From NCBI RefSeq assembly GCF_000760095.1, contig NZ_JNAR01000011.1, forward strand, positions 1-64,000: a stretch of 64,000 nucleotides of DNA, given 5' to 3'. Position numbers and translations under genes: made by a program. Positions 1 to 64,000 of the stretch are shown here, in pieces. Position 1 is the stretch's first letter, and each line of letters starts with the position of its first letter. The notes beneath the pieces were generated by a model. That model had not been told where the DNA came from. It ran no database searches and was given only the letters and a program-made list of their open reading frames with translations. Source of the stretch: Prochlorococcus marinus str. MIT 9401 (GTDB taxonomy: Bacteria > Cyanobacteriota > Cyanobacteriia > PCC-6307 > Cyanobiaceae).

Positions 1-893
1 GGATAGTTGATTTGATATTGACCATTATCTATATTTTTAGTTAAATAATTTTCCAGCCAGTTTTTTGCAGTCTCAGGCTGATCATATATCTCTTTTAACA
101 TGTAATGCTTGAAATTCATCTTATCCATTATTTGATCTGAGACTTTTAAAGAAACTGGATTTCGATATTGTCTCTCGTTATTTGAGTCATATATTTCAAT
201 TCCAAGTGGAGTTAGTAAAGCTATTTCTTCATCCTCCATAGGCAGAATAATATTCGTAAAGTTTGCAATAGCTGGAGTATCACTAGCACAAATAAATTCT
301 CCTTCACCCAAACCAATAATCAAGGGCGCTTGTTTTCTTGCAACTACCAAAGAAGTAGGAGCTCCAGCCCATAAAACTGCCAAGGCATAAGATCCTTCTA
401 AATCAGATATTACATTTCTCACAGCTACTAGTAATGTTGAACCATTATTCTCGAGATTAAGTTTATTTAATACATTCAACTCTCTTCGAATTAGATGGGG
501 AATTACTTCAGTATCTGTATCAGAATTAAAAATAATACCCTCTTTCTCTAATTTATTTTTTAAATCTTGAAAATTTTCAATAATACCATTTTGAACCACA
601 GCTATGGTTCCTGAACTATCAGTATGAGGATGAGCATTTTTGACCTCAGGCTTACCATGAGTTGCCCATCTAGTGTGTCCGATCCCGACAGTACCAGGAA
701 TATTCTGATAATTAAGATTACTTATTAAATTCTTCAGTTTTCCCTCTGCCTTATTACAAGAAATACAATTTGTCTCCGAATTGATTATTGCAATTCCTGC
801 AGAATCATAACCTCTATATTCAAGTTTTTCTAAACCATTCATTAATAATGGTAAAGCTTTTTTATATCCAGTTACAGCGACTATTCCGCACAT
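1..893 (-). CDS. glmS: Glucosamine-6-phosphate synthase, N-terminal part (cut by window edge)
   Basis: Makes glucosamine-6-phosphate from fructose-6-phosphate and glutamine, the entry to UDP-GlcNAc for peptidoglycan. The start is ATG at 891-893. The protein begins MCGIVAVTGY, so Cys2 becomes the N-terminal nucleophile of the class II glutamine amidotransferase domain. The family signature GHTRWATHG and the stretch VVQNGIIENF follow. The frame stays open to base 1, giving about 297 residues; the two SIS isomerase domains lie outside the window. It lies downstream of psaC on the same strand with an 81-base gap. The gap has no obvious terminator. Confidence 0.96.
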   Translation of the reverse strand, partial: MCGIVAVTGYKKALPLLMNGLEKLEYRGYDSAGIAIINSETNCISCNKAEGKLKNLISNLNYQNIPGTVGIGHTRWATHGKPEVKNAHPHTDSSGTIAVVQNGIIENFQDLKNKLEKEGIIFNSDTDTEVIPHLIRRELNVLNKLNLENNGSTLLVAVRNVISDLEGSYALAVLWAGAPTSLVVARKQAPLIIGLGEGEFICASDTPAIANFTNIILPMEDEEIALLTPLGIEIYDSNNERQYRNPVSLKVSDQIMDKMNFKHYMLKEIYDQPETAKNWLENYLTKNIDNGQYQINY

Positions 894-974
894 ACGAATT
901 TTTTTTTTCAATTATATTGAAATAAAATGCGTAATTATTAAAAAATGGACTCTCTTAAAACTGCACTATAAAAA

Positions 975-1262
<288 letters not shown>

Positions 1263-1353
1263 TTACAAAGAAATTAAAAAAATTAAGATATACTTCACTC
1301 TTGTTAACTCTAGGGCATAAAATCATATAGATAATTAGTAAATTTCAGAAACT

Positions 1354-1593
1354 ATGTCACAAGAAATCCTTGAAAAAGTCTGTTCTATTGTTTCAGAACA
1401 ATTAAGTGTTGAAGCAGGAGAAGTAAAATCAGATTCAAATTTCCAAAATGATTTAGGTGCAGATTCTTTAGATACAGTTGAACTCGTGATGGCTTTAGAA
1501 GAAGCATTTGATATTGAAATCCCTGATGAGGCAGCTGAAGGGATTGCAACTGTTGGCGATGCAGTAAAATTCATCGAAGAAAAAAAAGGTTAA
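1354..1593 (+). CDS. acpP: Acyl carrier protein
   Basis: Carries growing acyl chains on a 4'-phosphopantetheine arm during type II fatty-acid synthesis. The 79-residue acidic protein has the expected four-helix pattern and the attachment motif [11 protein letters not shown], with Ser38 as the modified residue. The stop is 6 bases before the fabF start, so the two genes are surely co-transcribed; tkt follows fabF on the same strand after about 40 bases. An ORF on the opposite strand over the same bases is a shadow without family features. Confidence 0.98.
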
Positions 1594-1599
1594 TAAAGA

Positions 1600-2844
1600 A
1601 TGCCAAATTTCCATCGAGTAGTTATTACTGGTATCGGAGCAGTTACTCCAATTGGTAACAACATTGATGAATATTTAGTCGGTCTTCAAACAGGCACTAA
1701 TGGTGTCTCAGATATTACTCTCTTTGATCCTGAACAACATCCTTGCAAGTTTGCAGCAGAAGTTAAAAATCTTCAATCTGAAAATTTTATAGAAGCAAAA
1801 GAATCCAAAAGATGGGATCGTTTTTCCCAGTTTGGAGTTATTGCAGCGAAGCAAGCCTTTACTGATTCTGGACTTGAAATTACTGAAGCTAATGCATCAA
1901 GAATTGGAGTAATTATTGGTTCTGGTGTTGGAGGCTTACTAACTATGGAAAGTCAAGCTCAAATATTGAGTCATAAAGGGCCTAAAAGAGTAAGTCCATT
2001 TACAGTCCCAATGATGATTCCAAACATGGCAACTGGATTGGCTGCAATCGCTTTAGGTGCAAAAGGACCAAGTTCCTCTGTTTCAACCGCTTGCGCTGCT
2101 GGTTCAAATGCAATTGGTGATTCGTTTAGATTACTCCAACTTGGAAAAGCAGATGCAATGATTTGTGGAGGAGCAGAAGCAAGTATCACGCCTCTTGGAG
2201 TAGCTGGTTTTGCCAGTGCAAAAGCTCTTTCTTCTAGAAATGACAGTCCTCAAACTGCTAGCAGACCTTTTGATGCAGAAAGAGATGGATTTGTTATTGG
2301 AGAAGGATCTGGAATTCTTGTTTTAGAAACTTTAGAAAATGCAAAGAAAAGGAATGCGAGAATTTATGCAGAAATAATTGGGTATGGAACAACATGTGAT
2401 GCTCATCATATTACTGCTCCATCTCCAGGCGGAATTGGAGGCGCCAAAGCTATCAAATTAGCAATAGAAGACGCTAGTCTTAGCCTTGAAAAAGTTGATT
2501 ACATTAATGCTCATGGAACAAGTACATCAGCTAATGATAAAAATGAAACTTCTGCAATTAAATCTATTTTTAGAGACAGATCTTACCTCATTCCTGTAAG
2601 CTCTACTAAGTCGATGACTGGTCATCTCTTAGGAGGCTCAGGAGGTATAGAAGCTGTAGCTTGTATACTTTCTTTGACACATAATTTTATCCCTCCTACA
2701 ATTAACTACGTCAATCCAGATCCTGAATGTGATCTTGATTATGTACCAAATAATGCAAGAGAAACTCAAGTAAGAGCTGCTCTTTCTAACTCTTTCGGCT
2801 TTGGTGGTCACAATGTTTGCCTTGCTTTTAGCAAAATGAATTGA
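1600..2844 (+). CDS. fabF: 3-oxoacyl-ACP synthase II (KAS II)
   Basis: Condenses malonyl-ACP with acyl-ACP in fatty-acid elongation. At 414 residues it has normal KAS II length. The Cys-His-His catalytic triad is complete: Cys165 in STACAAGSN, His305 in NAHGTST and His342 in [12 protein letters not shown]. The glycine-rich tail [10 protein letters not shown] is also present. It follows acpP with a 6-base gap, the usual arrangement, so carrier and condensing enzyme are made together. Nothing unusual in sequence or composition. Confidence 0.98.
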
Positions 2845-2887
2845 AGACAACCAATTCTGTATTTCCAACTTAACTTTTTTTAAAACA

Positions 2888-4894
2888 ATGGTCGCTGCAT
2901 CTGTTTCATTAGAATCACTTTGTGTAAATAGTATAAGAATGCTTGCTGTAGATGCAGTAAATAAATCTAATAGTGGACATCCTGGATTGCCAATGGGGTG
3001 TGCTCCTATGGGTTATGCATTATGGCAAAACATTCTTAATCACAACCCTAATAACCCAAAATGGTTCAATAGAGACCGTTTTGTATTATCAGCTGGTCAT
3101 GGCTGTATGCTGTTATATTCTTTGCTTCATTTGACAGGATACAAATCAGTTTCCATAGAAGATATTAAAGAATTTAGGCAATGGGGATCAAAAACTCCTG
3201 GACATCCAGAAACATTTGAAACTGAAGGAGTTGAAGTTACAGCTGGGCCTCTTGGAGCAGGAATTTCAAATGCAGTTGGTTTAGCAATAGCTGAAACTCA
3301 CTTAGCAGCTAAATTTAATAAGCCTGATTGCAATATCGTTGATCACTATACTTACGTAATAATGGGTGATGGCTGTAATCAAGAAGGCATCGCATCAGAG
3401 GCCTGCTCATTAGCTGGGCATCTTAAGCTTGGAAAATTAATTGCACTCTATGACGATAATCAAATTACAATTGATGGGAGAACTGATGTTTCCTTCACCG
3501 AAGACGTTTTAAAAAGATACGAAGCTTATGGATGGCATGTACAACATGTTGAAGATGGGAATCATGATATCAAGGGAATAACTGAAGCTATCGAAAAAGC
3601 AAAATTAATTACAAACAAACCTTCAATTATAAAAATCTCTACAACCATAGGTTATGGTTCGCCTAATAAATCAGACACGGCTGGAATTCATGGAGCAGCT
3701 GTTGGAGAAGAAGAAGCTAAATTAACTAGAGAGTTTCTAAACTGGGAATATCCTCCATTTGAAATACCAGATGAAGTATATGAACATTTTAGAAAATCAA
3801 TAAATAAAGGCGAAAACTTAGAGAAAGAATGGGAATCTAAATTTGAAGAATATCAAAAAAAATATCCGTCAGAAGGAGCAGAGTTAAATAGGATGCTAAA
3901 AGGGCAATTACCTGAGAATTGGGACTCCGATCTTCCTTCTTATACTCCTGAAAATAAAGGGCTAGCAACCAGAAAACATTCACAAATATGTTTAGGTGCT
4001 TTAGGACCTAATCTGCCTGAATTAATTGGAGGATCCGCAGATTTAACTCACTCCAACTATACAGATATAAAGGGAGAAACTGGATCATTTCAGCATCATA
4101 GTCCTGAAAAAAGATATTTACATTTTGGTGTGCGAGAACACGCCATGGCGGCCATACTTAATGGCATCGCCTATCATAATAGTGGTCTTATTCCTTATGG
4201 CGGAACATTCCTTGTTTTCGCTGATTATATGAGAGGTTCAATGAGGCTTTCAGCCCTAAGCGAATTAGGAGTTATTTATGTATTAACTCATGACTCAATT
4301 GGTGTTGGAGAAGATGGTCCAACACATCAACCTATCGAGACTATCCCTTCTCTCCGAGCTATGCCAAACATGCTAGTTTTTAGACCAGGAGACGGGAATG
4401 AGACGAGTGGGGCTTATAAACTTGCTATTCAAAATCGAAAAAGACCTTCAGCACTTTGTCTAAGTAGACAAGGTATGCCAAATCAAGAAAATACCTCAAT
4501 TGATAAAGTTGCATTTGGCGGTTATGTAGTTTCTGATTGTGAAGGAACGCCAGATCTAATATTTATTGGTACTGGAAGCGAACTAAATCTTTGTATTGAA
4601 GCAAGTAAGGAAATTTCTAAATTAGGTAAAAAAATTAGAGTTGTATCTATGCCTTGTGTAGAACTTTTCGAAGAACAAGAGGAAACTTACAAAGAGAGTG
4701 TTTTACCTAATAGTGTGAAAAAGAGAGTTGTGGTTGAAGCAGCCCATTCGTTTGGTTGGCATAAATATACAGGTTTTGATGGGATTTGTATAACTATGGA
4801 TAGGTTTGGTGCATCAGCGCCAGGTGGAGAATGTATGAATAACTTTGGATTTACTGTCGAAAATGTAGTTAATAAGACGAAAGAAATTCTATAA
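2888..4894 (+). CDS. tktA: Transketolase
   Basis: Thiamin-diphosphate enzyme moving two-carbon ketol units in the Calvin cycle and pentose-phosphate pathway. At 668 residues it has full length. Visible motifs: an N-terminal [13 protein letters not shown] active-site stretch, the cofactor-binding [17 protein letters not shown] region around residues 158-196, and the transketolase signature ending in [17 protein letters not shown]. It is the last gene of the acpP-fabF-tkt run and is convergent with thiC, only 12 bases away. The neighbour makes part of this enzyme's own cofactor, though the gene order alone does not prove a regulatory link. Confidence 0.98.
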
Positions 4895-4906
4895 ATATTT
4901 TGATTG

Positions 4907-6277
4907 CTACACTGAAGTATTACATTCTTCAAGTTTACCTTTTAATTGATCAAGAGACTCATCAGAAATTTTTGAATTCATTGGACAATGTTTAGGTCCA
5001 CACATAGAACAAAATTCAGCTTTTTTAAAGATTTCTTCAGGTAATGTCTCATCATGATATTGCTTTGCTCGTTCTGGATCTAATGACAGTTCAAATTGTT
5101 TATTCCAATCAAAGTTATACCTTGCATGACTAAGTTCATCATCTCTATCACGAGCTCCAGCCCTATGTCTTGCTATATCAGCAGCATGGGCAGCTATCTT
5201 ATAAGCAATTAATCCTTCTCGCACATCTTCTGCATTGGGGAGACCTAAATGTTCTTTTGGGGTTACATAACATAACATAGATGTTCCATACCAACCAGCC
5301 ATCGCTGCTCCAATAGCACTTGATATATGGTCGTAACCAGGAGATATATCTGTTACCAATGGGCCAAGGACATAAAAGGGAGCTTCTGAACATTCCTCCA
5401 TTTGCTTTCTAACATTAAACTCAATTTGATCCATAGGTACATGACCAGGACCCTCAACCATAACTTGTACATTATGTGCCCACGCTCTTCGAGTAAGCTC
5501 TCCTAAGGTCTTCAATTCAGCTAATTGAGCATCATCAGACGCATCATGCAAACATCCAGGTCTGAGTGAATCTCCTAAAGAAAAAGTGCAATCATATTTC
5601 TTGAAAATCTCACATATATCATCAAACCTTGTATATAGTGGATTTTGCTTAAAATGATGCAACATCCATTGAGCCAAAATCCCCCCTCCTCTACTTACAA
5701 TTCCAGTAATTCTTCCTTTTACTTTTGGCAAATGCTCTATTAATAATCCAGCATGTATAGTTTGATAATCTACGCCTTGCTGGCAATGTTTTTCAATAAT
5801 ATGAAGAAAATCATCTTCAGTTAGTCTATCTATTGAGCCATGTACGCTTTCTAAAGCTTGATATACAGGAACTGTTCCTATCGGAACAGGTGATTCGTGA
5901 ATAATTGCTTGTCTTACTTCATCTAAATTTACTCCTCCTGTAGAAAGGTCCATCACCGTATCAGCACCATATTTAACAGCTAGCTTAAGTTTTTCTACTT
6001 CTTCATTGATATCACTTGCATTAGGGGAAGCACCAATATTTGCATTAACTTTACATCTGGAAGCAATACCTATAGACATTGGCTCAAGATTCAAATGATT
6101 AATATTAGCTGGAATGATTAATCTTCCTCTTGCTACCTCTTCCATAATTAAAGAAGAAGGTAGATTCTCTTTTTTAGCAACAAAATCCATCTCTTCAGTA
6201 ATATAACCGCTCCTTGCAAAGTTCATCTGTGTTACATTGTCTTTCCCAAGGCGAGGCTTAATCCAGGAACTTCTCAT
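4907..6277 (-). CDS. thiC: Phosphomethylpyrimidine synthase ThiC
   Basis: Radical-SAM enzyme turning aminoimidazole ribotide into HMP-phosphate, the pyrimidine half of thiamin. The 456-residue protein has the conserved core ([32 protein letters not shown]) and the C-terminal iron-sulfur motif [11 protein letters not shown] (Cys-X2-Cys-X4-Cys). The ATG at 6275-6277 is preceded by an A+T-rich leader without a clear Shine-Dalgarno sequence. A TPP-type riboswitch lies about 50 bases upstream, so feedback control by the pathway end product is likely. It lacks the long N-terminal domain of the E. coli type, as is usual in cyanobacteria. Confidence 0.98.
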
Positions 6278-6325
6278 AATTTATGAATTTTTAAAAGTGT
6301 TATTACTAAAGTTTGATCAAATTTC

Positions 6326-6414
6326 CACTTCCCTGGATCAAGATTAAGGATTCAAGATTCAGGTTCAAAGGGTATGATCTCAGCTAAGTTAAATTTCTTA
6401 GCACCCCTAGTATT
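6326..6414 (-). ncRNA. TPP-type riboswitch (THI element) in the thiC leader, variant form
   Basis: Read on the minus strand this leader carries hallmark aptamer parts in the right order: GGGGTGC (P2 5' side), a six-pair P3 stem GCTAAG/CTTAGC with an eight-base loop, the conserved GCTGAGAT, ATACCC (P2 3' side), GAACCTGA and finally AGGGAAG. A short P1 can form between TACT and AGTG. The P4/P5 arm between CCTGA and AGGGAA is not canonical: the usual loop and C-G joining bases are missing and it contains two near-copies of AATCTTGA. No intrinsic terminator is evident between aptamer and start, so translational control is the simpler guess. Confidence 0.88.
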
Positions 6415-6480
6415 AATATTATTATTAGCTCTTTTCTAAAAAATAGTCATCACATATTGCGTAAAAATAAATAAAGTATT

Positions 6481-6696
6481 TTATTTACCTTTCTGATAAG
6501 ACTTTATCCTTGTTAAGATATTTTTTCTATCTAATCTTCTTTGTATATCTTTCCCCAAAATAATTGAAATGCCCATTAAACCGATAGGCAAATAGAATAT
6601 CTTATTATCACCTTCCTTTGAAATAAAGCCAACAGCAGATATCACTATCATAAAGGGAGCCACAAAAGACAGAATTAATTCCTTATTAATTTTCAT
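6481..6696 (-). CDS. Small membrane protein of unknown function
   Basis: I do not recognise this 71-residue protein. It has two likely membrane helices, roughly residues 8-25 and 34-48, separated by a short polar turn (SKEGDN), then a basic C-terminal tail (KDIQRRLDRKN..KSYQKGK) that should face the cytoplasm. Its ATG overlaps the stop of the upstream M20 hydrolase gene by four bases, so the two are translationally coupled. The coupling and strong hydrophobic pattern support a real gene, but give no firm function. Confidence 0.75.
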   Translation of the reverse strand: MKINKELILSFVAPFMIVISAVGFISKEGDNKIFYLPIGLMGISIILGKDIQRRLDRKNILTRIKSYQKGK

Positions 6697-7877
6697 TTAT
6701 CACCAGTATTAATTATTTCATTATTTAATTTTACAATGGATTCTGTTATCACTTTAATCCCAACAGCAATAGCTCTTTCATCTGGATCAAATTTAGAACT
6801 ATGCAGTGGCGCGCATCTATTTGAGTTAGAAACACCAAGCCTAAACATAGCTCCAGGCGTTTCATTCAAAAACTCGGCGAAATCTTCAGCACCTAATGAC
6901 GGTTTATGTAATTCAATAACATTTTCTTGTCCCAAAACCTTAATTCCCGAATCTCTTAGGACTTTATTAATTTTAAAATCATTATTAACTGGTGGAGTGA
7001 TTTCTCTAAAAATTATTTTTGCTTCTGCTCCACAACTGCTAGCTAAAGAAGAGATATTTTCACTGAGCCAATTACCAATATTCTTAAATAATTTAAGATT
7101 AGTACATCTAACGGTACCAATTAAATTAACCTTTTCTGCAAGGACGTTGAATGCATTTCCACCATTTATCTTACCGAAAGTTATTACTACAGGATCTAAA
7201 GGATCTAATTGACGTGTTATTGATTCTTGAATGCCCGATATAACTTTAGCAGCGGCCCAAATAGCATCAACCCCTTCATGAGGTCGAGCACCATGGCCTG
7301 ATTTACCTTTAATCTCTATCTTTAGCTCTCCAGCTGCTGCAGTTAAACTTCCCTCTTTTATCCCAATAGTCCCTACAGATAAATCGGGGTAGACATGAAC
7401 CCCAAAAATATGGGTTAAACCATTAGTTGCACCATCCTTAATCATCCATCTAGCTCCACTAGCAATTTCTTCGGCGGGCTGAAAAATTATCCGGGTGCCA
7501 TAATTAAGTTTTAAATCCTTAACAATATTTGCTACTCCTAATCCAATAGTTATATGTAAATCATGGCCACATGCATGCATAACACCATCAACTTTTGAAG
7601 AAAAACTTAACTTAGTTTCTTCAACTATTGGTAAAGCATCCATGTCAACTCTTAAACCTATCATAGGTTTATCTAAGGGCCCAAAATCAGCAACAATTCC
7701 AGTCCTACCAACTGATTCTCTAACTTTCCAACCAATTTTTTTTAAGTAACCACTTATCAAAATCGCCGTTTGATTTTCAAGTCCACTTAATTCAGGATGT
7801 GCATGGATATGTCTTCTAATATTAATTAATTCATCATTAAACGAATCAATTTTATTTAAAAACTGATCTCTATTCAT
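6693..7877 (-). CDS. M20D-family amidohydrolase / peptidase
   Basis: Zinc-type metallohydrolase of the hippurate hydrolase / IAA-amino-acid hydrolase / N-acyl-aminoacid deacylase group. At 394 residues it has family length. Metal-ligand motifs are visible: ACGHDLH near residues 102-108, QPAEE, FGVHVYP, and LHSSKFDPDE near the C-terminus, with a central dimerisation domain around GKSGHGARPHEG. The substrate cannot be told from sequence. The TPR protein gene ends 3 bases upstream and the small membrane protein overlaps its stop, so the three likely form one transcript with ruvB. Confidence 0.92.
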   Translation of the reverse strand: MNRDQFLNKIDSFNDELINIRRHIHAHPELSGLENQTAILISGYLKKIGWKVRESVGRTGIVADFGPLDKPMIGLRVDMDALPIVEETKLSFSSKVDGVMHACGHDLHITIGLGVANIVKDLKLNYGTRIIFQPAEEIASGARWMIKDGATNGLTHIFGVHVYPDLSVGTIGIKEGSLTAAAGELKIEIKGKSGHGARPHEGVDAIWAAAKVISGIQESITRQLDPLDPVVITFGKINGGNAFNVLAEKVNLIGTVRCTNLKLFKNIGNWLSENISSLASSCGAEAKIIFREITPPVNNDFKINKVLRDSGIKVLGQENVIELHKPSLGAEDFAEFLNETPGAMFRLGVSNSNRCAPLHSSKFDPDERAIAVGIKVITESIVKLNNEIINTGDK

Positions 7878-7880
7878 TAC

Positions 7881-8669
7881 TTATTTTAAATCTATAAAGT
7901 TCATTAAATCTTTAGTTGGTTTTGGAGGCCATCTTCTTACTTTTTTTAACCATTCCTCATCACTATACCTAGGATCTAATTCGGTTACTGCTATCCAATT
8001 ACTTTCTGCCTTACCAGATTCACCCTTAGACCAATATAAAGCTGTTAAAGCTGCCCTAGCATCTGCAAAAGTAGGATATCTTCTAATTAATTTTTTTAAT
8101 TCTTCTTCCGATTCATACAAATTTCCCAACTGGAAATCTGCTAAAGCCATACTCGACCTTGCCATAGCAAATCCAGGATTATATAAAGAAGCTTTTGAAA
8201 ATAAATCTCTTGCTTTTTCCCATTGTGATATTGAGCCTTCAACATTAGCCAAATTATACAATGCAGAGAAATTTGTACTATCTTGAGCGATAACAAACAT
8301 ATAATCTTTTTTCGCTTCCAACCATAAACCCAATGCTTCCTCTGCTATACCTTTATTAATATAAGGATCTATTTCACTAGGATTTAAATTTATTGCCTTA
8401 TTTTGGTCATCGATTGATCCCTCTACATCTCCCATTACAAGTCTTACATTGCCTCTATTACTCAAAGCTGCAGCATCATCTGGATAAGAAGCGAGATAGC
8501 GATTCCATTCTTGTAAAGCGATATTAAATTTTCCTCTTGAACTTAAATCTAATGCATTCTGAAACAAATTCTCTCTTAAAGATAATGAATAGCATGGTGC
8601 GATATAAAAAATATTGATAAAAACAAAAATTAATACAAAACAAACCTTAACTTTTTTAAAAGTTATCAT
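7881..8669 (-). CDS. TPR-repeat protein with signal peptide
   Basis: An exported or periplasm-facing protein of about 262 residues made mostly of tetratricopeptide repeats. A hydrophobic N-terminal segment ([17 protein letters not shown]) looks like a signal peptide. Repeats such as [20 protein letters not shown] and [19 protein letters not shown] follow, then [21 protein letters not shown]. The open frame also reaches a TTG at 8681, but I prefer the ATG at 8669, which leaves a 14-base overlap with the end of ruvB. TPR proteins of this kind often act as assembly scaffolds; the partner is unknown. Confidence 0.85.
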
Positions 8670-9714
8670 TCTTTGAATCAATGTACTGTTTCCCTAAAGC
8701 AGTAAGCAATCTCCCTCTAGGAGTTCTTGTGAGGAAACCAATTTGGATTAAATATGGCTCAACTACAAATTCTAACATTGAAGAATCCTCACCTAAGCGA
8801 GCTGCGATTGCATCGAGGCCAGTTGGAATATTATTGTTTTGGTTTAGAAAAGATAAATATTGTCTATCTATGGCATCCAATCCTTTATCGTCTATTTGGT
8901 AAGAATTTAAAGCATTTTTAATTAATTTAACAGAAATATCATTAGTTTTCTTAACAACTTGAGCATAATCTCTAACTCGTCTTAATAATCTCAAAGCAAT
9001 TCTAGGAGTTCCTCGAGATATCTTTGCTAAATCATATGATGCTTCATCATCTAAATTAAGTTTGATTAATTGGGAGAATTTAACAATTATTTGTTTTAAT
9101 TCATCAGATGTATAAAATTCAATTTTCTGAGATATGCCAAATCGATCTCTTAGAGGAGCACTAATTGAGGCTAATTTAGTTGTCGCGCCGATCAGAGTAA
9201 ACCTAGGAAGATTAATTGTTCTGCAACGTGCTCCTCTATTAGCTCCCATAGTTAAATCAATTCTAAAATCCTCCATTGCCGAATATAACAACTCTTCAGT
9301 TAATTTATTTAAGCGATGTATCTCATCAATAAATAAAACTTCACCTTCTTTTAATCCAAGCAGTAACCCTACAATATCTCTAGGTCTTTCAATTGAGGGT
9401 GCAGTGACTATCCTACATTTTGTTTGCATTTCATGGGCTATTAAGACAGCGAGGGTGGTCTTACCTAAACCAGGCTGTCCATATAAAAGAGTATGCTCCA
9501 TAGGTTCTTTCCTGTAAATAGAAGCATCTATAGCTATTCTTAAAGAGGACTTAAGTTTTTCTTGGCCAATAAATTCTTTTAGACTAAGAGGCCTAGCTAA
9601 ATTAAGATTATTATTTCTTCTGTCTTCTGGAATGATTTTTGAATCAACTAGCCTAAGTTCTTTTTTACTAAAAGAAAAGTCATTATTACCTATATTGGAG
9701 GAAATTATTGCCAT
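8656..9714 (-). CDS. ruvB: Holliday junction branch-migration helicase RuvB
   Basis: AAA+ motor that, with RuvA, drives branch migration of Holliday junctions in recombination repair. The 352-residue protein shows Walker A ([11 protein letters not shown]), Walker B ([10 protein letters not shown]), sensor 1 ([11 protein letters not shown]), the arginine-finger region APLRDRFG and a C-terminal winged-helix domain. It starts 52 bases from the divergent smpB, and its 3' end overlaps the TPR gene. RuvA and RuvC are not in this window. Confidence 0.98.
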
Positions 9715-9766
9715 AATGAAAGGTTAATTGCAATTGTTCTGAGTAGAAAGATTTTTAACAAATAAA

Positions 9767-10261
9767 ATGGCAAAAAATTCAAATAAAGCTCAAAAAAATA
9801 AAAAAAAAGAAAATAATTATAGACATTTAGCTGAGAATAGATACGCAAAATTTCAATATGCAATATCTGAAACAATCGAAGCTGGAATTGAACTTTTAGG
9901 GACTGAAGTAAAGTCAATTAGAAATGGAAAAGCAAATTTAAGAGACGGATACTGTTCATTCAGAGATGGTGAAATTTTATTATTAAATGTTCACATTTCA
10001 CCACACAAAAATGTGGGTTCTTTTTTTAACCATGATCCATTAAGAAGCAGAAAGTTATTATTACATAAAAAAGAAATAATAAAACTGAAATCCAATGCTG
10101 AAAAAAAAGGAATGACTATTGTGCCATTATCTCTTTATTTAAAAGGATCATGGATAAAACTAACTATTGGGGTTGGTAAAGGTAAAAAGTTACATGACAA
10201 AAGACAAGACGAAAAACAAAAAACTATGAAAAAAGAAATAAACTCTGCACTAAAAAGATAA
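9767..10261 (+). CDS. smpB: SsrA (tmRNA)-binding protein SmpB
   Basis: Binds the tRNA-like domain of tmRNA and delivers it to stalled ribosomes. The 164-residue protein has the SmpB core ([29 protein letters not shown] in pieces, [19 protein letters not shown]) and ends in the lysine-rich helix [16 protein letters not shown] that reaches into the decoding site. The first 14 residues are a lysine/asparagine-rich extension. The tmRNA gene itself is not in the window. The 3' end faces a small unknown gene with a 24-base gap. Confidence 0.97.
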
Positions 10262-10285
10262 AAATATTATTCAGACTTATCCAAA

Positions 10286-10534
10286 CTATGAATCTAAACT
10301 TACTGAACTTGGGGGAGGAGAAGGGTCTGGATCCGCAATTAACATATGCTGTAAAACAGTTTCAGGTCTCTCACTATCTCTCCAGCGAATTTTGTACGCA
10401 GGCATTTTTGTGCCCCTACTTGTAGTTTGCTCTACTGGTTCAATAACCCATCCTCTTCTTGATCGGCCTTGAGGATTTCTTTTTACTACTGCATCCGCGT
10501 GTTTGAAACGGAAACCAACACGTTCACCACTCAT
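10286..10534 (-). CDS. Small conserved-looking protein of unknown function
   Basis: An 82-residue protein I do not recognise with confidence. It is basic and rich in Arg and Trp in its first two thirds (FRFKHADAVVKRNPQGRSRRGWVIEPVE, KIRWRDSERPETV in pieces), ending in a Pro/Ser-rich acidic tail. The pattern suggests a compact beta-rich domain, perhaps binding nucleic acid or another protein, but this is inference. Its codons are richer in G+C than neighbouring genes, which supports a real, constrained gene. It is upstream of nothing on its strand except smpB's convergent end, and lysS lies 28 bases past its start on the same strand. Confidence 0.75.
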   Translation of the reverse strand: MSGERVGFRFKHADAVVKRNPQGRSRRGWVIEPVEQTTSRGTKMPAYKIRWRDSERPETVLQHMLIADPDPSPPPSSVSLDS

Positions 10535-10562
10535 TTAAAAAATTCGTATTGGATTGATTTAT

Positions 10563-12101
10563 TTATTTTACTTCATGCAAGGGTAATTTTTCATTTTTTT
10601 TCGAAGTTATTTCTGGTTTTAATAATGGGAATGGGATTACGTCCCTAATTGATGGACTGTCCGTAATTATCATAATAAGTCTATCAATGCCTATGCCTAA
10701 TCCCCCAGTCGGAGGCATGCCAATCTCTAATGCATTCAAAAAATCCTCATCTATGCAATGAGCTTCAAGATCTCCTTCATCTCTCAGAGATTGCTGTAAT
10801 TGCATTCTTTGTCTTTGATCAACTGGATCTATTAACTCACTAAAAGCATTTGCCAGCTCACGACCAACAATAAACAATTCAAATCTCTGAACCATTTCTT
10901 TATTATCAAGATGAGGTCTAGCTAAAGGAGAAATTTCAACAGGATAATCGATAACAAAAGTTGGTTCAATAAGATGTGACTCTACTTTTTGCTCAAAGAC
11001 CTCATTTAAAAGTCTTCCCATAGTATTTACTTTATTAGAAAATTCAACATTTATACTTTTAACAACTTTTTTTGCTGCTTGAAAGTTTCCATTGAAAGAA
11101 TCAAAATCAATCCCTGTGTATTTTTTTACAATATCTTTCATAGAAATTCTTGTCCAAGGTTTAGAAAAATCTATTGACTGATTTTGATAATTTATAACCA
11201 AAGAACCACATGCATCTGCTACAACATCTTTTATCAATTCCTCTGTTAAATCCATCATATCGATATAGTTAGAAAAAGCCTGATAAATTTCAACTGAAGT
11301 AAATTCAGGATTATGCTTTGTACTTATACCTTCATTACGGAAAATTCTTCCTAATTCATAAACTTTCTCAAATCCTCCAACAACCATTCTTTTTAAATGT
11401 AATTCTGTAGCTATTCTCAGAAAAAGCGGAATATCTAATGTATTGTGATGAGTAATAAATGGTCTCGCTTCAGCACCACCAGCTTCAGATTGAAGAATTG
11501 GAGTCTCTATCTCTAAAAAATTTCTATTATCTAGCCAATTTCTTATAAAACTTATACATTTTGCTCTTGTTTTAAATACATTTTTAGAGTGAGGATTCAC
11601 TATTAAATCCAGATAACGTTGTCTATATCTTTTTTCAATATCAGTTAATCCATGCCATTTATCAGGTAAAGGCTGCAATGATTTGGATAACATTTCCCAA
11701 TTTAGGACTTTAATTGAAAGCTCACCCTTATTAGTTTTTTTAATCGTTCCATAAACGCCTATCCAATCACCAATATCTACTATCTCCTTAATATCTTCAA
11801 AAGAAAGTAATTTTTGTTTCTCTAAATTGGAATTAATAATCCTTTTATCTAAATAAAGCTGAATCTTACCTTCTTGATCACTTATTGTAAAAAAGGCAAT
11901 TTTACCCATTACTCTTTTTGCCATCACTCGTCCTGCGAGAGAAACATTGAAGTCTATCTCTTGACCATTTTCTAAATAATCAAATTTTTGAATAAGAAAT
12001 TTTGTAGTATGTGAAACTTTAAAACTCTCTGCGTAAGAAACAAATCCTTTACTAACGAGTAAATTAACTTTTTGTAGGCGGGCTTCTCTTATTTCAGACA
12101 A
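10563..12101 (-). CDS. lysS: Lysyl-tRNA synthetase, class II
   Basis: Charges tRNA-Lys with lysine. The 512-residue protein has an N-terminal OB-fold anticodon-binding domain (about residues 50-160) and a class II catalytic core. Motif 2 is seen as [18 protein letters not shown] and motif 3 as [13 protein letters not shown]. The [11 protein letters not shown]-type linker ([14 protein letters not shown]) is typical of the enzyme. It sits downstream of rpaB on the same strand with a 50-base gap. The small unknown gene at 10286-10534 follows it. Confidence 0.98.
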
Positions 12102-12151
12102 AATTTACACTTATAATTATGTTTTATTTAATAAAAGTATCAGAATAAAGC

Positions 12152-12898
12152 TCAACTTGCCAAAGTTGTTGCAGTTTCGCCAACTCTCTGAGATGCATAA
12201 CCAATACCTCTAACAGTTAGTATTAATTCTGGATTTCTTGGATCTGGTTCCAATTTGCCTCTTAATCTTGCTACATAAACATCTACAACTCTTAAATCTG
12301 CAGCTCTACGAGGAGGATAACCCCATAACTGTTCTAATATTTCAGCTCGTGGAACAACCTTACCAGGCTCATCGAATAATAATTCTAGAAGACTAAATTC
12401 AGTATAAGTAAGGCTAATTCTTTCGCCTGCTCTAGATACTTGTCTTCGATTAGTATCGACAACTAAACTTCCAAATTTCATAACTCCTTTACCGGAAGGA
12501 ACCTCTTTAGTTTCGGTAACCGATACAGTAGGACCCATCCTTCTCAAAATGGTGGCTATCCTGGCCTCTAACTCTTTTGGGCTAAATGGTTTAGATAAGT
12601 AGTCATCAGCTCCTAAGTCCAAACCTGCGACTCTCTCAGAAATTGCTTCTAAAGCAGTTAGGAATATTATTGGTACAACTGATTCAGCTCTAATTCTTCT
12701 GCAAACAGCAAAACCATCCATTTTTGGAAGCATAACATCAAGAACTATCAAGTCTGGAGAATCTCTGTGAAAAGATTCAAGAGCTTCTTCTCCATTAGTG
12801 GCCGAATAAACTTGATATCCTGCCAATTGAAGTCTTGTAACTAATACCTTCAATACTGCTGGTTCATCATCAACAACTAAGATTCTTGCTTTTGACAT
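12152..12898 (-). CDS. rpaB: OmpR-family response regulator RpaB
   Basis: Two-component regulator known in cyanobacteria for binding HLR1 boxes and controlling photosystem and high-light genes. The 248-residue protein has a receiver domain with the acidic pocket VVDDEP, the phosphorylated Asp54 in LIVLDVMLPKMDGFAV, Thr in IIFLTAL and Lys in YLSKPFSP. A winged-helix DNA-binding domain follows (RISLTYTEFSLLELLF, VDVYVARLRGKLEPDP). The long G+C-richer coding sequence fits a strongly conserved gene. Its partner kinase is not adjacent. The family call as RpaB rests on close overall resemblance. Confidence 0.93.
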   Translation of the reverse strand: MSKARILVVDDEPAVLKVLVTRLQLAGYQVYSATNGEEALESFHRDSPDLIVLDVMLPKMDGFAVCRRIRAESVVPIIFLTALEAISERVAGLDLGADDYLSKPFSPKELEARIATILRRMGPTVSVTETKEVPSGKGVMKFGSLVVDTNRRQVSRAGERISLTYTEFSLLELLFDEPGKVVPRAEILEQLWGYPPRRAADLRVVDVYVARLRGKLEPDPRNPELILTVRGIGYASQRVGETATTLAS

Positions 12899-13082
12899 AG
12901 TTAAAAAAGATTTCCAGATATTTCAAAGCAAAGAATTATTGCTATGAATATTTATTCTAACAATTAAAAATATAACATTATGTACGCTCAATGAGATATT
13001 CCTAAGTTTTACAAAAACTTTTAGATTATACAAAGATATAAATATTAAAAAAAACTTTCTAGTTCTTGGCATAAGTTATTTT
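12899..13082 (-). other. Intergenic region between mreD and rpaB
   Basis: This 184-base gap is among the longest in the window. It must hold the rpaB promoter and the end of the mre operon. On the minus strand a TTGAGC and a TTTAAT lie 17 bases apart, a possible weak sigma-70 promoter. A TTTTGTAAAAC stretch upstream is one plausible half of an HLR1 box. No open reading frame, stable hairpin or RNA gene is evident. Confidence 0.4.
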
Positions 13083-13601
13083 TTAATGTAATTTTCTCCT
13101 GGAAAATTTAAAAATTCTTATTAGTTGTGAGCAAAATAAGGGAGCAAAAAAACCTGTAAGAAAAACTTCAGCTAAAATATTTTGAAAACTGGGAATAAAC
13201 ATTAAAAAATTACTATCTGAAAAATTTTTAAACAAAATCTGTAAAAAATAAAAAGTCCCACATAAAAAACTTCCAAAAGAACAAACTAAACCATACCTAA
13301 AATGTCCTATCCAAAAATCACTGTGTAATTTAATTCTCCCAAACAAAAATCCACATAAAATCAAACCTGGAATTTGGGTAAAATTCCCCGCTAAAGTTAT
13401 AGAGTCTAAAATTAATCCTAAAAATAAACCAAATACTAGTCCACTCATTGATCCATTAATCATTGACCAAGGCAATAACCAAAATAAGGGCCAATAAGGT
13501 TGAAAACCTAAAAATCCAAGCCAACTAGGATGCCATAAAAAAATAATTGGGATAAAAACAAAAAAAATTAATGGAATTTTTTTTTTAAAAAATTTATACA
13601 T
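13083..13601 (-). CDS. mreD: Rod-shape determining membrane protein MreD
   Basis: Integral membrane partner of MreB and MreC in the cell-wall elongation machinery. The protein has several hydrophobic helices and few charged residues. The open frame runs up to 13631, which would overlap mreC by 31 bases. I prefer the ATG at 13599-13601, because it overlaps the mreC stop as TAATG, a typical translation-coupling arrangement, and gives a 172-residue protein starting MYKFFKKKIPLIFF. The assignment rests on size, membrane pattern and its place after mreB and mreC. Confidence 0.82.
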   Translation of the reverse strand: MYKFFKKKIPLIFFVFIPIIFLWHPSWLGFLGFQPYWPLFWLLPWSMINGSMSGLVFGLFLGLILDSITLAGNFTQIPGLILCGFLFGRIKLHSDFWIGHFRYGLVCSFGSFLCGTFYFLQILFKNFSDSNFLMFIPSFQNILAEVFLTGFFAPLFCSQLIRIFKFSRRKLH

Positions 13602-14350
13602 TAAATTTTTAGTTTTAAAATTTGCACCCAATCAATTGAGTGAGGTTTTGCCAAAAGTGATACTTTTATCATTTTTTTTTCTTTAAATGGCTCATCTATA
13701 GATTGAACAATCCCGATAGGGATATTTGGAGGCAATAAAGTACTAGCAGGAGAAGATGACACAAAATCTCCAACTTTTATATCCGCATCTTTTGAAAAAA
13801 GTATCAAGTTAGGAGAATCATCTCCTACACCGACCAGTAAACCATTAATTTGAATTCTATCCACCCATACACCTAACTTACTATCTGGAGAAGTTACTAA
13901 AGTTACTGACGATGTAAATAAAGAAGTATTATTTACTCTCCCTAATAAACCCCCCGGACCAATAACAGAATTACCAACTTCAACTCCATCTTTTGAACCT
14001 TTATTTAATATTATTTGTCTCCACCAACCTCCTGTTTTTCTCGAAATAACTGCAGCTGAAATATTATCATCATTAGATACTTCTTGAAGAGATAAGATTT
14101 TCCGTAATCTTATATTATCCTGTTCAAGAAGGTTTAACTTTATTAAAAATTCTTGTTCTAAACTATTAACAATAACTTCTTTTTGAAATTGACCAGGCCA
14201 AAAAGGCTTTGAAAGAAAATAATAAAAATCCTTATAAATAGATCCTTTTGATATCCTTACAAAAATAAAAAACAAAAAAATTACAAAGAAAATCCAACTT
14301 TTCTTTTTATGCCACCAACGACTAGTAGAAATTCGTCGGATATCTAACAT
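13601..14350 (-). CDS. mreC: Cell-shape protein MreC
   Basis: Bitopic inner-membrane protein that links cytoplasmic MreB to periplasmic wall-synthesis enzymes. The 249-residue protein has a short basic N-terminus, one membrane helix around residues 18-33, a coiled-coil stretch (KLNLLEQDNIRLRKILSL) and the two beta-barrel domains seen as VISRKTGGWWRQIILNKGSKDGVEVGNSVIG in pieces and later SSSPASTLLPPNIPIG. It starts 4 bases after mreB and overlaps mreD. Confidence 0.94.
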   Translation of the reverse strand: MLDIRRISTSRWWHKKKSWIFFVIFLFFIFVRISKGSIYKDFYYFLSKPFWPGQFQKEVIVNSLEQEFLIKLNLLEQDNIRLRKILSLQEVSNDDNISAAVISRKTGGWWRQIILNKGSKDGVEVGNSVIGPGGLLGRVNNTSLFTSSVTLVTSPDSKLGVWVDRIQINGLLVGVGDDSPNLILFSKDADIKVGDFVSSSPASTLLPPNIPIGIVQSIDEPFKEKKMIKVSLLAKPHSIDWVQILKLKI

Positions 14351-14354
14351 ATTA

Positions 14355-15407
14355 TTAATCTCTTATCGCGTTCCTAATAAAATCGGGTGTATCAACTACT
14401 CTTTTAAGTTTTTTAAAATCATCTAAAACCTCCCCACAGCCATTAACTACACACAGCAGAGGGTTTTCTGCAATGTGAGTAAAAATTCCCGTTTCATCAC
14501 TTAATAAATCATTAATGCCTCTTACTAAAGCTCCACCTCCTGCAAGCATAATCCCCCTATCAACAATATCTGCGGCGAGTTCTGGGGGAGTTCTTTCTAG
14601 AGTTCTTTTTACAGCTTCAACTATTTTACTAAGCGTATCAGCCATGGCTTCTCTAATTTCTCCTGATGTCAAAGTAACTGATCTAGGTAAACCAGATAAA
14701 AGATGTAAACCTCTTACCTCTAGAGTAGTTTTATCAAAATCATCATCTGGGAATGCAGATCCTATTTTGATCTTAATGTCTTCTGCAGTTCTCTCTCCAA
14801 CAACTAGATTATGAACTTTTTTAAGATAAAGGGCAATTGATTCATTTATTTCGTCACCAGCTATTCGAACAGATTCACTTAATACGGTTCCACCTAAACT
14901 TAATACTGCAACCTCAGTAGTCCCTCCACCAATATCAACAATCATAGTTCCAATTGGCTCAGTTACTGGTAAAGATGCTCCTATCGCTGCTGCAACAGGT
15001 TCATCAATTAAGTGTACTTCTCTTGCACCGGCTAATCCAGCTTCTCTGACTGCTCTTCGCTCAACACTTGTTACTCCACTTGGAATACCAATCACTATTC
15101 TTGGGGCTACTAAACCCTTACCTTCATTACATTTTTGAATAAATGTTTTTATCATTTGCTCTGCCGCATCAAAATCTGCAATAACCCCATCTCTTAATGG
15201 TCTTACAGCTCTTATATTGCCAGGTGTTCTTCCAAGCATTAACTTTGCTTCTTTACCAACAGCCAATGGGACCCCTTCTTCTAAATCCATAGCTACTACA
15301 GAAGGCTCTTGTAAAACAACTCCCTTCCCTGATACATGTATAAGAGTATTGGCCGTTCCCAAATCTATACCAATGTCTCTAGAAAATTTAAATCTGTTAA
15401 AAATCAC
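14355..15407 (-). CDS. mreB: Bacterial actin homologue MreB
   Basis: Forms membrane-bound filaments that guide lateral wall synthesis. The 350-residue protein shows the actin-fold nucleotide motifs: [15 protein letters not shown] near the N-terminus, [14 protein letters not shown] (phosphate 2) and the adenosine motif [11 protein letters not shown]. The start codon is GTG at 15405-15407. It is the first gene of mreB-mreC-mreD and lies divergent to ssb. Prochlorococcus cells are nearly spherical or short rods, so retention of the full mre set is worth noting. Confidence 0.97.
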
Positions 15408-15538
15408 AATAAGAATTCTTTTTTATAAATAATATATCTATTTTCTGTTAAGCTCTCACAATTCTCTCGTTTGGTTATGAATAGCACGCAAAACTTTGAG
15501 CAGAAACTCAAAAAGGGAGTAGTATAAAAAAAAAATTT

Positions 15539-15910
15539 ATGGAAATTAACACTATTAACCTAGTTGGTAGAGCAGGTAGAGAACCAGATGTCAGATATTT
15601 TGAATCTGGAAGTATCGTAGCTAATTTCACTCTTGCAGTGAACAGAAGAAGCAGAGATGAAGAGCCAGACTGGTTTAATTTAGAAATATGGGGTAAACAA
15701 GCCCAAATAGCAGCAGATTATGTTAAGAAAGGATCTTTAATTGGAATTACAGGGAGCTTTAAAATTGATAGTTGGAAAGATAAAAATACTGGTGAAGATA
15801 GATTCAAACCAGTTGTTCGAGTTGATAGATTAAACTTACTAGGCTCGAGAAAAGATTCTGAAAATAACCAATATTCAAATAACAATAATTCCAGCGAAAT
15901 CCCTTTCTAA
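15539..15910 (+). CDS. ssb: Single-stranded DNA-binding protein
   Basis: Coats single-stranded DNA in replication, recombination and repair. The N-terminal OB-fold (about residues 1-105) is clear: NTINLVGRAGREPDVRY, FTLAVNRRSRD, DWFNLEIWGKQA. The tail is short and Asn/Ser-rich and ends SSEIPF, with only one acid where the usual tip has several aspartates. At 123 residues it is a short cyanobacterial form. Its stop overlaps the DedA-like gene end by 4 bases on the opposite strand. Confidence 0.94.
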   Translation: MEINTINLVGRAGREPDVRYFESGSIVANFTLAVNRRSRDEEPDWFNLEIWGKQAQIAADYVKKGSLIGITGSFKIDSWKDKNTGEDRFKPVVRVDRLNLLGSRKDSENNQYSNNNNSSEIPF

Positions 15911-16566
15911 TCTTTATTTTTTCTAACTAATCTAATAAGCAGTTTTATAAAAAAATATAAGAAAATTAAAATTAAAATTGGCTTCACGACATATTTGATT
16001 TGATCTAAATAAGTTTCAATTATTTGATAATTTTCACCAAAAAAATAACCTGCATATGTCAGAAGAGCAACCCAAATCAAGCTACCTAATGTAGTCCAAA
16101 TTAAGAATTTTCTTAATGGCATAAGTTCTATGCCTGCAGGAACTGAAATTAAAGTTCTTATTCCCGGCACTAATCGACCCCAAAAAACCAAAGAGCTCCC
16201 ATATCTTTCAAACCACCTTTTACTTTTGATTAAATCATTTGAAGAAATTCCTAAAAATTTTCCTTTTTTGTCAAGAAAGTTTGAAAGTCTTTGTTCATTT
16301 ACTAATTTGCCTAAGTAATACCATGGCAAAGATCCCAGGATCGTTCCTAATAATCCCCAAAAAACTAAAATATAAAAATTTAATTTTTGTTGATAAACAA
16401 AAAACCCTCCCAATGGCATAATTATTTCCGAGGGAATTGGAGGAATTATGTTTTCCAAAAACATAGCCAAACCAATAGTGAGGTATGCGATTGTTGAATT
16501 CTTTTCAACAGCCAAACTAATGTAGTCAGGAATTGAAGTAAGAAAATTTACAAAAATTAGACTCAA
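15907..16566 (-). CDS. DedA / SNARE-associated family membrane protein
   Basis: A 219-residue integral membrane protein of the DedA (VTT-domain) family, many members of which are linked to phospholipid flipping and membrane-potential homeostasis. Family marks include FLENIIPPIPSEIIMPLGGFF, the G-S-L-P-W-Y-Y-L-G-K stretch and the F/G-R-x-x-P-G-x-R-T motif seen as FWGRLVPGIRTLISVPAG. About five hydrophobic segments can be drawn. It begins 2 bases after ahcY ends on the same strand, so co-transcription is likely. The precise substrate is unknown. Confidence 0.92.
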   Translation of the reverse strand: MSLIFVNFLTSIPDYISLAVEKNSTIAYLTIGLAMFLENIIPPIPSEIIMPLGGFFVYQQKLNFYILVFWGLLGTILGSLPWYYLGKLVNEQRLSNFLDKKGKFLGISSNDLIKSKRWFERYGSSLVFWGRLVPGIRTLISVPAGIELMPLRKFLIWTTLGSLIWVALLTYAGYFFGENYQIIETYLDQIKYVVKPILILIFLYFFIKLLIRLVRKNKD

Positions 16567-16568
16567 AC

Positions 16569-17987
16569 TTAGTATCTATAAAGTTCTGGTTTATAAGGAC
16601 CTTCAACAGAAACATTAATATAATCAGCTTGTTCCTTAGTTAATTTTGTTAATTTTGCACCAATTTTATCAAGATGTAATCTAGCTACCATTTCATCTAA
16701 ATGTTTTGGTAAAACATAAACCTCCTTAGAGTATTCCTCTGACTTATTGAAAAGTTCAATTTGTGCTAATACTTGATTAGTAAAGGAATTACTCATTACA
16801 AAACTTGGATGTCCTGTGGCACAACCTAAGTTCACTAATCTACCTTCAGCTAAAAGAATTATCTTATTACCACTCGGTAAAGTTATGTGATCAACCTGAG
16901 GCTTAATATTTTCCCATGGATAATCTTTTAATGATGCCACATCAATCTCATTATCGAAATGACCGATATTACAAACAATAGCCTCATCCTTCATCTCTAC
17001 AAGATGTTGATGGGTTATTACATTGTAGTTCCCAGTGGCTGTAACAAATATATCAATATCTTTTACAACATCATCCAGAGTAACCACACTATAACCTTCC
17101 ATTGCAGCTTGAAGAGCACAAATTGGATCAACCTCAGCAACCTTTACAATTGCGCCTAGTCCTCTTAGAGACTGAGCTGAACCTTTACCTACATCTCCAA
17201 ATCCCATTACTAAAGCTACCTTTCCAGCAATCATGACATCGGTGGCACGCTTAATGCTATCAACTAGAGATTCTCGACAGCCATATAAATTATCAAATTT
17301 GCTCTTAGTGACTGAATCATTAACGTTAATAGCAGGGAAAGGTAAAGCATTTTGCTTTTGCAGTTGATAAAGTCTTGCAACTCCTGTTGTAGTTTCTTCA
17401 GTAACACCAATGATATTATTCTTTATTCTAGAATAGAAGTCACTATCATTTTCTAACTTAGACTTAATTGAATTAAATAAAGCGATTTCTTCTTCATTTC
17501 CAGGATTATCTAAAACAGATAAATCTTTCTCTGCTTTACTGCCGAGTATCAATAAGCCAGTTGCATCTCCACCGTCATCAAGAATCATATTTGGAGACTC
17601 TACACCCCAATCAAGGATGTAATGGGTATACTGCCAATATTCATCAAGGGTCTCACCTTTTTTTGCATATACAGAAATTCCTTTTTCAGCAATAGCTGCG
17701 GCTGCATGATCTTGAGTTGAAAAAATATTGCATGAAGCCCATTTCACTTCCGCACCAAGATCAACAAGAGTTTCTATTAAAACTGCTGTCTGAATAGTCA
17801 TATGAAGACTTCCAGCTATTTTTGCACCTTTTAGTGGCTTTTCAGATTGATATTTACCTCTAAGTGCCATTAATCCTGGCATTTCTGTTTCGGCAATTTT
17901 AATTTCTTTACGACCAAAATCTGATAAGGCGATATCAGCAATTACGTAATTTGGTATGGAGGTTTTAACTGAATTTGCTATTACCAT
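16569..17987 (-). CDS. ahcY: S-adenosylhomocysteine hydrolase
   Basis: Splits S-adenosylhomocysteine to adenosine and homocysteine, clearing the inhibitor left by methyltransferases. The 472-residue protein has the signature [15 protein letters not shown], the NAD-binding motif [17 protein letters not shown], and the C-terminal [22 protein letters not shown] that completes the neighbouring active site in the tetramer. The long form with the roughly 40-residue insert is usual in bacteria. It is divergent from tsaE across about 40 bases, which leaves no room for an SAH riboswitch. Confidence 0.98.
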
Positions 17988-18026
17988 ATCTAGTAAATAA
18001 TTTTTCTATTAAACTATAAATGATTT

Positions 18027-18476
18027 TTGTGTATTTTTGTGTTTGTTGAGAATTTAAAAGAGACTTTAAATTTAGGAAATAAACTCTCACACATATTAAA
18101 TCCCCAATCAATTGTTTTATTACAAGGTCCAATTGGGGCCGGTAAAACTTCATTTGTTCAAGGCATTGCCGATGGGCTATCTATCTCTGAGGACATTACA
18201 AGCCCTACATTTGCTTTATCACATCACTATAACTCTGGAAAAATTCCGCTAATTCACCTTGATTTATACAGATTAGAGGATGTTTCTTCAGCAAAAGAAG
18301 TTTTTTTTTCAGAAGAAGAAGAGGCAATGCAAAACCAAGCTATTTTGGTTATTGAATGGCCAGAATTAATAGAACCATATATTGAAAACTTCTGGAAAAT
18401 AAAAATTAGTTACGCAAAAAATCATGGAAGATACTACGAGATAAGAGATCCCAAGAATTTATTAACCTTCTCATGA
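18027..18476 (+). CDS. tsaE: tRNA threonylcarbamoyladenosine ATPase TsaE (YjeE)
   Basis: P-loop ATPase that works with TsaB and TsaD to put the t6A modification on position 37 of ANN-decoding tRNAs. Walker A is GPIGAGKTSFVQG and the family stretches ITSPTFALSHHY and IHLDLYRLE are clear. The frame opens at TTG 18027; the GTG at 18039 (protein starting VFVENLKETL) is an equally good start. No ATG fits. Its 3' end overlaps the opposite-strand sugar-kinase gene by 43 bases, the longest convergent overlap in the window. Confidence 0.93.
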   Translation: MCIFVFVENLKETLNLGNKLSHILNPQSIVLLQGPIGAGKTSFVQGIADGLSISEDITSPTFALSHHYNSGKIPLIHLDLYRLEDVSSAKEVFFSEEEEAMQNQAILVIEWPELIEPYIENFWKIKISYAKNHGRYYEIRDPKNLLTFS

Positions 18477-19432
18477 TATGGCTGCTGCTCGATGGCGCCT
18501 TCACCAAGACAAGTCAATAATCCACAAACACATGCAAACTTAATGCAATCTTCTATCTCTAGTTCGTTTGAAGGATAGCCAGAAGAAATTAATTTTGAAA
18601 TTAAGCCAGCCAAAAAAGCATCGCCTGCACCAGTTGTATCGATAATTTTTTGTGAAGTAGGAGTTGCTGTAATGCCCTGCAATCCATTGATATACCATGC
18701 AACAGGATTTTTTCCATCAGTTACTATTACATCAGGATTATTAGTCATTTGTTGAGATATTATTAAGGGATTTTCATCCCCAAAAAATAAAGTTGCTTCT
18801 TCTCTAGCAAGTTTTAAAACATTTGCATGATTTAAAAATTTCTTGATTAAATTAACTCTCGCGGGTTTACTAATTTCTGATGAAAAACTTGAATGATCCC
18901 AAAAAACCTCTCTCCAATTTAAATCAATAACTATTTTGACTTCAAATTTTTTAGCATGTTCAATAAGAAAAAAGATAGTCTCTGCTGATATTGGAGATGA
19001 TAATAAGATCGTTCCCGTAACTAAATATTTTGTTTCTAGAAGATATTTTTCAAAATTTAAAATTTCTTTTTCGATAAATTTCTTGCTAAAAATTTCGTCT
19101 GCAAAGAAAGAGTGAGAACTTTCTTCAAAGCCTGAAAAAAAACGATCTCCAAACTGATCTCTATCTACATTAACCACTCGAGTAGATGAATTATTATCTA
19201 ATTGCAAAAAATTTAAATTAACGTCCAATTCATTAAATTGCATTATAAATTTTTTTCCATAATCATCACTTCCCAAACATCCAATAAATATTGAATCTAT
19301 TTTTAATTTTCTTAATGCACAAGCAACATTAGCTGGCGCGCCGCCCAAAAAATCTGTAAATCCCTGATTTGACTTATTTCTGATTCTGTCTATTAAGGCC
19401 TCTCCAACACACATAACCTTTTTCTTTTTCAT
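18434..19432 (-). CDS. PfkB-family carbohydrate kinase (fructokinase-like)
   Basis: ATP-dependent sugar kinase of the ribokinase fold, 332 residues. Signature 1 is GGAPANVACALRKL near residues 30-43 and signature 2 is DTTGAGDAFLAGL, with the catalytic Asp in GAGDAF. Overall resemblance is to bacterial fructokinases, but the sugar cannot be settled from sequence. Fructokinase would fit sucrose breakdown, and many picocyanobacteria use sucrose or glucosylglycerate as solutes; this is inference. No sucrose gene is adjacent. Confidence 0.9.
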   Translation of the reverse strand: MKKKKVMCVGEALIDRIRNKSNQGFTDFLGGAPANVACALRKLKIDSIFIGCLGSDDYGKKFIMQFNELDVNLNFLQLDNNSSTRVVNVDRDQFGDRFFSGFEESSHSFFADEIFSKKFIEKEILNFEKYLLETKYLVTGTILLSSPISAETIFFLIEHAKKFEVKIVIDLNWREVFWDHSSFSSEISKPARVNLIKKFLNHANVLKLAREEATLFFGDENPLIISQQMTNNPDVIVTDGKNPVAWYINGLQGITATPTSQKIIDTTGAGDAFLAGLISKLISSGYPSNELEIEDCIKFACVCGLLTCLGEGAIEQQPYHEKVNKFLGSLIS

Positions 19433-19520
19433 AAAGTGAACCCTTTTCTTAACTAAGAATAATTGTTTAAAAACGAATATTTTTTTTTTGAATTAAAGTT
19501 TAATTAACAACATATTAATA

Positions 19521-20435
19521 GTGTCTTTAAATAAAACTGAAACTTGGAAATGGAAAAATTGGGAAATTTCTTGGTCTGTATCAAAAAAATCTCCTTTCGA
19601 AAAAAATACTAATATTTTATTAATTCATGGATTTGGGGCATCGAAAAACCACTGGAGACATAATCAAGATTTTCTTGGTAATGTTTCTAACTGCTACGCA
19701 ATTGATCTATTAGGATTTGGAAAAAGCAGTCAGCCCAATGCTTTATTAGATTACGAACCTTATAAAGAAAACTCAATTAAATATTCATTTAACTTATGGG
19801 GTAATCAAATATCAACATTTTGTGCAGAAGTAATAAAATCGCCTGTTTACTTAGTAGGAAATTCAATTGGTGGTGTTATTGCATTAAAAGCTGCTGAAAT
19901 CCTAAAAGATAATTGCAAAGGTGTCATTTTGATTGATTGTGCACAAAGAACAATGGATGATAAACGTTTAAAAAGAAGTGATATCTTAATGAATCTTCTT
20001 AGACCCGTCCTTAAAACGATTGTCAGGCAAAGAGTAATTAGTAATACACTTTTTTCAAGAGCTGCTAATCCAAAAATTATTAAGAAAATACTTAAACAAG
20101 CTTATCCCTCAGGAAAAAATATCGATGAAGAATTAATTGAAATATTATATAGACCCTCTAAAAGGAAAAATTCTAAAGAAGCATTTCGTGGCTTTATTAA
20201 CCTATTTGACGACTATCTTGCAACAGACCTTCTCGACAAGGTTGATACTCCAATCCAATTAATTTGGGGAGAAAAAGATCCTTGGGAGTCTTTAAGCGAA
20301 GCAAAAGAGTGGAAGAATAAATTTAGGAATATTAAAAGACTAGATATTGTTAAAAATGCTGGTCACTGTCCTCATGATGAAGAACCAGAAGTAACAAATA
20401 AGTTTATATATGAATTTCTTCAGGAAACAAAATAA
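19521..20435 (+). CDS. Alpha/beta-fold hydrolase
   Basis: A 304-residue hydrolase of the alpha/beta fold. The oxyanion-hole HGFGASKNHW stretch, the nucleophile elbow GNSIGG (Ser115), the acid in LIWGEKDPW and the histidine in NAGHCPHDEEP are all present, so it should be active. The start codon is GTG at 19521. Similar cyanobacterial proteins are annotated as possible esterases or lipases, and no substrate is proposed here. Its 3' end overlaps the sigma factor gene on the other strand by 16 bases. Confidence 0.92.
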   Translation: MSLNKTETWKWKNWEISWSVSKKSPFEKNTNILLIHGFGASKNHWRHNQDFLGNVSNCYAIDLLGFGKSSQPNALLDYEPYKENSIKYSFNLWGNQISTFCAEVIKSPVYLVGNSIGGVIALKAAEILKDNCKGVILIDCAQRTMDDKRLKRSDILMNLLRPVLKTIVRQRVISNTLFSRAANPKIIKKILKQAYPSGKNIDEELIEILYRPSKRKNSKEAFRGFINLFDDYLATDLLDKVDTPIQLIWGEKDPWESLSEAKEWKNKFRNIKRLDIVKNAGHCPHDEEPEVTNKFIYEFLQETK

Positions 20436-21451
20436 GCTTCAACATTATCACTAAGTCTTCGCAAACCTCTTAATCCATCTCTCTCTAGGTTTCGAACTCG
20501 ATCCCTGCTTATCCCTAGTACTCTTCCAATACCTGTAAGAGACATTGGTTCATCACCATCCATGCCATATCTCATCCTCAAAACTCTGCATTGTAAATCT
20601 GGTAATTGATGAAGTAGTGAATGAAGATCTCCTCTCATACAATCCATTTCAATTTGTTCATCAGGTAAGTCTTCTCCACCCGCTAAAAGATCTAATAAAA
20701 CAGTATCTTCACCATCACCAACCTTGGTTTCAAGACTAACTGGCTGTCCCGCTTTACACATCAAATCCTTAACATCTTCTTCAGGAAGTTCTACATATTT
20801 GGCAAGTTCGCTAACTGTAGGAGTTCGAGACATTTCTTGGCTCAATTCTCTTTGACCCTTTTTTAATTTATTTAACATTTCAGTTATGTGGATCGGTAAT
20901 CTTATTGCTCTACTTTTTTCTGCTATCGCTCTTGTAATCCCTTGTCTAATCCACCAATATGCATATGTTGAAAACTTATATCCTCTGGCTGGGTCAAATT
21001 TTTCAACTCCCCTAACAAGCCCTATTGTACCTTCTTGTATTAAATCTAGTAACTCCATATTCCTTTTAGTATATTTTTTCGCAACACTGACCACCAATCG
21101 TAAATTCGCAGCAACCATTCTTTCTTTAGCTCTCTGTCCAGCTCTTAATCTTTTTTTTATCTGGGAGATAGATAAATTTAATTTTTTTGATAATTCTTCA
21201 GTAGTTGGTTTATCTCCCGTAATTTCGATTATTTCTAATTCAGCTCTTTCAACTTCCATGTATTCTTGGACTTGCCTACCAAGTGTAATTTCTTGCTCAT
21301 GAGATAAAAGTGGTACTCTTCCTATATCTCTCAAGTATGATCGAACTAGATCAACATCGTTACTTGCTTTTAAACTCGATATAGTTGCTAATTTAGTCTC
21401 ATTTAATGTTTCAGACATGAAAGTTGAATGATGTTTTGTAAACAATACCAT
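20420..21451 (-). CDS. Group 2 RNA polymerase sigma factor (RpoD-like)
   Basis: A sigma-70 family protein of about 340 residues. Region 1.2 (DLVRSYLRDIGRVPLLSHEQE), region 2 (the core-binding and -10-binding stretch NLRLVVSVAKKYTKRN..LDLIQEG, YWWIRQGITRAI), region 3 and region 4 (RVLRMRYGMDGDEPMSLTGIGRVLGISRDRVRNLE in pieces) are all present. It lacks the long acidic region 1.1 of the housekeeping factor, so it is a group 2 (non-essential, light- or stress-responsive) type. Two in-frame ATGs fit, at 21451 and 21418 (MSETLNET); the second looks more natural. Confidence 0.94.
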   Translation of the reverse strand: MVLFTKHHSTFMSETLNETKLATISSLKASNDVDLVRSYLRDIGRVPLLSHEQEITLGRQVQEYMEVERAELEIIEITGDKPTTEELSKKLNLSISQIKKRLRAGQRAKERMVAANLRLVVSVAKKYTKRNMELLDLIQEGTIGLVRGVEKFDPARGYKFSTYAYWWIRQGITRAIAEKSRAIRLPIHITEMLNKLKKGQRELSQEMSRTPTVSELAKYVELPEEDVKDLMCKAGQPVSLETKVGDGEDTVLLDLLAGGEDLPDEQIEMDCMRGDLHSLLHQLPDLQCRVLRMRYGMDGDEPMSLTGIGRVLGISRDRVRNLERDGLRGLRRLSDNVEAYFVS

Positions 21452-21519
21452 TAAGAAATGTAAAGTTAAACAAAAAAATCCACAAATTTACAAAAATGAG
21501 AATAAATACCTATTTAATT

Positions 21520-22926
21520 TTATAGAAATTGGCTAGTTAATAGCCATTTTGCAGTACTCAGGTAAATAAATACACCTGCGATGTCAGTAACAGTCGTTAT
21601 GAAAGGAGAGGACATCAATGCCGGATCCAACCTCATTCTGTCAAACAGCAAAGGAAGAATTGCTCCTGTGGTTGCTGCTAAGGTTGTTATCGAAATGAGA
21701 CTTATGCCTACTGCATATGCTATTAAAGGCCCTTCTCCTTGCCACCAAGCGAAAGGAAATATAAATAGCATCATCAAAACCCCAAGGAGAGCCCCTGTTA
21801 TCGCTTCCCTAACTACTGCTTTAATTGCACCAAGAGACTTCAATTTTTGTGTACTCAAACCCCTAATAACAACAGTAGAGCTTTGAGCGCCAACATTTCC
21901 CCCCGTACCTATTAGCAATGGAATAAAAGCAGCTAGCAAAACTATTTCTTTTAAGATTTGATCATTCATTGCAATAACTTTTGTAGTTAAACCGTTTGCT
22001 AGAACCAAAATTAACAACCAAAGAATCCTTCTTCTGGCAATTGTGAATAAACTACTTTGGAAATAATCATCCTCATCACCAGATTGAACAGCGCCTGCAG
22101 CATAAATATCTCGAGTTGCTTCTTGCTCAATAACGTCAATTAAATCATCGACAGTTACTATTCCAACAAGTCTTTTTTCTTTATCGACAACCGGGAGAGC
22201 TAAAAAATCATACCTTTGTATTGCCCTTGCAACTTCTTCTTGATTAGTATTTGTGGAAATATTAACGACATCTTTTGTCATCACATCTCCTATTGGCTTA
22301 GAAGGATCTGCTGTTACGAGGTCTCTCAACGAAAGAATACCAGTTAAATGTCTTTCTTTATCTGTTACATATAAACTGTAAATAGTTTCTGTAAATGGAG
22401 CTCTTTTTCTTACTAAAGTTAAAGCCTCTGCAGCTGTCTGCATCTCTTTAAGATCAATAAATTCAGTAGTCATCAATCTTCCAGCAGTTTCAGGCTCATA
22501 TCCAAGCAATTCCGCTGTTACTTTCCTTTCTCCAGGACTAAGGGCAGACAAAAATTTTCTTACGACTTTTGCAGGCAACTCATCAAATAGTTGAACCCTA
22601 TCGTCAGGTGACATTTTTTCCACAATTTCTAAAACTTCTCCTGAACGAAGCCTGTCCAATAATGTTTGCTGAACTATTGGATCTAAATATTCATAAACTT
22701 CTATTGCCTCATTTTTCTTTAATAATCGAAATGCTAACGCTTGCAATATTAATGGAAGACTGCCAATAGCATCAGCAATGTCAACTGGTTGAGAAGGTTC
22801 TAGTATTAATTTTGCTTCATCATAATTGCCTGCAACAAGCAATTCTTCAAGTTGGATAGTGATATTTTCTCTAGCACTTAGATCTGAAGATAAGGATGTA
22901 ATCGACTCTATTTTACTTTCGTTCAT
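21520..22926 (-). CDS. mgtE: Magnesium transporter MgtE
   Basis: Mg2+-gated channel for magnesium uptake, relevant to chlorophyll and ribosome demand. The 468-residue protein shows the N domain of short helical repeats (about 30-150), two CBS domains (about 155-275; e.g. IGDVMTKDVVNIS, LPVVDKEKRLVGIVTVDDLIDVIE in pieces) and five membrane helices in the last 190 residues, with the pore signature GTGGNVGAQSSTVVIRGL. It is the last member of a same-strand run from gyrB, 43 bases after a crcB gene. Confidence 0.96.
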   Translation of the reverse strand: MNESKIESITSLSSDLSARENITIQLEELLVAGNYDEAKLILEPSQPVDIADAIGSLPLILQALAFRLLKKNEAIEVYEYLDPIVQQTLLDRLRSGEVLEIVEKMSPDDRVQLFDELPAKVVRKFLSALSPGERKVTAELLGYEPETAGRLMTTEFIDLKEMQTAAEALTLVRKRAPFTETIYSLYVTDKERHLTGILSLRDLVTADPSKPIGDVMTKDVVNISTNTNQEEVARAIQRYDFLALPVVDKEKRLVGIVTVDDLIDVIEQEATRDIYAAGAVQSGDEDDYFQSSLFTIARRRILWLLILVLANGLTTKVIAMNDQILKEIVLLAAFIPLLIGTGGNVGAQSSTVVIRGLSTQKLKSLGAIKAVVREAITGALLGVLMMLFIFPFAWWQGEGPLIAYAVGISLISITTLAATTGAILPLLFDRMRLDPALMSSPFITTVTDIAGVFIYLSTAKWLLTSQFL

Positions 22927-22969
22927 AGATATAAATCATTGTCAATGTATTAACAATATTATAAGAAAT

Positions 22970-23299
22970 CTAACTAATTTTTCTACTAATCCAAAACCCC
23001 AAATACATCACAAATAAATTTAAAATAATGATCAAATTAGAAAAAATTATAAATTTAATCCAATCTCCTTGATTTAAAAACTGATACAAAAAATATATAA
23101 ATCCACTAAAAGATGTAAAACAGGGAAAGAAACCATGAAAAAAAAATTTTTCGGCTGAGTAACTTAATCTTCTGCTGATAATAAAACCAAAAAAAAATGA
23201 CCCAACTATTGAAATAATGAAATTATTATCAAAAAATAATCTAAAAAAAGCGCCTATATAAGATGCAAAAAGAAAATAAATTAAATTTTTTATTTTCAT
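22970..23299 (-). CDS. crcB: Fluoride ion channel CrcB/Fluc, second subunit
   Basis: A 109-residue, four-helix membrane protein of the CrcB/Fluc family, which expels fluoride. It is more diverged than its neighbour: the SIVGSFFFGFIISRR stretch corresponds to the family N-x-x-G-S-F-x-x-G region, and FFPCFTSFSGFIY to the conserved G-F-x-G-x-x-x-T-F-S-T-F segment. It starts 1 base before the end of the upstream crcB copy is reached, so the two are translated together. Paired short genes of this kind generally form an antiparallel heterodimer. Confidence 0.85.
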   Translation of the reverse strand: MKIKNLIYFLFASYIGAFFRLFFDNNFIISIVGSFFFGFIISRRLSYSAEKFFFHGFFPCFTSFSGFIYFLYQFLNQGDWIKFIIFSNLIIILNLFVMYLGFWISRKIS

Positions 23300-23300
23300 T

Positions 23301-23666
23301 TTAAAAAGATTTAATAAGAAAATAACCTAAATAAAATAATAGAAAAGAAAAAACTATTACTTCTATGAAGTGAAAAAATAAACTTAAATATTTCTTATTC
23401 TGAAATAAAATAAATAACTGATAGATAAAAGAAGAAAATGTACTAAAACATCCTAAAAATCCAGTGTAAAATAACAATAATATATTTTGATTAATAAAAT
23501 TTAATGCTACTAAAATACCTAATAAAAAAGATGCTATGAAATTGACTATTGAAGTATTTTGAATATCAATTCCTATTCTTATTTTAAAATTATTCTGAAT
23601 AAATATTCTCAGTATTAATCCAAAAGTACTCCCGAGTAAAAAAATACTTGCTGAAGTCAGATCCAA
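23301..23666 (-). CDS. crcB: Fluoride ion channel CrcB/Fluc, first subunit
   Basis: A 121-residue membrane protein with four hydrophobic helices and CrcB marks: the glycine-rich N-terminal helix, SIVNFIASFLLGILVALNF (the N-x-x-x-S-F-L-x-G core) and GFLGCFSTFSSFIYQ, the fluoride-coordinating Phe-box and Thr/Ser segment. It is one base away from the second crcB gene and follows the SH3-like gene by 3 bases. The pair probably gives an asymmetric dimer. Confidence 0.88.
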   Translation of the reverse strand: MDLTSASIFLLGSTFGLILRIFIQNNFKIRIGIDIQNTSIVNFIASFLLGILVALNFINQNILLLFYTGFLGCFSTFSSFIYQLFILFQNKKYLSLFFHFIEVIVFSFLLFYLGYFLIKSF

Positions 23667-23669
23667 AAT

Positions 23670-25963
<2,294 letters not shown>

Positions 25964-25983
25964 TTAATATAAAAAAAAATTAA

Positions 25984-26009
25984 ACTTTTAAAAAATATTT
26001 TTTAAAAGT
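25984..26009. repeat. Perfect 26-base palindrome between gyrB and miaA
   Basis: Two 13-base arms, ACTTTTAAAAAAT and its exact reverse complement, abut with no spacer. It lies 21 bases upstream of the gyrB start and 104 bases upstream of miaA. It might be an operator or a cruciform-prone site at a gyrase promoter, which is interesting because gyrase promoters often sense supercoiling. It is entirely A+T except two bases, so chance in this genome is a real alternative. No flanking T-run suggests a terminator. Confidence 0.5.
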
Positions 26010-26112
26010 CCTTTTATTAAACTTACCATTGCAATAAGAGAAAGGCTCGAAGTCTATGGAAAATTTAATTTCTTTAATTATATAGCTAATCGATTTTTCT
26101 TCAGAAAATTAT

Positions 26113-27012
26113 ATGTCTTCTAATAAACCTCGTGTAATAGTTTTAATTGGACCCACAGCAAGTGGTAAAACAGAATTAGCTATTGAAATTGCAGAATATT
26201 TAAAAACTCGCATACATAATATTGATTCAAGACAAGTTTATAAGTATATGGATATTGGCACAGCAAAACCATCTGAGAATCAACAAAAAAAAATAGAGCA
26301 TTTTTTAATAGATATCAAAGAACCTGTTAATCCAATTAATGTAAAACAATTTCAAGAAATTGCTAAAAAATCAATACAAAAAGAAATTGAGAAAAAATTG
26401 ATCCCCTTTCTTGTTGGAGGGAGTGGTTTATATATGAACTCAATAACAAAAGGTTTTTTTGTACCAAATGTTCCTCCACAAAAGAATTTGAGAAGACAAT
26501 TAGAAACAGTTGGGCAGAGAAAATGTTGGGAACTTTTAAAAAATTGTGATCCAATATCAACAAAAACAATTAATTATGCTGATCGCATTAGAACAATAAG
26601 AGCTTTAGAAGTCTTCTACGTAACGGGTAAACCTTTATCAAGTCAACAAGTTCAAAAACCGCCTGAATGGGAAATACTAGAACTTGGATTAGATAGAGAT
26701 AACTTAAGAGAAAGAATTATACAAAGAACAAAAAATATGTTTTTATCTGGAATTATTGAAGAGACGCAACAACTAATTTGTCAATATGGCTCTGATTTGC
26801 CCATATTAAAAACAATTGGTTATTGTGAAGCAAAAGATGTTTTAAATAACCATTTAACTATTGATAAAGCAATAGAATTAACCGCTATAAAAACGAACCA
26901 ATTTGCAAAAAGACAAAAAACTTGGTTTCGTAATAAAAATAATCCTCTTTGGCTTAGTAACAAAAACCTGCTAAAAGATGCAATAATTAAAATAGAGTCT
27001 TTTTTAGGCTAA
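26113..27012 (+). CDS. miaA: tRNA dimethylallyltransferase MiaA
   Basis: Adds a dimethylallyl group to A37 of tRNAs reading UNN codons. The 299-residue protein has Walker A ([17 protein letters not shown]), the conserved [19 protein letters not shown] substrate stretch, the [15 protein letters not shown] motif and the [11 protein letters not shown] region. It is divergent from gyrB. It precedes infC by 52 bases on the same strand. Confidence 0.97.
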
Positions 27013-27064
27013 CTTTAAGAATAATAGATTTTTCATCATCAAAACTACTTATTAACTAAACTGA

Positions 27065-27637
27065 ATGCCACCACGCCCACGCTTTGACCGCCGCGCTCCA
27101 GTCAGAGAGCTCCCAAATATAAATGAAAGAATAAAATACCCTCAATTGAGAGTCGTTGATTCAGATGGAAAACAATTAGGAGTAATAGATAGATTACAAG
27201 CGTTAGAAATAGCCTCTCAGAGAGAACTTGATTTGGTTTTAGTAAGCGAAAAAGCAAATCCTCCTGTCTGTAGAATTATGGATTATGGTAAATATAAATT
27301 TGAACAAGAAAAGAAAGCAAAAGAAGCAAGAAAGAAATCTCATCAAACAGAAGTTAAAGAAGTAAAAATGAGATACAAAATTGATAAGCATGACTATGAC
27401 GTACGAATAGGGCAAGCTACTAAATTTTTAAAATCAGGAGATAAAGTAAAATGCACTGTGATTTTTAGGGGTAGAGAAATTCAACACTCAAATTTAGCTG
27501 AAACACTTCTTTTAAAAATGGCTAATGATTTAGAGGAGCAATCAGAAGTACAACAAAAACCAAAAAGAGAAGGAAGAAATATGATTATGTTTTTAAGCCC
27601 TAGAAAAACTCCTCTTATTAAAAAAGATTCAGAGTAA
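27065..27637 (+). CDS. infC: Translation initiation factor IF-3
   Basis: Binds the 30S subunit, prevents premature 50S joining and proofreads the start codon. The 190-residue protein has N-terminal ([12 protein letters not shown]) and C-terminal ([26 protein letters not shown]) domains with a basic linker. It begins with an ATG, not the rare AUU of E. coli. Its first ~17 codons (bases 27065-27116) are about two-thirds G+C, against a background near 30%, encoding a Pro/Arg-rich [18 protein letters not shown] start. rpmI and rplT, its usual operon partners, are 30 kb away. Confidence 0.97.
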
Positions 27638-27712
27638 GAAATTTCTATCTAGAAGTATGCCGAATGTTAAAGTGTCACTATAAATAAATATTAATTAGTC
27701 AGGATTTTAAAA

Positions 27713-28699
27713 GTGAAATTTCATATTCAACAAGAAAGTGATATTCCGTCTTCGACACAACTTTATAATCAAATTTGCTTTGCAATAGCAGCAAGGCACT
27801 ATCCTCCAGGTCACAGGCTTCCAAGTACAAGGCAACTCGCAATGCAAACTGGACTACATCGAAATACCATTAGCAAGGTTTATAGACAGCTTGAAATAGA
27901 TGGGGTTGTTGAAGCAATAGCTGGATCAGGTATCTATGTAAGAGATAATCTCACAAAAAAAGACTTTAAAAAATCAATTTACTCAAAAGGCAAAAAAAGT
28001 AAGCCTCCAGATCAAGAAGCAAAAAAGGCTATTGACAATTTCATAAATCTTGGATGCACCTTACAAGAAACAAGAGAAATATTTACTAATGAAATTGATT
28101 GGCGTATTAAGTGCGGAGCAAGAATAATTGTTAGTACTCCTAGAGAGGATATAGGAGCTTCCATGCTAATAGCAGAGGACCTCTCTCCAAAAATAAATGT
28201 ACCAGTTGAAGTTGTCCCTATGGAAGAATTAGAAAAAGTTTTGAGTAGTTCTAATAATGGGACTATTGTGACAAGCAGATATTTTTTACAGCCTCTAGAA
28301 AAAGTTGCTAAGCAATACGGAGTGCGAGCTATTGCTGTTGACCTTAGTGACTTTCAAAAAGAATTGAAAATTCTAAAAGAATTAAATGCTGGAAGTTGTG
28401 TTGGTATTGTCAGCATTAGTCCTGGTTTATTAAGAGCAGCGGAAGTTATCATACACAGCATGCGTGGTAATGAATTAATGCTTATGACTGCAATATCAGA
28501 TAATAACAGTAGACTATTATCGCTTCTAAAGACTTCAAGCCACATAGTTTGTGATGGTCCTAGTTTATCAGTTGTGGAAAATACATTATTAAAAAATCGA
28601 TCCCAGCTCATTAGATTACCTCATATCATATGCGCTAAAAATTATTTGAGTATAGAAACAATAAATCAACTAAAAAAAGAAATTGGAGTTCTTAATTAG
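27713..28699 (+). CDS. GntR-family transcriptional regulator
   Basis: A 328-residue regulator starting with GTG at 27713. Residues 1-80 are a GntR winged helix: SSTQLYNQICFAIAARHYPPGHRLPSTRQLAMQTGLHRNTISKVYRQLE (in pieces), typical of the family, followed by GVVEAIAGSGIYVRDN. The remaining ~240 residues are not the aminotransferase or FadR domain and are not recognised; parts such as IIVSTPREDIGASMLIAEDL resemble a ligand-sensing or periplasmic-binding-like fold. cysE follows after 3 bases, so an operon is clear. The ligand is unknown. Confidence 0.9.
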   Translation: MKFHIQQESDIPSSTQLYNQICFAIAARHYPPGHRLPSTRQLAMQTGLHRNTISKVYRQLEIDGVVEAIAGSGIYVRDNLTKKDFKKSIYSKGKKSKPPDQEAKKAIDNFINLGCTLQETREIFTNEIDWRIKCGARIIVSTPREDIGASMLIAEDLSPKINVPVEVVPMEELEKVLSSSNNGTIVTSRYFLQPLEKVAKQYGVRAIAVDLSDFQKELKILKELNAGSCVGIVSISPGLLRAAEVIIHSMRGNELMLMTAISDNNSRLLSLLKTSSHIVCDGPSLSVVENTLLKNRSQLIRLPHIICAKNYLSIETINQLKKEIGVLN

Positions 28700-28702
28700 A
28701 CT

Positions 28703-29446
28703 ATGATCATGATACTAAAAACTTTTAAATCAGATATAGAAATTATCAAAGAAAGAGATCCTGCAGCTCGTGGAATATTGGAGATTTTTCTTTGCTACCC
28801 TGGTTTTCAATCAATAGTTATTCATAGGTTTACTCATAAATTATGGAAATTAAAAATTCCGTTAATTCCCCGTTTATTAAGTCATCTAAATAGGACATTA
28901 ACAGGTATTGAAATCCATCCTGGGGCCAAAATTGGGAAAAGGGTTTTCATAGATCATGGAATGGGAGTTGTAATTGGTGAAACAGCTGAAATAGGAAATA
29001 ATTGTTTGCTTTATCAGGGAGTGACATTGGGAGGTACGGGTAAAAGTCATGGGAAAAGACACCCAACCTTGATGGAAAATGTTGTCGTTGGCGCTGGTGC
29101 AAAAGTTCTTGGATCTATTACTGTAGGAACAAATACACGTATTGGTGCAGGTTCAGTAGTTGTTCGTAATGTAGAGAGTAATAGCACTGTAGTCGGGGTT
29201 CCTGGCAGGGTAGTACATCAAAGTGGTGTCAAAGTTAATCCACTAGCTCACTCCGCCCTGCCAGATGCAGAAGCTAATGTGATAAAAAATTTAATGGATA
29301 GAATTGATTTACTTGAAAATGAAATTCTTAAATTACAAAAAACACTACAATGTCTAGCTAACTCAGAATCTATTGATATCTCTAAACTAGGAAATGCTCA
29401 AAATATAAAAGATAAAGAAATCATAGAATTTCTTGGAGATGATTAA
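28703..29446 (+). CDS. cysE: Serine O-acetyltransferase CysE
   Basis: Acetylates serine to O-acetylserine, the carbon acceptor in cysteine synthesis. The 247-residue protein has an N-terminal helical region (DPAARGILEIFLCYPGFQSIVIHRF) and a left-handed beta-helix with hexapeptide repeats (GIEIHPGAKIGKRVFIDHGMGVVIGETAEIG, AKVLGSITVGTNTRIGAGSVV, in pieces). The active-site region with DHGMGVVIGETA and GKSHGKRHP is intact. Two in-frame ATGs fit, 28703 and 28709. Being in the GntR operon suggests it may be under that regulator's control. Its 3' end faces secA. Confidence 0.97.
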   Translation: MIMILKTFKSDIEIIKERDPAARGILEIFLCYPGFQSIVIHRFTHKLWKLKIPLIPRLLSHLNRTLTGIEIHPGAKIGKRVFIDHGMGVVIGETAEIGNNCLLYQGVTLGGTGKSHGKRHPTLMENVVVGAGAKVLGSITVGTNTRIGAGSVVVRNVESNSTVVGVPGRVVHQSGVKVNPLAHSALPDAEANVIKNLMDRIDLLENEILKLQKTLQCLANSESIDISKLGNAQNIKDKEIIEFLGDD

Positions 29447-29454
29447 GTATTAAT

Positions 29455-32286
29455 TTATTTCTCATCATCTCTGTCAGTTTTAGGTTGAAACATAAACATT
29501 GAATAAATCACATTTCGTCTCATATTTGTCATCATTTCTAAAAACATATCATAACCTTCGTTTTTATACTCTATTAAAGGGTCTTTTTGTCCATAACCTC
29601 TCAATCCAACAGATTCCCTTAAAGAGTCCATAGATTGAAGGTGTTCACGCCACAAATTATCAATTTGCTGCAAAATAAAAAATCTTTCAGCTTCTCTCAT
29701 TAATCCTGGACGAATCTTTTCAATTTGTGATTCCTTTAAATCATAAGCAATTCGTAACTGCTCCTGAAGATAGTTTTTCAATTCATCTATTGACAATAAA
29801 TTGACATCATCCGCTTTAAGATCGTCTAATAAATAAATAAATTCTTTAACTTTAGAAATTAATTGATCAATATTCCATTCTTCAGGAGGAAGATCAGGAT
29901 TAATATAAGCCTCTACAATTTCACTCATTGTTCTTTCTCCATATCCTATTACTTGCCTCTTTAAATCAATTCCTTGCAAAACTCTTAGCCTTTCAGAATA
30001 TACTGCTTTTCTTTGATTATTCATTACCTCATCATACTCAAACACTTGTTTTCTAATATCGTAATAATAGGTCTCTACTTTCTTTTGAGCACTTTCTAAA
30101 GACCTAGTAAGCATTCCTGACTCAATAGGCATATCTTCATCAACCCTAAATGCATTCATTAGGTTTGCTACCCTATCGCCTCCAAAAATTCTTAATAGAT
30201 TATCTTCTAAAGATAAAAAGAATCTGGTACTTCCAAGATCACCTTGTCTTCCTGCTCTTCCTCTAAGTTGATTATCAACTCTTCTTGATTCATGTCTCTC
30301 TGTACCAATGACGTGTAAACCACCAGCATTTCTAACTTTTTCCTCTTCATGAATCAAAACTTTTTCATATTCTTCTTTAACCTCTGATAAAGATTCTCTC
30401 AAAAGCTCTATCGAGTTATCCTCGGTAGGAGCTTTTTCTGCAGCTGTAGCTATCCTGTCATCTAGCTCTAAGACGGAAAGTTGTCTATCTCCCCAATTCT
30501 CGACAAGTTTATTAGATAAAAGAGAAAGCTTCTTTTCAATTCCTTCATCTAATTTGCAAGGGAAAAGACTCGTTGATGAACTTGAAATATTTTTTTTCAA
30601 ATTTGATCCCAATTTTGAAGAAAACCCACCCTTAGCTTTTGTACTTCTTTGTTTAGGGATGGGTGGCTTATGCTCATTATCTGGTTTTACTAGTAAAGGT
30701 ATTAAAATTTCTTTCAATTTAAGTCTTGCCATATAATCACTATTACCGCCAAGAATTATATCTGTTCCTCTTCCAGCCATATTAGTAGCAATAGTAACAG
30801 CACCTGCTCTTCCTGCCTGAGCAACAATTTCCGCCTCACGTTCAACGTTCTCAGGTTTAGCGTTTAAAAGATTATGCGGGATGTTTTCTCCTGCTAATAA
30901 TGAACTTAATAACTCACTTTTTTCAACACTTGTTGTACCAACTAACACGGGTCTACCTTGTCTATGAATTTGTATAGTTTCTTTAGCAACAGCTTTCCAT
31001 TTACCCATCTCTGTCTTAAAAACTTGATCAGACCAATCTTGCCTCTTCCTTATTTGATTTGTCGGTATAACTGTTGATTCTAATTTATATGTTTTCTCAA
31101 ATTCAACCTCTTCAGTTTTTGCAGTTCCTGTCATACCTGCTAAACCGGGATATAAGAGGAAAAAATTTTGATAAGTGATAGATGCTAATGTTTGAGTTTC
31201 AGGCTGAATTTTAAGACTCTCTTTTGCTTCTATTGCTTGATGTTGTCCATCACTCCACCTTCTTCCAGGCATTACCCTTCCAGTAAACTCATCGACTATT
31301 ACAGCCTCATCATTTTTAATAATATAATTTACGTCTTTGATAAATAATTCTTTAGCTTTTAATGCATTTGTGATGTAATGTGCCCAAGGATCTTGAGGAT
31401 TATATAAATCCTCTACTCCCAAATATTCTTCACATTTAGCAAAACCCTGATCAGTAAGAATACAACTTCTTTGTTTTTCATCAACTTCATAATCCCCTTC
31501 TGGATCAATGCCATCTTTACTTAACTCTTTTGCCTTAACTAGTGCTAAAGCTAATTCTGATGCTTTTTTATATTTTTCTTGAGGTCTTTCAACTTGTCCA
31601 GAAATGATTAAAGGTGTTCTAGCTTCATCAATTAGTATTGAATCGACCTCATCAATGACACAGTAATTGAATCTTCTTTGGACTACCTCATTAATATCAG
31701 TGGACATATTATCTCTTAGATAATCAAATCCTAATTCGGAATTCGTGGCATAAGTTATATCACATTCGTAATTTTGCTTTCTCTCAACTGGACTCATATC
31801 TTGCTGAATCAAACCAACCGACAAACCCAAAAAACGATGAACTTGTCCCATCCACTCAGCATCTCTTCTAGCTAAATAATCATTTACAGTAACAACATGA
31901 ACGCCTTTTCCAGTTAGAGCATTTAAATAACAGGGTAATGTTGCGACAAGAGTTTTCCCTTCTCCAGTCTTCATCTCAGCTATTTGACACTCATGTAAAA
32001 CCATCCCGCCTATTAACTGAACATCAAAATGTCTCATGCCAAGTACTCTTTTACTTGCTTCCCGGACAATTGCAAATGCTTTAGGAAGGAATTCTTCTAA
32101 AAGTCCCTTTTGTTTTTTAATATCTAATTCTGCTGAAATTTTTGATTTAAGATTATGGGTTTCTCTTCTCAACTCATCATCCGTTAATTTAGAAATTGAC
32201 TCTTCTAAAAAATTTATCTCTTCCACTATTGGTTGATAGCGCTTTAACTTTCGTGTATTCGGGTCACCCAACAAAAGTTTTAGCAT
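29455..32286 (-). CDS. secA: Preprotein translocase ATPase SecA
   Basis: Motor that pushes unfolded proteins through SecYEG, including thylakoid and periplasmic substrates. At 943 residues it has Walker A ([14 protein letters not shown]), DEAD-type [17 protein letters not shown], helicase motif [12 protein letters not shown] and [20 protein letters not shown]. Between [11 protein letters not shown] and [12 protein letters not shown] there is a Lys/Ser-rich insertion of about 150 residues (about 522-675). It ends [14 protein letters not shown] without the usual C-terminal zinc-binding Cys motif; cyanobacterial SecA commonly lacks it. Start ATG at 32284-32286. Confidence 0.98.
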
Positions 32287-32323
32287 AAGTAACAGTCCTT
32301 TAAAAATTCATCCTATTACAAAC

Positions 32324-32329
32324 ATTATA
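32324..32329 (-). promoter_or_regulatory. Candidate secA -10 box
   Basis: On the minus strand a perfect TATAAT lies about 40 bases upstream of the secA start, in a TTTATAATGTTTG context. No matching -35 at the standard spacing is apparent. The spacing to the start would give a leader of about 30 bases. The call rests on one hexamer in an A+T-rich genome, so it is tentative. Confidence 0.4.
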
Positions 32330-32469
32330 AATTAGTGCGTTACAACAGAATGAAGAATGAATATTTCTTTTAAATTTTATAGAAATGATGAACTAAGGTA
32401 TAAGGTATTTAAATTGAAATCAAAAAGATAACCTAATTATCTTTCACTTTTCTAAAACATTTTTAACAA

Positions 32470-32925
32470 ATGAAAGAAATATCTATAATCAACCATTCTA
32501 AAGGAGCTTTTGGATTGAGATTTTTTGGCTTAGGTCCTAATCTAAAACCTACTAGTGGATTAAAAAAGCTAAAAAAATTATTAGATAATAATACCTTCTG
32601 GGCAAAAAATAGAAAAGTTAATGAACTAAAGAAGTGTCTTGCTAATAGTGATGTTGTCATAAGTCTCTGGGTGGGCAACGAAATAGTTGGCTTTGGAAGA
32701 GCTTTAACTGACGGAATTTACCGTGGAGTGCTTTGGGATATTGTTATAGATAAAAATCATCAAGGAAAAGGTTTTGGGAAATTAATTATAAAAAATCTTT
32801 TATCTTCTAAAAAAATTAAAAATACAAAGAAATTATATTTAATGACGACTAATAAAAAATTATTTTATTCGCAACTTGATTTCAAAGAAGTTACTTCTCA
32901 AAATTTGTTAATTCGTGAAATATAA
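32470..32925 (+). CDS. GNAT-family N-acetyltransferase
   Basis: A 151-residue acetyltransferase. The acetyl-CoA-binding motif is seen as IVIDKNHQGKGFGKLIIKNLL, preceded by the beta-strand VGNEIVGFGRALTDG and followed by KKLYLMTT..FYSQLDFKEV, the usual C-terminal part. The N-terminus has a Phe/Gly-rich loop (GLRFFGLGPNLKPTSGL) typical of this cyanobacterial subgroup. The acceptor is unknown. It is divergent from secA across 183 bases. Confidence 0.92.
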   Translation: MKEISIINHSKGAFGLRFFGLGPNLKPTSGLKKLKKLLDNNTFWAKNRKVNELKKCLANSDVVISLWVGNEIVGFGRALTDGIYRGVLWDIVIDKNHQGKGFGKLIIKNLLSSKKIKNTKKLYLMTTNKKLFYSQLDFKEVTSQNLLIREI

Positions 32926-32981
32926 AAACTTTTCTCTTTTAAAATAAAGCTTAAATAAAAAAATTAAATTTCTTAGGAAAA

Positions 32982-33413
32982 TTAGGAAACAAATTTACTA
33001 TAAAGCCATCTTATAAAGGGACCTAAAATAGGAACTGGTCCAAAAGTTGGTCCGCAAAAATCAAAGTAATCTCTATGCTCTTTTATTAATCCATTTTCGC
33101 CAAATAATAAACGAGTAGTTCCAGGATAAATAAATTCTTTACCCATAATTTTTAAACCCATTGTCCATTCAACAAATCCACAATTTCCAGTTATGGAAAT
33201 CGCATGAGTTTCTAAAAAAACATCATCACATCTTTTAACTAGCTTTTCTTGAGCTTTAATATAAGAATCTAACCCCTCAGTTTCCTGCGTTGGGTCTACA
33301 AAAATCACATTCTCATTATAAAATTCAGCCCATTTTTGTTTTGTTGGTGCATCCGTACCATAAGGTTTAGTAAATAATCCTTTTAAATCGTCAATAGAAA
33401 TTACTCTTGTCAT
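32982..33413 (-). CDS. NTF2/SnoaL-like domain protein
   Basis: A 143-residue protein with the pattern of a cone-shaped alpha+beta barrel: YNENVIFVDPTQETEGLDSYI in the first half, then FVEWTMGLKIMGKEFIYPGTTRLLFGENGLIKEHRDYFD in pieces. Matching proteins are called SnoaL-like polyketide cyclase, ketosteroid isomerase-like or nuclear-transport-factor-2-like; no substrate is known. The last ~20 residues are hydrophobic (GPVPILGPFIRWLY), possibly membrane-contacting. It is convergent with the acetyltransferase gene. Confidence 0.75.
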   Translation of the reverse strand: MTRVISIDDLKGLFTKPYGTDAPTKQKWAEFYNENVIFVDPTQETEGLDSYIKAQEKLVKRCDDVFLETHAISITGNCGFVEWTMGLKIMGKEFIYPGTTRLLFGENGLIKEHRDYFDFCGPTFGPVPILGPFIRWLYSKFVS

Positions 33414-33459
33414 TACAAACTCATTATTGTAAATACTTTAGGGGATACAAACATTAAAA

Positions 33460-33530
33460 GCGGATGAAGAGATTCGAACTCTCGACATTCTCCTTGGCAA
33501 GGAGATGCTCTACCACTGAGCTACATCCGC
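33460..33530 (-). tRNA. trnG: tRNA-Gly (GCC anticodon)
   Basis: Read on the minus strand, the 71 bases fold into a standard cloverleaf: acceptor GCGGATG/CATCCGC, D-arm GCTC/GAGC, anticodon arm TCTCC-TTGCCAA-GGAGA (anticodon GCC, reads GGC/GGU) and T-arm GAGAG-TTCGAAT-CTCTT. The 3' CCA is not encoded and must be added. It sits alone, 61 bases upstream of the ribH end and beyond the NTF2-like gene start. Confidence 0.98.
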
Positions 33531-33591
33531 ATAACTTCTTTATTTTATCTCAAAGAAGGGATCTATGATAGAAATAATTAAATTTTCTCAA

Positions 33592-34068
33592 TTAATTTAA
33601 ATTTTTAATCAAGGATCCCATCTCAATTGCTTGTAAAGCATAATTCCAGCCAAGATTATTTTTAATCCCTGCTCTTTCTAGAGCCTGCTGCATAGTATCA
33701 GTAGTCAAAACTCCAAAAATAATTGGAACATTATTTTCATATGAAACTTGTGAAATACCTTTGCTCGCCTCAGATATAACTACATCATAGTGGGAAGTTT
33801 CCCCACGGATCACAGCTCCAAGTGCAATTACAACGTCATAACTCTTTTTTTTCATGAGGGTTTTAGCTGCGATTGGTAATTCGAATGAACCAGGAACCCA
33901 AACTATATCTACTTGATTGCTTGAGTCAGAAGTATCTAAACCATGTCTTTTTAAACAATCAAGACAGCCCGATAAAACTTTATTTGTAATTAAATCATTA
34001 AATCTTGCTATTACAATCCCAACTTTTAAAGTAGATGCATTAGTAAAAGATCCCTCAAAAATAGCCAT
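33592..34068 (-). CDS. ribH: 6,7-dimethyl-8-ribityllumazine synthase
   Basis: Penultimate step of riboflavin synthesis, joining the ribitylaminouracil to a four-carbon unit. The 158-residue protein has the family core: [53 protein letters not shown] and [17 protein letters not shown]. These contain the substrate and phosphate-binding residues, including the active His in GETSHYD. It is downstream of psbZ on the same strand, 49 bases apart. Confidence 0.97.
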
Positions 34069-34117
34069 TAAATTTTACTTCGATATATTAATAGACTCTC
34101 ACGAAAAGGTGTTAAGT

Positions 34118-34315
34118 TCAAACTAATGAAGAAACAATTCCTGTAACGAAAACCAAAACAACCCAAACAGCTGCAATAGAATAAATTTTTCTCCTACTTT
34201 CTCGCTGTCCTTCCTCAGTAGAAGGTTGAGTCACATATAAAACGGGTACTCCAACTACCGCAATTAAAGAAGCAAATAATAAAGCATTTACGAAGAAAAA
34301 GTTAACAGCTTGCAT
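34118..34315 (-). CDS. psbZ: Photosystem II core protein PsbZ (Ycf9)
   Basis: Two-helix subunit of the photosystem II core that stabilises antenna contacts. The 65-residue protein has helices at about residues 5-28 and 43-63 with the conserved polar loop YVTQPSTEEGQRESRRKIYS between them, close to known PsbZ sequences. A TATAAT box lies about 25 bases upstream. It is divergent from mutS across 141 bases. Confidence 0.96.
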   Translation of the reverse strand: MQAVNFFFVNALLFASLIAVVGVPVLYVTQPSTEEGQRESRRKIYSIAAVWVVLVFVTGIVSSLV

Positions 34316-34338
34316 AATTCAGTCTTAGGTTTCAAATC

Positions 34339-34344
34339 ATTATA
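34339..34344 (-). promoter_or_regulatory. Candidate psbZ -10 box
   Basis: On the minus strand TATAAT occurs in a GTATTTATAATGATTTG context, about 24-29 bases ahead of the psbZ start. The implied leader is about 17 bases. No -35 hexamer at 17-base spacing is visible, as is common in this group. One hexamer only, so tentative. Confidence 0.4.
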
Positions 34345-34456
34345 AATACTATAATCTCATGAAAATGATAATTTTTAGAGAAAATTTACATACTTTAGCC
34401 ACTTTAAATGCAAAAAAAAAATTTCTACCTAATATCTATTTAGGAATTAAAAAAGT

Positions 34457-37198
34457 ATGCAAGAAGATACGATAATTCAAAAGAATTTATTTGCGATTGG
34501 TAATGAAAATAATGAGCAAGAAGAAATCACAAAAATTCCAGAAGATTTATCTTGGGAAGATTTAAAAAAAGAATCAAAAAAAAGACCTAGACAAAGAAAA
34601 AATTCAACTAATTTAATCAATAAATTTAAGACTGATTTAATTTCAAATAACAAAAATGTTTGCATCAATGAAGAATCTTATAGCTATAAAACAGTTTCAA
34701 AACTGAAATTAACTCCTGTAATGAAGCATTATGTAACTCTAAAAGAGGAAAATAAAGATAGGTTATTACTTTATAGATTAGGAGATTTTTTTGAATGTTT
34801 TTTTGAAGATGCTGTATTAATATCTAACCTTTTAGAAATAACACTTACCAGTAAAGATGCTGGCAAAGAGATTGGTAAGATCCCGATGGCAGGGGTTCCT
34901 TATCATGCAATGGAGAGATACTGTGCTGATTTAATTAAAAAAAATTATTCTGTAGTTATATGCGACCAATTAGAAAAAAGTTCTGGCAATTACGGGACTC
35001 CAATTAAAAGAGGAATAACAAGAATAATTACTCCGGGAACTGTAATTGAAGAGGGGATGTTGATAGCAAAGAAAAATAATTGGATTACTGCTATTTTCTT
35101 AGCAGAAGAAAACTCAGATGAATCTTATGAATGGGGTATTTCAAAAGCTGATGTAAGCACAGGAGAATTAATAACTTTAGAAGGTCGATCTCTGCCAAAA
35201 CTATTTGATGAAATTATTAAATTAGATTCTTCAGAAATCATTGTAGGAAGCAATGAAGTAAGAAATTTATTAATTAAAGGAAATAGTCAAATAACATATA
35301 CTGTTTCTCAAGAGACAAATTTTGGCATTAATGAAGCAAATTATCTAATAAAAAAATATTTCCAAATTGCAAACCTAGAAGGAATAGGACTTAAAAATTT
35401 AAATAATGCGACTAGATCTCTTGGAGGTTTATTAAATTATTTAGAAAAAATTAATCCTTCAAATTTAGATAAAGATTCTTCTGTAAAAATCTCATTAGAC
35501 TTTCCACAAATTCAATTTGGTCACAACAAATTAATCATTGATTATCAAACTCAAAAGAACTTAGAAATCAAAAATACACAACGAGAAAATAATTATGTAG
35601 GTTCGCTACTATGGAGCATTGATAGAACTTATACTTGCATGGGTGCGAGGTGTTTAAGAAGGTGGATAGATTCACCATTATTAAACGTTAATGAAATTTA
35701 TAAAAGACAAAATATAATTAAAAACTTTATTGAATCAAGACAATTACGCATAGATACCCAAAATCTACTTCGAGCAATGGGGGATTTAGAAAGACTTGCT
35801 GGCAGAGCTTGTGCAGGTCATGCAAGTCCTAGAGACTTAATTGCAATAGCGGAAGGTTTAAAAAAATTGCCTAAAATAAAATCTATAATTGAATTATTTA
35901 AATATGATGTCCCAGATTGGACTAATCAATTAAAAAATATTGATGCAGGACTCTTAGAATTAGCTGACACCATAAGTTTTAAACTAATAGAAAATCCTCC
36001 TCTAAATATTAGTGAAGGAGGAATGATCCACGATGGTGTTGACAATGTATTAGATGGTTTACGTAATTTAATGGATGATTACTCAGAGTGGTTAAATCAA
36101 GAGGAATTAAAAGAAAGAAAAATTAGCAAAATTTCAAACCTAAAAATTCAATTTCATAAAAATTTTGGTTACTACATTTCTATAAATAAATCAAAAGTTA
36201 ATTTAGCTCCACAACATTGGATCAAAAGGCAAACACTCACTAATGAAGAAAGGTATATCACTTCAGAAATTAAAAATAAAGAAAATAAGATTTTTCAAAT
36301 AAAAAGTAGAGCTTCATCAAGAGAATATGAAATTTTCTGCGAATTAAGAAATATAGTTGCTGAAAAAACAAAACAAATAAGATCAATCGCAAAATCTATA
36401 GCATCTCTTGATGCATTGCTTGGTTTATCAATTACTTCGGTAGAAAACAATTTTATAAAGCCTTCATTAATACCAATAAATGATACAAAGACAAAAAATA
36501 GTACAAAAATTATCGCAGGAAGAAATCCAATTGTTGAGCAATTGTTAAATGATAAAAAATTTATAGCGAACGATATCTCTTTTGATGATAATCAAAAATT
36601 AATTATATTAACCGGTCCCAATGCAAGCGGAAAAAGTTGCTTTATAAGACAACTTGGGTTGATTCAAATTCTCGCACAAATTGGTAGCTTTATTCCTGCT
36701 AATAATGCTGAAATCAAGATTGCAGATAGGATTTTCACAAGAATTGGGGCGGTTGATGATCAATCATCTGGACAATCAACATTTATGGTAGAAATGTCTG
36801 AAACTGCATCAATTTTAAATCAAGCAACCTCTAGCTCACTTGTTTTACTTGATGAGATTGGTAGAGGAACTTCTACTTTTGATGGACTATCAATAGCTTG
36901 GTCAGTAAGTGAATATCTTGCAAAGAAAATTCAATGCAATACTATTTTTGCTACGCACTATCATGAGCTGAATTATTTAAAAAATTCAAATAAGAATATA
37001 CAAAATTTTCAAGTTTTAGTAGAACAAAATAACGATCAGCTAATTTTTAGTCATAGGATTGTCAAAGGGGGCTCAAACAAAAGCTACGGTATAGAAGCAG
37101 CTAAATTAGCAGGAGTTCCAAAAGAAGTTATAGAAAAAGCAAAATCAGTTTTAAATTCTTTAGAAGAGAATAATAAATTAAATTATGATATGCATTAG
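34457..37198 (+). CDS. mutS: DNA mismatch repair protein MutS
   Basis: Recognises mismatches and starts repair. The 913-residue protein has an N-terminal extension of about 85 residues before the mismatch-binding domain, whose signature GDFFECF keeps the Phe-X-Glu contact (Phe and Glu of E. coli MutS). Connector, lever and clamp domains follow, then the ATPase with [15 protein letters not shown] (about residues 718-732), [14 protein letters not shown] and FATHYHEL. Convergent with cobH/cbiC, 31 bases away. The basic, Lys/Arg-rich extension is longer than in E. coli. Confidence 0.98.
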
Positions 37199-37229
37199 AG
37201 TTTTGACATTTTTAAAAGATAAATACTTT

Positions 37230-37853
37230 TTAAATAGTTTCCCTCAACAAGGCGTTAACTGCAGCAGCTGCCATGGCAGCACCCCCTCTAGTTGAATTCA
37301 AAACTATCCTAGGAAAATCAGTAGAAATCAGTTTGTTTTTGCTTTTCTCTACTCCAATAAATCCAACGGGCATTCCGATAATTAAACTAGGTAAATCTTT
37401 TCCATTCTCTAAAATATCAATTAAATAAGTTAAAGCTGTAGGCGAACTGCCAATAACTATAATAGGTGATTGCCTTCCAGAATGTATAGCAGATAACTCC
37501 TTCCAACCTTCACTTAAGCCAAATGCAGTTTTAGTTAACTCTACGTGCTTATTTTCTCCAAACCACATACTCGCAGTGAATACTTTATTCCTATTGGTAT
37601 TCTCTGCCATAGATTTTATAGCTGCTGCAGCCATATCAGTATCAGTTAAAATCGGAGCACCATTTTTAAGTGCTTGAAGCCCCTTTTCGCAAGCCCCTTC
37701 ACTAAAATTAATAAGATTTTGAACTGAAAAATCTCCTGAAGTATGGACTAATCTCTCTAAAACTTTTTTTTCCAAATAATTTAGATCATTGGCTCCTAAA
37801 TGAGATCTTATAAATCTGATGCTTTCCAAAAATATTGGATGATCTATTACCAT
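37230..37853 (-). CDS. cobH: Precorrin-8X methylmutase CobH/CbiC
   Basis: Moves a methyl group to make hydrogenobyrinic acid (or cobyrinic acid in the early-cobalt route) during cobalamin synthesis. The 207-residue protein has the catalytic His37 in LERLVHTSGDF, the IVIGSSPTAL motif and NSTRGGAAMAAAAVNALL at the C-terminus. Marine picocyanobacteria make the pseudo-B12 form. No other cobalamin genes are adjacent, as expected for scattered cyanobacterial pathways. Confidence 0.96.
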   Translation of the reverse strand: MVIDHPIFLESIRFIRSHLGANDLNYLEKKVLERLVHTSGDFSVQNLINFSEGACEKGLQALKNGAPILTDTDMAAAAIKSMAENTNRNKVFTASMWFGENKHVELTKTAFGLSEGWKELSAIHSGRQSPIIVIGSSPTALTYLIDILENGKDLPSLIIGMPVGFIGVEKSKNKLISTDFPRIVLNSTRGGAAMAAAAVNALLRETI

Positions 37854-37911
37854 TAAATTTAATTTGTGTTAGAAGTAATCATAGTTAATATATGGTTTTT
37901 ATTGAGCGATT

Positions 37912-38913
37912 ATGCCAATACAAATATTATGGGGAAATGATCTAAATGCTCAAAATACATTTATTCAAAAATTAATTGATAACGAAGTATCCAAAGAATG
38001 GAAGGAAATCAACGTAAGTAATTTAAATGGAGATGATAATGAGCAAGTCAATAAAGCTTTTGATGAAGTTCTTTCTCCTCCTTTTGGAAATGGATACAGA
38101 ATAGTTACATTGAAAAATAATCCAATTTTTACCGCAAAAAATGAAGATTTAAGAATTAAATTTGAAAAAATTCATAACAATATACCTCAAAATACTTATT
38201 TCATTTTGCAAAATACAAAAAAACCAGACTCACGACTAAAGAGTACTAAATTTTTACAAAAACTTATCAAAAATAATTTAGCCAAAGAAAAATCATTTTC
38301 TTTACCAGAAATCTGGGACTATGAGGGACAAAAAAGATTCTTAGAAGATGCAGCAAATGAAATGAATATTAAAATTGATAAAAATGCAGTAGAGTTAATT
38401 ATTGATTCTGTTGGGAATGATAGCTTTAAATTAATAAACGAATTAGCTAAAGCAAAAACATACCTTTCTGCAGTAACAAGTGATTTGAATTCACAACTTT
38501 TTCTCAACAGTATTGATGTAAAAAAAATATTTAGTGATCATCAATCCAACATTTTCAAAATCATCGATCTGCTCTTACAAAAAAATATTAATGAAAGCCT
38601 TATTGAAATAAATTATTCCTTACAGAAAGGAGAGCCTCCCTTAAGACTAAATGCAGGTTTAATTAGTCAGATAAGAATTCATACAATTGTAAAATTAGCA
38701 GTTAATTCAGAAAATGATAATGCAGAGAAGATTTGCAATCTTGCAGGCATTTCTAATCCAAAAAGAATTTTTTTTATTCGTAAAAAAGTCAAAAATGTAT
38801 CACAAGAATATTTAATAAATTTAATGAGTAATTTATTAGATATTGAATCATTACTCAAACAAGGTAATAATCCTATAAATGTTTTTACAGAGAATTTAAT
38901 TAATTTAAGTTAA
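37912..38913 (+). CDS. holA: DNA polymerase III delta subunit
   Basis: Clamp-loader subunit that opens the beta clamp. The 333-residue protein has the AAA+-like N-terminal region with no Walker motif, as expected for delta, plus the middle (NAVELIIDSVGNDSFKLINELAK) and C-terminal collar stretches (HQSNIFKIIDLLLQKNINESLIEI, RIHTIVKLAV). Sequence conservation of delta is low, so the call leans on this pattern and length. It is just upstream of lysC, 39 bases apart. Confidence 0.88.
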   Translation: MPIQILWGNDLNAQNTFIQKLIDNEVSKEWKEINVSNLNGDDNEQVNKAFDEVLSPPFGNGYRIVTLKNNPIFTAKNEDLRIKFEKIHNNIPQNTYFILQNTKKPDSRLKSTKFLQKLIKNNLAKEKSFSLPEIWDYEGQKRFLEDAANEMNIKIDKNAVELIIDSVGNDSFKLINELAKAKTYLSAVTSDLNSQLFLNSIDVKKIFSDHQSNIFKIIDLLLQKNINESLIEINYSLQKGEPPLRLNAGLISQIRIHTIVKLAVNSENDNAEKICNLAGISNPKRIFFIRKKVKNVSQEYLINLMSNLLDIESLLKQGNNPINVFTENLINLS

Positions 38914-38952
38914 CCAAATTATAAGTTTAAGAATTTACATTATGATTTAAAT

Positions 38953-40713
38953 ATGGCTTTACTAGTAAAAAAATTTGGCGGTACTTCTGTCGGTGATATT
39001 AAAAAAATAAAAAATATTGCAAATAACATTTGTCAAAGTAAAGAAGCAGGAAATGAAATTGTCGTAGTTGTCTCCGCAATGGGGCAAACTACAGATGATT
39101 TAAATTGTTTAGCAGAATCAATTAGCAAAAATCCTAATCGAAGAGAATTGGATATGCTTCTCTCAACTGGAGAGCAAGTAACCATAGCTCTTCTCTCAAT
39201 GGCATTAAACGAATATGGAATACCTGCAATTTCAATGACAGGAAGCCAAGTTGGAATTATTACTGAATCAATTCATGGGAAAGCAAGAATTCTGGATATC
39301 AAAACGGAAAGAATCCAAAATTATATAAATCAGGGTTTTGTGGTTGTAGTGGCTGGATTTCAAGGAACAACATTAAGCCATACTGGTTCCATGGAAATTA
39401 CAACTTTGGGTAGAGGCGGTTCAGATACTTCCGCAGTAGCTTTATCAACAGCTTTAGGCGCTGAGACTTGCGAAATTTATACAGACGTTCCAGGTGTTCT
39501 TACTACTGATCCAAGAATTGTTCCGAATGCAAAACTCTTAGATGAAATTAGCTGTGAAGAAATGCTTGAACTTGCAAGTGTCGGTGCTTCAGTTCTGCAT
39601 CCAAGAGCAGTAGAAATTGCACGCAATTATGGAATTAAATTATGTGTCAAATCAAGCCAAAGTGATTCAAGTGGAACTCTCCTAGAAAGTCAAATCCAAC
39701 CTCTAGCGCTAAAAAGGGGAAGCTTAGAATTAACAAAAACAGTCAATAGTCTTGAAGTATTAGAAAACCAAGCAGTATTCAGTCTCTCAAATATTCCTGA
39801 TAGGCCTGGGATTGCTGCACAAATATTTGAAAAGCTTTCAGAAGTGAGTATTAATGTAGATCTAATAATACAAGCTACAAATGATGGAAATAATAACGAT
39901 ATTACATTTACTGTTAGTGAATTAGAAGTTAAAAAGACTGCAGAACAATGTGAACTTATAACTAGTCAATTAGGAGGAGAATATAATCTAAAAACAAACA
40001 TGACTAAATTAAGTATACAAGGAGCGGGCATTATGGGCAGACCTAGTGTTTCAGCTGATTTATTTGATACTTTATCTCAAGCTAATATAAATGTCAGGTT
40101 AATAGCTACTAGTGAAATTAAAGTCAGCTGCGTTATTGAAATTAATAATATTCCAAAAACTATTAGATTTGTTGCTGAGAAATTTAAGTTATCCGATACA
40201 CAAATATTTGTTAATCCAATCAGCGAAATACAAGATCAACCTGAAGTAAGAGGAATTGCATTAGATAAAAATCAAGTTCAAGTAAGTTTTCGTAAACTGC
40301 CTGATCGTCCAGGGGTAGCAGCATCAATATGTTTAGCATTAGCTGAAAATAATTTACTTTTCGATACTATCGTGCAGTCTGAAAGAATTTCCTCTTCAAA
40401 AACTAAGGATATTAGTCTTACAATGAATAAACAAGATAGAGAAAAAGCTAACTTAGTTTTTGAGGCCATAACAAAAAAATTACCTGGATCATACATTGAA
40501 GATGGCCCTTCTATAGCCAAAGTAAGTACTGTTGGAGCAGGAATGGCATTCAAAGTTGGAACGGCTGGAAAAATATTTAGAGCATTGGCTGATCAAAATA
40601 TTAATATTGAAATGATTGCTACTAGTGAAATCAGAACTTCATGTATTGTCTTAGAAAAAGATTGTGACAAAGCAGTGAATGCTATTCATAATCATTTCGA
40701 ATTAGAAAAATAA
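38953..40713 (+). CDS. lysC: Aspartate kinase
   Basis: First step of the aspartate pathway to lysine, threonine and methionine. The 586-residue protein has the kinase domain (KFGGTSVGDI at the N-terminus, MLLSTGEQVTIALLS, TLGRGGSDTSAVALSTALGAETCEIYTDVPGV in pieces) and a long C-terminal part with two pairs of ACT domains (about 270-430 and 435-585), each carrying the repeated PDRPGIA/PDRPGVA and N-V/IE-M/LIATSE motifs. The four-ACT form is typical of cyanobacteria and predicts allosteric control by lysine and threonine. Confidence 0.97.
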   Translation: MALLVKKFGGTSVGDIKKIKNIANNICQSKEAGNEIVVVVSAMGQTTDDLNCLAESISKNPNRRELDMLLSTGEQVTIALLSMALNEYGIPAISMTGSQVGIITESIHGKARILDIKTERIQNYINQGFVVVVAGFQGTTLSHTGSMEITTLGRGGSDTSAVALSTALGAETCEIYTDVPGVLTTDPRIVPNAKLLDEISCEEMLELASVGASVLHPRAVEIARNYGIKLCVKSSQSDSSGTLLESQIQPLALKRGSLELTKTVNSLEVLENQAVFSLSNIPDRPGIAAQIFEKLSEVSINVDLIIQATNDGNNNDITFTVSELEVKKTAEQCELITSQLGGEYNLKTNMTKLSIQGAGIMGRPSVSADLFDTLSQANINVRLIATSEIKVSCVIEINNIPKTIRFVAEKFKLSDTQIFVNPISEIQDQPEVRGIALDKNQVQVSFRKLPDRPGVAASICLALAENNLLFDTIVQSERISSSKTKDISLTMNKQDREKANLVFEAITKKLPGSYIEDGPSIAKVSTVGAGMAFKVGTAGKIFRALADQNINIEMIATSEIRTSCIVLEKDCDKAVNAIHNHFELEK

Positions 40714-40720
40714 ATTTTTT

Positions 40721-42763
40721 TTAATTATTTCTTGCCAATTTTTGTCTTAATTTTTTGATTCTATCCCGCAAATTTGCTGCCTCTTCAAAATTTAACTCTT
40801 TTGCAGCATCCTTCATTTTAATTTCTAACTTTTCTATTAAATCAGGCAATTCTTCTAGCAAACATTGATTATCATTAGAATTAAGAATAGCGTCAGTTTT
40901 GTTATTTACTATATTAATTAAATCTTTAGATAAACCATTAGCATCTAATTTTCTGGAAAGTTCTAAAAAAGATAATATCGAATTTTCTATTTTTTTGCCT
41001 GCAGGTTTTGGAGTAATACCATGGACTTGGTTATATGTCTTTTGAATAGTTCTTCTTCTTTCAGTTTCAGATATTGCTTTTTTCATTGAATCTGTGAAGT
41101 TATCTGCATAAAGCAAGGCAACACCTTCAACATGTCTTGCAGCTCTTCCTATTGTTTGAATCAATGACCTTTCTGCTCTTAGAAAACCTTCTTTATCAGC
41201 ATCTAAAATGGCAACTAAGGATACTTCAGGAAGATCTAGTCCCTCTCTTAATAAATTAACTCCTACCAAAACATCATATTCGCCTATTCTAAGGTCTTGA
41301 ATAATTTCAATTCTTTCAATTGAATGAATTTCGGAATGCAAATATCTAACTCTTACTTTATTGTCAGATAAAAAATCAGTTAGATCTTCTGCCATTCTCT
41401 TAGTAAGTGTTGTAACTAGCACTCTTTGATTCTTTTCAGCTCTAATCCTTATTTCAGATAAAAGGTCTTCTATTTGGCCCTCACTAGGTCTTACATCAAT
41501 CACAGGGTCTAATACCCCAGTTGGTCTTATAACTTGCTCAATAAATTCACCATCACATTGATCTAATTCCCATTGACCAGGAGTTGCACTTATAAATAAT
41601 GTCTGTTTTGATTTTTCCCAAAACTCTTCGCATTTTAAAGGTCTATTATCTGCAGCACTTGGCAGTCTAAAGCCATGATCTATTAAAACTTTTTTTCTAG
41701 ATTGATCACCGTTGTACATAGCATGAAGTTGAGGGCATGTTACATGACTTTCATCAACTACTAACAACCAATCATCAGGAAAGTAATCTATTAAACATTC
41801 TGGGGGTGACCCTTCCTCCCTGCCTGATAAATGACGAGCATAATTCTCAACCCCATTACAATAACCAACCTCTTTCAGCATTTCTAAATCATATTTTGTG
41901 CGTTGTTCTAAACGTTGAGCCTCTAATAATTTTCCCTCGTATGTAAATTTATCGAGTTGAGTTTTTAATTCACTTCTAATTGCACTGATTGCACTCTCAA
42001 GTCTTTCTTTTGGAGTAACAAAATGCTTCGCGGGGTAAACACTTACTTGTTCTAAACTTTCAAGTATTTCTCCAGTAGTAGGGTCAACATATCTAATAGC
42101 CTCAACTTCTTCACCAAATAATTCGATTCTTATTAATCTATCTTCATAGGCTGGACCAATTTCTAAAACATCGCCTTTAATTCTGAATCTACCTCTAGTA
42201 ATTTCAATATCATTTCTTGTATATTGATTTTGAACAAGAGATCTTAAAGAAGAACGTAGGTTGATAGATTTTCCAACTTCGAATTTAACTGCAGCTTTTA
42301 AATATTCACTTGGTATACCCAGACCATAGATGCAACTTATAGAGGCTACAACAATTACATCTTTCCTTTCAAATAAAGAGCGTGTTGCAGAATGCCTGAG
42401 CATATCTATTTCTTCATTAATTGAAGCAGTTTTTGCTATGTACGTATCACTTACTGGGACATAAGCTTCAGGTTGATAATAATCGTAGTAAGAAATGAAG
42501 TATTCAACAGCATTTTTTGGAAAAAATTCCCTTAATTCATTACATAGTTGTGCGGCTAACGTTTTGTTATGGGCTAATACAAGTGCTGGCCTTCCTGTTT
42601 GTTGAATTACATTCGCAATGGTAAATGTTTTACCAGTTCCAGTAGCTCCTAAAAGAGTCTGAAACTCTTTACCCTTATTAACGCCTTTAACTAATTTTTT
42701 AATAGCTTCTGGTTGATCTCCATTTGGTTCGTAAGGAGCTTGAAGCTTATAGTTACTCATCAA
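40721..42763 (-). CDS. uvrB: Excinuclease ABC subunit B
   Basis: DNA-damage verifier of nucleotide excision repair. The 680-residue protein has Walker A ([16 protein letters not shown]), the beta-hairpin region [12 protein letters not shown], DExH-type [11 protein letters not shown], helicase motifs (QTIGRAARH) and the C-terminal UVR motif ([25 protein letters not shown]) that binds UvrA/UvrC. The 3' end is convergent with lysC, 7 bases away. uvrA and uvrC are not in view. Confidence 0.98.
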
Positions 42764-42789
42764 ACTAATAGCTAAAGGATAATGCTATA

Positions 42790-43566
42790 CTAAGAAATTT
42801 TTTCTCCGATTATTGAATTTTTCAAAGATTCTTTTAAGCCCCTAACAACCGCAATCATTGATATTAAATCATCTAATTTATTAACTACAGATCCAACGCC
42901 AACTGCTGAGGCTCCAGAGGATATTGCTAATGGACAAGTTACTTGGCTTAATCCAGAGGCGCTCATAATTGGTATATTCAGAGATTGTTTCTTAAATTCT
43001 CGATGAATAGCATAGGTAGCTGCAAGAGTTGGTACTGATTTTTCAAAAAAGCCTTGAATTCCTGGAGAGTAAGGAGTAGAACTAGTCCCACCTTCAGTTT
43101 GAATAATATCAACACCTTCTTCCACTAGCTTTACAGCAAGATCAACTTGTTTATCAATAGGCATAGTATGAGGAACAGTTACTGATAAAGGAACATTAGG
43201 CAATAAATCCCTCGTCTCTTTTGTAATGCTTAAAACTTTTTTATCTGAAAAATTAATACCTTTTTCATAAAAAGTATCGTAATTTCCTATCTCAATTAAT
43301 GATGCTCCTGCTTTTACAGAATCTTGAAAAGATCGAGGCACGACTGAACTAACACACACGGGTAGTGTTGAATTCTTAAGTGCTAAATCAACAAGATCAG
43401 GTTTACAAGCAATATCGACAAGATCTGCACCTCCTAATGAAGCAGCCTCAACAATTATTTTCACCGATTGAACATCGAAATTATTCAATCCTGAAATAAC
43501 TTTGAGTAAGGATTTGCTTCTTAACTCTTCATTGATTTTTTGTGGCAAAAGATTAATCAGACTCAT
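42790..43566 (-). CDS. Ycf23/DUF561-type protein
   Basis: A 258-residue TIM-barrel-like protein resembling the Ycf23 family of algal plastids and cyanobacteria. Features: SLGGADLVDIACKPDLVDLAL, VCVSSVVPRSF, IEIGNYDTFYEKG, VPLSVTVPHTMPIDKQVDLA, QTEGGTSSTPYSPGIQG and the C-terminal SAVGVGSVVNKLDDL. Some glycine-rich loops look like FMN or phosphate binders, but no reaction is established. It precedes uvrB on the same strand with a 26-base gap. The family name is fairly certain, the function is not known. Confidence 0.85.
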   Translation of the reverse strand: MSLINLLPQKINEELRSKSLLKVISGLNNFDVQSVKIIVEAASLGGADLVDIACKPDLVDLALKNSTLPVCVSSVVPRSFQDSVKAGASLIEIGNYDTFYEKGINFSDKKVLSITKETRDLLPNVPLSVTVPHTMPIDKQVDLAVKLVEEGVDIIQTEGGTSSTPYSPGIQGFFEKSVPTLAATYAIHREFKKQSLNIPIMSASGLSQVTCPLAISSGASAVGVGSVVNKLDDLISMIAVVRGLKESLKNSIIGEKIS

Positions 43567-43651
43567 TTACTTAATGAATTTATTACCCGATTGTGACATT
43601 GTTTTAGTAAAACAGTGCATTTTTTAAAAAATATTATCTGAGCAACACAAA

Positions 43652-44668
43652 ATGTCTGATAAAAAATTAACTCAGGGAAATTGGTCATCGTGGCATCATA
43701 AGCTTCATAAAGAGATTCTTAGCAAAAAAATATTAATTCCCAAAGGATCGAATATTTTAATAAGTGTTTCTGGGGGACAAGATTCGATGGTCTTATTAAC
43801 CCTAATTAATGACCTAAAAAAGCTTCATAATTGGTCTATTAATGTTTGGCATGGTGATCATAAATGGCACGAAAAATCCTCAGTGTATGCTCTTGAATTA
43901 AAAAGTTATTGCGCAGATAAAAATATTTCATTCTATTTTGATCAAGCAAATAAAGAAAATATTTCTTCAGAAGAAAAAGCACGAGAATGGAGATATAAAA
44001 AATTATGTGAAAGGGCCAAAACTTTATTAGATAAGAACCAGCAAAAACATAATATTTATTTGTTAACTGGTCACACAAGTAGTGATAACGCAGAAACATT
44101 TATCCTCAATTTATCTAGAGGGAGCAATTTTGCCGGTCTGAGTAATATCGAGAGCAAAAGATTACTAGAAAAACAAATTTTTTTAATAAGGCCAATATTA
44201 ATTTTCAGTAGAGAAGATACAAAACAAATTTGTAATGATATGAAAATCCCAGTCTGGGAAGATCCTACAAATACAGATCTTAAATTAAAAAGAAATTTAG
44301 TTAGAAAAAAAATTATTCCTGCTTTAGAGGTTCTCTATCCAGGTTGTTCTCAAAGGATAAATAATTTTTCTCAAAAAATGAGCAACTACAATAATGAACG
44401 TAATGATCTTAGTGAACTTGCATACCTATATTGTAAAGACGCAAAAGGTATCAATAGAAATCTCTTAAATAATATGTGTATTGAAGCAAGGTGTACAATC
44501 TTAAATAAATTTTTAAAAGAAATATCCCCAAAGCAATGTAGTTCTAAAAATTTAACAGAATTAGCAATTTCAATTTATGAAAAAAATAAAGGTCAAATTA
44601 ACTTGCAAGAGTTTTTAAAAATTGTTTGGAATAAAAACTATATAAATTTTGAAAAAGTTAAGATGTGA
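43652..44668 (+). CDS. tilS: tRNA(Ile)-lysidine synthetase TilS
   Basis: Converts C34 of the CAU-anticodon tRNA-Ile to lysidine so it reads AUA instead of AUG, essential in this A+T-rich genome. The 338-residue protein has the P-loop ISVSGGQDSMVLLTL, the HGDHKWHEKSS stretch, the GHTSSDNAETFILNLSRGS motif and VWEDPTNTD, ending with a shortened C-terminal domain. Its last 11 bases overlap the end of the RNase J gene on the other strand. Confidence 0.95.
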   Translation: MSDKKLTQGNWSSWHHKLHKEILSKKILIPKGSNILISVSGGQDSMVLLTLINDLKKLHNWSINVWHGDHKWHEKSSVYALELKSYCADKNISFYFDQANKENISSEEKAREWRYKKLCERAKTLLDKNQQKHNIYLLTGHTSSDNAETFILNLSRGSNFAGLSNIESKRLLEKQIFLIRPILIFSREDTKQICNDMKIPVWEDPTNTDLKLKRNLVRKKIIPALEVLYPGCSQRINNFSQKMSNYNNERNDLSELAYLYCKDAKGINRNLLNNMCIEARCTILNKFLKEISPKQCSSKNLTELAISIYEKNKGQINLQEFLKIVWNKNYINFEKVKM

Positions 44669-46646
44669 CAGCAGATCTTCTTCTTCTTGTTCTACCTTCA
44701 AATGAATCTTCTGTAGCAGTCTCAACTGATGGATTCTGTGAAACTTTTGGACTTCTTTGTGTTTTATGCTGGTTATTTGAACTATTCGGAAGATTATTGT
44801 TTGATCTCTTTTGGAAATTATGATTATTTCTATTCCTATTAGAGTGGTTATGCTCCTCTGTAATCTTTGGTATATATGCACGAGTTCCACTTGGAGCAGG
44901 TTGAACTAAGCACAAAATAAGTGGTTCAACTTGTAGTTCTCTTCTCATTCTTCTAGATAAACCATTTTCAATTTCTCTTTGAACACCAATCCAATCAACT
45001 TCAAAATTATTAGGTCCAGTCTGCCTAGATAATTGTTTCCATCTATTTTCTAAGACCCAACTTATTTCTCTTTCTGTCCACATAGACATTTTTCGTGGCT
45101 CTGCAGTAGTAACAACTCCTCTTAAATTAACTCTTGGAGGTGCAACCATTTTTCCATCAGTACTTATAGGTGCTAAAACAGTTACAACACCATCACCAGC
45201 TAATTGCTGCCTTTCCTTTAATACTCGAGCATCAACAATTCCATTACGAGAATTATCAAGCAACTCTACTCCAGCTTTTACAGGATCTCCTTTTTTAATA
45301 GAATCAGAAGTCAATTCAACAACATCTCCATTTTCAATAATTAAAATATTATCTTTTGGAACTCCCATGATCTGAGCACTTTTGCTGTGACAAACGAGCA
45401 TTCTATGTTCCCCGTGAACCGGAACAAAAAACTTAGGTTTAGCTAATGCCAACATTAATTTTTGATCTTCTTGGAAACCATGTCCAGAAACATGAATATT
45501 CTCACCTTTGCCATAAACAACCTTTGCTCCCATTTTCATTAATCTATCTATTGTATTGACTACACCAATAGTATTTCCTGGGATTGGGCTAGCAGAGAAT
45601 ATAACAGTATCAGTAGTCTTAAGACGGACATGTTGATGCTCCCCACGAGAAATTCTACTCAAAGCAGCTAAAGGCTCACCTTGACTACCAGTCATCAATA
45701 ATAAAGTTTCCCTATCAGGTAAATCTCTAATTTGTTTGATAGGGACAAACAAATCATCTGGGCATTTCATATAACCAATTTCTCTAGCTTTAGCAATAAC
45801 ATTTATCATCGATCTACCTAACAAACCGACCTTTCTTCCATGCTTCATGGCCAACTCTAAGATCATTGTCACCCTATGAACAGAACTAGCAAAAGTGGTA
45901 AGGATAACTCGTTCTTTTGCCTCGGCAATATGTTTTTCTAAAGAGGGATAGATAGTCTTCTCAGAAGGACAAAAACCTGGAACTTCGGCATTCGTAGAAT
46001 CACTAAACATGCATAAAACGCCCTTCTCTCCATAATGCACCATTCTTTCAATATCAAATTGCTCTCCATCTACTGGCATATGATCAAACTTAAAATCTCC
46101 AGTGAAAATAATCGTGCCAACAGGTGTTGTAACTGCCAAAGAAAAACTATCGCAAATGGAATGGGTATTGCGTATAAATTCAACAGAAAAATGTTGTCCA
46201 ACTTTTACAACGTCTCTTGGATTTACTGTCTGTATAGTTGTTCTATCAGATACCCCTGCTTCCTCCATTTTTCCTCTAAGCATTGACATTGCTAACCTTG
46301 GGCCATAAATAATGGGAATATTAAAATGCTTTAGATGATGAGAAATACCTCCAATATGATCTTCATGACCGTGTGTGACAATCATTCCTTTTATTCTTCT
46401 TTGATTTTCTTTTAAAAAAGTTGTATCTGGCATAACAACATTCACGCCATGCATACCATCAGAGGGGAAAGCTAAGCCAGCATCAACTAGCATTAGTTCA
46501 TCTGCATATTCAAATACGCAAGTATTTTTTCCTATTTCATGTAAGCCACCTAATGGTATTACTCTTAGAATCGGGCTGTTACTATTTTTAGATCCTGATG
46601 AATTATTTGAAGATCTTGTTATAGTTGAATTTGATCTTGATTGCAT
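44658..46646 (-). CDS. rnj: Ribonuclease J
   Basis: 5'-exo/endo-ribonuclease of the metallo-beta-lactamase (beta-CASP) superfamily, the usual RNA-decay partner of RNase E in cyanobacteria. The 662-residue protein has the metal motif THGHEDHIGG near residue 90, GDFKFDHMPVDG, SDSTNAEVPGF, and the beta-CASP motif C stretch PVHGEHRMLVCHSK. The last ~65 residues are a basic Asn/Arg/His/Ser-rich tail unlike the core. It lies 77 bases downstream of dapA and probably belongs to the same transcript. Confidence 0.97.
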   Translation of the reverse strand: MQSRSNSTITRSSNNSSGSKNSNSPILRVIPLGGLHEIGKNTCVFEYADELMLVDAGLAFPSDGMHGVNVVMPDTTFLKENQRRIKGMIVTHGHEDHIGGISHHLKHFNIPIIYGPRLAMSMLRGKMEEAGVSDRTTIQTVNPRDVVKVGQHFSVEFIRNTHSICDSFSLAVTTPVGTIIFTGDFKFDHMPVDGEQFDIERMVHYGEKGVLCMFSDSTNAEVPGFCPSEKTIYPSLEKHIAEAKERVILTTFASSVHRVTMILELAMKHGRKVGLLGRSMINVIAKAREIGYMKCPDDLFVPIKQIRDLPDRETLLLMTGSQGEPLAALSRISRGEHQHVRLKTTDTVIFSASPIPGNTIGVVNTIDRLMKMGAKVVYGKGENIHVSGHGFQEDQKLMLALAKPKFFVPVHGEHRMLVCHSKSAQIMGVPKDNILIIENGDVVELTSDSIKKGDPVKAGVELLDNSRNGIVDARVLKERQQLAGDGVVTVLAPISTDGKMVAPPRVNLRGVVTTAEPRKMSMWTEREISWVLENRWKQLSRQTGPNNFEVDWIGVQREIENGLSRRMRRELQVEPLILCLVQPAPSGTRAYIPKITEEHNHSNRNRNNHNFQKRSNNNLPNSSNNQHKTQRSPKVSQNPSVETATEDSFEGRTRRRRSAVTS

Positions 46647-46723
46647 AATTTAAAAATTTATAAAGTCTTGCTTGTAATCAAACTAATTTTATTTAAATTT
46701 AATTATCAAGTTAAACATATTCC

Positions 46724-47629
46724 TTAATGTAAGGATTCGAGGATAATTGAAAGCTGTTTTCTCATGTTCATTGGTAGTGGAGATAAAGGATTTCTAGGAC
46801 TTCCTACATTCCATCCCGATAGCTCTAAAGCTGCCTTTATAGGGATTGGATTAGTGGTCATAAAAAGTGCTTTAAAAAGAGGTTGCAGTTTTTCATGAAT
46901 TGCAAGTGCTTTAGAAACTTTGCCAATTTGAAAGGATTCAATCATCTCTTTCAATTGCAAACCAACCAAATGACTCGCAACACTTACTACTCCTACAGCA
47001 CCCACAGATAACATTGGAAGCAACAATGAATCGTCACCACTATATACAGATAGTTCCGAGCCACAAATAGCTCTTAGTTCTGATATTTCTTCTATTCTAC
47101 CGCTTGCCGCTTTAATACTGAGAATATTTGAAAAATCCATAAGTTTCTTCACAGTATCAGGTAATAAATTGCAGCCTGTTCTTCCAGGTATGTTGTAAAG
47201 CATTAAAGGCAAATCCTGTGCAGAATTAGCAATAGAACTGAAATGTTTATAAAGACCTTCTTGAGGTGGTTTATTGTAATAAGGAACAACAACCAAAGCA
47301 CCGTCGGCTCCTGAATTGTAGGCTTTTTTTGTAGCTTCTACAGCTTCGCTTGTACAATTACTACCAGTACCGAGTATTACTTTACAACTTGAATCCAAAG
47401 ATCCTTTTACTGCAATAAATAAATCATATTGTTCCTGCCATGAAAGAGTCGGAGATTCGCCAGTAGTTCCGCAAAGAACAATGCCATCTGAACCATTTTC
47501 AAAAAGATAATTTGAAAGTTTTATAGCTAATTCATAATCCACATCTCCATTTTCAGTAAATGGCGTAACCATTGCGGTCAATATTCGCCCAAATAATGGA
47601 TTAGTACACTTAGTGTTGTCTGAAATCAT
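46724..47629 (-). CDS. dapA: 4-hydroxy-tetrahydrodipicolinate synthase
   Basis: Condenses pyruvate with aspartate semialdehyde, the first committed step to lysine and diaminopimelate. The 301-residue protein has the Schiff-base lysine Lys173 in LSIKAASGR, the GTTGESPTL motif and the catalytic Tyr145 in YNIPGRTG. Its start overlaps the stop of asd by 4 bases, so pathway neighbours are translated together. Confidence 0.98.
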
Positions 47630-48657
47630 TTTTTTGGAATTAATAACTCAGCTATTTGTACAGCATTAAGTGCTGCTCCTTTTCTTATTTGATCTCCACA
47701 TAACCATAATTCTAATCCATTAGGTTGACTTATATCAGTTCTTATTCTGCCAACAGCAACATTATCCCTTCCCATCACGTCATTTGGCATAGGAAATCTA
47801 TTATTTTTATAATCCTCAATAATTTCAATTCCGGGAGCATTTTTTAATACTTTAAGAGCGTCTTTAGGTTCAACTACACCAGCAAATTCAATATTGATAG
47901 ATTCAGAATGTGCTCTCAGCACTGGGACTCGAACACATGTAGCGGAAAGCTTTAAATCAATTATATTCAATATTTTCCTGGTCTCATTAACCATTTTCAT
48001 CTCTTCTTCACAGTAATTATTTTCAAGCATAGGTGAATTATGCAAAAACAAATTAAAAGCCAGGGAGTATGGCAAAACTTCACTTTTTTGGGGATTACCC
48101 TGAAGATATTGTTTAGTTAAAATTTTTAGTTCCTCCATAGCCAATTGGCCTGCACCACTTACAGATTGATATGTGGAGACAATAACCCTTTGAATATTAG
48201 AAAGTTTATTTAACGGAGCTAAAACTAATGACAACAAAATAGTAGTGCAATTTGGATTAGCTATTATTCCATCATGATTGAGTGCTTCACTACCATTAAC
48301 TTCAGGAACTACAAGAGGAACGTTTTTGTCTAATCTGAAAGCACTAGAATTGTCTATCAATAAAGCATTTTGATCCATAATTGTAGACAACCATTGTTTC
48401 GAAATACTTCCACCTGCTGAAGCTAAAACTAAATCAAGGTTCAGAAATTCTTCCTTAGTAGTTTTTTTTGTAACTAATTCTTCATCTTTCCAAGTAATTT
48501 TTTTCCCTTCTGATCGCTCTGATGAAAGCAAGACCAATTCTGATATTGGAAAATCGCGTTGTTCAAGAATTTTTAGTAACTCAGATCCCACAGCACCTGA
48601 AGATCCTAAAACGGCAACTTTTAATGGCCTATTAGGCAAAAACGGAGATTGTCTCAC
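47626..48657 (-). CDS. asd: Aspartate-semialdehyde dehydrogenase
   Basis: Reduces aspartyl phosphate to aspartate semialdehyde, feeding DapA. The 343-residue protein has the nucleotide-binding [15 protein letters not shown], the catalytic Cys137 in [10 protein letters not shown] and the substrate-binding stretch [27 protein letters not shown] (in pieces). The start is GTG at 48655-48657. It is divergent from tig across 122 bases, and a perfect 13-base TCACATAATGTGA palindrome lies in the gap. Confidence 0.97.
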
Positions 48658-48728
48658 ACTTTAAAATGATTTTTATGAATAGATTGACTATTTTTTTTAC
48701 TTTATCAAAAAATTAACTTTCAAGGAAA

Positions 48729-48741
48729 TCACATAATGTGA
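48729..48741. promoter_or_regulatory. 13-base palindrome between asd and tig, possible operator
   Basis: TCACATAATGTGA is a perfect inverted repeat of six-base arms around one central A. It lies 39 bases upstream of the tig start and about 72 bases upstream of the asd start. Its arms resemble half-sites bound by CRP/FNR-like regulators, but in the inverted order, so no specific factor is claimed. It is one of the few non-A/T-only palindromes in the intergenic gaps. Confidence 0.35.
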
Positions 48742-48779
48742 AATAATTAAGTTTCGGCTCTTAGTAATAGTTAAAAAAC

Positions 48780-50213
48780 ATGGCTAAAGAAGGCTTAAAA
48801 GTAAAAACAACTCCTCTGCCTCAAAGTAGAATTTCATTTGAATTAGAAATACCACCCGAGACGTGCAAAACGTGTGTAAATGAGACAATCAATACAATTA
48901 GTCGTTCGGCCAAAATACCTGGCTTTAGGCTTGGAAAAATTCCTAAACAAGTCTTAATACAAAGAATTGGTATAACACAATTACATGCTTCTGCTCTAGA
49001 AAAGATCATTGATAAATCATGGCAAGAAGCATTAAAAATAAAATCTATAGAGCCACTAAGTGAGCCAGAATTAGTAGATGGATTTGAATCTTTACTTGCA
49101 AAGTTCAGTCCTGATAGATCACTTAAGGTTACCTTGCAAACTGATATTGCCCCTGAATTAAAACTAAAAAAATCCAAAGGACTTAGTATTGAAATCGCAA
49201 AAACTAAATTTGATCCGAAGTCAATAGATGAAGCACTTGAAAAATCTAGAAATCAATTTGCAAATATTGTTCCAGTAACTAATAGAGCAGCAAAATTAGG
49301 AGATATTGCTGTAGTTAGTTTCAAAGGAAAATATAAAGATTCTGGTAAAGAGATTGATGGTGGGACAAGTGAATCAATGGATCTTGAGTTAGAAAAAAAT
49401 AAAATGATTCCCGGTTTTGTTGAGGGAATTGTAAAGATGAAAATTGGTGATAGTAAAACACTTAACCTTAGATTTCCTGAAGATTATTCTCATGAGGATT
49501 CAAGAGGCAAAGAGGCGATCTTTGAAATAACTCTTAAGGATCTTAAAGAAAAAGAATTGCCTGAACTAAATGACGATTTTGCAAAACAATCTGGCAATAA
49601 AGAATCATTAAAAGAGTTAAAGAAAGATATTGAAGAACAACTTAAAAACAATTTTGAAAAAACTCAAAAAGATATCAAAATTGAAGCCTTACTAGATGCA
49701 TTAACAAACGAATTAATTGCTGAAATTCCTAAATCTATGATTGATATAGAAGTGAGGAATAATATTGAACAAACTGCGCAAAGATTTGCTCAGCAAGGTC
49801 TTGATGTTAAATCTACTTTTACACCGGAATTAGTTAAGTCGTTAGCAGAGTCCACTAGGCCTCAGGCTGAAAAAAATGTTCAAAGGAATTTAGCTCTAAA
49901 AGCATTAGCAGAAAAAGAGAACATAAAAGTTGAAAAAGATGAAATTGATTTAAAAATGAAAGATTATGAAGATGCAATTTCTAACTCTTCAAAACAAATC
50001 GATATCAAAAAATTAACAGAAGTTATAAGTAACGATTTACTCAAAGAAAAATTAATTATTTGGCTTGAAGAAAACTCTGAAGTAAAAGAAAAAAATACAA
50101 AAGCCGCAAAAACCGCTACAAAAGCTACAAAAGCTGCAAAAACCACAAAAGCTGCAAAAGCTACAAAAGCTACAAAAGCTAAAAAAAACCAAAATAAACA
50201 AGAAAAAAAATAA
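48780..50213 (+). CDS. tig: Trigger factor
   Basis: Ribosome-associated chaperone with prolyl isomerase activity. The 477-residue protein has the ribosome-binding GFRLGKIPKQV signature in the N-domain, an FKBP-like domain (LGDIAVVSFKGKYKDSGKE, MIPGFVEGIVKMKIGDSKTL) and the helical C-domain. The tail after residue ~440 is unusual: a run of Lys, Ala and Thr (repeated KAT/KAA) ending in KKNQNKQEKK. The gene leads tig-clpP-clpX-dnaX. This arrangement links co-translational folding to proteolysis. Confidence 0.97.
   Translation: MAKEGLKVKTTPLPQSRISFELEIPPETCKTCVNETINTISRSAKIPGFRLGKIPKQVLIQRIGITQLHASALEKIIDKSWQEALKIKSIEPLSEPELVDGFESLLAKFSPDRSLKVTLQTDIAPELKLKKSKGLSIEIAKTKFDPKSIDEALEKSRNQFANIVPVTNRAAKLGDIAVVSFKGKYKDSGKEIDGGTSESMDLELEKNKMIPGFVEGIVKMKIGDSKTLNLRFPEDYSHEDSRGKEAIFEITLKDLKEKELPELNDDFAKQSGNKESLKELKKDIEEQLKNNFEKTQKDIKIEALLDALTNELIAEIPKSMIDIEVRNNIEQTAQRFAQQGLDVKSTFTPELVKSLAESTRPQAEKNVQRNLALKALAEKENIKVEKDEIDLKMKDYEDAISNSSKQIDIKKLTEVISNDLLKEKLIIWLEENSEVKEKNTKAAKTATKATKAAKTTKAAKATKATKAKKNQNKQEKK
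50098..50182 (+). repeat. Short tandem repeat coding for the trigger factor tail
   Basis: The DNA repeats AAAGCTACA and close variants (AAAGCTGCA, AAAACCACA) in 9-base steps, encoding Lys-Ala-Thr/Lys-Ala-Ala units. It is in frame with tig and is bounded by the normal coding part and a final Lys-rich stretch. Such a repeat is prone to slippage, so copy number may vary among strains. Confidence 0.85.
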
Positions 50214-50278
50214 TTTATGAAATTTCCTACTAATTAAACAAAAACCTTTTAAATTATTTATAAGTAGAAAACCTTTTT

Positions 50279-50923
50279 GTGAACTCAGAAAAAAAACATT
50301 TAATCCAAAGTTCAATAAGCTCTTACGAAAGCATTAATAAAACTAATGCTGCCGTTCCAACAGTTATAGAACAATCTGGCAGAGGAGATAGAGCCTTCGA
50401 TATTTATTCAAGGCTATTGAGGGAGAGAATAATTTTTTTAGGTACTGGAATTAATGATCAAGTTTCTGACTCTCTTGTTGCACAATTATTATTTCTTGAA
50501 GCTGAAGATCCAGAAAAAGACATTCAAATATACATCAATTCTCCTGGAGGCTCAGTAACGGCAGGAATGGCCATATACGATACTATGCAACAAATATCTC
50601 CTGATATAGTGACAATATGTTTTGGTGTAGCAGCAAGTATGGGGGCATTTCTACTTTCTGGGGGAGCCAAAGGTAAAAGATTGGCTTTGCCTAATTCTAG
50701 GATAATGATCCATCAACCTCTTGGAGGTGCACAAGGTCAAGCAGTAGAAATTGAAATACAAGCTAAAGAAATACTTTTTCTCAAGAAAACATTAAATTCG
50801 CTTTTAGCTGAACATACTGGTCAGCCCTTAGAAAAAATTAATGAAGATACAGAAAGAGATTACTTCTTATCTCCTTCAGAAGCAGTCGAATATGGATTAA
50901 TTGATAAAGTTATCAAAAAGTGA
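50279..50923 (+). CDS. clpP: ATP-dependent Clp protease proteolytic subunit
   Basis: Serine peptidase of the ClpXP complex. The 214-residue protein has the triad Ser120 (GVAASMGAF), His145 (IMIHQPLGG) and Asp194 (TERDYFLSP). The start is GTG at 50279 and the first ~25 residues are a propeptide-like extension. Placement directly before clpX matches the ClpP2-type gene of other cyanobacteria, though the number is inference. Position 65 bases after tig. Confidence 0.96.
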
Positions 50924-51026
50924 CAAGGGACACTTATTCTTTAAGAATATGATGACGAATCGACATTTATAAGCAATCCTAGTGAATAGGTAATATTTCA
51001 AACCTTTCACATTCAATTTATAATCG

Positions 51027-52394
51027 ATGGCTAAATTCGACGCCCATCTTAAATGTTCTTTTTGCGGTAAATCACAAGACCAAGTAAGAAAGCTTATAGC
51101 GGGTCCTGGGGTATATATCTGTGATGAATGCATAGATCTTTGTAATGAAATTCTTGATGAAGAACTACTTGATAATCAAGCTAAAATAAATAACTCTCAA
51201 CAAGTAAAAAAGAAATTACCAACGGATAATCAAAAAAAATCTGTTCCTTTAGAACTAAACTCAATCCCTAAACCATTAGAAATTAAAAGTTTTCTAGATA
51301 ATCAAGTTGTTGGACAAGAATGTGCAAAAAAAATACTATCAGTGGCTGTATACAACCACTACAAAAGATTAGCTTGGAAAGTTAAAGAAGAAAGTAAAAA
51401 TGGCAATTCAACAGATTCACAAGCAACGAAATTGCAAAAATCAAATATTTTACTAATCGGTCCTACTGGAAGTGGAAAAACATTATTGGCCCAAACTTTA
51501 GCTGAGTTTCTAGATGTTCCTTTTGCAGTAGCTGATGCAACGACTTTGACAGAAGCTGGATATGTTGGGGAAGATGTTGAAAATATACTTTTAAGACTTC
51601 TACAAAAATCAGAAATGAATGTAGAGCTAGCTCAAAAAGGAATTATTTATATAGATGAAATAGATAAAATTGCTAGAAAAAGCGAGAATCCCTCAATTAC
51701 TAGAGATGTCTCTGGTGAAGGCGTACAGCAAGCATTATTAAAAATGCTTGAAGGCACAATAGCTAATGTCCCACCGCAAGGAGGTAGAAAACATCCCTAT
51801 CATGATTGTATACAAATTGATACGAGTCAAATTTTATTTATTTGTGGTGGAGCTTTTATAGGCTTAGAAGATATCGTACAAAAGCGCATGGGTAAACACT
51901 CAATAGGGTTTACAACAAATTCAGATCAAAATAAAGTTGATTCAAAAAAACTTGCAGACCCAAGAGATTCCCTGAAAAATTTAGAGTTAGATGATTTAGT
52001 TAAATATGGACTAATTCCAGAATTTATTGGAAGAATACCTGTTTGTGCTGTACTAGATCGTCTCACTAAAGAAACTTTAGAATCTATTCTGACTCAACCA
52101 AGAGATGCACTAGTAAAGCAATTTAAAACTTTATTAAGTATGGATAATGTTGAATTAACATTTGAGCCTGATTCTATTGAAGCTATAGCTAATGAAGCAT
52201 ATAAAAGAAAAACTGGTGCAAGGGCATTAAGGTCAATAATTGAAGAACTAATGCTTGATGTAATGTACACATTGCCTTCTGAACAAAATACCAAAGAATT
52301 CACAATTACAAAAAAAATGGTAGATAATTTATTTTCATCTAAAATTGTTAAACTACCTTCAGGTTCTAATAGAATAATTAAAGAGTCTGCATAA
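51027..52394 (+). CDS. clpX: ATP-dependent Clp protease ATP-binding subunit ClpX
   Basis: AAA+ unfoldase that delivers substrates, including SsrA-tagged proteins, to ClpP. The 455-residue protein has the four-Cys zinc domain [14 protein letters not shown] at residues ~9-36, Walker [13 protein letters not shown], Walker [12 protein letters not shown], and the substrate-handling and sensor regions through [14 protein letters not shown]. It links to SmpB at 9.8 kb functionally, as SsrA-tagged products are ClpXP targets. Confidence 0.98.
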
Positions 52395-52452
52395 TCATTA
52401 GAGTTTCAACTTTACAATTACAAGCCTCAATGTTCTAATTTATGAAAAGTAA

Positions 52453-54216
52453 ATGCCTAATATACATAAACCTTTTCATCAAAAATATAGACCAAAGAAA
52501 CTAGATGAACTGGTTGGTCAGAATTTTATATCTATTACTCTAAAGCAAGCAATATTAACAAAAAAGATTGCTCCTGCATATCTTTTTAATGGTCCAAGAG
52601 GCACTGGCAAAACATCAAGTGCGAGAATATTTGCGAAATCTTTAAACTGTCAAACGTTCGAACAACCCACTATAAATCCATGTGGTAAATGTGACCTATG
52701 TAAAGAAATTACGGATGGGAACGCTCTAGATATTATCGAGATTGATGCAGCATCAAATACAGGAGTTGAAAATATAAGAGAAATTATAGAAAGAGCGAGA
52801 TTTGTGCCTACTCAAGCGAGATGGAAAGTATATGTTATTGATGAATGTCATATGCTTTCGACAGCAGCTTCAAATGCTTTGCTAAAAACTATTGAAGAAC
52901 CACCCTCAAGAGTTGTCTTTATTCTTGCGACTACAAATCCTGAAAGAGTTCTAAATACAATACAAAGTAGATGTCAAAAGTTTGATTTTAGAAGAATAAG
53001 CCCGGATGACATTTTTAAACATTTATCAGAGATATCGGAAAAAGAATCCATTCAGTATGAAGTTCAAGCACTAAAAATGATTGCAAAAAGATCTAATGGA
53101 GGGATGAGAGATGCACAAAGTCTTCTTGAACAACTTAATCTTCTACCAGAAGGTATAACAATGAATAATATTCAAAACCTCCTAGGAGAAGTATCAGAAA
53201 TTGAATTAAAAAATCTTATTAAATCATTAGTTGAAAATAATCCAGAATCATTAATTATCACTTGCAACAAATTATATGATGCTGGAAACGAACCACATCA
53301 AATAATTATCGGATTATTAAATATAACAAGAGATCTCTTGCTACATACAGCAAATAATGAATATTCAGATCTTTATTATACTTCTGCTGAATTTCAAGAT
53401 GAGTTAGATAAGATCTCACAAACTTTAAATAAATCAACAATAATTAAATGGCATAATAATCTGAGAAATATTGAATATCAAATCAAAACAAGTGATAATC
53501 CAAGGCTTTGGCTTGAAATACATTTAACTGGTCTTTTAGATAATCAAGAGATTAATAGTTTTGAAAATAAGCAAGAAATCAAAAATATTGCACCTAGAGA
53601 GAAGTATGAAAGCAAAAAAAATATCGTAATAACAAATAAACAAAATATTTCTAATGAAATTCCAAAACCAAGCATCAAAAAGGATATAAGTCACAAGGAA
53701 TCAATTTTAGAAAAAAACGAAAAATTAGAAAAATTTGATGATCTTGAAAAAGAAAATATAGAAAAAATTTACGATAATACCCCAAATGCTAATGAATCAA
53801 ATGCTCTAAAAGATCATTGGGAATTAATTCTTTCTAAATTAGAGTTACCATCAACAAGAATGTTACTTTCACAACAAGCCGAACTTGAAAGTTTTGATTC
53901 GGAAAAAATTACAATAGCACTATCTCCAAACTGGGAAAACATGATAAAAAGCAGAAAAGTTATAATTGAAAATACTGTAAAAAAGATATTTGGAAATCAA
54001 ATAATACTTAATTTCTCAACCAAAAATTTAAATAAAAGTAACCCATCCAAATCTCCAGAAACAACAAAAAATGAAGTGAATAATTTTCAACCATTAAAAA
54101 AAACAGAACCAAAAACTAATTCATCAACAAAAATATCTAATGAGAAGGCTTATGATGATAGCTCAAAAAACTTAGCAAATTTTTTTAATGGAGAAATTAT
54201 AGACCTTGATGAATAA
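52453..54216 (+). CDS. dnaX: DNA polymerase III gamma/tau subunit
   Basis: Clamp-loader ATPase; tau also bridges polymerases. The 587-residue protein has Walker A (NGPRGTGKTSSARIFAK), a zinc module (CQTF..CGKCDLC), Walker B VIDECHMLS and the SRC motif. Domain III ends near residue 370, followed by a Lys/Asn/Glu-rich linker and a tau-specific C-domain (DHWELILSKLELPSTRMLLSQQAELESF). An eight-A run at 53614-53621 lies exactly in the linker; a shift in either direction meets a stop within a few codons. No intein is present, unlike in some cyanobacteria. Confidence 0.96.
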   Translation: MPNIHKPFHQKYRPKKLDELVGQNFISITLKQAILTKKIAPAYLFNGPRGTGKTSSARIFAKSLNCQTFEQPTINPCGKCDLCKEITDGNALDIIEIDAASNTGVENIREIIERARFVPTQARWKVYVIDECHMLSTAASNALLKTIEEPPSRVVFILATTNPERVLNTIQSRCQKFDFRRISPDDIFKHLSEISEKESIQYEVQALKMIAKRSNGGMRDAQSLLEQLNLLPEGITMNNIQNLLGEVSEIELKNLIKSLVENNPESLIITCNKLYDAGNEPHQIIIGLLNITRDLLLHTANNEYSDLYYTSAEFQDELDKISQTLNKSTIIKWHNNLRNIEYQIKTSDNPRLWLEIHLTGLLDNQEINSFENKQEIKNIAPREKYESKKNIVITNKQNISNEIPKPSIKKDISHKESILEKNEKLEKFDDLEKENIEKIYDNTPNANESNALKDHWELILSKLELPSTRMLLSQQAELESFDSEKITIALSPNWENMIKSRKVIIENTVKKIFGNQIILNFSTKNLNKSNPSKSPETTKNEVNNFQPLKKTEPKTNSSTKISNEKAYDDSSKNLANFFNGEIIDLDE

Positions 54217-54217
54217 A

Positions 54218-55519
54218 TTAAAGTCCAGTATGAATAGTTTTTCGCCAGAGTATCTTTTTGGGGAAAATAGACATCTTTATTGTTACCCAAGGGATTACTA
54301 AAAACCAATGTGATAAATAAAAAACGGAGACAAATACCATCAAAAAATTGCTTTTTTGCAATACTGGTACTTCGCTTTTACAAGAAGAACCGTACCAAAA
54401 CGCAATTCCAGATAACATAAAAGCTGTAAATGAAATAGGCCAGTAAATTGGTGAATCTAACGAAGCAATACTGAAAACTAAATCAAAAATAGAAATTATT
54501 GGTAGTGCATATTGCAAGATGAAGAAGTAAGTTAAATCAAATTTTTGCAAATAATCAATTTTATTGGTAAATAATTGATCTCCATAATCAAAGAATCTTT
54601 GCAAACCCCCCTCTGCCCATCTTTGCCTTTGCGCTAATAAAGCATTTAAATTCTCGACTGCTTCCTCCATAACTGGAGGGTCCCACAAGATTCCAATTCT
54701 AGATTTTGATAATAATAATCTTAAACTCAAATCAAGATCATCTGTAACTGTATCTTCATTAAAAGAACCACATGCCAATAATGTTTCTTTCTTAATTAAT
54801 TGGCCATTTCCCCTTAATTCAGAAACTCCAGAAACTGATAATCTTCCATATTGAAAGATTGCGTCCATAGCCATTTCCATTGACTGACAGGAAGTTAAAA
54901 AATTCTTACTAACATTTGTTACTGATTTTCTTAGTTGAACTGCAGACCAATCACCCTCTTCTACAAAACTAAATAACCTTATCAAAGAATCTTGTTTTAA
55001 TTCAGCATCAGCATCCAAAACCAGTAACCATTCACCATGAGTAAACTTCAAGGCATAATTCAAAGCTCCTGACTTTCCTCCTCCTGCATTTGGAGAACGA
55101 CTTATGACTTTTAGCTTGTCATATTGTCTAGCTAATCTATCTAAAATTAAAGGCGTCTTATCAGAGCTACCATCATTGATTATGTAAATATTTAATTTAT
55201 TTGTTGGATAATCTAAATTAAATAATCTTTCAACTAATCTTGCTATGACATTCTCTTCATCTCTAGCTGCGACTAAAATATCAAGCACAGGTAACTCTTT
55301 ATTGATAATTCTTCTGCCTAAAGTATTTAAAACGTTGTTCCTTTTGAAATTTCTAGAAATAACTATTAAACCGTAAAAAACAATCACAAAAGAAAGAGTC
55401 AATAAAATGTAAAAGAAATTGTTGATATTGTAAGCATGAGGAATAAAAGCTACTAAAAAACAAGCACTAAGAAATATAAACGACTTCAATCTTCGATTTT
55501 TATAAAAACCCTTACTCAT
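54218..55519 (-). CDS. Family 2 glycosyltransferase, membrane-bound
   Basis: A 433-residue processive-type glycosyltransferase. Two N-terminal helices (about residues 13-55) are followed by a GT-A domain with LDILVAARDEENVI, the DGSSDKT nucleotide-binding motif, LVLDADAELKQDSL (DxD) and a QRQRWAEGGLQRF motif (Q-x-x-R-W), then further helices. Q-x-x-R-W is typical of cellulose- or hyaluronan-synthase-like enzymes. The polysaccharide made is unknown. It is convergent with dnaX, separated by one base. Confidence 0.9.
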   Translation of the reverse strand: MSKGFYKNRRLKSFIFLSACFLVAFIPHAYNINNFFYILLTLSFVIVFYGLIVISRNFKRNNVLNTLGRRIINKELPVLDILVAARDEENVIARLVERLFNLDYPTNKLNIYIINDGSSDKTPLILDRLARQYDKLKVISRSPNAGGGKSGALNYALKFTHGEWLLVLDADAELKQDSLIRLFSFVEEGDWSAVQLRKSVTNVSKNFLTSCQSMEMAMDAIFQYGRLSVSGVSELRGNGQLIKKETLLACGSFNEDTVTDDLDLSLRLLLSKSRIGILWDPPVMEEAVENLNALLAQRQRWAEGGLQRFFDYGDQLFTNKIDYLQKFDLTYFFILQYALPIISIFDLVFSIASLDSPIYWPISFTAFMLSGIAFWYGSSCKSEVPVLQKSNFLMVFVSVFYLSHWFLVIPWVTIKMSIFPKKILWRKTIHTGL

Positions 55520-55546
55520 AAAAGTAAATTTTTAATTACTTAACTT

Positions 55547-57085
55547 TCATTGAGACAATATCTCAAATTTTTTTAGTTTTGCATCTCGATAGTAATGATT
55601 CAATATTTCTTCATAAGAGAATCCTAATTTAGCCATTTCAATTGCTCCTGACTGAGATAAACCTACACCATGACCGAAGCCTCCTCCTCTCAAAAGCCAT
55701 AAATCATCATTTAATTTATTAATAGTAAACAAATTACTGGGTATAAAATTTAATACCCGTCGAATATCATCTTTAACAAGAACAATAGATTTATTACCTT
55801 TGTCCGTTTGTATTTCCAATTTTTTCACTCTGCCACTAGACCCACGTTCAATAGAATTTAAATTCAAAACATCTTGATTAATATTTATAAGTTTGTTTTT
55901 GAGTAACTTTTCTTTAATTTCAACACTAGAAATTTTCTTATTCCATCGAAAAAGAGAATGGTTACTCCCATAAAAATGTTCTTTATCAAAATCTAAAAAT
56001 TTATTTAAATCAGATTCATTTGTAATTGGAAGTTTAAAAATTTTATTTAATGATTTAGAACCATCAATGATTGAATTAAAATAAGAAAAATCTTGAATTT
56101 GCCAAGACTCTCCTGCAGTAGCAGATACGCCTCCATTAGAACCATGGTAAAAAGCATTTATTGGTTTATTTCCATAAGTTAGGATTAAATCTGAAGTTGC
56201 TTCTATAGCTTGTAGTACTTTTTTATTTGTAATTTTAGGAGGCTTATAAACTTGACATTGAGTGGTGATACATAAATGATATTTATCCATATTAAATCTG
56301 TCAGAATTAAAAATTCCCCAAGTTCTTGCTATAACTGCTTGTGCCTTGAGTGCTTCTAAAGGAGAATTCGGTCCAATTTCGTATGGCAAAACACCTGCCA
56401 AATAATCGTCAAACTCAATTTTTTGAACTAATGTCCAAGTTCCATATAAATCTTTTAATAAATAAAAATTTTTACCAAAATTAACACCGTTTATTTTTAT
56501 TTCCTCTTGAGCATAAATATATATAGGTCCTTCGAGTTTCATAACACTATATTCACTTCTAAGAACCGGCGTAATTTGAAAATTTTTTATTTTTTTGAAA
56601 ATTTTATTTTTCAATTCAAACTCTGGAATATCATCTTCAAATGGAATCCATACTTCCCAATTTTTAGGATAAGCAACAGTCGTCTCAAATCCTTTATCTT
56701 TAAGATTCTCTGCTTGTTTTTTTGCTGATTCATAGCTAGCAAAAGGACCAAAAACAATTCTTTCGATTGTTTTTGGATTTTTGATGGGTATATCCACCCA
56801 GCTAATATTAATCTGTTTTGCTTTATGTTTAATACCGTTGGACGATATCAGGTTTAAAAACCCTTTATCAGTAATAAAATTGATATTCTTTTTTTTTGAA
56901 AAACTGTCATTCTCCCCACCTAAATATTGCTTTAAACCAATTAAAAATTTTCCTTTTTTAATTTCATTATTGAGTTCAACCTTTTGCAATTCTTCTCCTT
57001 TTACATTTGAAGTAAATTTAGTGTTTATTAATAAAAAAGAAATGCATCCTAAAAATAAGTTTAAAAAGGCAAATTTAAGTTTCAT
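55547..57085 (-). CDS. SpoIID/LytB-domain protein with N-terminal SPOR-like domain
   Basis: A 512-residue exported protein. Residues ~1-28 form a signal peptide; residues ~105-145 (RIVFGPFASYESAKKQAENLKDKGFETTVAYP in pieces) look like a SPOR peptidoglycan-binding domain; from ~230 a SpoIID/LytB domain follows with YLAGVLPYEIGPNSPLEALKAQAVIARTW and NAFYHGSNGGVSATAGESW, ending in GHGVGLSQSGA..AKLGFSYEEILNHYY. Such lytic transglycosylases are used for engulfment in spore formers, but cyanobacteria use relatives in normal wall turnover. The gene faces rpmI across about 90 bases. Confidence 0.88.
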   Translation of the reverse strand: MKLKFAFLNLFLGCISFLLINTKFTSNVKGEELQKVELNNEIKKGKFLIGLKQYLGGENDSFSKKKNINFITDKGFLNLISSNGIKHKAKQINISWVDIPIKNPKTIERIVFGPFASYESAKKQAENLKDKGFETTVAYPKNWEVWIPFEDDIPEFELKNKIFKKIKNFQITPVLRSEYSVMKLEGPIYIYAQEEIKINGVNFGKNFYLLKDLYGTWTLVQKIEFDDYLAGVLPYEIGPNSPLEALKAQAVIARTWGIFNSDRFNMDKYHLCITTQCQVYKPPKITNKKVLQAIEATSDLILTYGNKPINAFYHGSNGGVSATAGESWQIQDFSYFNSIIDGSKSLNKIFKLPITNESDLNKFLDFDKEHFYGSNHSLFRWNKKISSVEIKEKLLKNKLININQDVLNLNSIERGSSGRVKKLEIQTDKGNKSIVLVKDDIRRVLNFIPSNLFTINKLNDDLWLLRGGGFGHGVGLSQSGAIEMAKLGFSYEEILNHYYRDAKLKKFEILSQ

Positions 57086-57176
57086 AAGTTAGAACTTTCT
57101 TAATCAATTAAAAACTTTAATTTGCACCAATGCATATAAAGGTTTAGATTATCCTAATTAAACACATTTGACTTAA

Positions 57177-57374
57177 ATGTCTAAACTAAAAACTCGTAAA
57201 TCAGCTGCCAAAAGATTTAAAGCTACTGCGACGGGTAAATTTATGAGAAGAAGAGCTTTCCATAATCATTTACTTGATCATAAAAGCTCAAAATTAAAAA
57301 GACATCTATCAACAAAAGCCGTAGTTGATGAAAGAGATGCTGATAATGTAAGATTAATGATTCCATACGCATAA
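57177..57374 (+). CDS. rpmI: 50S ribosomal protein L35
   Basis: The 65-residue basic protein has the L35 pattern [42 protein letters not shown]. It is followed by rplT after 28 bases, as in most bacteria. The usual third partner infC is not here but 30 kb upstream. Confidence 0.98.
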
Positions 57375-57402
57375 ATCTTTAACCAATTTTTATTAGATAT
57401 TC

Positions 57403-57750
57403 ATGGCACGCGTAAAAAGAGGCAACATAGCCAGAAAAAGAAGAAACAAAATCTTAAATCTTGCAAAAGGTTTTAGAGGCGGCAACAAAAATCTTTTCAG
57501 AACAGCAAATCAAAGAGTGATGAAAGCTCTTTGTAATGCTTACAGGGATAGAAGAAGAAGAAAAAGAGATTTTAGAAGACTTTGGATTTCTAGAATTAAC
57601 GCATCTGCAAGGATAAATGGAATGAACTATAGCAAGTTGATAAATGGCATGAAAAATTCAGAAATTATTATTAATAGAAAAATGCTTGCTCAATTAGCCT
57701 TAAACGATCCAAAGTGTTTTGAAAAAATTGTTTCTTCCATTAGTAATTAG
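57403..57750 (+). CDS. rplT: 50S ribosomal protein L20
   Basis: The 115-residue protein has the L20 pattern [56 protein letters not shown]. It is next to rpmI; L20 often represses its own operon by binding the leader, but I see no clear leader structure. The start is the ATG in a CATGGCACG context. Confidence 0.98.
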
Positions 57751-57786
57751 AAAAAAGAATATAATCTAGAAAAGTCAATATAAATA

Positions 57787-58344
57787 ATGGAAATATCTTC
57801 CTTTCAATCTTATTTAATAATTCTTTTTGTTGTATTAATAATAATTTCTATTTTTGTATTCAGACAATTTCTAAAAACAAGAAGTGAAGAATTAAATTTA
57901 GTAAAATTTGAACAGAAAGGTTTAGATTCTCTCTCTCAAGCTACGGAATTATATGAATTTGGGTCTATTCAGATAAAAAAAAGACTATATTCTGAAGCAA
58001 CTAAAACTTTTCTAAAAGCAATTGAAAATTATGAAAATGAACCTGATGAAGCAAAAGCAATAATAAATAATGCTTTAGGATTCTCTTATGCTGCTCAAAA
58101 TGAATTTAAGAAAGCAATTAAATACTATAACTTTGCAATAAAATCACTCCCAGAATATCCTATAGCACTAAATAACCTCGCATCAGCACAGCAGCGTCTA
58201 CTTGAGTACGACTTGGCATATGCTACTTATCAAAAGGTTTTGGTGATAGATCCAAAAAACAAAACAGCAATTAAAAAAAGTAAGGAGTTAGAAAAAAGAA
58301 ACAACTATAAACCTTATAAAGGTATTAAAGATAAGGGATTCTAA
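57787..58344 (+). CDS. Membrane-anchored TPR protein
   Basis: A 185-residue protein with one N-terminal membrane helix (about residues 7-27, LIILFVVLIIISIFVF) and then at least two TPR units: YSEATKTFLKAIENYENEPDEAKAIINNALGFSYAAQNEFKKAIKYYNFAIKSLPEYPIALNNLAS in pieces. The stop is 3 bases before thiG, so the pair is co-transcribed. This arrangement is common in marine picocyanobacteria, suggesting a conserved linkage rather than known function. Confidence 0.85.
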   Translation: MEISSFQSYLIILFVVLIIISIFVFRQFLKTRSEELNLVKFEQKGLDSLSQATELYEFGSIQIKKRLYSEATKTFLKAIENYENEPDEAKAIINNALGFSYAAQNEFKKAIKYYNFAIKSLPEYPIALNNLASAQQRLLEYDLAYATYQKVLVIDPKNKTAIKKSKELEKRNNYKPYKGIKDKGF

Positions 58345-58347
58345 AAT

Positions 58348-59142
58348 ATGGAAAATTATTCTTCTTTACTAATTGGTGGAAAACAATTTTCCAGTAGATT
58401 AATGGTGGGTACTGGCAAATACAAATCTACTCAAGATATGGTAGAAAGTTTGTCAAATTCTGAAACGGAAATTATAACGGTCGCTGTTAGAAGAATTAAA
58501 AATGCTCAGACTGGAGAAAATTTACTCGAAAAGATCAACTGGAAAAAATACTGGATGCTTCCTAATACAGCTGGTTGTGTTAATTCCGATGAGGCAGTGA
58601 GAATAGCAATTTTGGGTAGAGAACTTGCAAAATTATCTGGTCAAGAAGAAAATAATTTTGTGAAGTTAGAAGTTATTCCTGACAAAAAGTATTTACTACC
58701 AGATCCAATAGAAACCATTAAAGCAGCGGAAATTTTAATAAAAAAAGGTTTTGCTGTGCTTCCCTATATCAATGCAGATCCTATTCTTGCAAAAAGACTA
58801 GAAGAAATAGGTTGTGCAACTGTAATGCCATTGGGCTCGCCTATAGGCTCCGGCCAAGGTTTATTAAATTTATCAAATATAAGAATTATTATTGAAAATG
58901 CAAAAGTGCCGGTAATAATTGACGCAGGAATTGGGGTGCCAAGTGAAGCCTCTCAAGCCATGGAACTTGGCGCTGATGGCGTTTTAATCAATACTGCAAT
59001 AGCACAAGCTGAAAATCCTCCTCTAATGGCTCAAGCGATAAATCATGGTGTAAAAGCTGGGAGGCAAGCTTTTCTGGCAGGACGAGTTAAAAAACAAGAT
59101 TTTGCAGTAGCAAGTTCACCGGAAAAAAACATATCTATCTAA
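58348..59142 (+). CDS. thiG: Thiazole synthase ThiG
   Basis: Builds the thiazole ring of thiamin from deoxyxylulose phosphate, glycine-derived imine and ThiS-carried sulfur. The 264-residue protein has the family start [49 protein letters not shown] and the phosphate-binding [33 protein letters not shown] in pieces. ThiS and the oxidase are not adjacent. No TPP riboswitch is seen ahead of it. Confidence 0.97.
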
Positions 59143-59307
59143 TTCTCTTCATTGAGCAAAGTTTAAAAAAAGAATAAAAACTTATTATTTTGTTTATCAG
59201 GTTAAGAAAGAAGATTTGAAACTATTTTCAATGTTTTTTCGCAAATTGGAAGCACACTGTAGTAGTTTAATAAATATATTATGAAACAATTAATTCTGGA
59301 GTTCTGA

Positions 59308-60501
59308 GTGAAAGTTATTGTTCTTGGTGGAGATGGTTTTTGCGGTTGGCCTTGTGCGGTGAATTTAGCAGAGCAAAATCATGATGTAATTATTGTGGAC
59401 AATCTAAGTCGTAGAAAAATTGATATTGATCTAGAGGTAGAATCTTTAACTCCAATTGCTTCGATAACAGAACGACTCTCTGCATGGGAAGAAATTGGAG
59501 GTAAGCCTATGAGATTTCTTAACATGGATATCTCGAAACAATATCAAAAATTACTCAATTTGCTCATTGATGAAAAGCCAGATTCTGTGATCCATTTTGC
59601 AGAACAAAGAGCAGCGCCTTACTCGATGAAATCTAGTTTTACTAAGAGATATACAGTAGATAATAATGTTAATGGCACCCACAACCTTCTTGCTGCAATA
59701 GTAGAGAGTAATTTAGATATTCACGTTGTACATTTAGGAACAATGGGAGTTTACGGATATGGATCACATAGAGGTGCAACAATTCCAGAAGGTTATCTAA
59801 AAGTTGAAGTTCCACAACCAGATGGAAGCCGCTTTGAAGAAGAAATATTACACCCTGCAAGTCCAGGTAGTGTTTACCATATGACTAAAACTTTAGATCA
59901 ATTATTATTTCTTTACTACAACAAAAATGATCTTGTAAGGATTACTGATCTACATCAAGGCATTGTTTGGGGAACAAATACAGACGCAACTTTAAAAGAT
60001 CCTAGATTAACAAACCGATTTGACTACGATGGAGATTATGGAACTGTTCTAAACAGATTTTTAATGCAAGCTGCAATTGGCTATCCATTAAGTGTTCATG
60101 GGACAGGAGGTCAAACAAGAGCCTTTATTCACATAAAAGACTCTGTAAAATGCGTACAACTTGCTCTTGAAAATCCTCCAAAACCTGGAGAGAGAGTAAA
60201 AATCTTTAATCAAATGACTGAAAGTCATCAAGTTGGAGAACTAGCTAAAAAAGTTGCGTCTCTAACAGGTGCTGATATCAATTATTTACCTAACCCAAGG
60301 AATGAAGCCGTAGAAAATGATCTAATTGTTGATAATAAGTGCTTTATAGAATTAGGTTTAAACCCAACGACTCTTGATAATGGTTTATTAGAAGAAGTTG
60401 TTGAAGTTGCTAAAAAATACTCCAATAGATGTGATCTTAAGCGCATACCCTGTGTTTCATCCTGGACTAAAAAACAAGCTGAGGCCATAAAGACTAATTA
60501 A
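59308..60501 (+). CDS. sqdB: UDP-sulfoquinovose synthase SqdB
   Basis: Makes UDP-sulfoquinovose from UDP-glucose and sulfite. The 397-residue short-chain dehydrogenase-like protein has the NAD motif GGDGFCGWPCAVNLA, Thr145 in HLGTMGVYGYG, and Tyr190 and Lys194 in SVYHMTKTL, matching the known SQD1 catalytic set. It starts with GTG at 59308; an eight-codon mini-ORF (59281-59307) ends right at the start codon. It is followed by sqdX, giving the full sulfolipid pair. Sulfolipid partly replaces phospholipid in phosphate-poor oceans. Confidence 0.98.
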   Translation: MKVIVLGGDGFCGWPCAVNLAEQNHDVIIVDNLSRRKIDIDLEVESLTPIASITERLSAWEEIGGKPMRFLNMDISKQYQKLLNLLIDEKPDSVIHFAEQRAAPYSMKSSFTKRYTVDNNVNGTHNLLAAIVESNLDIHVVHLGTMGVYGYGSHRGATIPEGYLKVEVPQPDGSRFEEEILHPASPGSVYHMTKTLDQLLFLYYNKNDLVRITDLHQGIVWGTNTDATLKDPRLTNRFDYDGDYGTVLNRFLMQAAIGYPLSVHGTGGQTRAFIHIKDSVKCVQLALENPPKPGERVKIFNQMTESHQVGELAKKVASLTGADINYLPNPRNEAVENDLIVDNKCFIELGLNPTTLDNGLLEEVVEVAKKYSNRCDLKRIPCVSSWTKKQAEAIKTN

Positions 60502-60528
60502 AACTTCTGAGATAATTACCCTAAGAAA

Positions 60529-61662
60529 GTGAAAATTGCATTGTTTACTGAAACTTTTTTACCTAAAGTTGACGGCATAGTCACAAGACTGACTAAAACG
60601 ATTGAATTTTTAATAAAAAATGGTGATGAAGTTATAATTTTTTGCCCAGAGGGTTGTCCAGAATCATATATGGGCGCAACTGTAGTTGGAGTTGCTGCAA
60701 TGCCATTACCCTTATACCCAGAGTTGAAGCTGGGTTTGCCAGGTCCTGCAGTCTCAGATAAGTTAGAAAAATTTAGCCCTGATTTGATACATGTTGTTAA
60801 TCCAGCTGTACTTGGCTTAGGTGGCATATGGTTGGCGAAAACTAATAATATTCCTTTAATTGCCAGTTACCATACTCATCTTCCGAAATATCTAGAACAT
60901 TACGGCATGGGTATGTTAGAGCCACTTTTATGGGAATTACTTAAAGCAGCACATAATCAAGCCTTGTTAAATTTATGTACATCCACCGCTATGGTAAATG
61001 AGTTAAAAGATAAAGGTATTCAAAGGACTGCTTTATGGCAAAGAGGAGTAGATACTTATAGTTTCCGCCCAGATTTGAAAAGTGAGAAAATGAGAAAAAA
61101 ATTATTTGGGGATTATAATGACGCTGAGTATTTATTGATTTATGTAGGAAGATTATCAGCAGAAAAACAAATTGAGAGAATTAAACCAGTCTTAGAAAGT
61201 ATTCCTAATGCTTGCCTAGCACTTGTAGGTGACGGACCATATAGAAACCAGCTTGAAAAAATTTTCGAAAATACAAAAACTAATTTCATAGGATATTTAT
61301 CTGGCGATGAACTTGCTAGCGCCTATGCCTCTGGAGATATATTTTTATTTCCATCTAGTACAGAAACACTTGGGTTAGTTTTACTAGAAGCAATGGCAGC
61401 AGGATGTCCAGTAATCGGAGCAAACAAAGGGGGAATTCCAGATATTATTAGCGATGGTATTAATGGTTGTTTATATGATCCTGATGAAAAAGATAATGGG
61501 GAACAGAGCTTAATTGAAGCAACAAAAAAAATTCTAGAGAATGAAGATAAAAGAGAAATTATGAGGAAAGAGGCACGAAACGAAGCTGAAAAATGGGATT
61601 GGAATCAAGCAACGTTACAACTGCAAAATTATTATACAGATACTCTCAAAGAAATAGATTAA
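60529..61662 (+). CDS. sqdX: Sulfolipid synthase SqdX (GT4 glycosyltransferase)
   Basis: Transfers sulfoquinovose from the UDP sugar to diacylglycerol, forming SQDG for thylakoid membranes. The 377-residue GT4 enzyme has the acceptor-side N-terminus (FTETFLPKVDGIVTRL, SYHTHLPKYLEHYG), the donor motifs YVGRLSAEKQIERI and FPSSTETLGLVLLEAMAAGCPVIGANKGGIPD, and starts with GTG. Its position after sqdB supports the assignment over other GT4 enzymes. It is convergent with the small gene at 61675. Confidence 0.95.
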   Translation: MKIALFTETFLPKVDGIVTRLTKTIEFLIKNGDEVIIFCPEGCPESYMGATVVGVAAMPLPLYPELKLGLPGPAVSDKLEKFSPDLIHVVNPAVLGLGGIWLAKTNNIPLIASYHTHLPKYLEHYGMGMLEPLLWELLKAAHNQALLNLCTSTAMVNELKDKGIQRTALWQRGVDTYSFRPDLKSEKMRKKLFGDYNDAEYLLIYVGRLSAEKQIERIKPVLESIPNACLALVGDGPYRNQLEKIFENTKTNFIGYLSGDELASAYASGDIFLFPSSTETLGLVLLEAMAAGCPVIGANKGGIPDIISDGINGCLYDPDEKDNGEQSLIEATKKILENEDKREIMRKEARNEAEKWDWNQATLQLQNYYTDTLKEID

Positions 61663-61674
61663 TCTAAATCTTAA

Positions 61675-61923
61675 TTATGCTACGTGTGGAGGTGTAGGGC
61701 TACTATACGAACTTAAAGGAAGTATTAGAGTAGCGATATTTTGATTTTTTTCAGGCCTTTTTTTCTTTGAGAATTTTATACCAAAAGGTACTCTTATGAC
61801 ATTAGTTCCCTCAATGGAACAAATATTTGAGTTATCTCCTGAAAAATTATTGACAAAATCTGGTAAGTCGACGTTTTTAACTGGCAACAACTTTATATTA
61901 CCAGATTTAGAATCTTTGGTCAT
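61675..61923 (-). CDS. Small protein of unknown function
   Basis: An 82-residue protein I do not recognise. It has a Lys-rich polar N-terminal part and a mid-section VIRVPFGIKFSKKKRPEKNQNI, then a hydrophobic strand ATLILPLS and a Ser/Pro-rich tail. No membrane helix or signal peptide. The A+T content and codon use match neighbours. It lies 13 bases from the end of sqdX on the other strand and 131 bases from gcvP. Only moderate confidence that it is expressed. Confidence 0.6.
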   Translation of the reverse strand: MTKDSKSGNIKLLPVKNVDLPDFVNNFSGDNSNICSIEGTNVIRVPFGIKFSKKKRPEKNQNIATLILPLSSYSSPTPPHVA

Positions 61924-62039
61924 AGCTTCAAATACCCCAAAAAAAATTTGATGCTCGAGTATTGTAATAAAAAAATTTAAAAAAATTCTATAAGAAAATA
62001 TTAAATTTTTATTCTCACTGATAATAACTAAGTAAACAC

Positions 62040-62055
62040 AAGGATGCTAGTCCTT
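62040..62055 (-). terminator. Weak hairpin at the gcvP end
   Basis: On the minus strand AAGGA-CTAGCA-TCCTT forms a five-pair stem with a six-base loop, its first base being the first base of the gcvP stop codon. The following bases (GTGTTTACTTAG) are only moderately T-rich. It could be a minimal intrinsic terminator, but the stem is weak. Confidence 0.3.
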
Positions 62056-64000
62056 TAAGCACATTTTTTTTCTTCTAAGGTCTCTCCTTGATTTACATTG
62101 CAAGAACAAATTAAATTGCGATCGCCATATGCATTATCAATCCTAGAAACTGAAGACCAAAACTTAATAGATGTTGGAGTTTTATAAGGAAAAGAAGCTT
62201 TTTCTTTTGAATAAGGATAATGCCAATTATCAGCAATTAACTCTTTCAGCGTATGGGGAGCATTACTTATTACATTATTATTCTTTAATTCAATATTTTT
62301 TTCTATTTCGCTGATTTCTTCTGCTATCAAAAGCATAGCCTCACAAAATCTTTCCAATTCAACCAAACTTTCACTTTCAGTAGGCTCTATCATTATCGTC
62401 TCTGAAACAGGCCAACTTATAGTCGGGGCATGAAAACTATAATCTATTAATCGTTTAGCCAAATCATTTACACTCAAACCAGTTTTGGATTTTAAATCTC
62501 TAAAATCTAAAATACATTCATGTGCAACAAAATTATTTTTTCCTTTATAAAGAATCTTGAATTTATGCTTTAAAGAATGCGCAATATAATTTGCAGATAA
62601 AATTGCATGCGCAGTTGCTTTCCTTAGACCACTAAGACCAGCCATTTTTATGTACATCCAACTTATAGGAAGAATACTTGCACTCCCATGTTTGGCAGAG
62701 GATACATAATTTGGACTATTAGATAAATTTGTATCCATTAAAGAATGAGTAGGAAGAAATGGGCTTAAAGTTTCTGATGCAGCAACTGGACCAACTCCTG
62801 GACCACCACCTCCATGTGGAATACAGAATGTCTTATGCAAATTCAAATGACAAACATCAATACCATAATTCCCCGGTTTGCATAATCCAACCTGAGCGTT
62901 CAAATTTGCTCCATCTAAATAAACAAATCCTCCAACAGAGTGAATTAAGTCACATATCTCTCTGATTTGCAATTCAAAAACTCCATGAGTAGAGGGGTAA
63001 GTCAACATAAGGGCTCCTATTTGGTTATCAAATTTCCTGACCTTGATCGACAAATCTTGAAAATCAATATTTCCTTCGTCATCACATTCAATAGTTAAAA
63101 CATCAAATCCTGCCATAACTGCACTAGCAGGATTTGTTCCATGAGCACTTTTAGGAATTAAACATTTTTTTCTTGAAAGTTCACCTTTCGATTCAAAATA
63201 TGAATTTATTGCCAATAATCCTGCAAACTCTCCCTGAGAGCCTGCATTTGGTTGAAAAGAAACTGATTTTAAACCAACAATATCACTTATCCATTTTTCT
63301 AGGTCAGATATTATTTTTGAATAGCCCTTAGTTTGTTCTAGTGGAGAAAAAGGATGAATAGAAGATAAATTAGCCCAAGAGACTGGATTTAACTCTGCTG
63401 CAGAATTTAACTTCATGGTACAGCTTCCTAACGGCATCATTCCATCTACAAGAGAAAAATCTTTTTCAGCAAGTCGAAATATATATCTCATTAATTCAGT
63501 TTCACTTTGATAGTTTTGAAATATATCTTGCTGCATCCATTCACTAGATCTCAAATCTAAACTTTCAAGATGAAATCCTTTATCGAATTTTATATGCTTT
63601 AAATATTCTTTTTTTTCTAAAAGGTTCGCTATGAAAGTCACAATATCTTTAATTTCTTTTTCATTAGTCATCTGATCTAAAGAGATACCAAAACCAGTTG
63701 AGTTTTCAATAGTTGATCCCAAAGGCAAAATTCTTAGGTTATATCCATTTTTTAAAGCTTCATTATGAATCTTTTGAGCATGCTCAGAATAAATATCAAC
63801 ACTGTCAAATCTAATCCCATCAGGTACCACAAAACCTAAATCAGCCAAACATGATTCTAAATTTATTCTCATCTGGACAATTCTCTTAGCAATTTCGGTT
63901 AAGCCATTAGGTCCATGATAAATAGCATAAAAAGAAGAAATTATGGCCAACAAAGATTGAGCAGTACAAATATTACTAGTAGCCTTCTCTCTTCTAATAT
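62055..64000 (-). CDS. gcvP: Glycine dehydrogenase (decarboxylating) P-protein, C-terminal part (cut by window edge)
   Basis: P-protein of the glycine cleavage system, which decarboxylates glycine released by photorespiration and passes the methylamine to the H-protein. The frame is open to base 64000; the visible ~648 residues begin within RREKATSNICTAQ-like sequence and include the PLP-lysine region HLNLHKTFCIPHGGGGPGVGP. The C-domain marks IMIEPTESES and IDNAYGDRNLICSC follow. About one third, the N-terminal part, lies beyond the window. The initiator shown by an internal Met at 63953 is not the true start. Confidence 0.96.
   Translation of the reverse strand, partial: IRREKATSNICTAQSLLAIISSFYAIYHGPNGLTEIAKRIVQMRINLESCLADLGFVVPDGIRFDSVDIYSEHAQKIHNEALKNGYNLRILPLGSTIENSTGFGISLDQMTNEKEIKDIVTFIANLLEKKEYLKHIKFDKGFHLESLDLRSSEWMQQDIFQNYQSETELMRYIFRLAEKDFSLVDGMMPLGSCTMKLNSAAELNPVSWANLSSIHPFSPLEQTKGYSKIISDLEKWISDIVGLKSVSFQPNAGSQGEFAGLLAINSYFESKGELSRKKCLIPKSAHGTNPASAVMAGFDVLTIECDDEGNIDFQDLSIKVRKFDNQIGALMLTYPSTHGVFELQIREICDLIHSVGGFVYLDGANLNAQVGLCKPGNYGIDVCHLNLHKTFCIPHGGGGPGVGPVAASETLSPFLPTHSLMDTNLSNSPNYVSSAKHGSASILPISWMYIKMAGLSGLRKATAHAILSANYIAHSLKHKFKILYKGKNNFVAHECILDFRDLKSKTGLSVNDLAKRLIDYSFHAPTISWPVSETIMIEPTESESLVELERFCEAMLLIAEEISEIEKNIELKNNNVISNAPHTLKELIADNWHYPYSKEKASFPYKTPTSIKFWSSVSRIDNAYGDRNLICSCNVNQGETLEEKKCA

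Follow-up and report, generated by a model that had tools for sequence, protein, structure and literature searches.

A TPP-class thiC riboswitch with remodelled diphosphate-site joining bases in a marine picocyanobacterial clade

The thiC leaders of a picocyanobacterial clade contain a riboswitch of the TPP class in which the pyrimidine-sensing half is almost unchanged, and in which the joining bases of the pyrophosphate-sensing half, C77 and G78, are absent in 178 of the 179 species. We analyzed one such leader in a stretch of 64,000 nucleotides from Prochlorococcus marinus str. MIT 9401 (the window), together with its relatives. Judging from the alignments, the loss of the diphosphate site appears to be clade-wide, recurrent and selective, in a riboswitch that otherwise appears functional, and its ligand specificity may be new. 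Two-part ligand recognition is classically exemplified by TPP riboswitches. The leaders of about 180 species, along with some from a dozen further genera, lack one of these parts, and the other is almost fully constrained, so that it can be tested whether a TPP aptamer works on its pyrimidine half alone. This would bear on the regulation of vitamin B1 synthesis in the clade, probably that of the high-light Prochlorococcus. High-light Prochlorococcus is very abundant, and B1 exchange is important in the sea.

The thiC leader of the window

In a search of 401 bases, the minus strand at 6313-6418 scored 46.4 bits against the covariance model RF00059 (E 4e-8), short of the gathering score of 54.3 bits; the scan of the window at the Rfam gathering threshold reported one tRNA and not the thiC leader. 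At E<=10, this match is the only one to RF00059 in the window genome, and the five non-TPP Rfam matches obtained between 6200 and 6600 are all unrelated and far under their own cut-offs. The match ends at 6313, with 35 bases between it and the start codon of thiC at 6277, which places the leader upstream of a thiamin gene.

The preliminary description had placed the leader in the TPP class, calling its pyrimidine half canonical and its pyrophosphate arm non-canonical. The RF00059 match, the motifs in place and the clade alignment confirm the class and the pyrimidine half, and the motifs that it had named are indeed found in the window where it had put them (Table 1). As in other members of RF00059, the order P1-P2-P3-J3-2-J2-4-P4-P5, the GCUGAGA T-loop, ACCC, GAACCUG and the L5 sequence UUAAU are found before thiC, and the pyrimidine-sensor half (P2, P3, J3-2 UGAGA and J2-4 GAA) is present. 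The Rfam consensus around P5 reads AU-ccGG-uUAAUa-CCgg-CG, of which we take the last two letters to be C77 and G78 of E. coli thiM; this numbering is our own assignment. Unlike the members of RF00059, the window leader has U and C instead of C77 and G78, the J4/5 loop is narrowed by a 62-77 pair, and P5 is closed by AUC/GAU and not by GG/CC. P4, P5 and the UAA of L5 are present, with P5 weaker and moved by one pair.

Table 1. Features of the window's thiC leader and gene
Feature	Position	Strand	Basis
ThiC (HMP-P synthase) ORF, 456 aa	4907..6277	-	ORF list; named from its own sequence; in relatives, homologues lie downstream of TPP leaders
TPP-type aptamer, matched at RF00059 positions 1-105	6313..6418	-	cmscan, 46.4 bits; upstream of thiC
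UACUAGGG, alternative partner of CUUUAGUA (6304-6311)	6405..6412	-	predicted folds; pairs possible in 170-179 of 179
P2 5' strand and P3 start, AGGGGTGC	6401..6408	-	1 change in 8 columns, 179-species tree
GGGGTGC	6401-6407	-	position confirmed
P3 hairpin GCTAAG...CTTAGC	6383..6402	-	GCTAAG 6397-6402, CTTAGC 6383-6388; predicted fold
GCTGAGATCATACCC	6370-6384	-	position confirmed
J3-2 UGAGA, pyrimidine-binding T-loop	6378..6382	-	0 changes in 179 genomes; role from accessible parts of PMC3764141
GAUCA, alternative partner of UGAUC (6315-6319)	6375..6379	-	predicted folds; each pair in 178 or 179 of 179
P2 3' strand ACCC and J2-4 UUUGAA	6364..6373	-	0 changes in 179 genomes
P4 5' strand CCUG (CCTG)	6360..6363	-	pairs with 6332-6335 in predicted fold
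AATCTTG, first copy; 7-base duplication peculiar to the window genome	6353..6359	-	spacing 24, against 17 in 173 of 179
L5 UUAAU	6343..6347	-	uUAAUa of the Rfam consensus in relatives' alignments
AATCTTG, second copy; overlaps L5 and P5 3' strand	6339..6345	-	position confirmed
P5 3' strand GAU; 6337 is U at the thiM C77 position	6337..6339	-	predicted fold; clade alignment
C at the thiM G78 position, residue reported as direct pyrophosphate contact	6336	-	clade alignment; literature (accessible parts)
P4 3' strand CAGG	6332..6335	-	predicted fold
Downstream element TTTGATCAAACTTTAGTAATAA, probable expression platform	6300..6321	-	conservation in clade

The RF00059 alignment of the window leader skips P5 and J4/5, setting 17 model positions against 23 bases. 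That the leader is an ordinary TPP riboswitch and the difference an alignment artefact is barely credible: RF00059 does match with an E of 4e-8, but the clade members L061, L094 and L063 can be aligned over their whole length and C-G is nonetheless missing from them, and the motif-anchored columns agree. The same three relatives bear on whether the arm fits the consensus, since their helices do align and their joining bases differ from C-G. The preliminary description had also noted the lack of C-G, of GG/CC closing pairs and of the loop itself; the first two are indeed missing, and the L5 loop is present. The different, longer arm that it had proposed turned out to be the ordinary P4 (CCUG/CAGG) with P5 moved by one pair (AUC/GAU), and contains no new helix. 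A wholly different arm was ruled out because the relatives have P4 and a P5 shifted by one pair, with the internal loop narrowed by the 62-77 pair. The near-duplicate units that it had pointed out in the arm are the two copies of AATCTTG.

Joining bases and constraint inside and outside the clade

RF00059 was run on 400 genomes of the family and on 266 genomes of the window's genus. In the genus, 216 of the 266 match at E<=1 and 72 exceed the gathering score; the 194 genomes without a match at that score comprise 144 with a weaker match and 50 with none, and annotation by the RF00059 cut-off therefore misses 144 of the 216 detectable genus leaders. In the family sample, eight of 251 high-quality genomes have no RF00059 match. 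The searches gave 245 loci, with the core motif in 243, and 238 were kept for a tree built from thiC itself; L090 (at a contig end), L091 (decayed), one locus without a ThiC match and four with fewer than 450 coding bases were dropped. Of the 238 leaders, 179 make up the variant clade (local support 1.0). A further 31 belong to the rest of the genus and 28 to sister genera, the last being taken from the best-scoring family hits and hence leaning canonical.

The joining-base oddity is not due to chance, because remodelled joining bases are common to 178 of the 179 clade species, and the non-canonical character of the arm was thus borne out. The sole species that keeps C-G (L142) also does so in the RF00059 alignment. 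Position 77 of the clade is T in 165, G in 7, A in 5 and C in 2 genomes, and position 78 is G in 132, A in 21, T in 18 and C in 8, with U77-G78 being the commonest state (124/179). A standard pair between positions 62 and 77 can form in 164 of the 179 clade leaders versus 2 of the 31 other genus members and none of the 28 from sister genera, so that the 2x2 internal loop is narrowed in most of the clade. The canonical thiC leaders of the rest of the genus and of the sister genera belong to the same gene and have the same pyrimidine half, and those of the genus have a similar downstream element, but C-G is kept in 30 of 31 and 28 of 28 of them (58 of 59 in total), and 57 of the 59 are without the 62-77 pair. 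The single exception outside the clade, L066, has a P5 of AUCAG/CUGAU with UU replacing C-G, and seemingly represents a separate closing of J4/5.

According to the accessible parts of PMC3764141 and PMC7824784, C77 and G78 are strongly conserved or make close ligand contacts and, together with G60, are residues of the metal/pyrophosphate site; the two papers disagree on whether C77 contacts the pyrophosphate directly. In the clade, 8, 5, 12 and 34 changes were counted on the thiC tree of 238 leaders at G60, A61, C77 and G78, respectively, versus a single change in the 29 columns of P2, J3-2 and J2-4, which are unchanged in 178 of the 179 clade leaders; RF00059 detection forgives loss of P5 more than loss of the pocket, and the 179 were found by the pyrimidine half itself. 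Outside the clade the picture is reversed, with 16 changes in the 29 columns and four at G60, A61, C77 and G78 together (tree lengths of 5.4 units outside versus 6.2 within the clade). Fourfold-degenerate thiC sites have a mean of 18.7 and a median of 15 changes, with 11.7% of the 154 sites having at least 34; the first and second codon positions have a mean of 0.98, and, as thiC itself supplied the tree, the counts for leader columns may be too high in comparison with thiC sites. The 26 leader columns past the downstream element have 2-43 changes (median 19, gaps not counted). Compared with the degenerate thiC sites and the outer leader, the 34 changes at position 78 indicate that it behaves as unconstrained leader sequence.

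The arm that carries these positions is better preserved. The P5 pairs 63-76 and 64-75 can form in 178 and 175 of the 179 genomes, with one two-sided change (L152), the pair 65-74 in just 140, and the P4 pairs in 165 to 179. According to the accessible parts of PMC3764141, A70 of L5 docks on P3; in the 173 genomes of equal length, it has undergone 5 changes, versus 16, 14 and 22 at positions 69, 71 and 72. The retention of these pairs and of A70 suggests, therefore, that P4/P5 is still an arm and that the lost part is the diphosphate pocket. We infer from where constraint vanished that the affinity may be altered or that another thiamin-related ligand may be bound, although G at position 78 in 132 and U77-G78 in 124 of the 179 may mean that a weak diphosphate contact remains.

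An unlikely alternative is that the diphosphate site has been rebuilt and that the leader still senses TPP specifically, using the A62-U77 geometry and other contacts, at a somewhat lower affinity tuned to these cells. In its favour are the retention of the aptamer fold, L5 and P5, the U77-G78 state of most clade leaders, and a pathway that seems still to end in TPP, a thiL match being found in all 16 genomes searched (8 over the cut-off). However, a rebuilt site would be expected to be under constraint, against which stand the 34 changes at position 78 and the variation at 60, 61 and 77, and no newly conserved unpaired base was seen in the columns of the arm.

For comparison, at least 117 leaders of other bacteria were picked by their pyrimidine half and AGGGAA, and among the matches listed, 115 of 117 contain C-G (113 by pattern and two by eye). 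The four that failed the pattern are L382, where the match extended to a later AGGGAA although C-G is present; L357, in which C-G directly follows P5 and is itself followed by one additional base; and the Bacteroidales leaders L289 and L311, real exceptions in which GCT replaces GCG and the P5 stretch is two bases shorter. Twenty genomes of other genera, chosen for their low score, gave 19 matches, of which 18 lie before thiC. Four of these leaders keep C-G; it is missing from the other 14, which belong to 12 genera and whose pyrimidine half is almost undamaged (departures in L395 and L400, and one in the P4 of L402). In six of these genera (g11, g17, g35, g44, g51 and g56), other members match the canonical C-G pattern, which suggests that the losses in other genera were recent and separate. 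The exact 23-base core of the leader gave no hit in viral_contigs.

A search of the open-licence literature found no earlier description of the J4/5 variant. The accessible text of PMC1242208 reports a putative TPP riboswitch before thiC in SS120, MIT 9313 and WH 8102, and none in MED4.

Downstream element and decayed leaders

The downstream element TTTGATCAAACTTTAGTAATAA spans 22 columns, of which 17 have 0-2 changes and five have 7-15 in the 179 genomes; an element so largely invariant speaks against a dead relic. Six clade leaders were folded. In the minimum free energy structures of five (L063, L244, L061, L257 and L152), CUUUAGUA is paired with UACUAGGG of P1/P2, and UGAUC with the GAUCA that follows the T-loop. 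The sixth is the window leader folded with coding sequence, the longest construct, in which only the UGAUC/GAUCA helix appears. A 141-base window construct without coding sequence forms both helices (z-score -2.14; 5 of 200 shuffles were as stable). Each of the eight pairs of UACUAGGG/CUUUAGUA is possible in 170-179, and each of those of GAUCA/UGAUC in 178-179, of the 179 clade leaders. The outermost pair of the first helix can form in 10 of the other 31 genus members, and the remaining pairs of the two helices in 27-31. Two canonical leaders from the main sister group were also folded; L046 forms both helices and L056 neither. According to these folds, the downstream element and the alternative structure resemble an expression platform. 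Binding of a ligand would disrupt the alternative fold and might act on thiC through translation, stability or transcription. No intrinsic terminator was seen by eye in the bases before the thiC start codon.

A ThiC-anchored recheck covered 46 genomes of the genus (10 plus 36), 43 of them from the 50 without an RF00059 match and three with weak matches. thiC was found in 11 of the 46, none of which is among the 238. Five of these loci are cut by contig ends in or just before thiC, three (L414, L415 and L266) have partial, apparently intact leaders, and three (L413, L417 and L267) have full-length leaders with a damaged pyrimidine half; loss of the pyrimidine half does occur in the genus. L413 has two substitutions in this half (ATGCCC and GATCC) and a ThiC that is 99% identical to that of the window, and is perhaps a case of early decay. 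The leaders of L417 and L267 are decayed, with their ThiC proteins being 93-94% identical to that of the window. Thus, two genomes of the genus, represented by L091 (1501-1598, minus strand)/L267 and by L417, have a thoroughly decayed riboswitch before thiC, and in L417 the downstream element is still perfect.

We consider it improbable that the clade leaders no longer switch, with the pyrimidine half being kept for folding, mRNA stability or translation and not for binding. There is a precedent in the thiC aptamers of diatoms, which according to the accessible parts of PMC9544697 are conserved and unresponsive to thiamin, and the two decayed leaders point the same way. However, UGAGA, ACCC and J2-4 are invariant beyond what alternative pairing would need, which is hard to explain without a ligand, and in the two decayed leaders the pyrimidine half is gone as well.

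Thiamin gene content and candidate ligands

The accessible text of PMC10470507 counts pyrimidine vitamers among the components of marine B1 cycling, and reports that TenA is present in high-light and missing from low-light Prochlorococcus, which hinted at a connection with the leader type. The idea that a gain of HMP salvage triggered the change was nevertheless rejected, as PF03070 is found in 206 of the 266 genus genomes, including ones with a canonical leader (G152, G270, G336, G359, G377, G403 and G405). Loss of thiD or thiL was likewise rejected, each being matched in 16 of 16 genomes, with thiL over the curated cut-off in 8. Because tenA, thiD and thiL all occur with both types of leader, gene content does not point to a new ligand. 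Some observations on individual genomes were made along the way. The tenA and thiD matches adjoin in the window genome (G000, contig C12: 24004-25387) and are likely an HMP salvage operon. G336 has three RF00059 matches at E<=1, where nearly all the other genus genomes listed have one. In G386, G411 and G562, all at least 90% complete, ThiC was not found at E<=1e-20, which reflects either assembly gaps or real HMP auxotrophy; a TenA match is present in G386 and G562 and absent in G411.

The reading that we favour, and to which we give about even weight, is that the clade leader is a TPP-class thiC riboswitch without base-specific reading of the diphosphate, which would respond to vitamers containing the thiamin pyrimidine or, more weakly, to TPP. 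A stronger version, that this marine lineage turned its thiC TPP riboswitch into a pyrimidine-only sensor (of HMP, HMP-P, thiamin or TMP) by removing the half of the site that has repeatedly been lost in sister genera, is offered tentatively and seems to us rather doubtful; if true, subtraction would have produced a riboswitch class with a new specificity. It is unlikely that the ligand has truly changed to an un- or monophosphorylated pyrimidine, for example HMP or the ThiC product HMP-P, which would amount to direct product feedback. The pyrimidine pocket with its single change in 29 columns, the adjacent tenA and thiD of the window genome, which would supply and use HMP, and the place of pyrimidine vitamers in the marine B1 cycle (PMC10470507, as far as accessible) are consistent with such a change. 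Nevertheless, tenA and thiD are also found in canonical members of the genus, so that gene content separates nothing, and no new binding residues were seen.

Known systems offer partial parallels. The HMP-PP riboswitch (thiS motif), as described in the accessible parts of PMC6478431, is also linked to the thiamin-pathway pyrimidine in that it senses an intermediate, but it is a compact terminator-embedded aptamer, and no likeness in sequence or architecture to the thiC leader is claimed. Variants of the guanine-class riboswitches resemble the present case in that an old fold was kept and the specificity changed; their ligands, according to the accessible parts of PMC9295807, are established, whereas here the change is a candidate.

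Under the favoured reading, in which the diphosphate is no longer read base-specifically, the pyrophosphate-sensing J4/5 loop would have closed up upon replacement of C77, mostly by a U that can pair with A62. The 2x2 internal loop, which holds the Mg-diphosphate in solved structures, would thereby retain about one unpaired base per strand, and the identity of base 78 would become irrelevant. The ligand would be read mainly through its pyrimidine and could be thiamin, TMP, HMP, HMP-P or, at reduced affinity, TPP. When no ligand is bound, the alternative fold (UACUAGGG/CUUUAGUA and GAUCA/UGAUC) would dismantle P1/P2 and the pocket, and a ligand with the thiamin pyrimidine would favour the aptamer fold and change thiC expression.

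The window leader carries the U at position 77 that is typical of the clade. The C at position 78 is shared by eight of the 179 genomes, namely that of the window, L063, L065, L073, L087, L112, L122 and L158, the last of which also has C77. The window is alone among the 179 in having the AATCTTG duplication between P4 and P5, where its spacing is 24 bases; in the other 178 genomes it is 17 in 173, 16 in four and 18 in one. The duplication may be an assembly error; otherwise, it would be a further local change in the released segment. Either copy of AUC (6356-6358 or 6349-6351) is able to pair with the GAU at 6337-6339.
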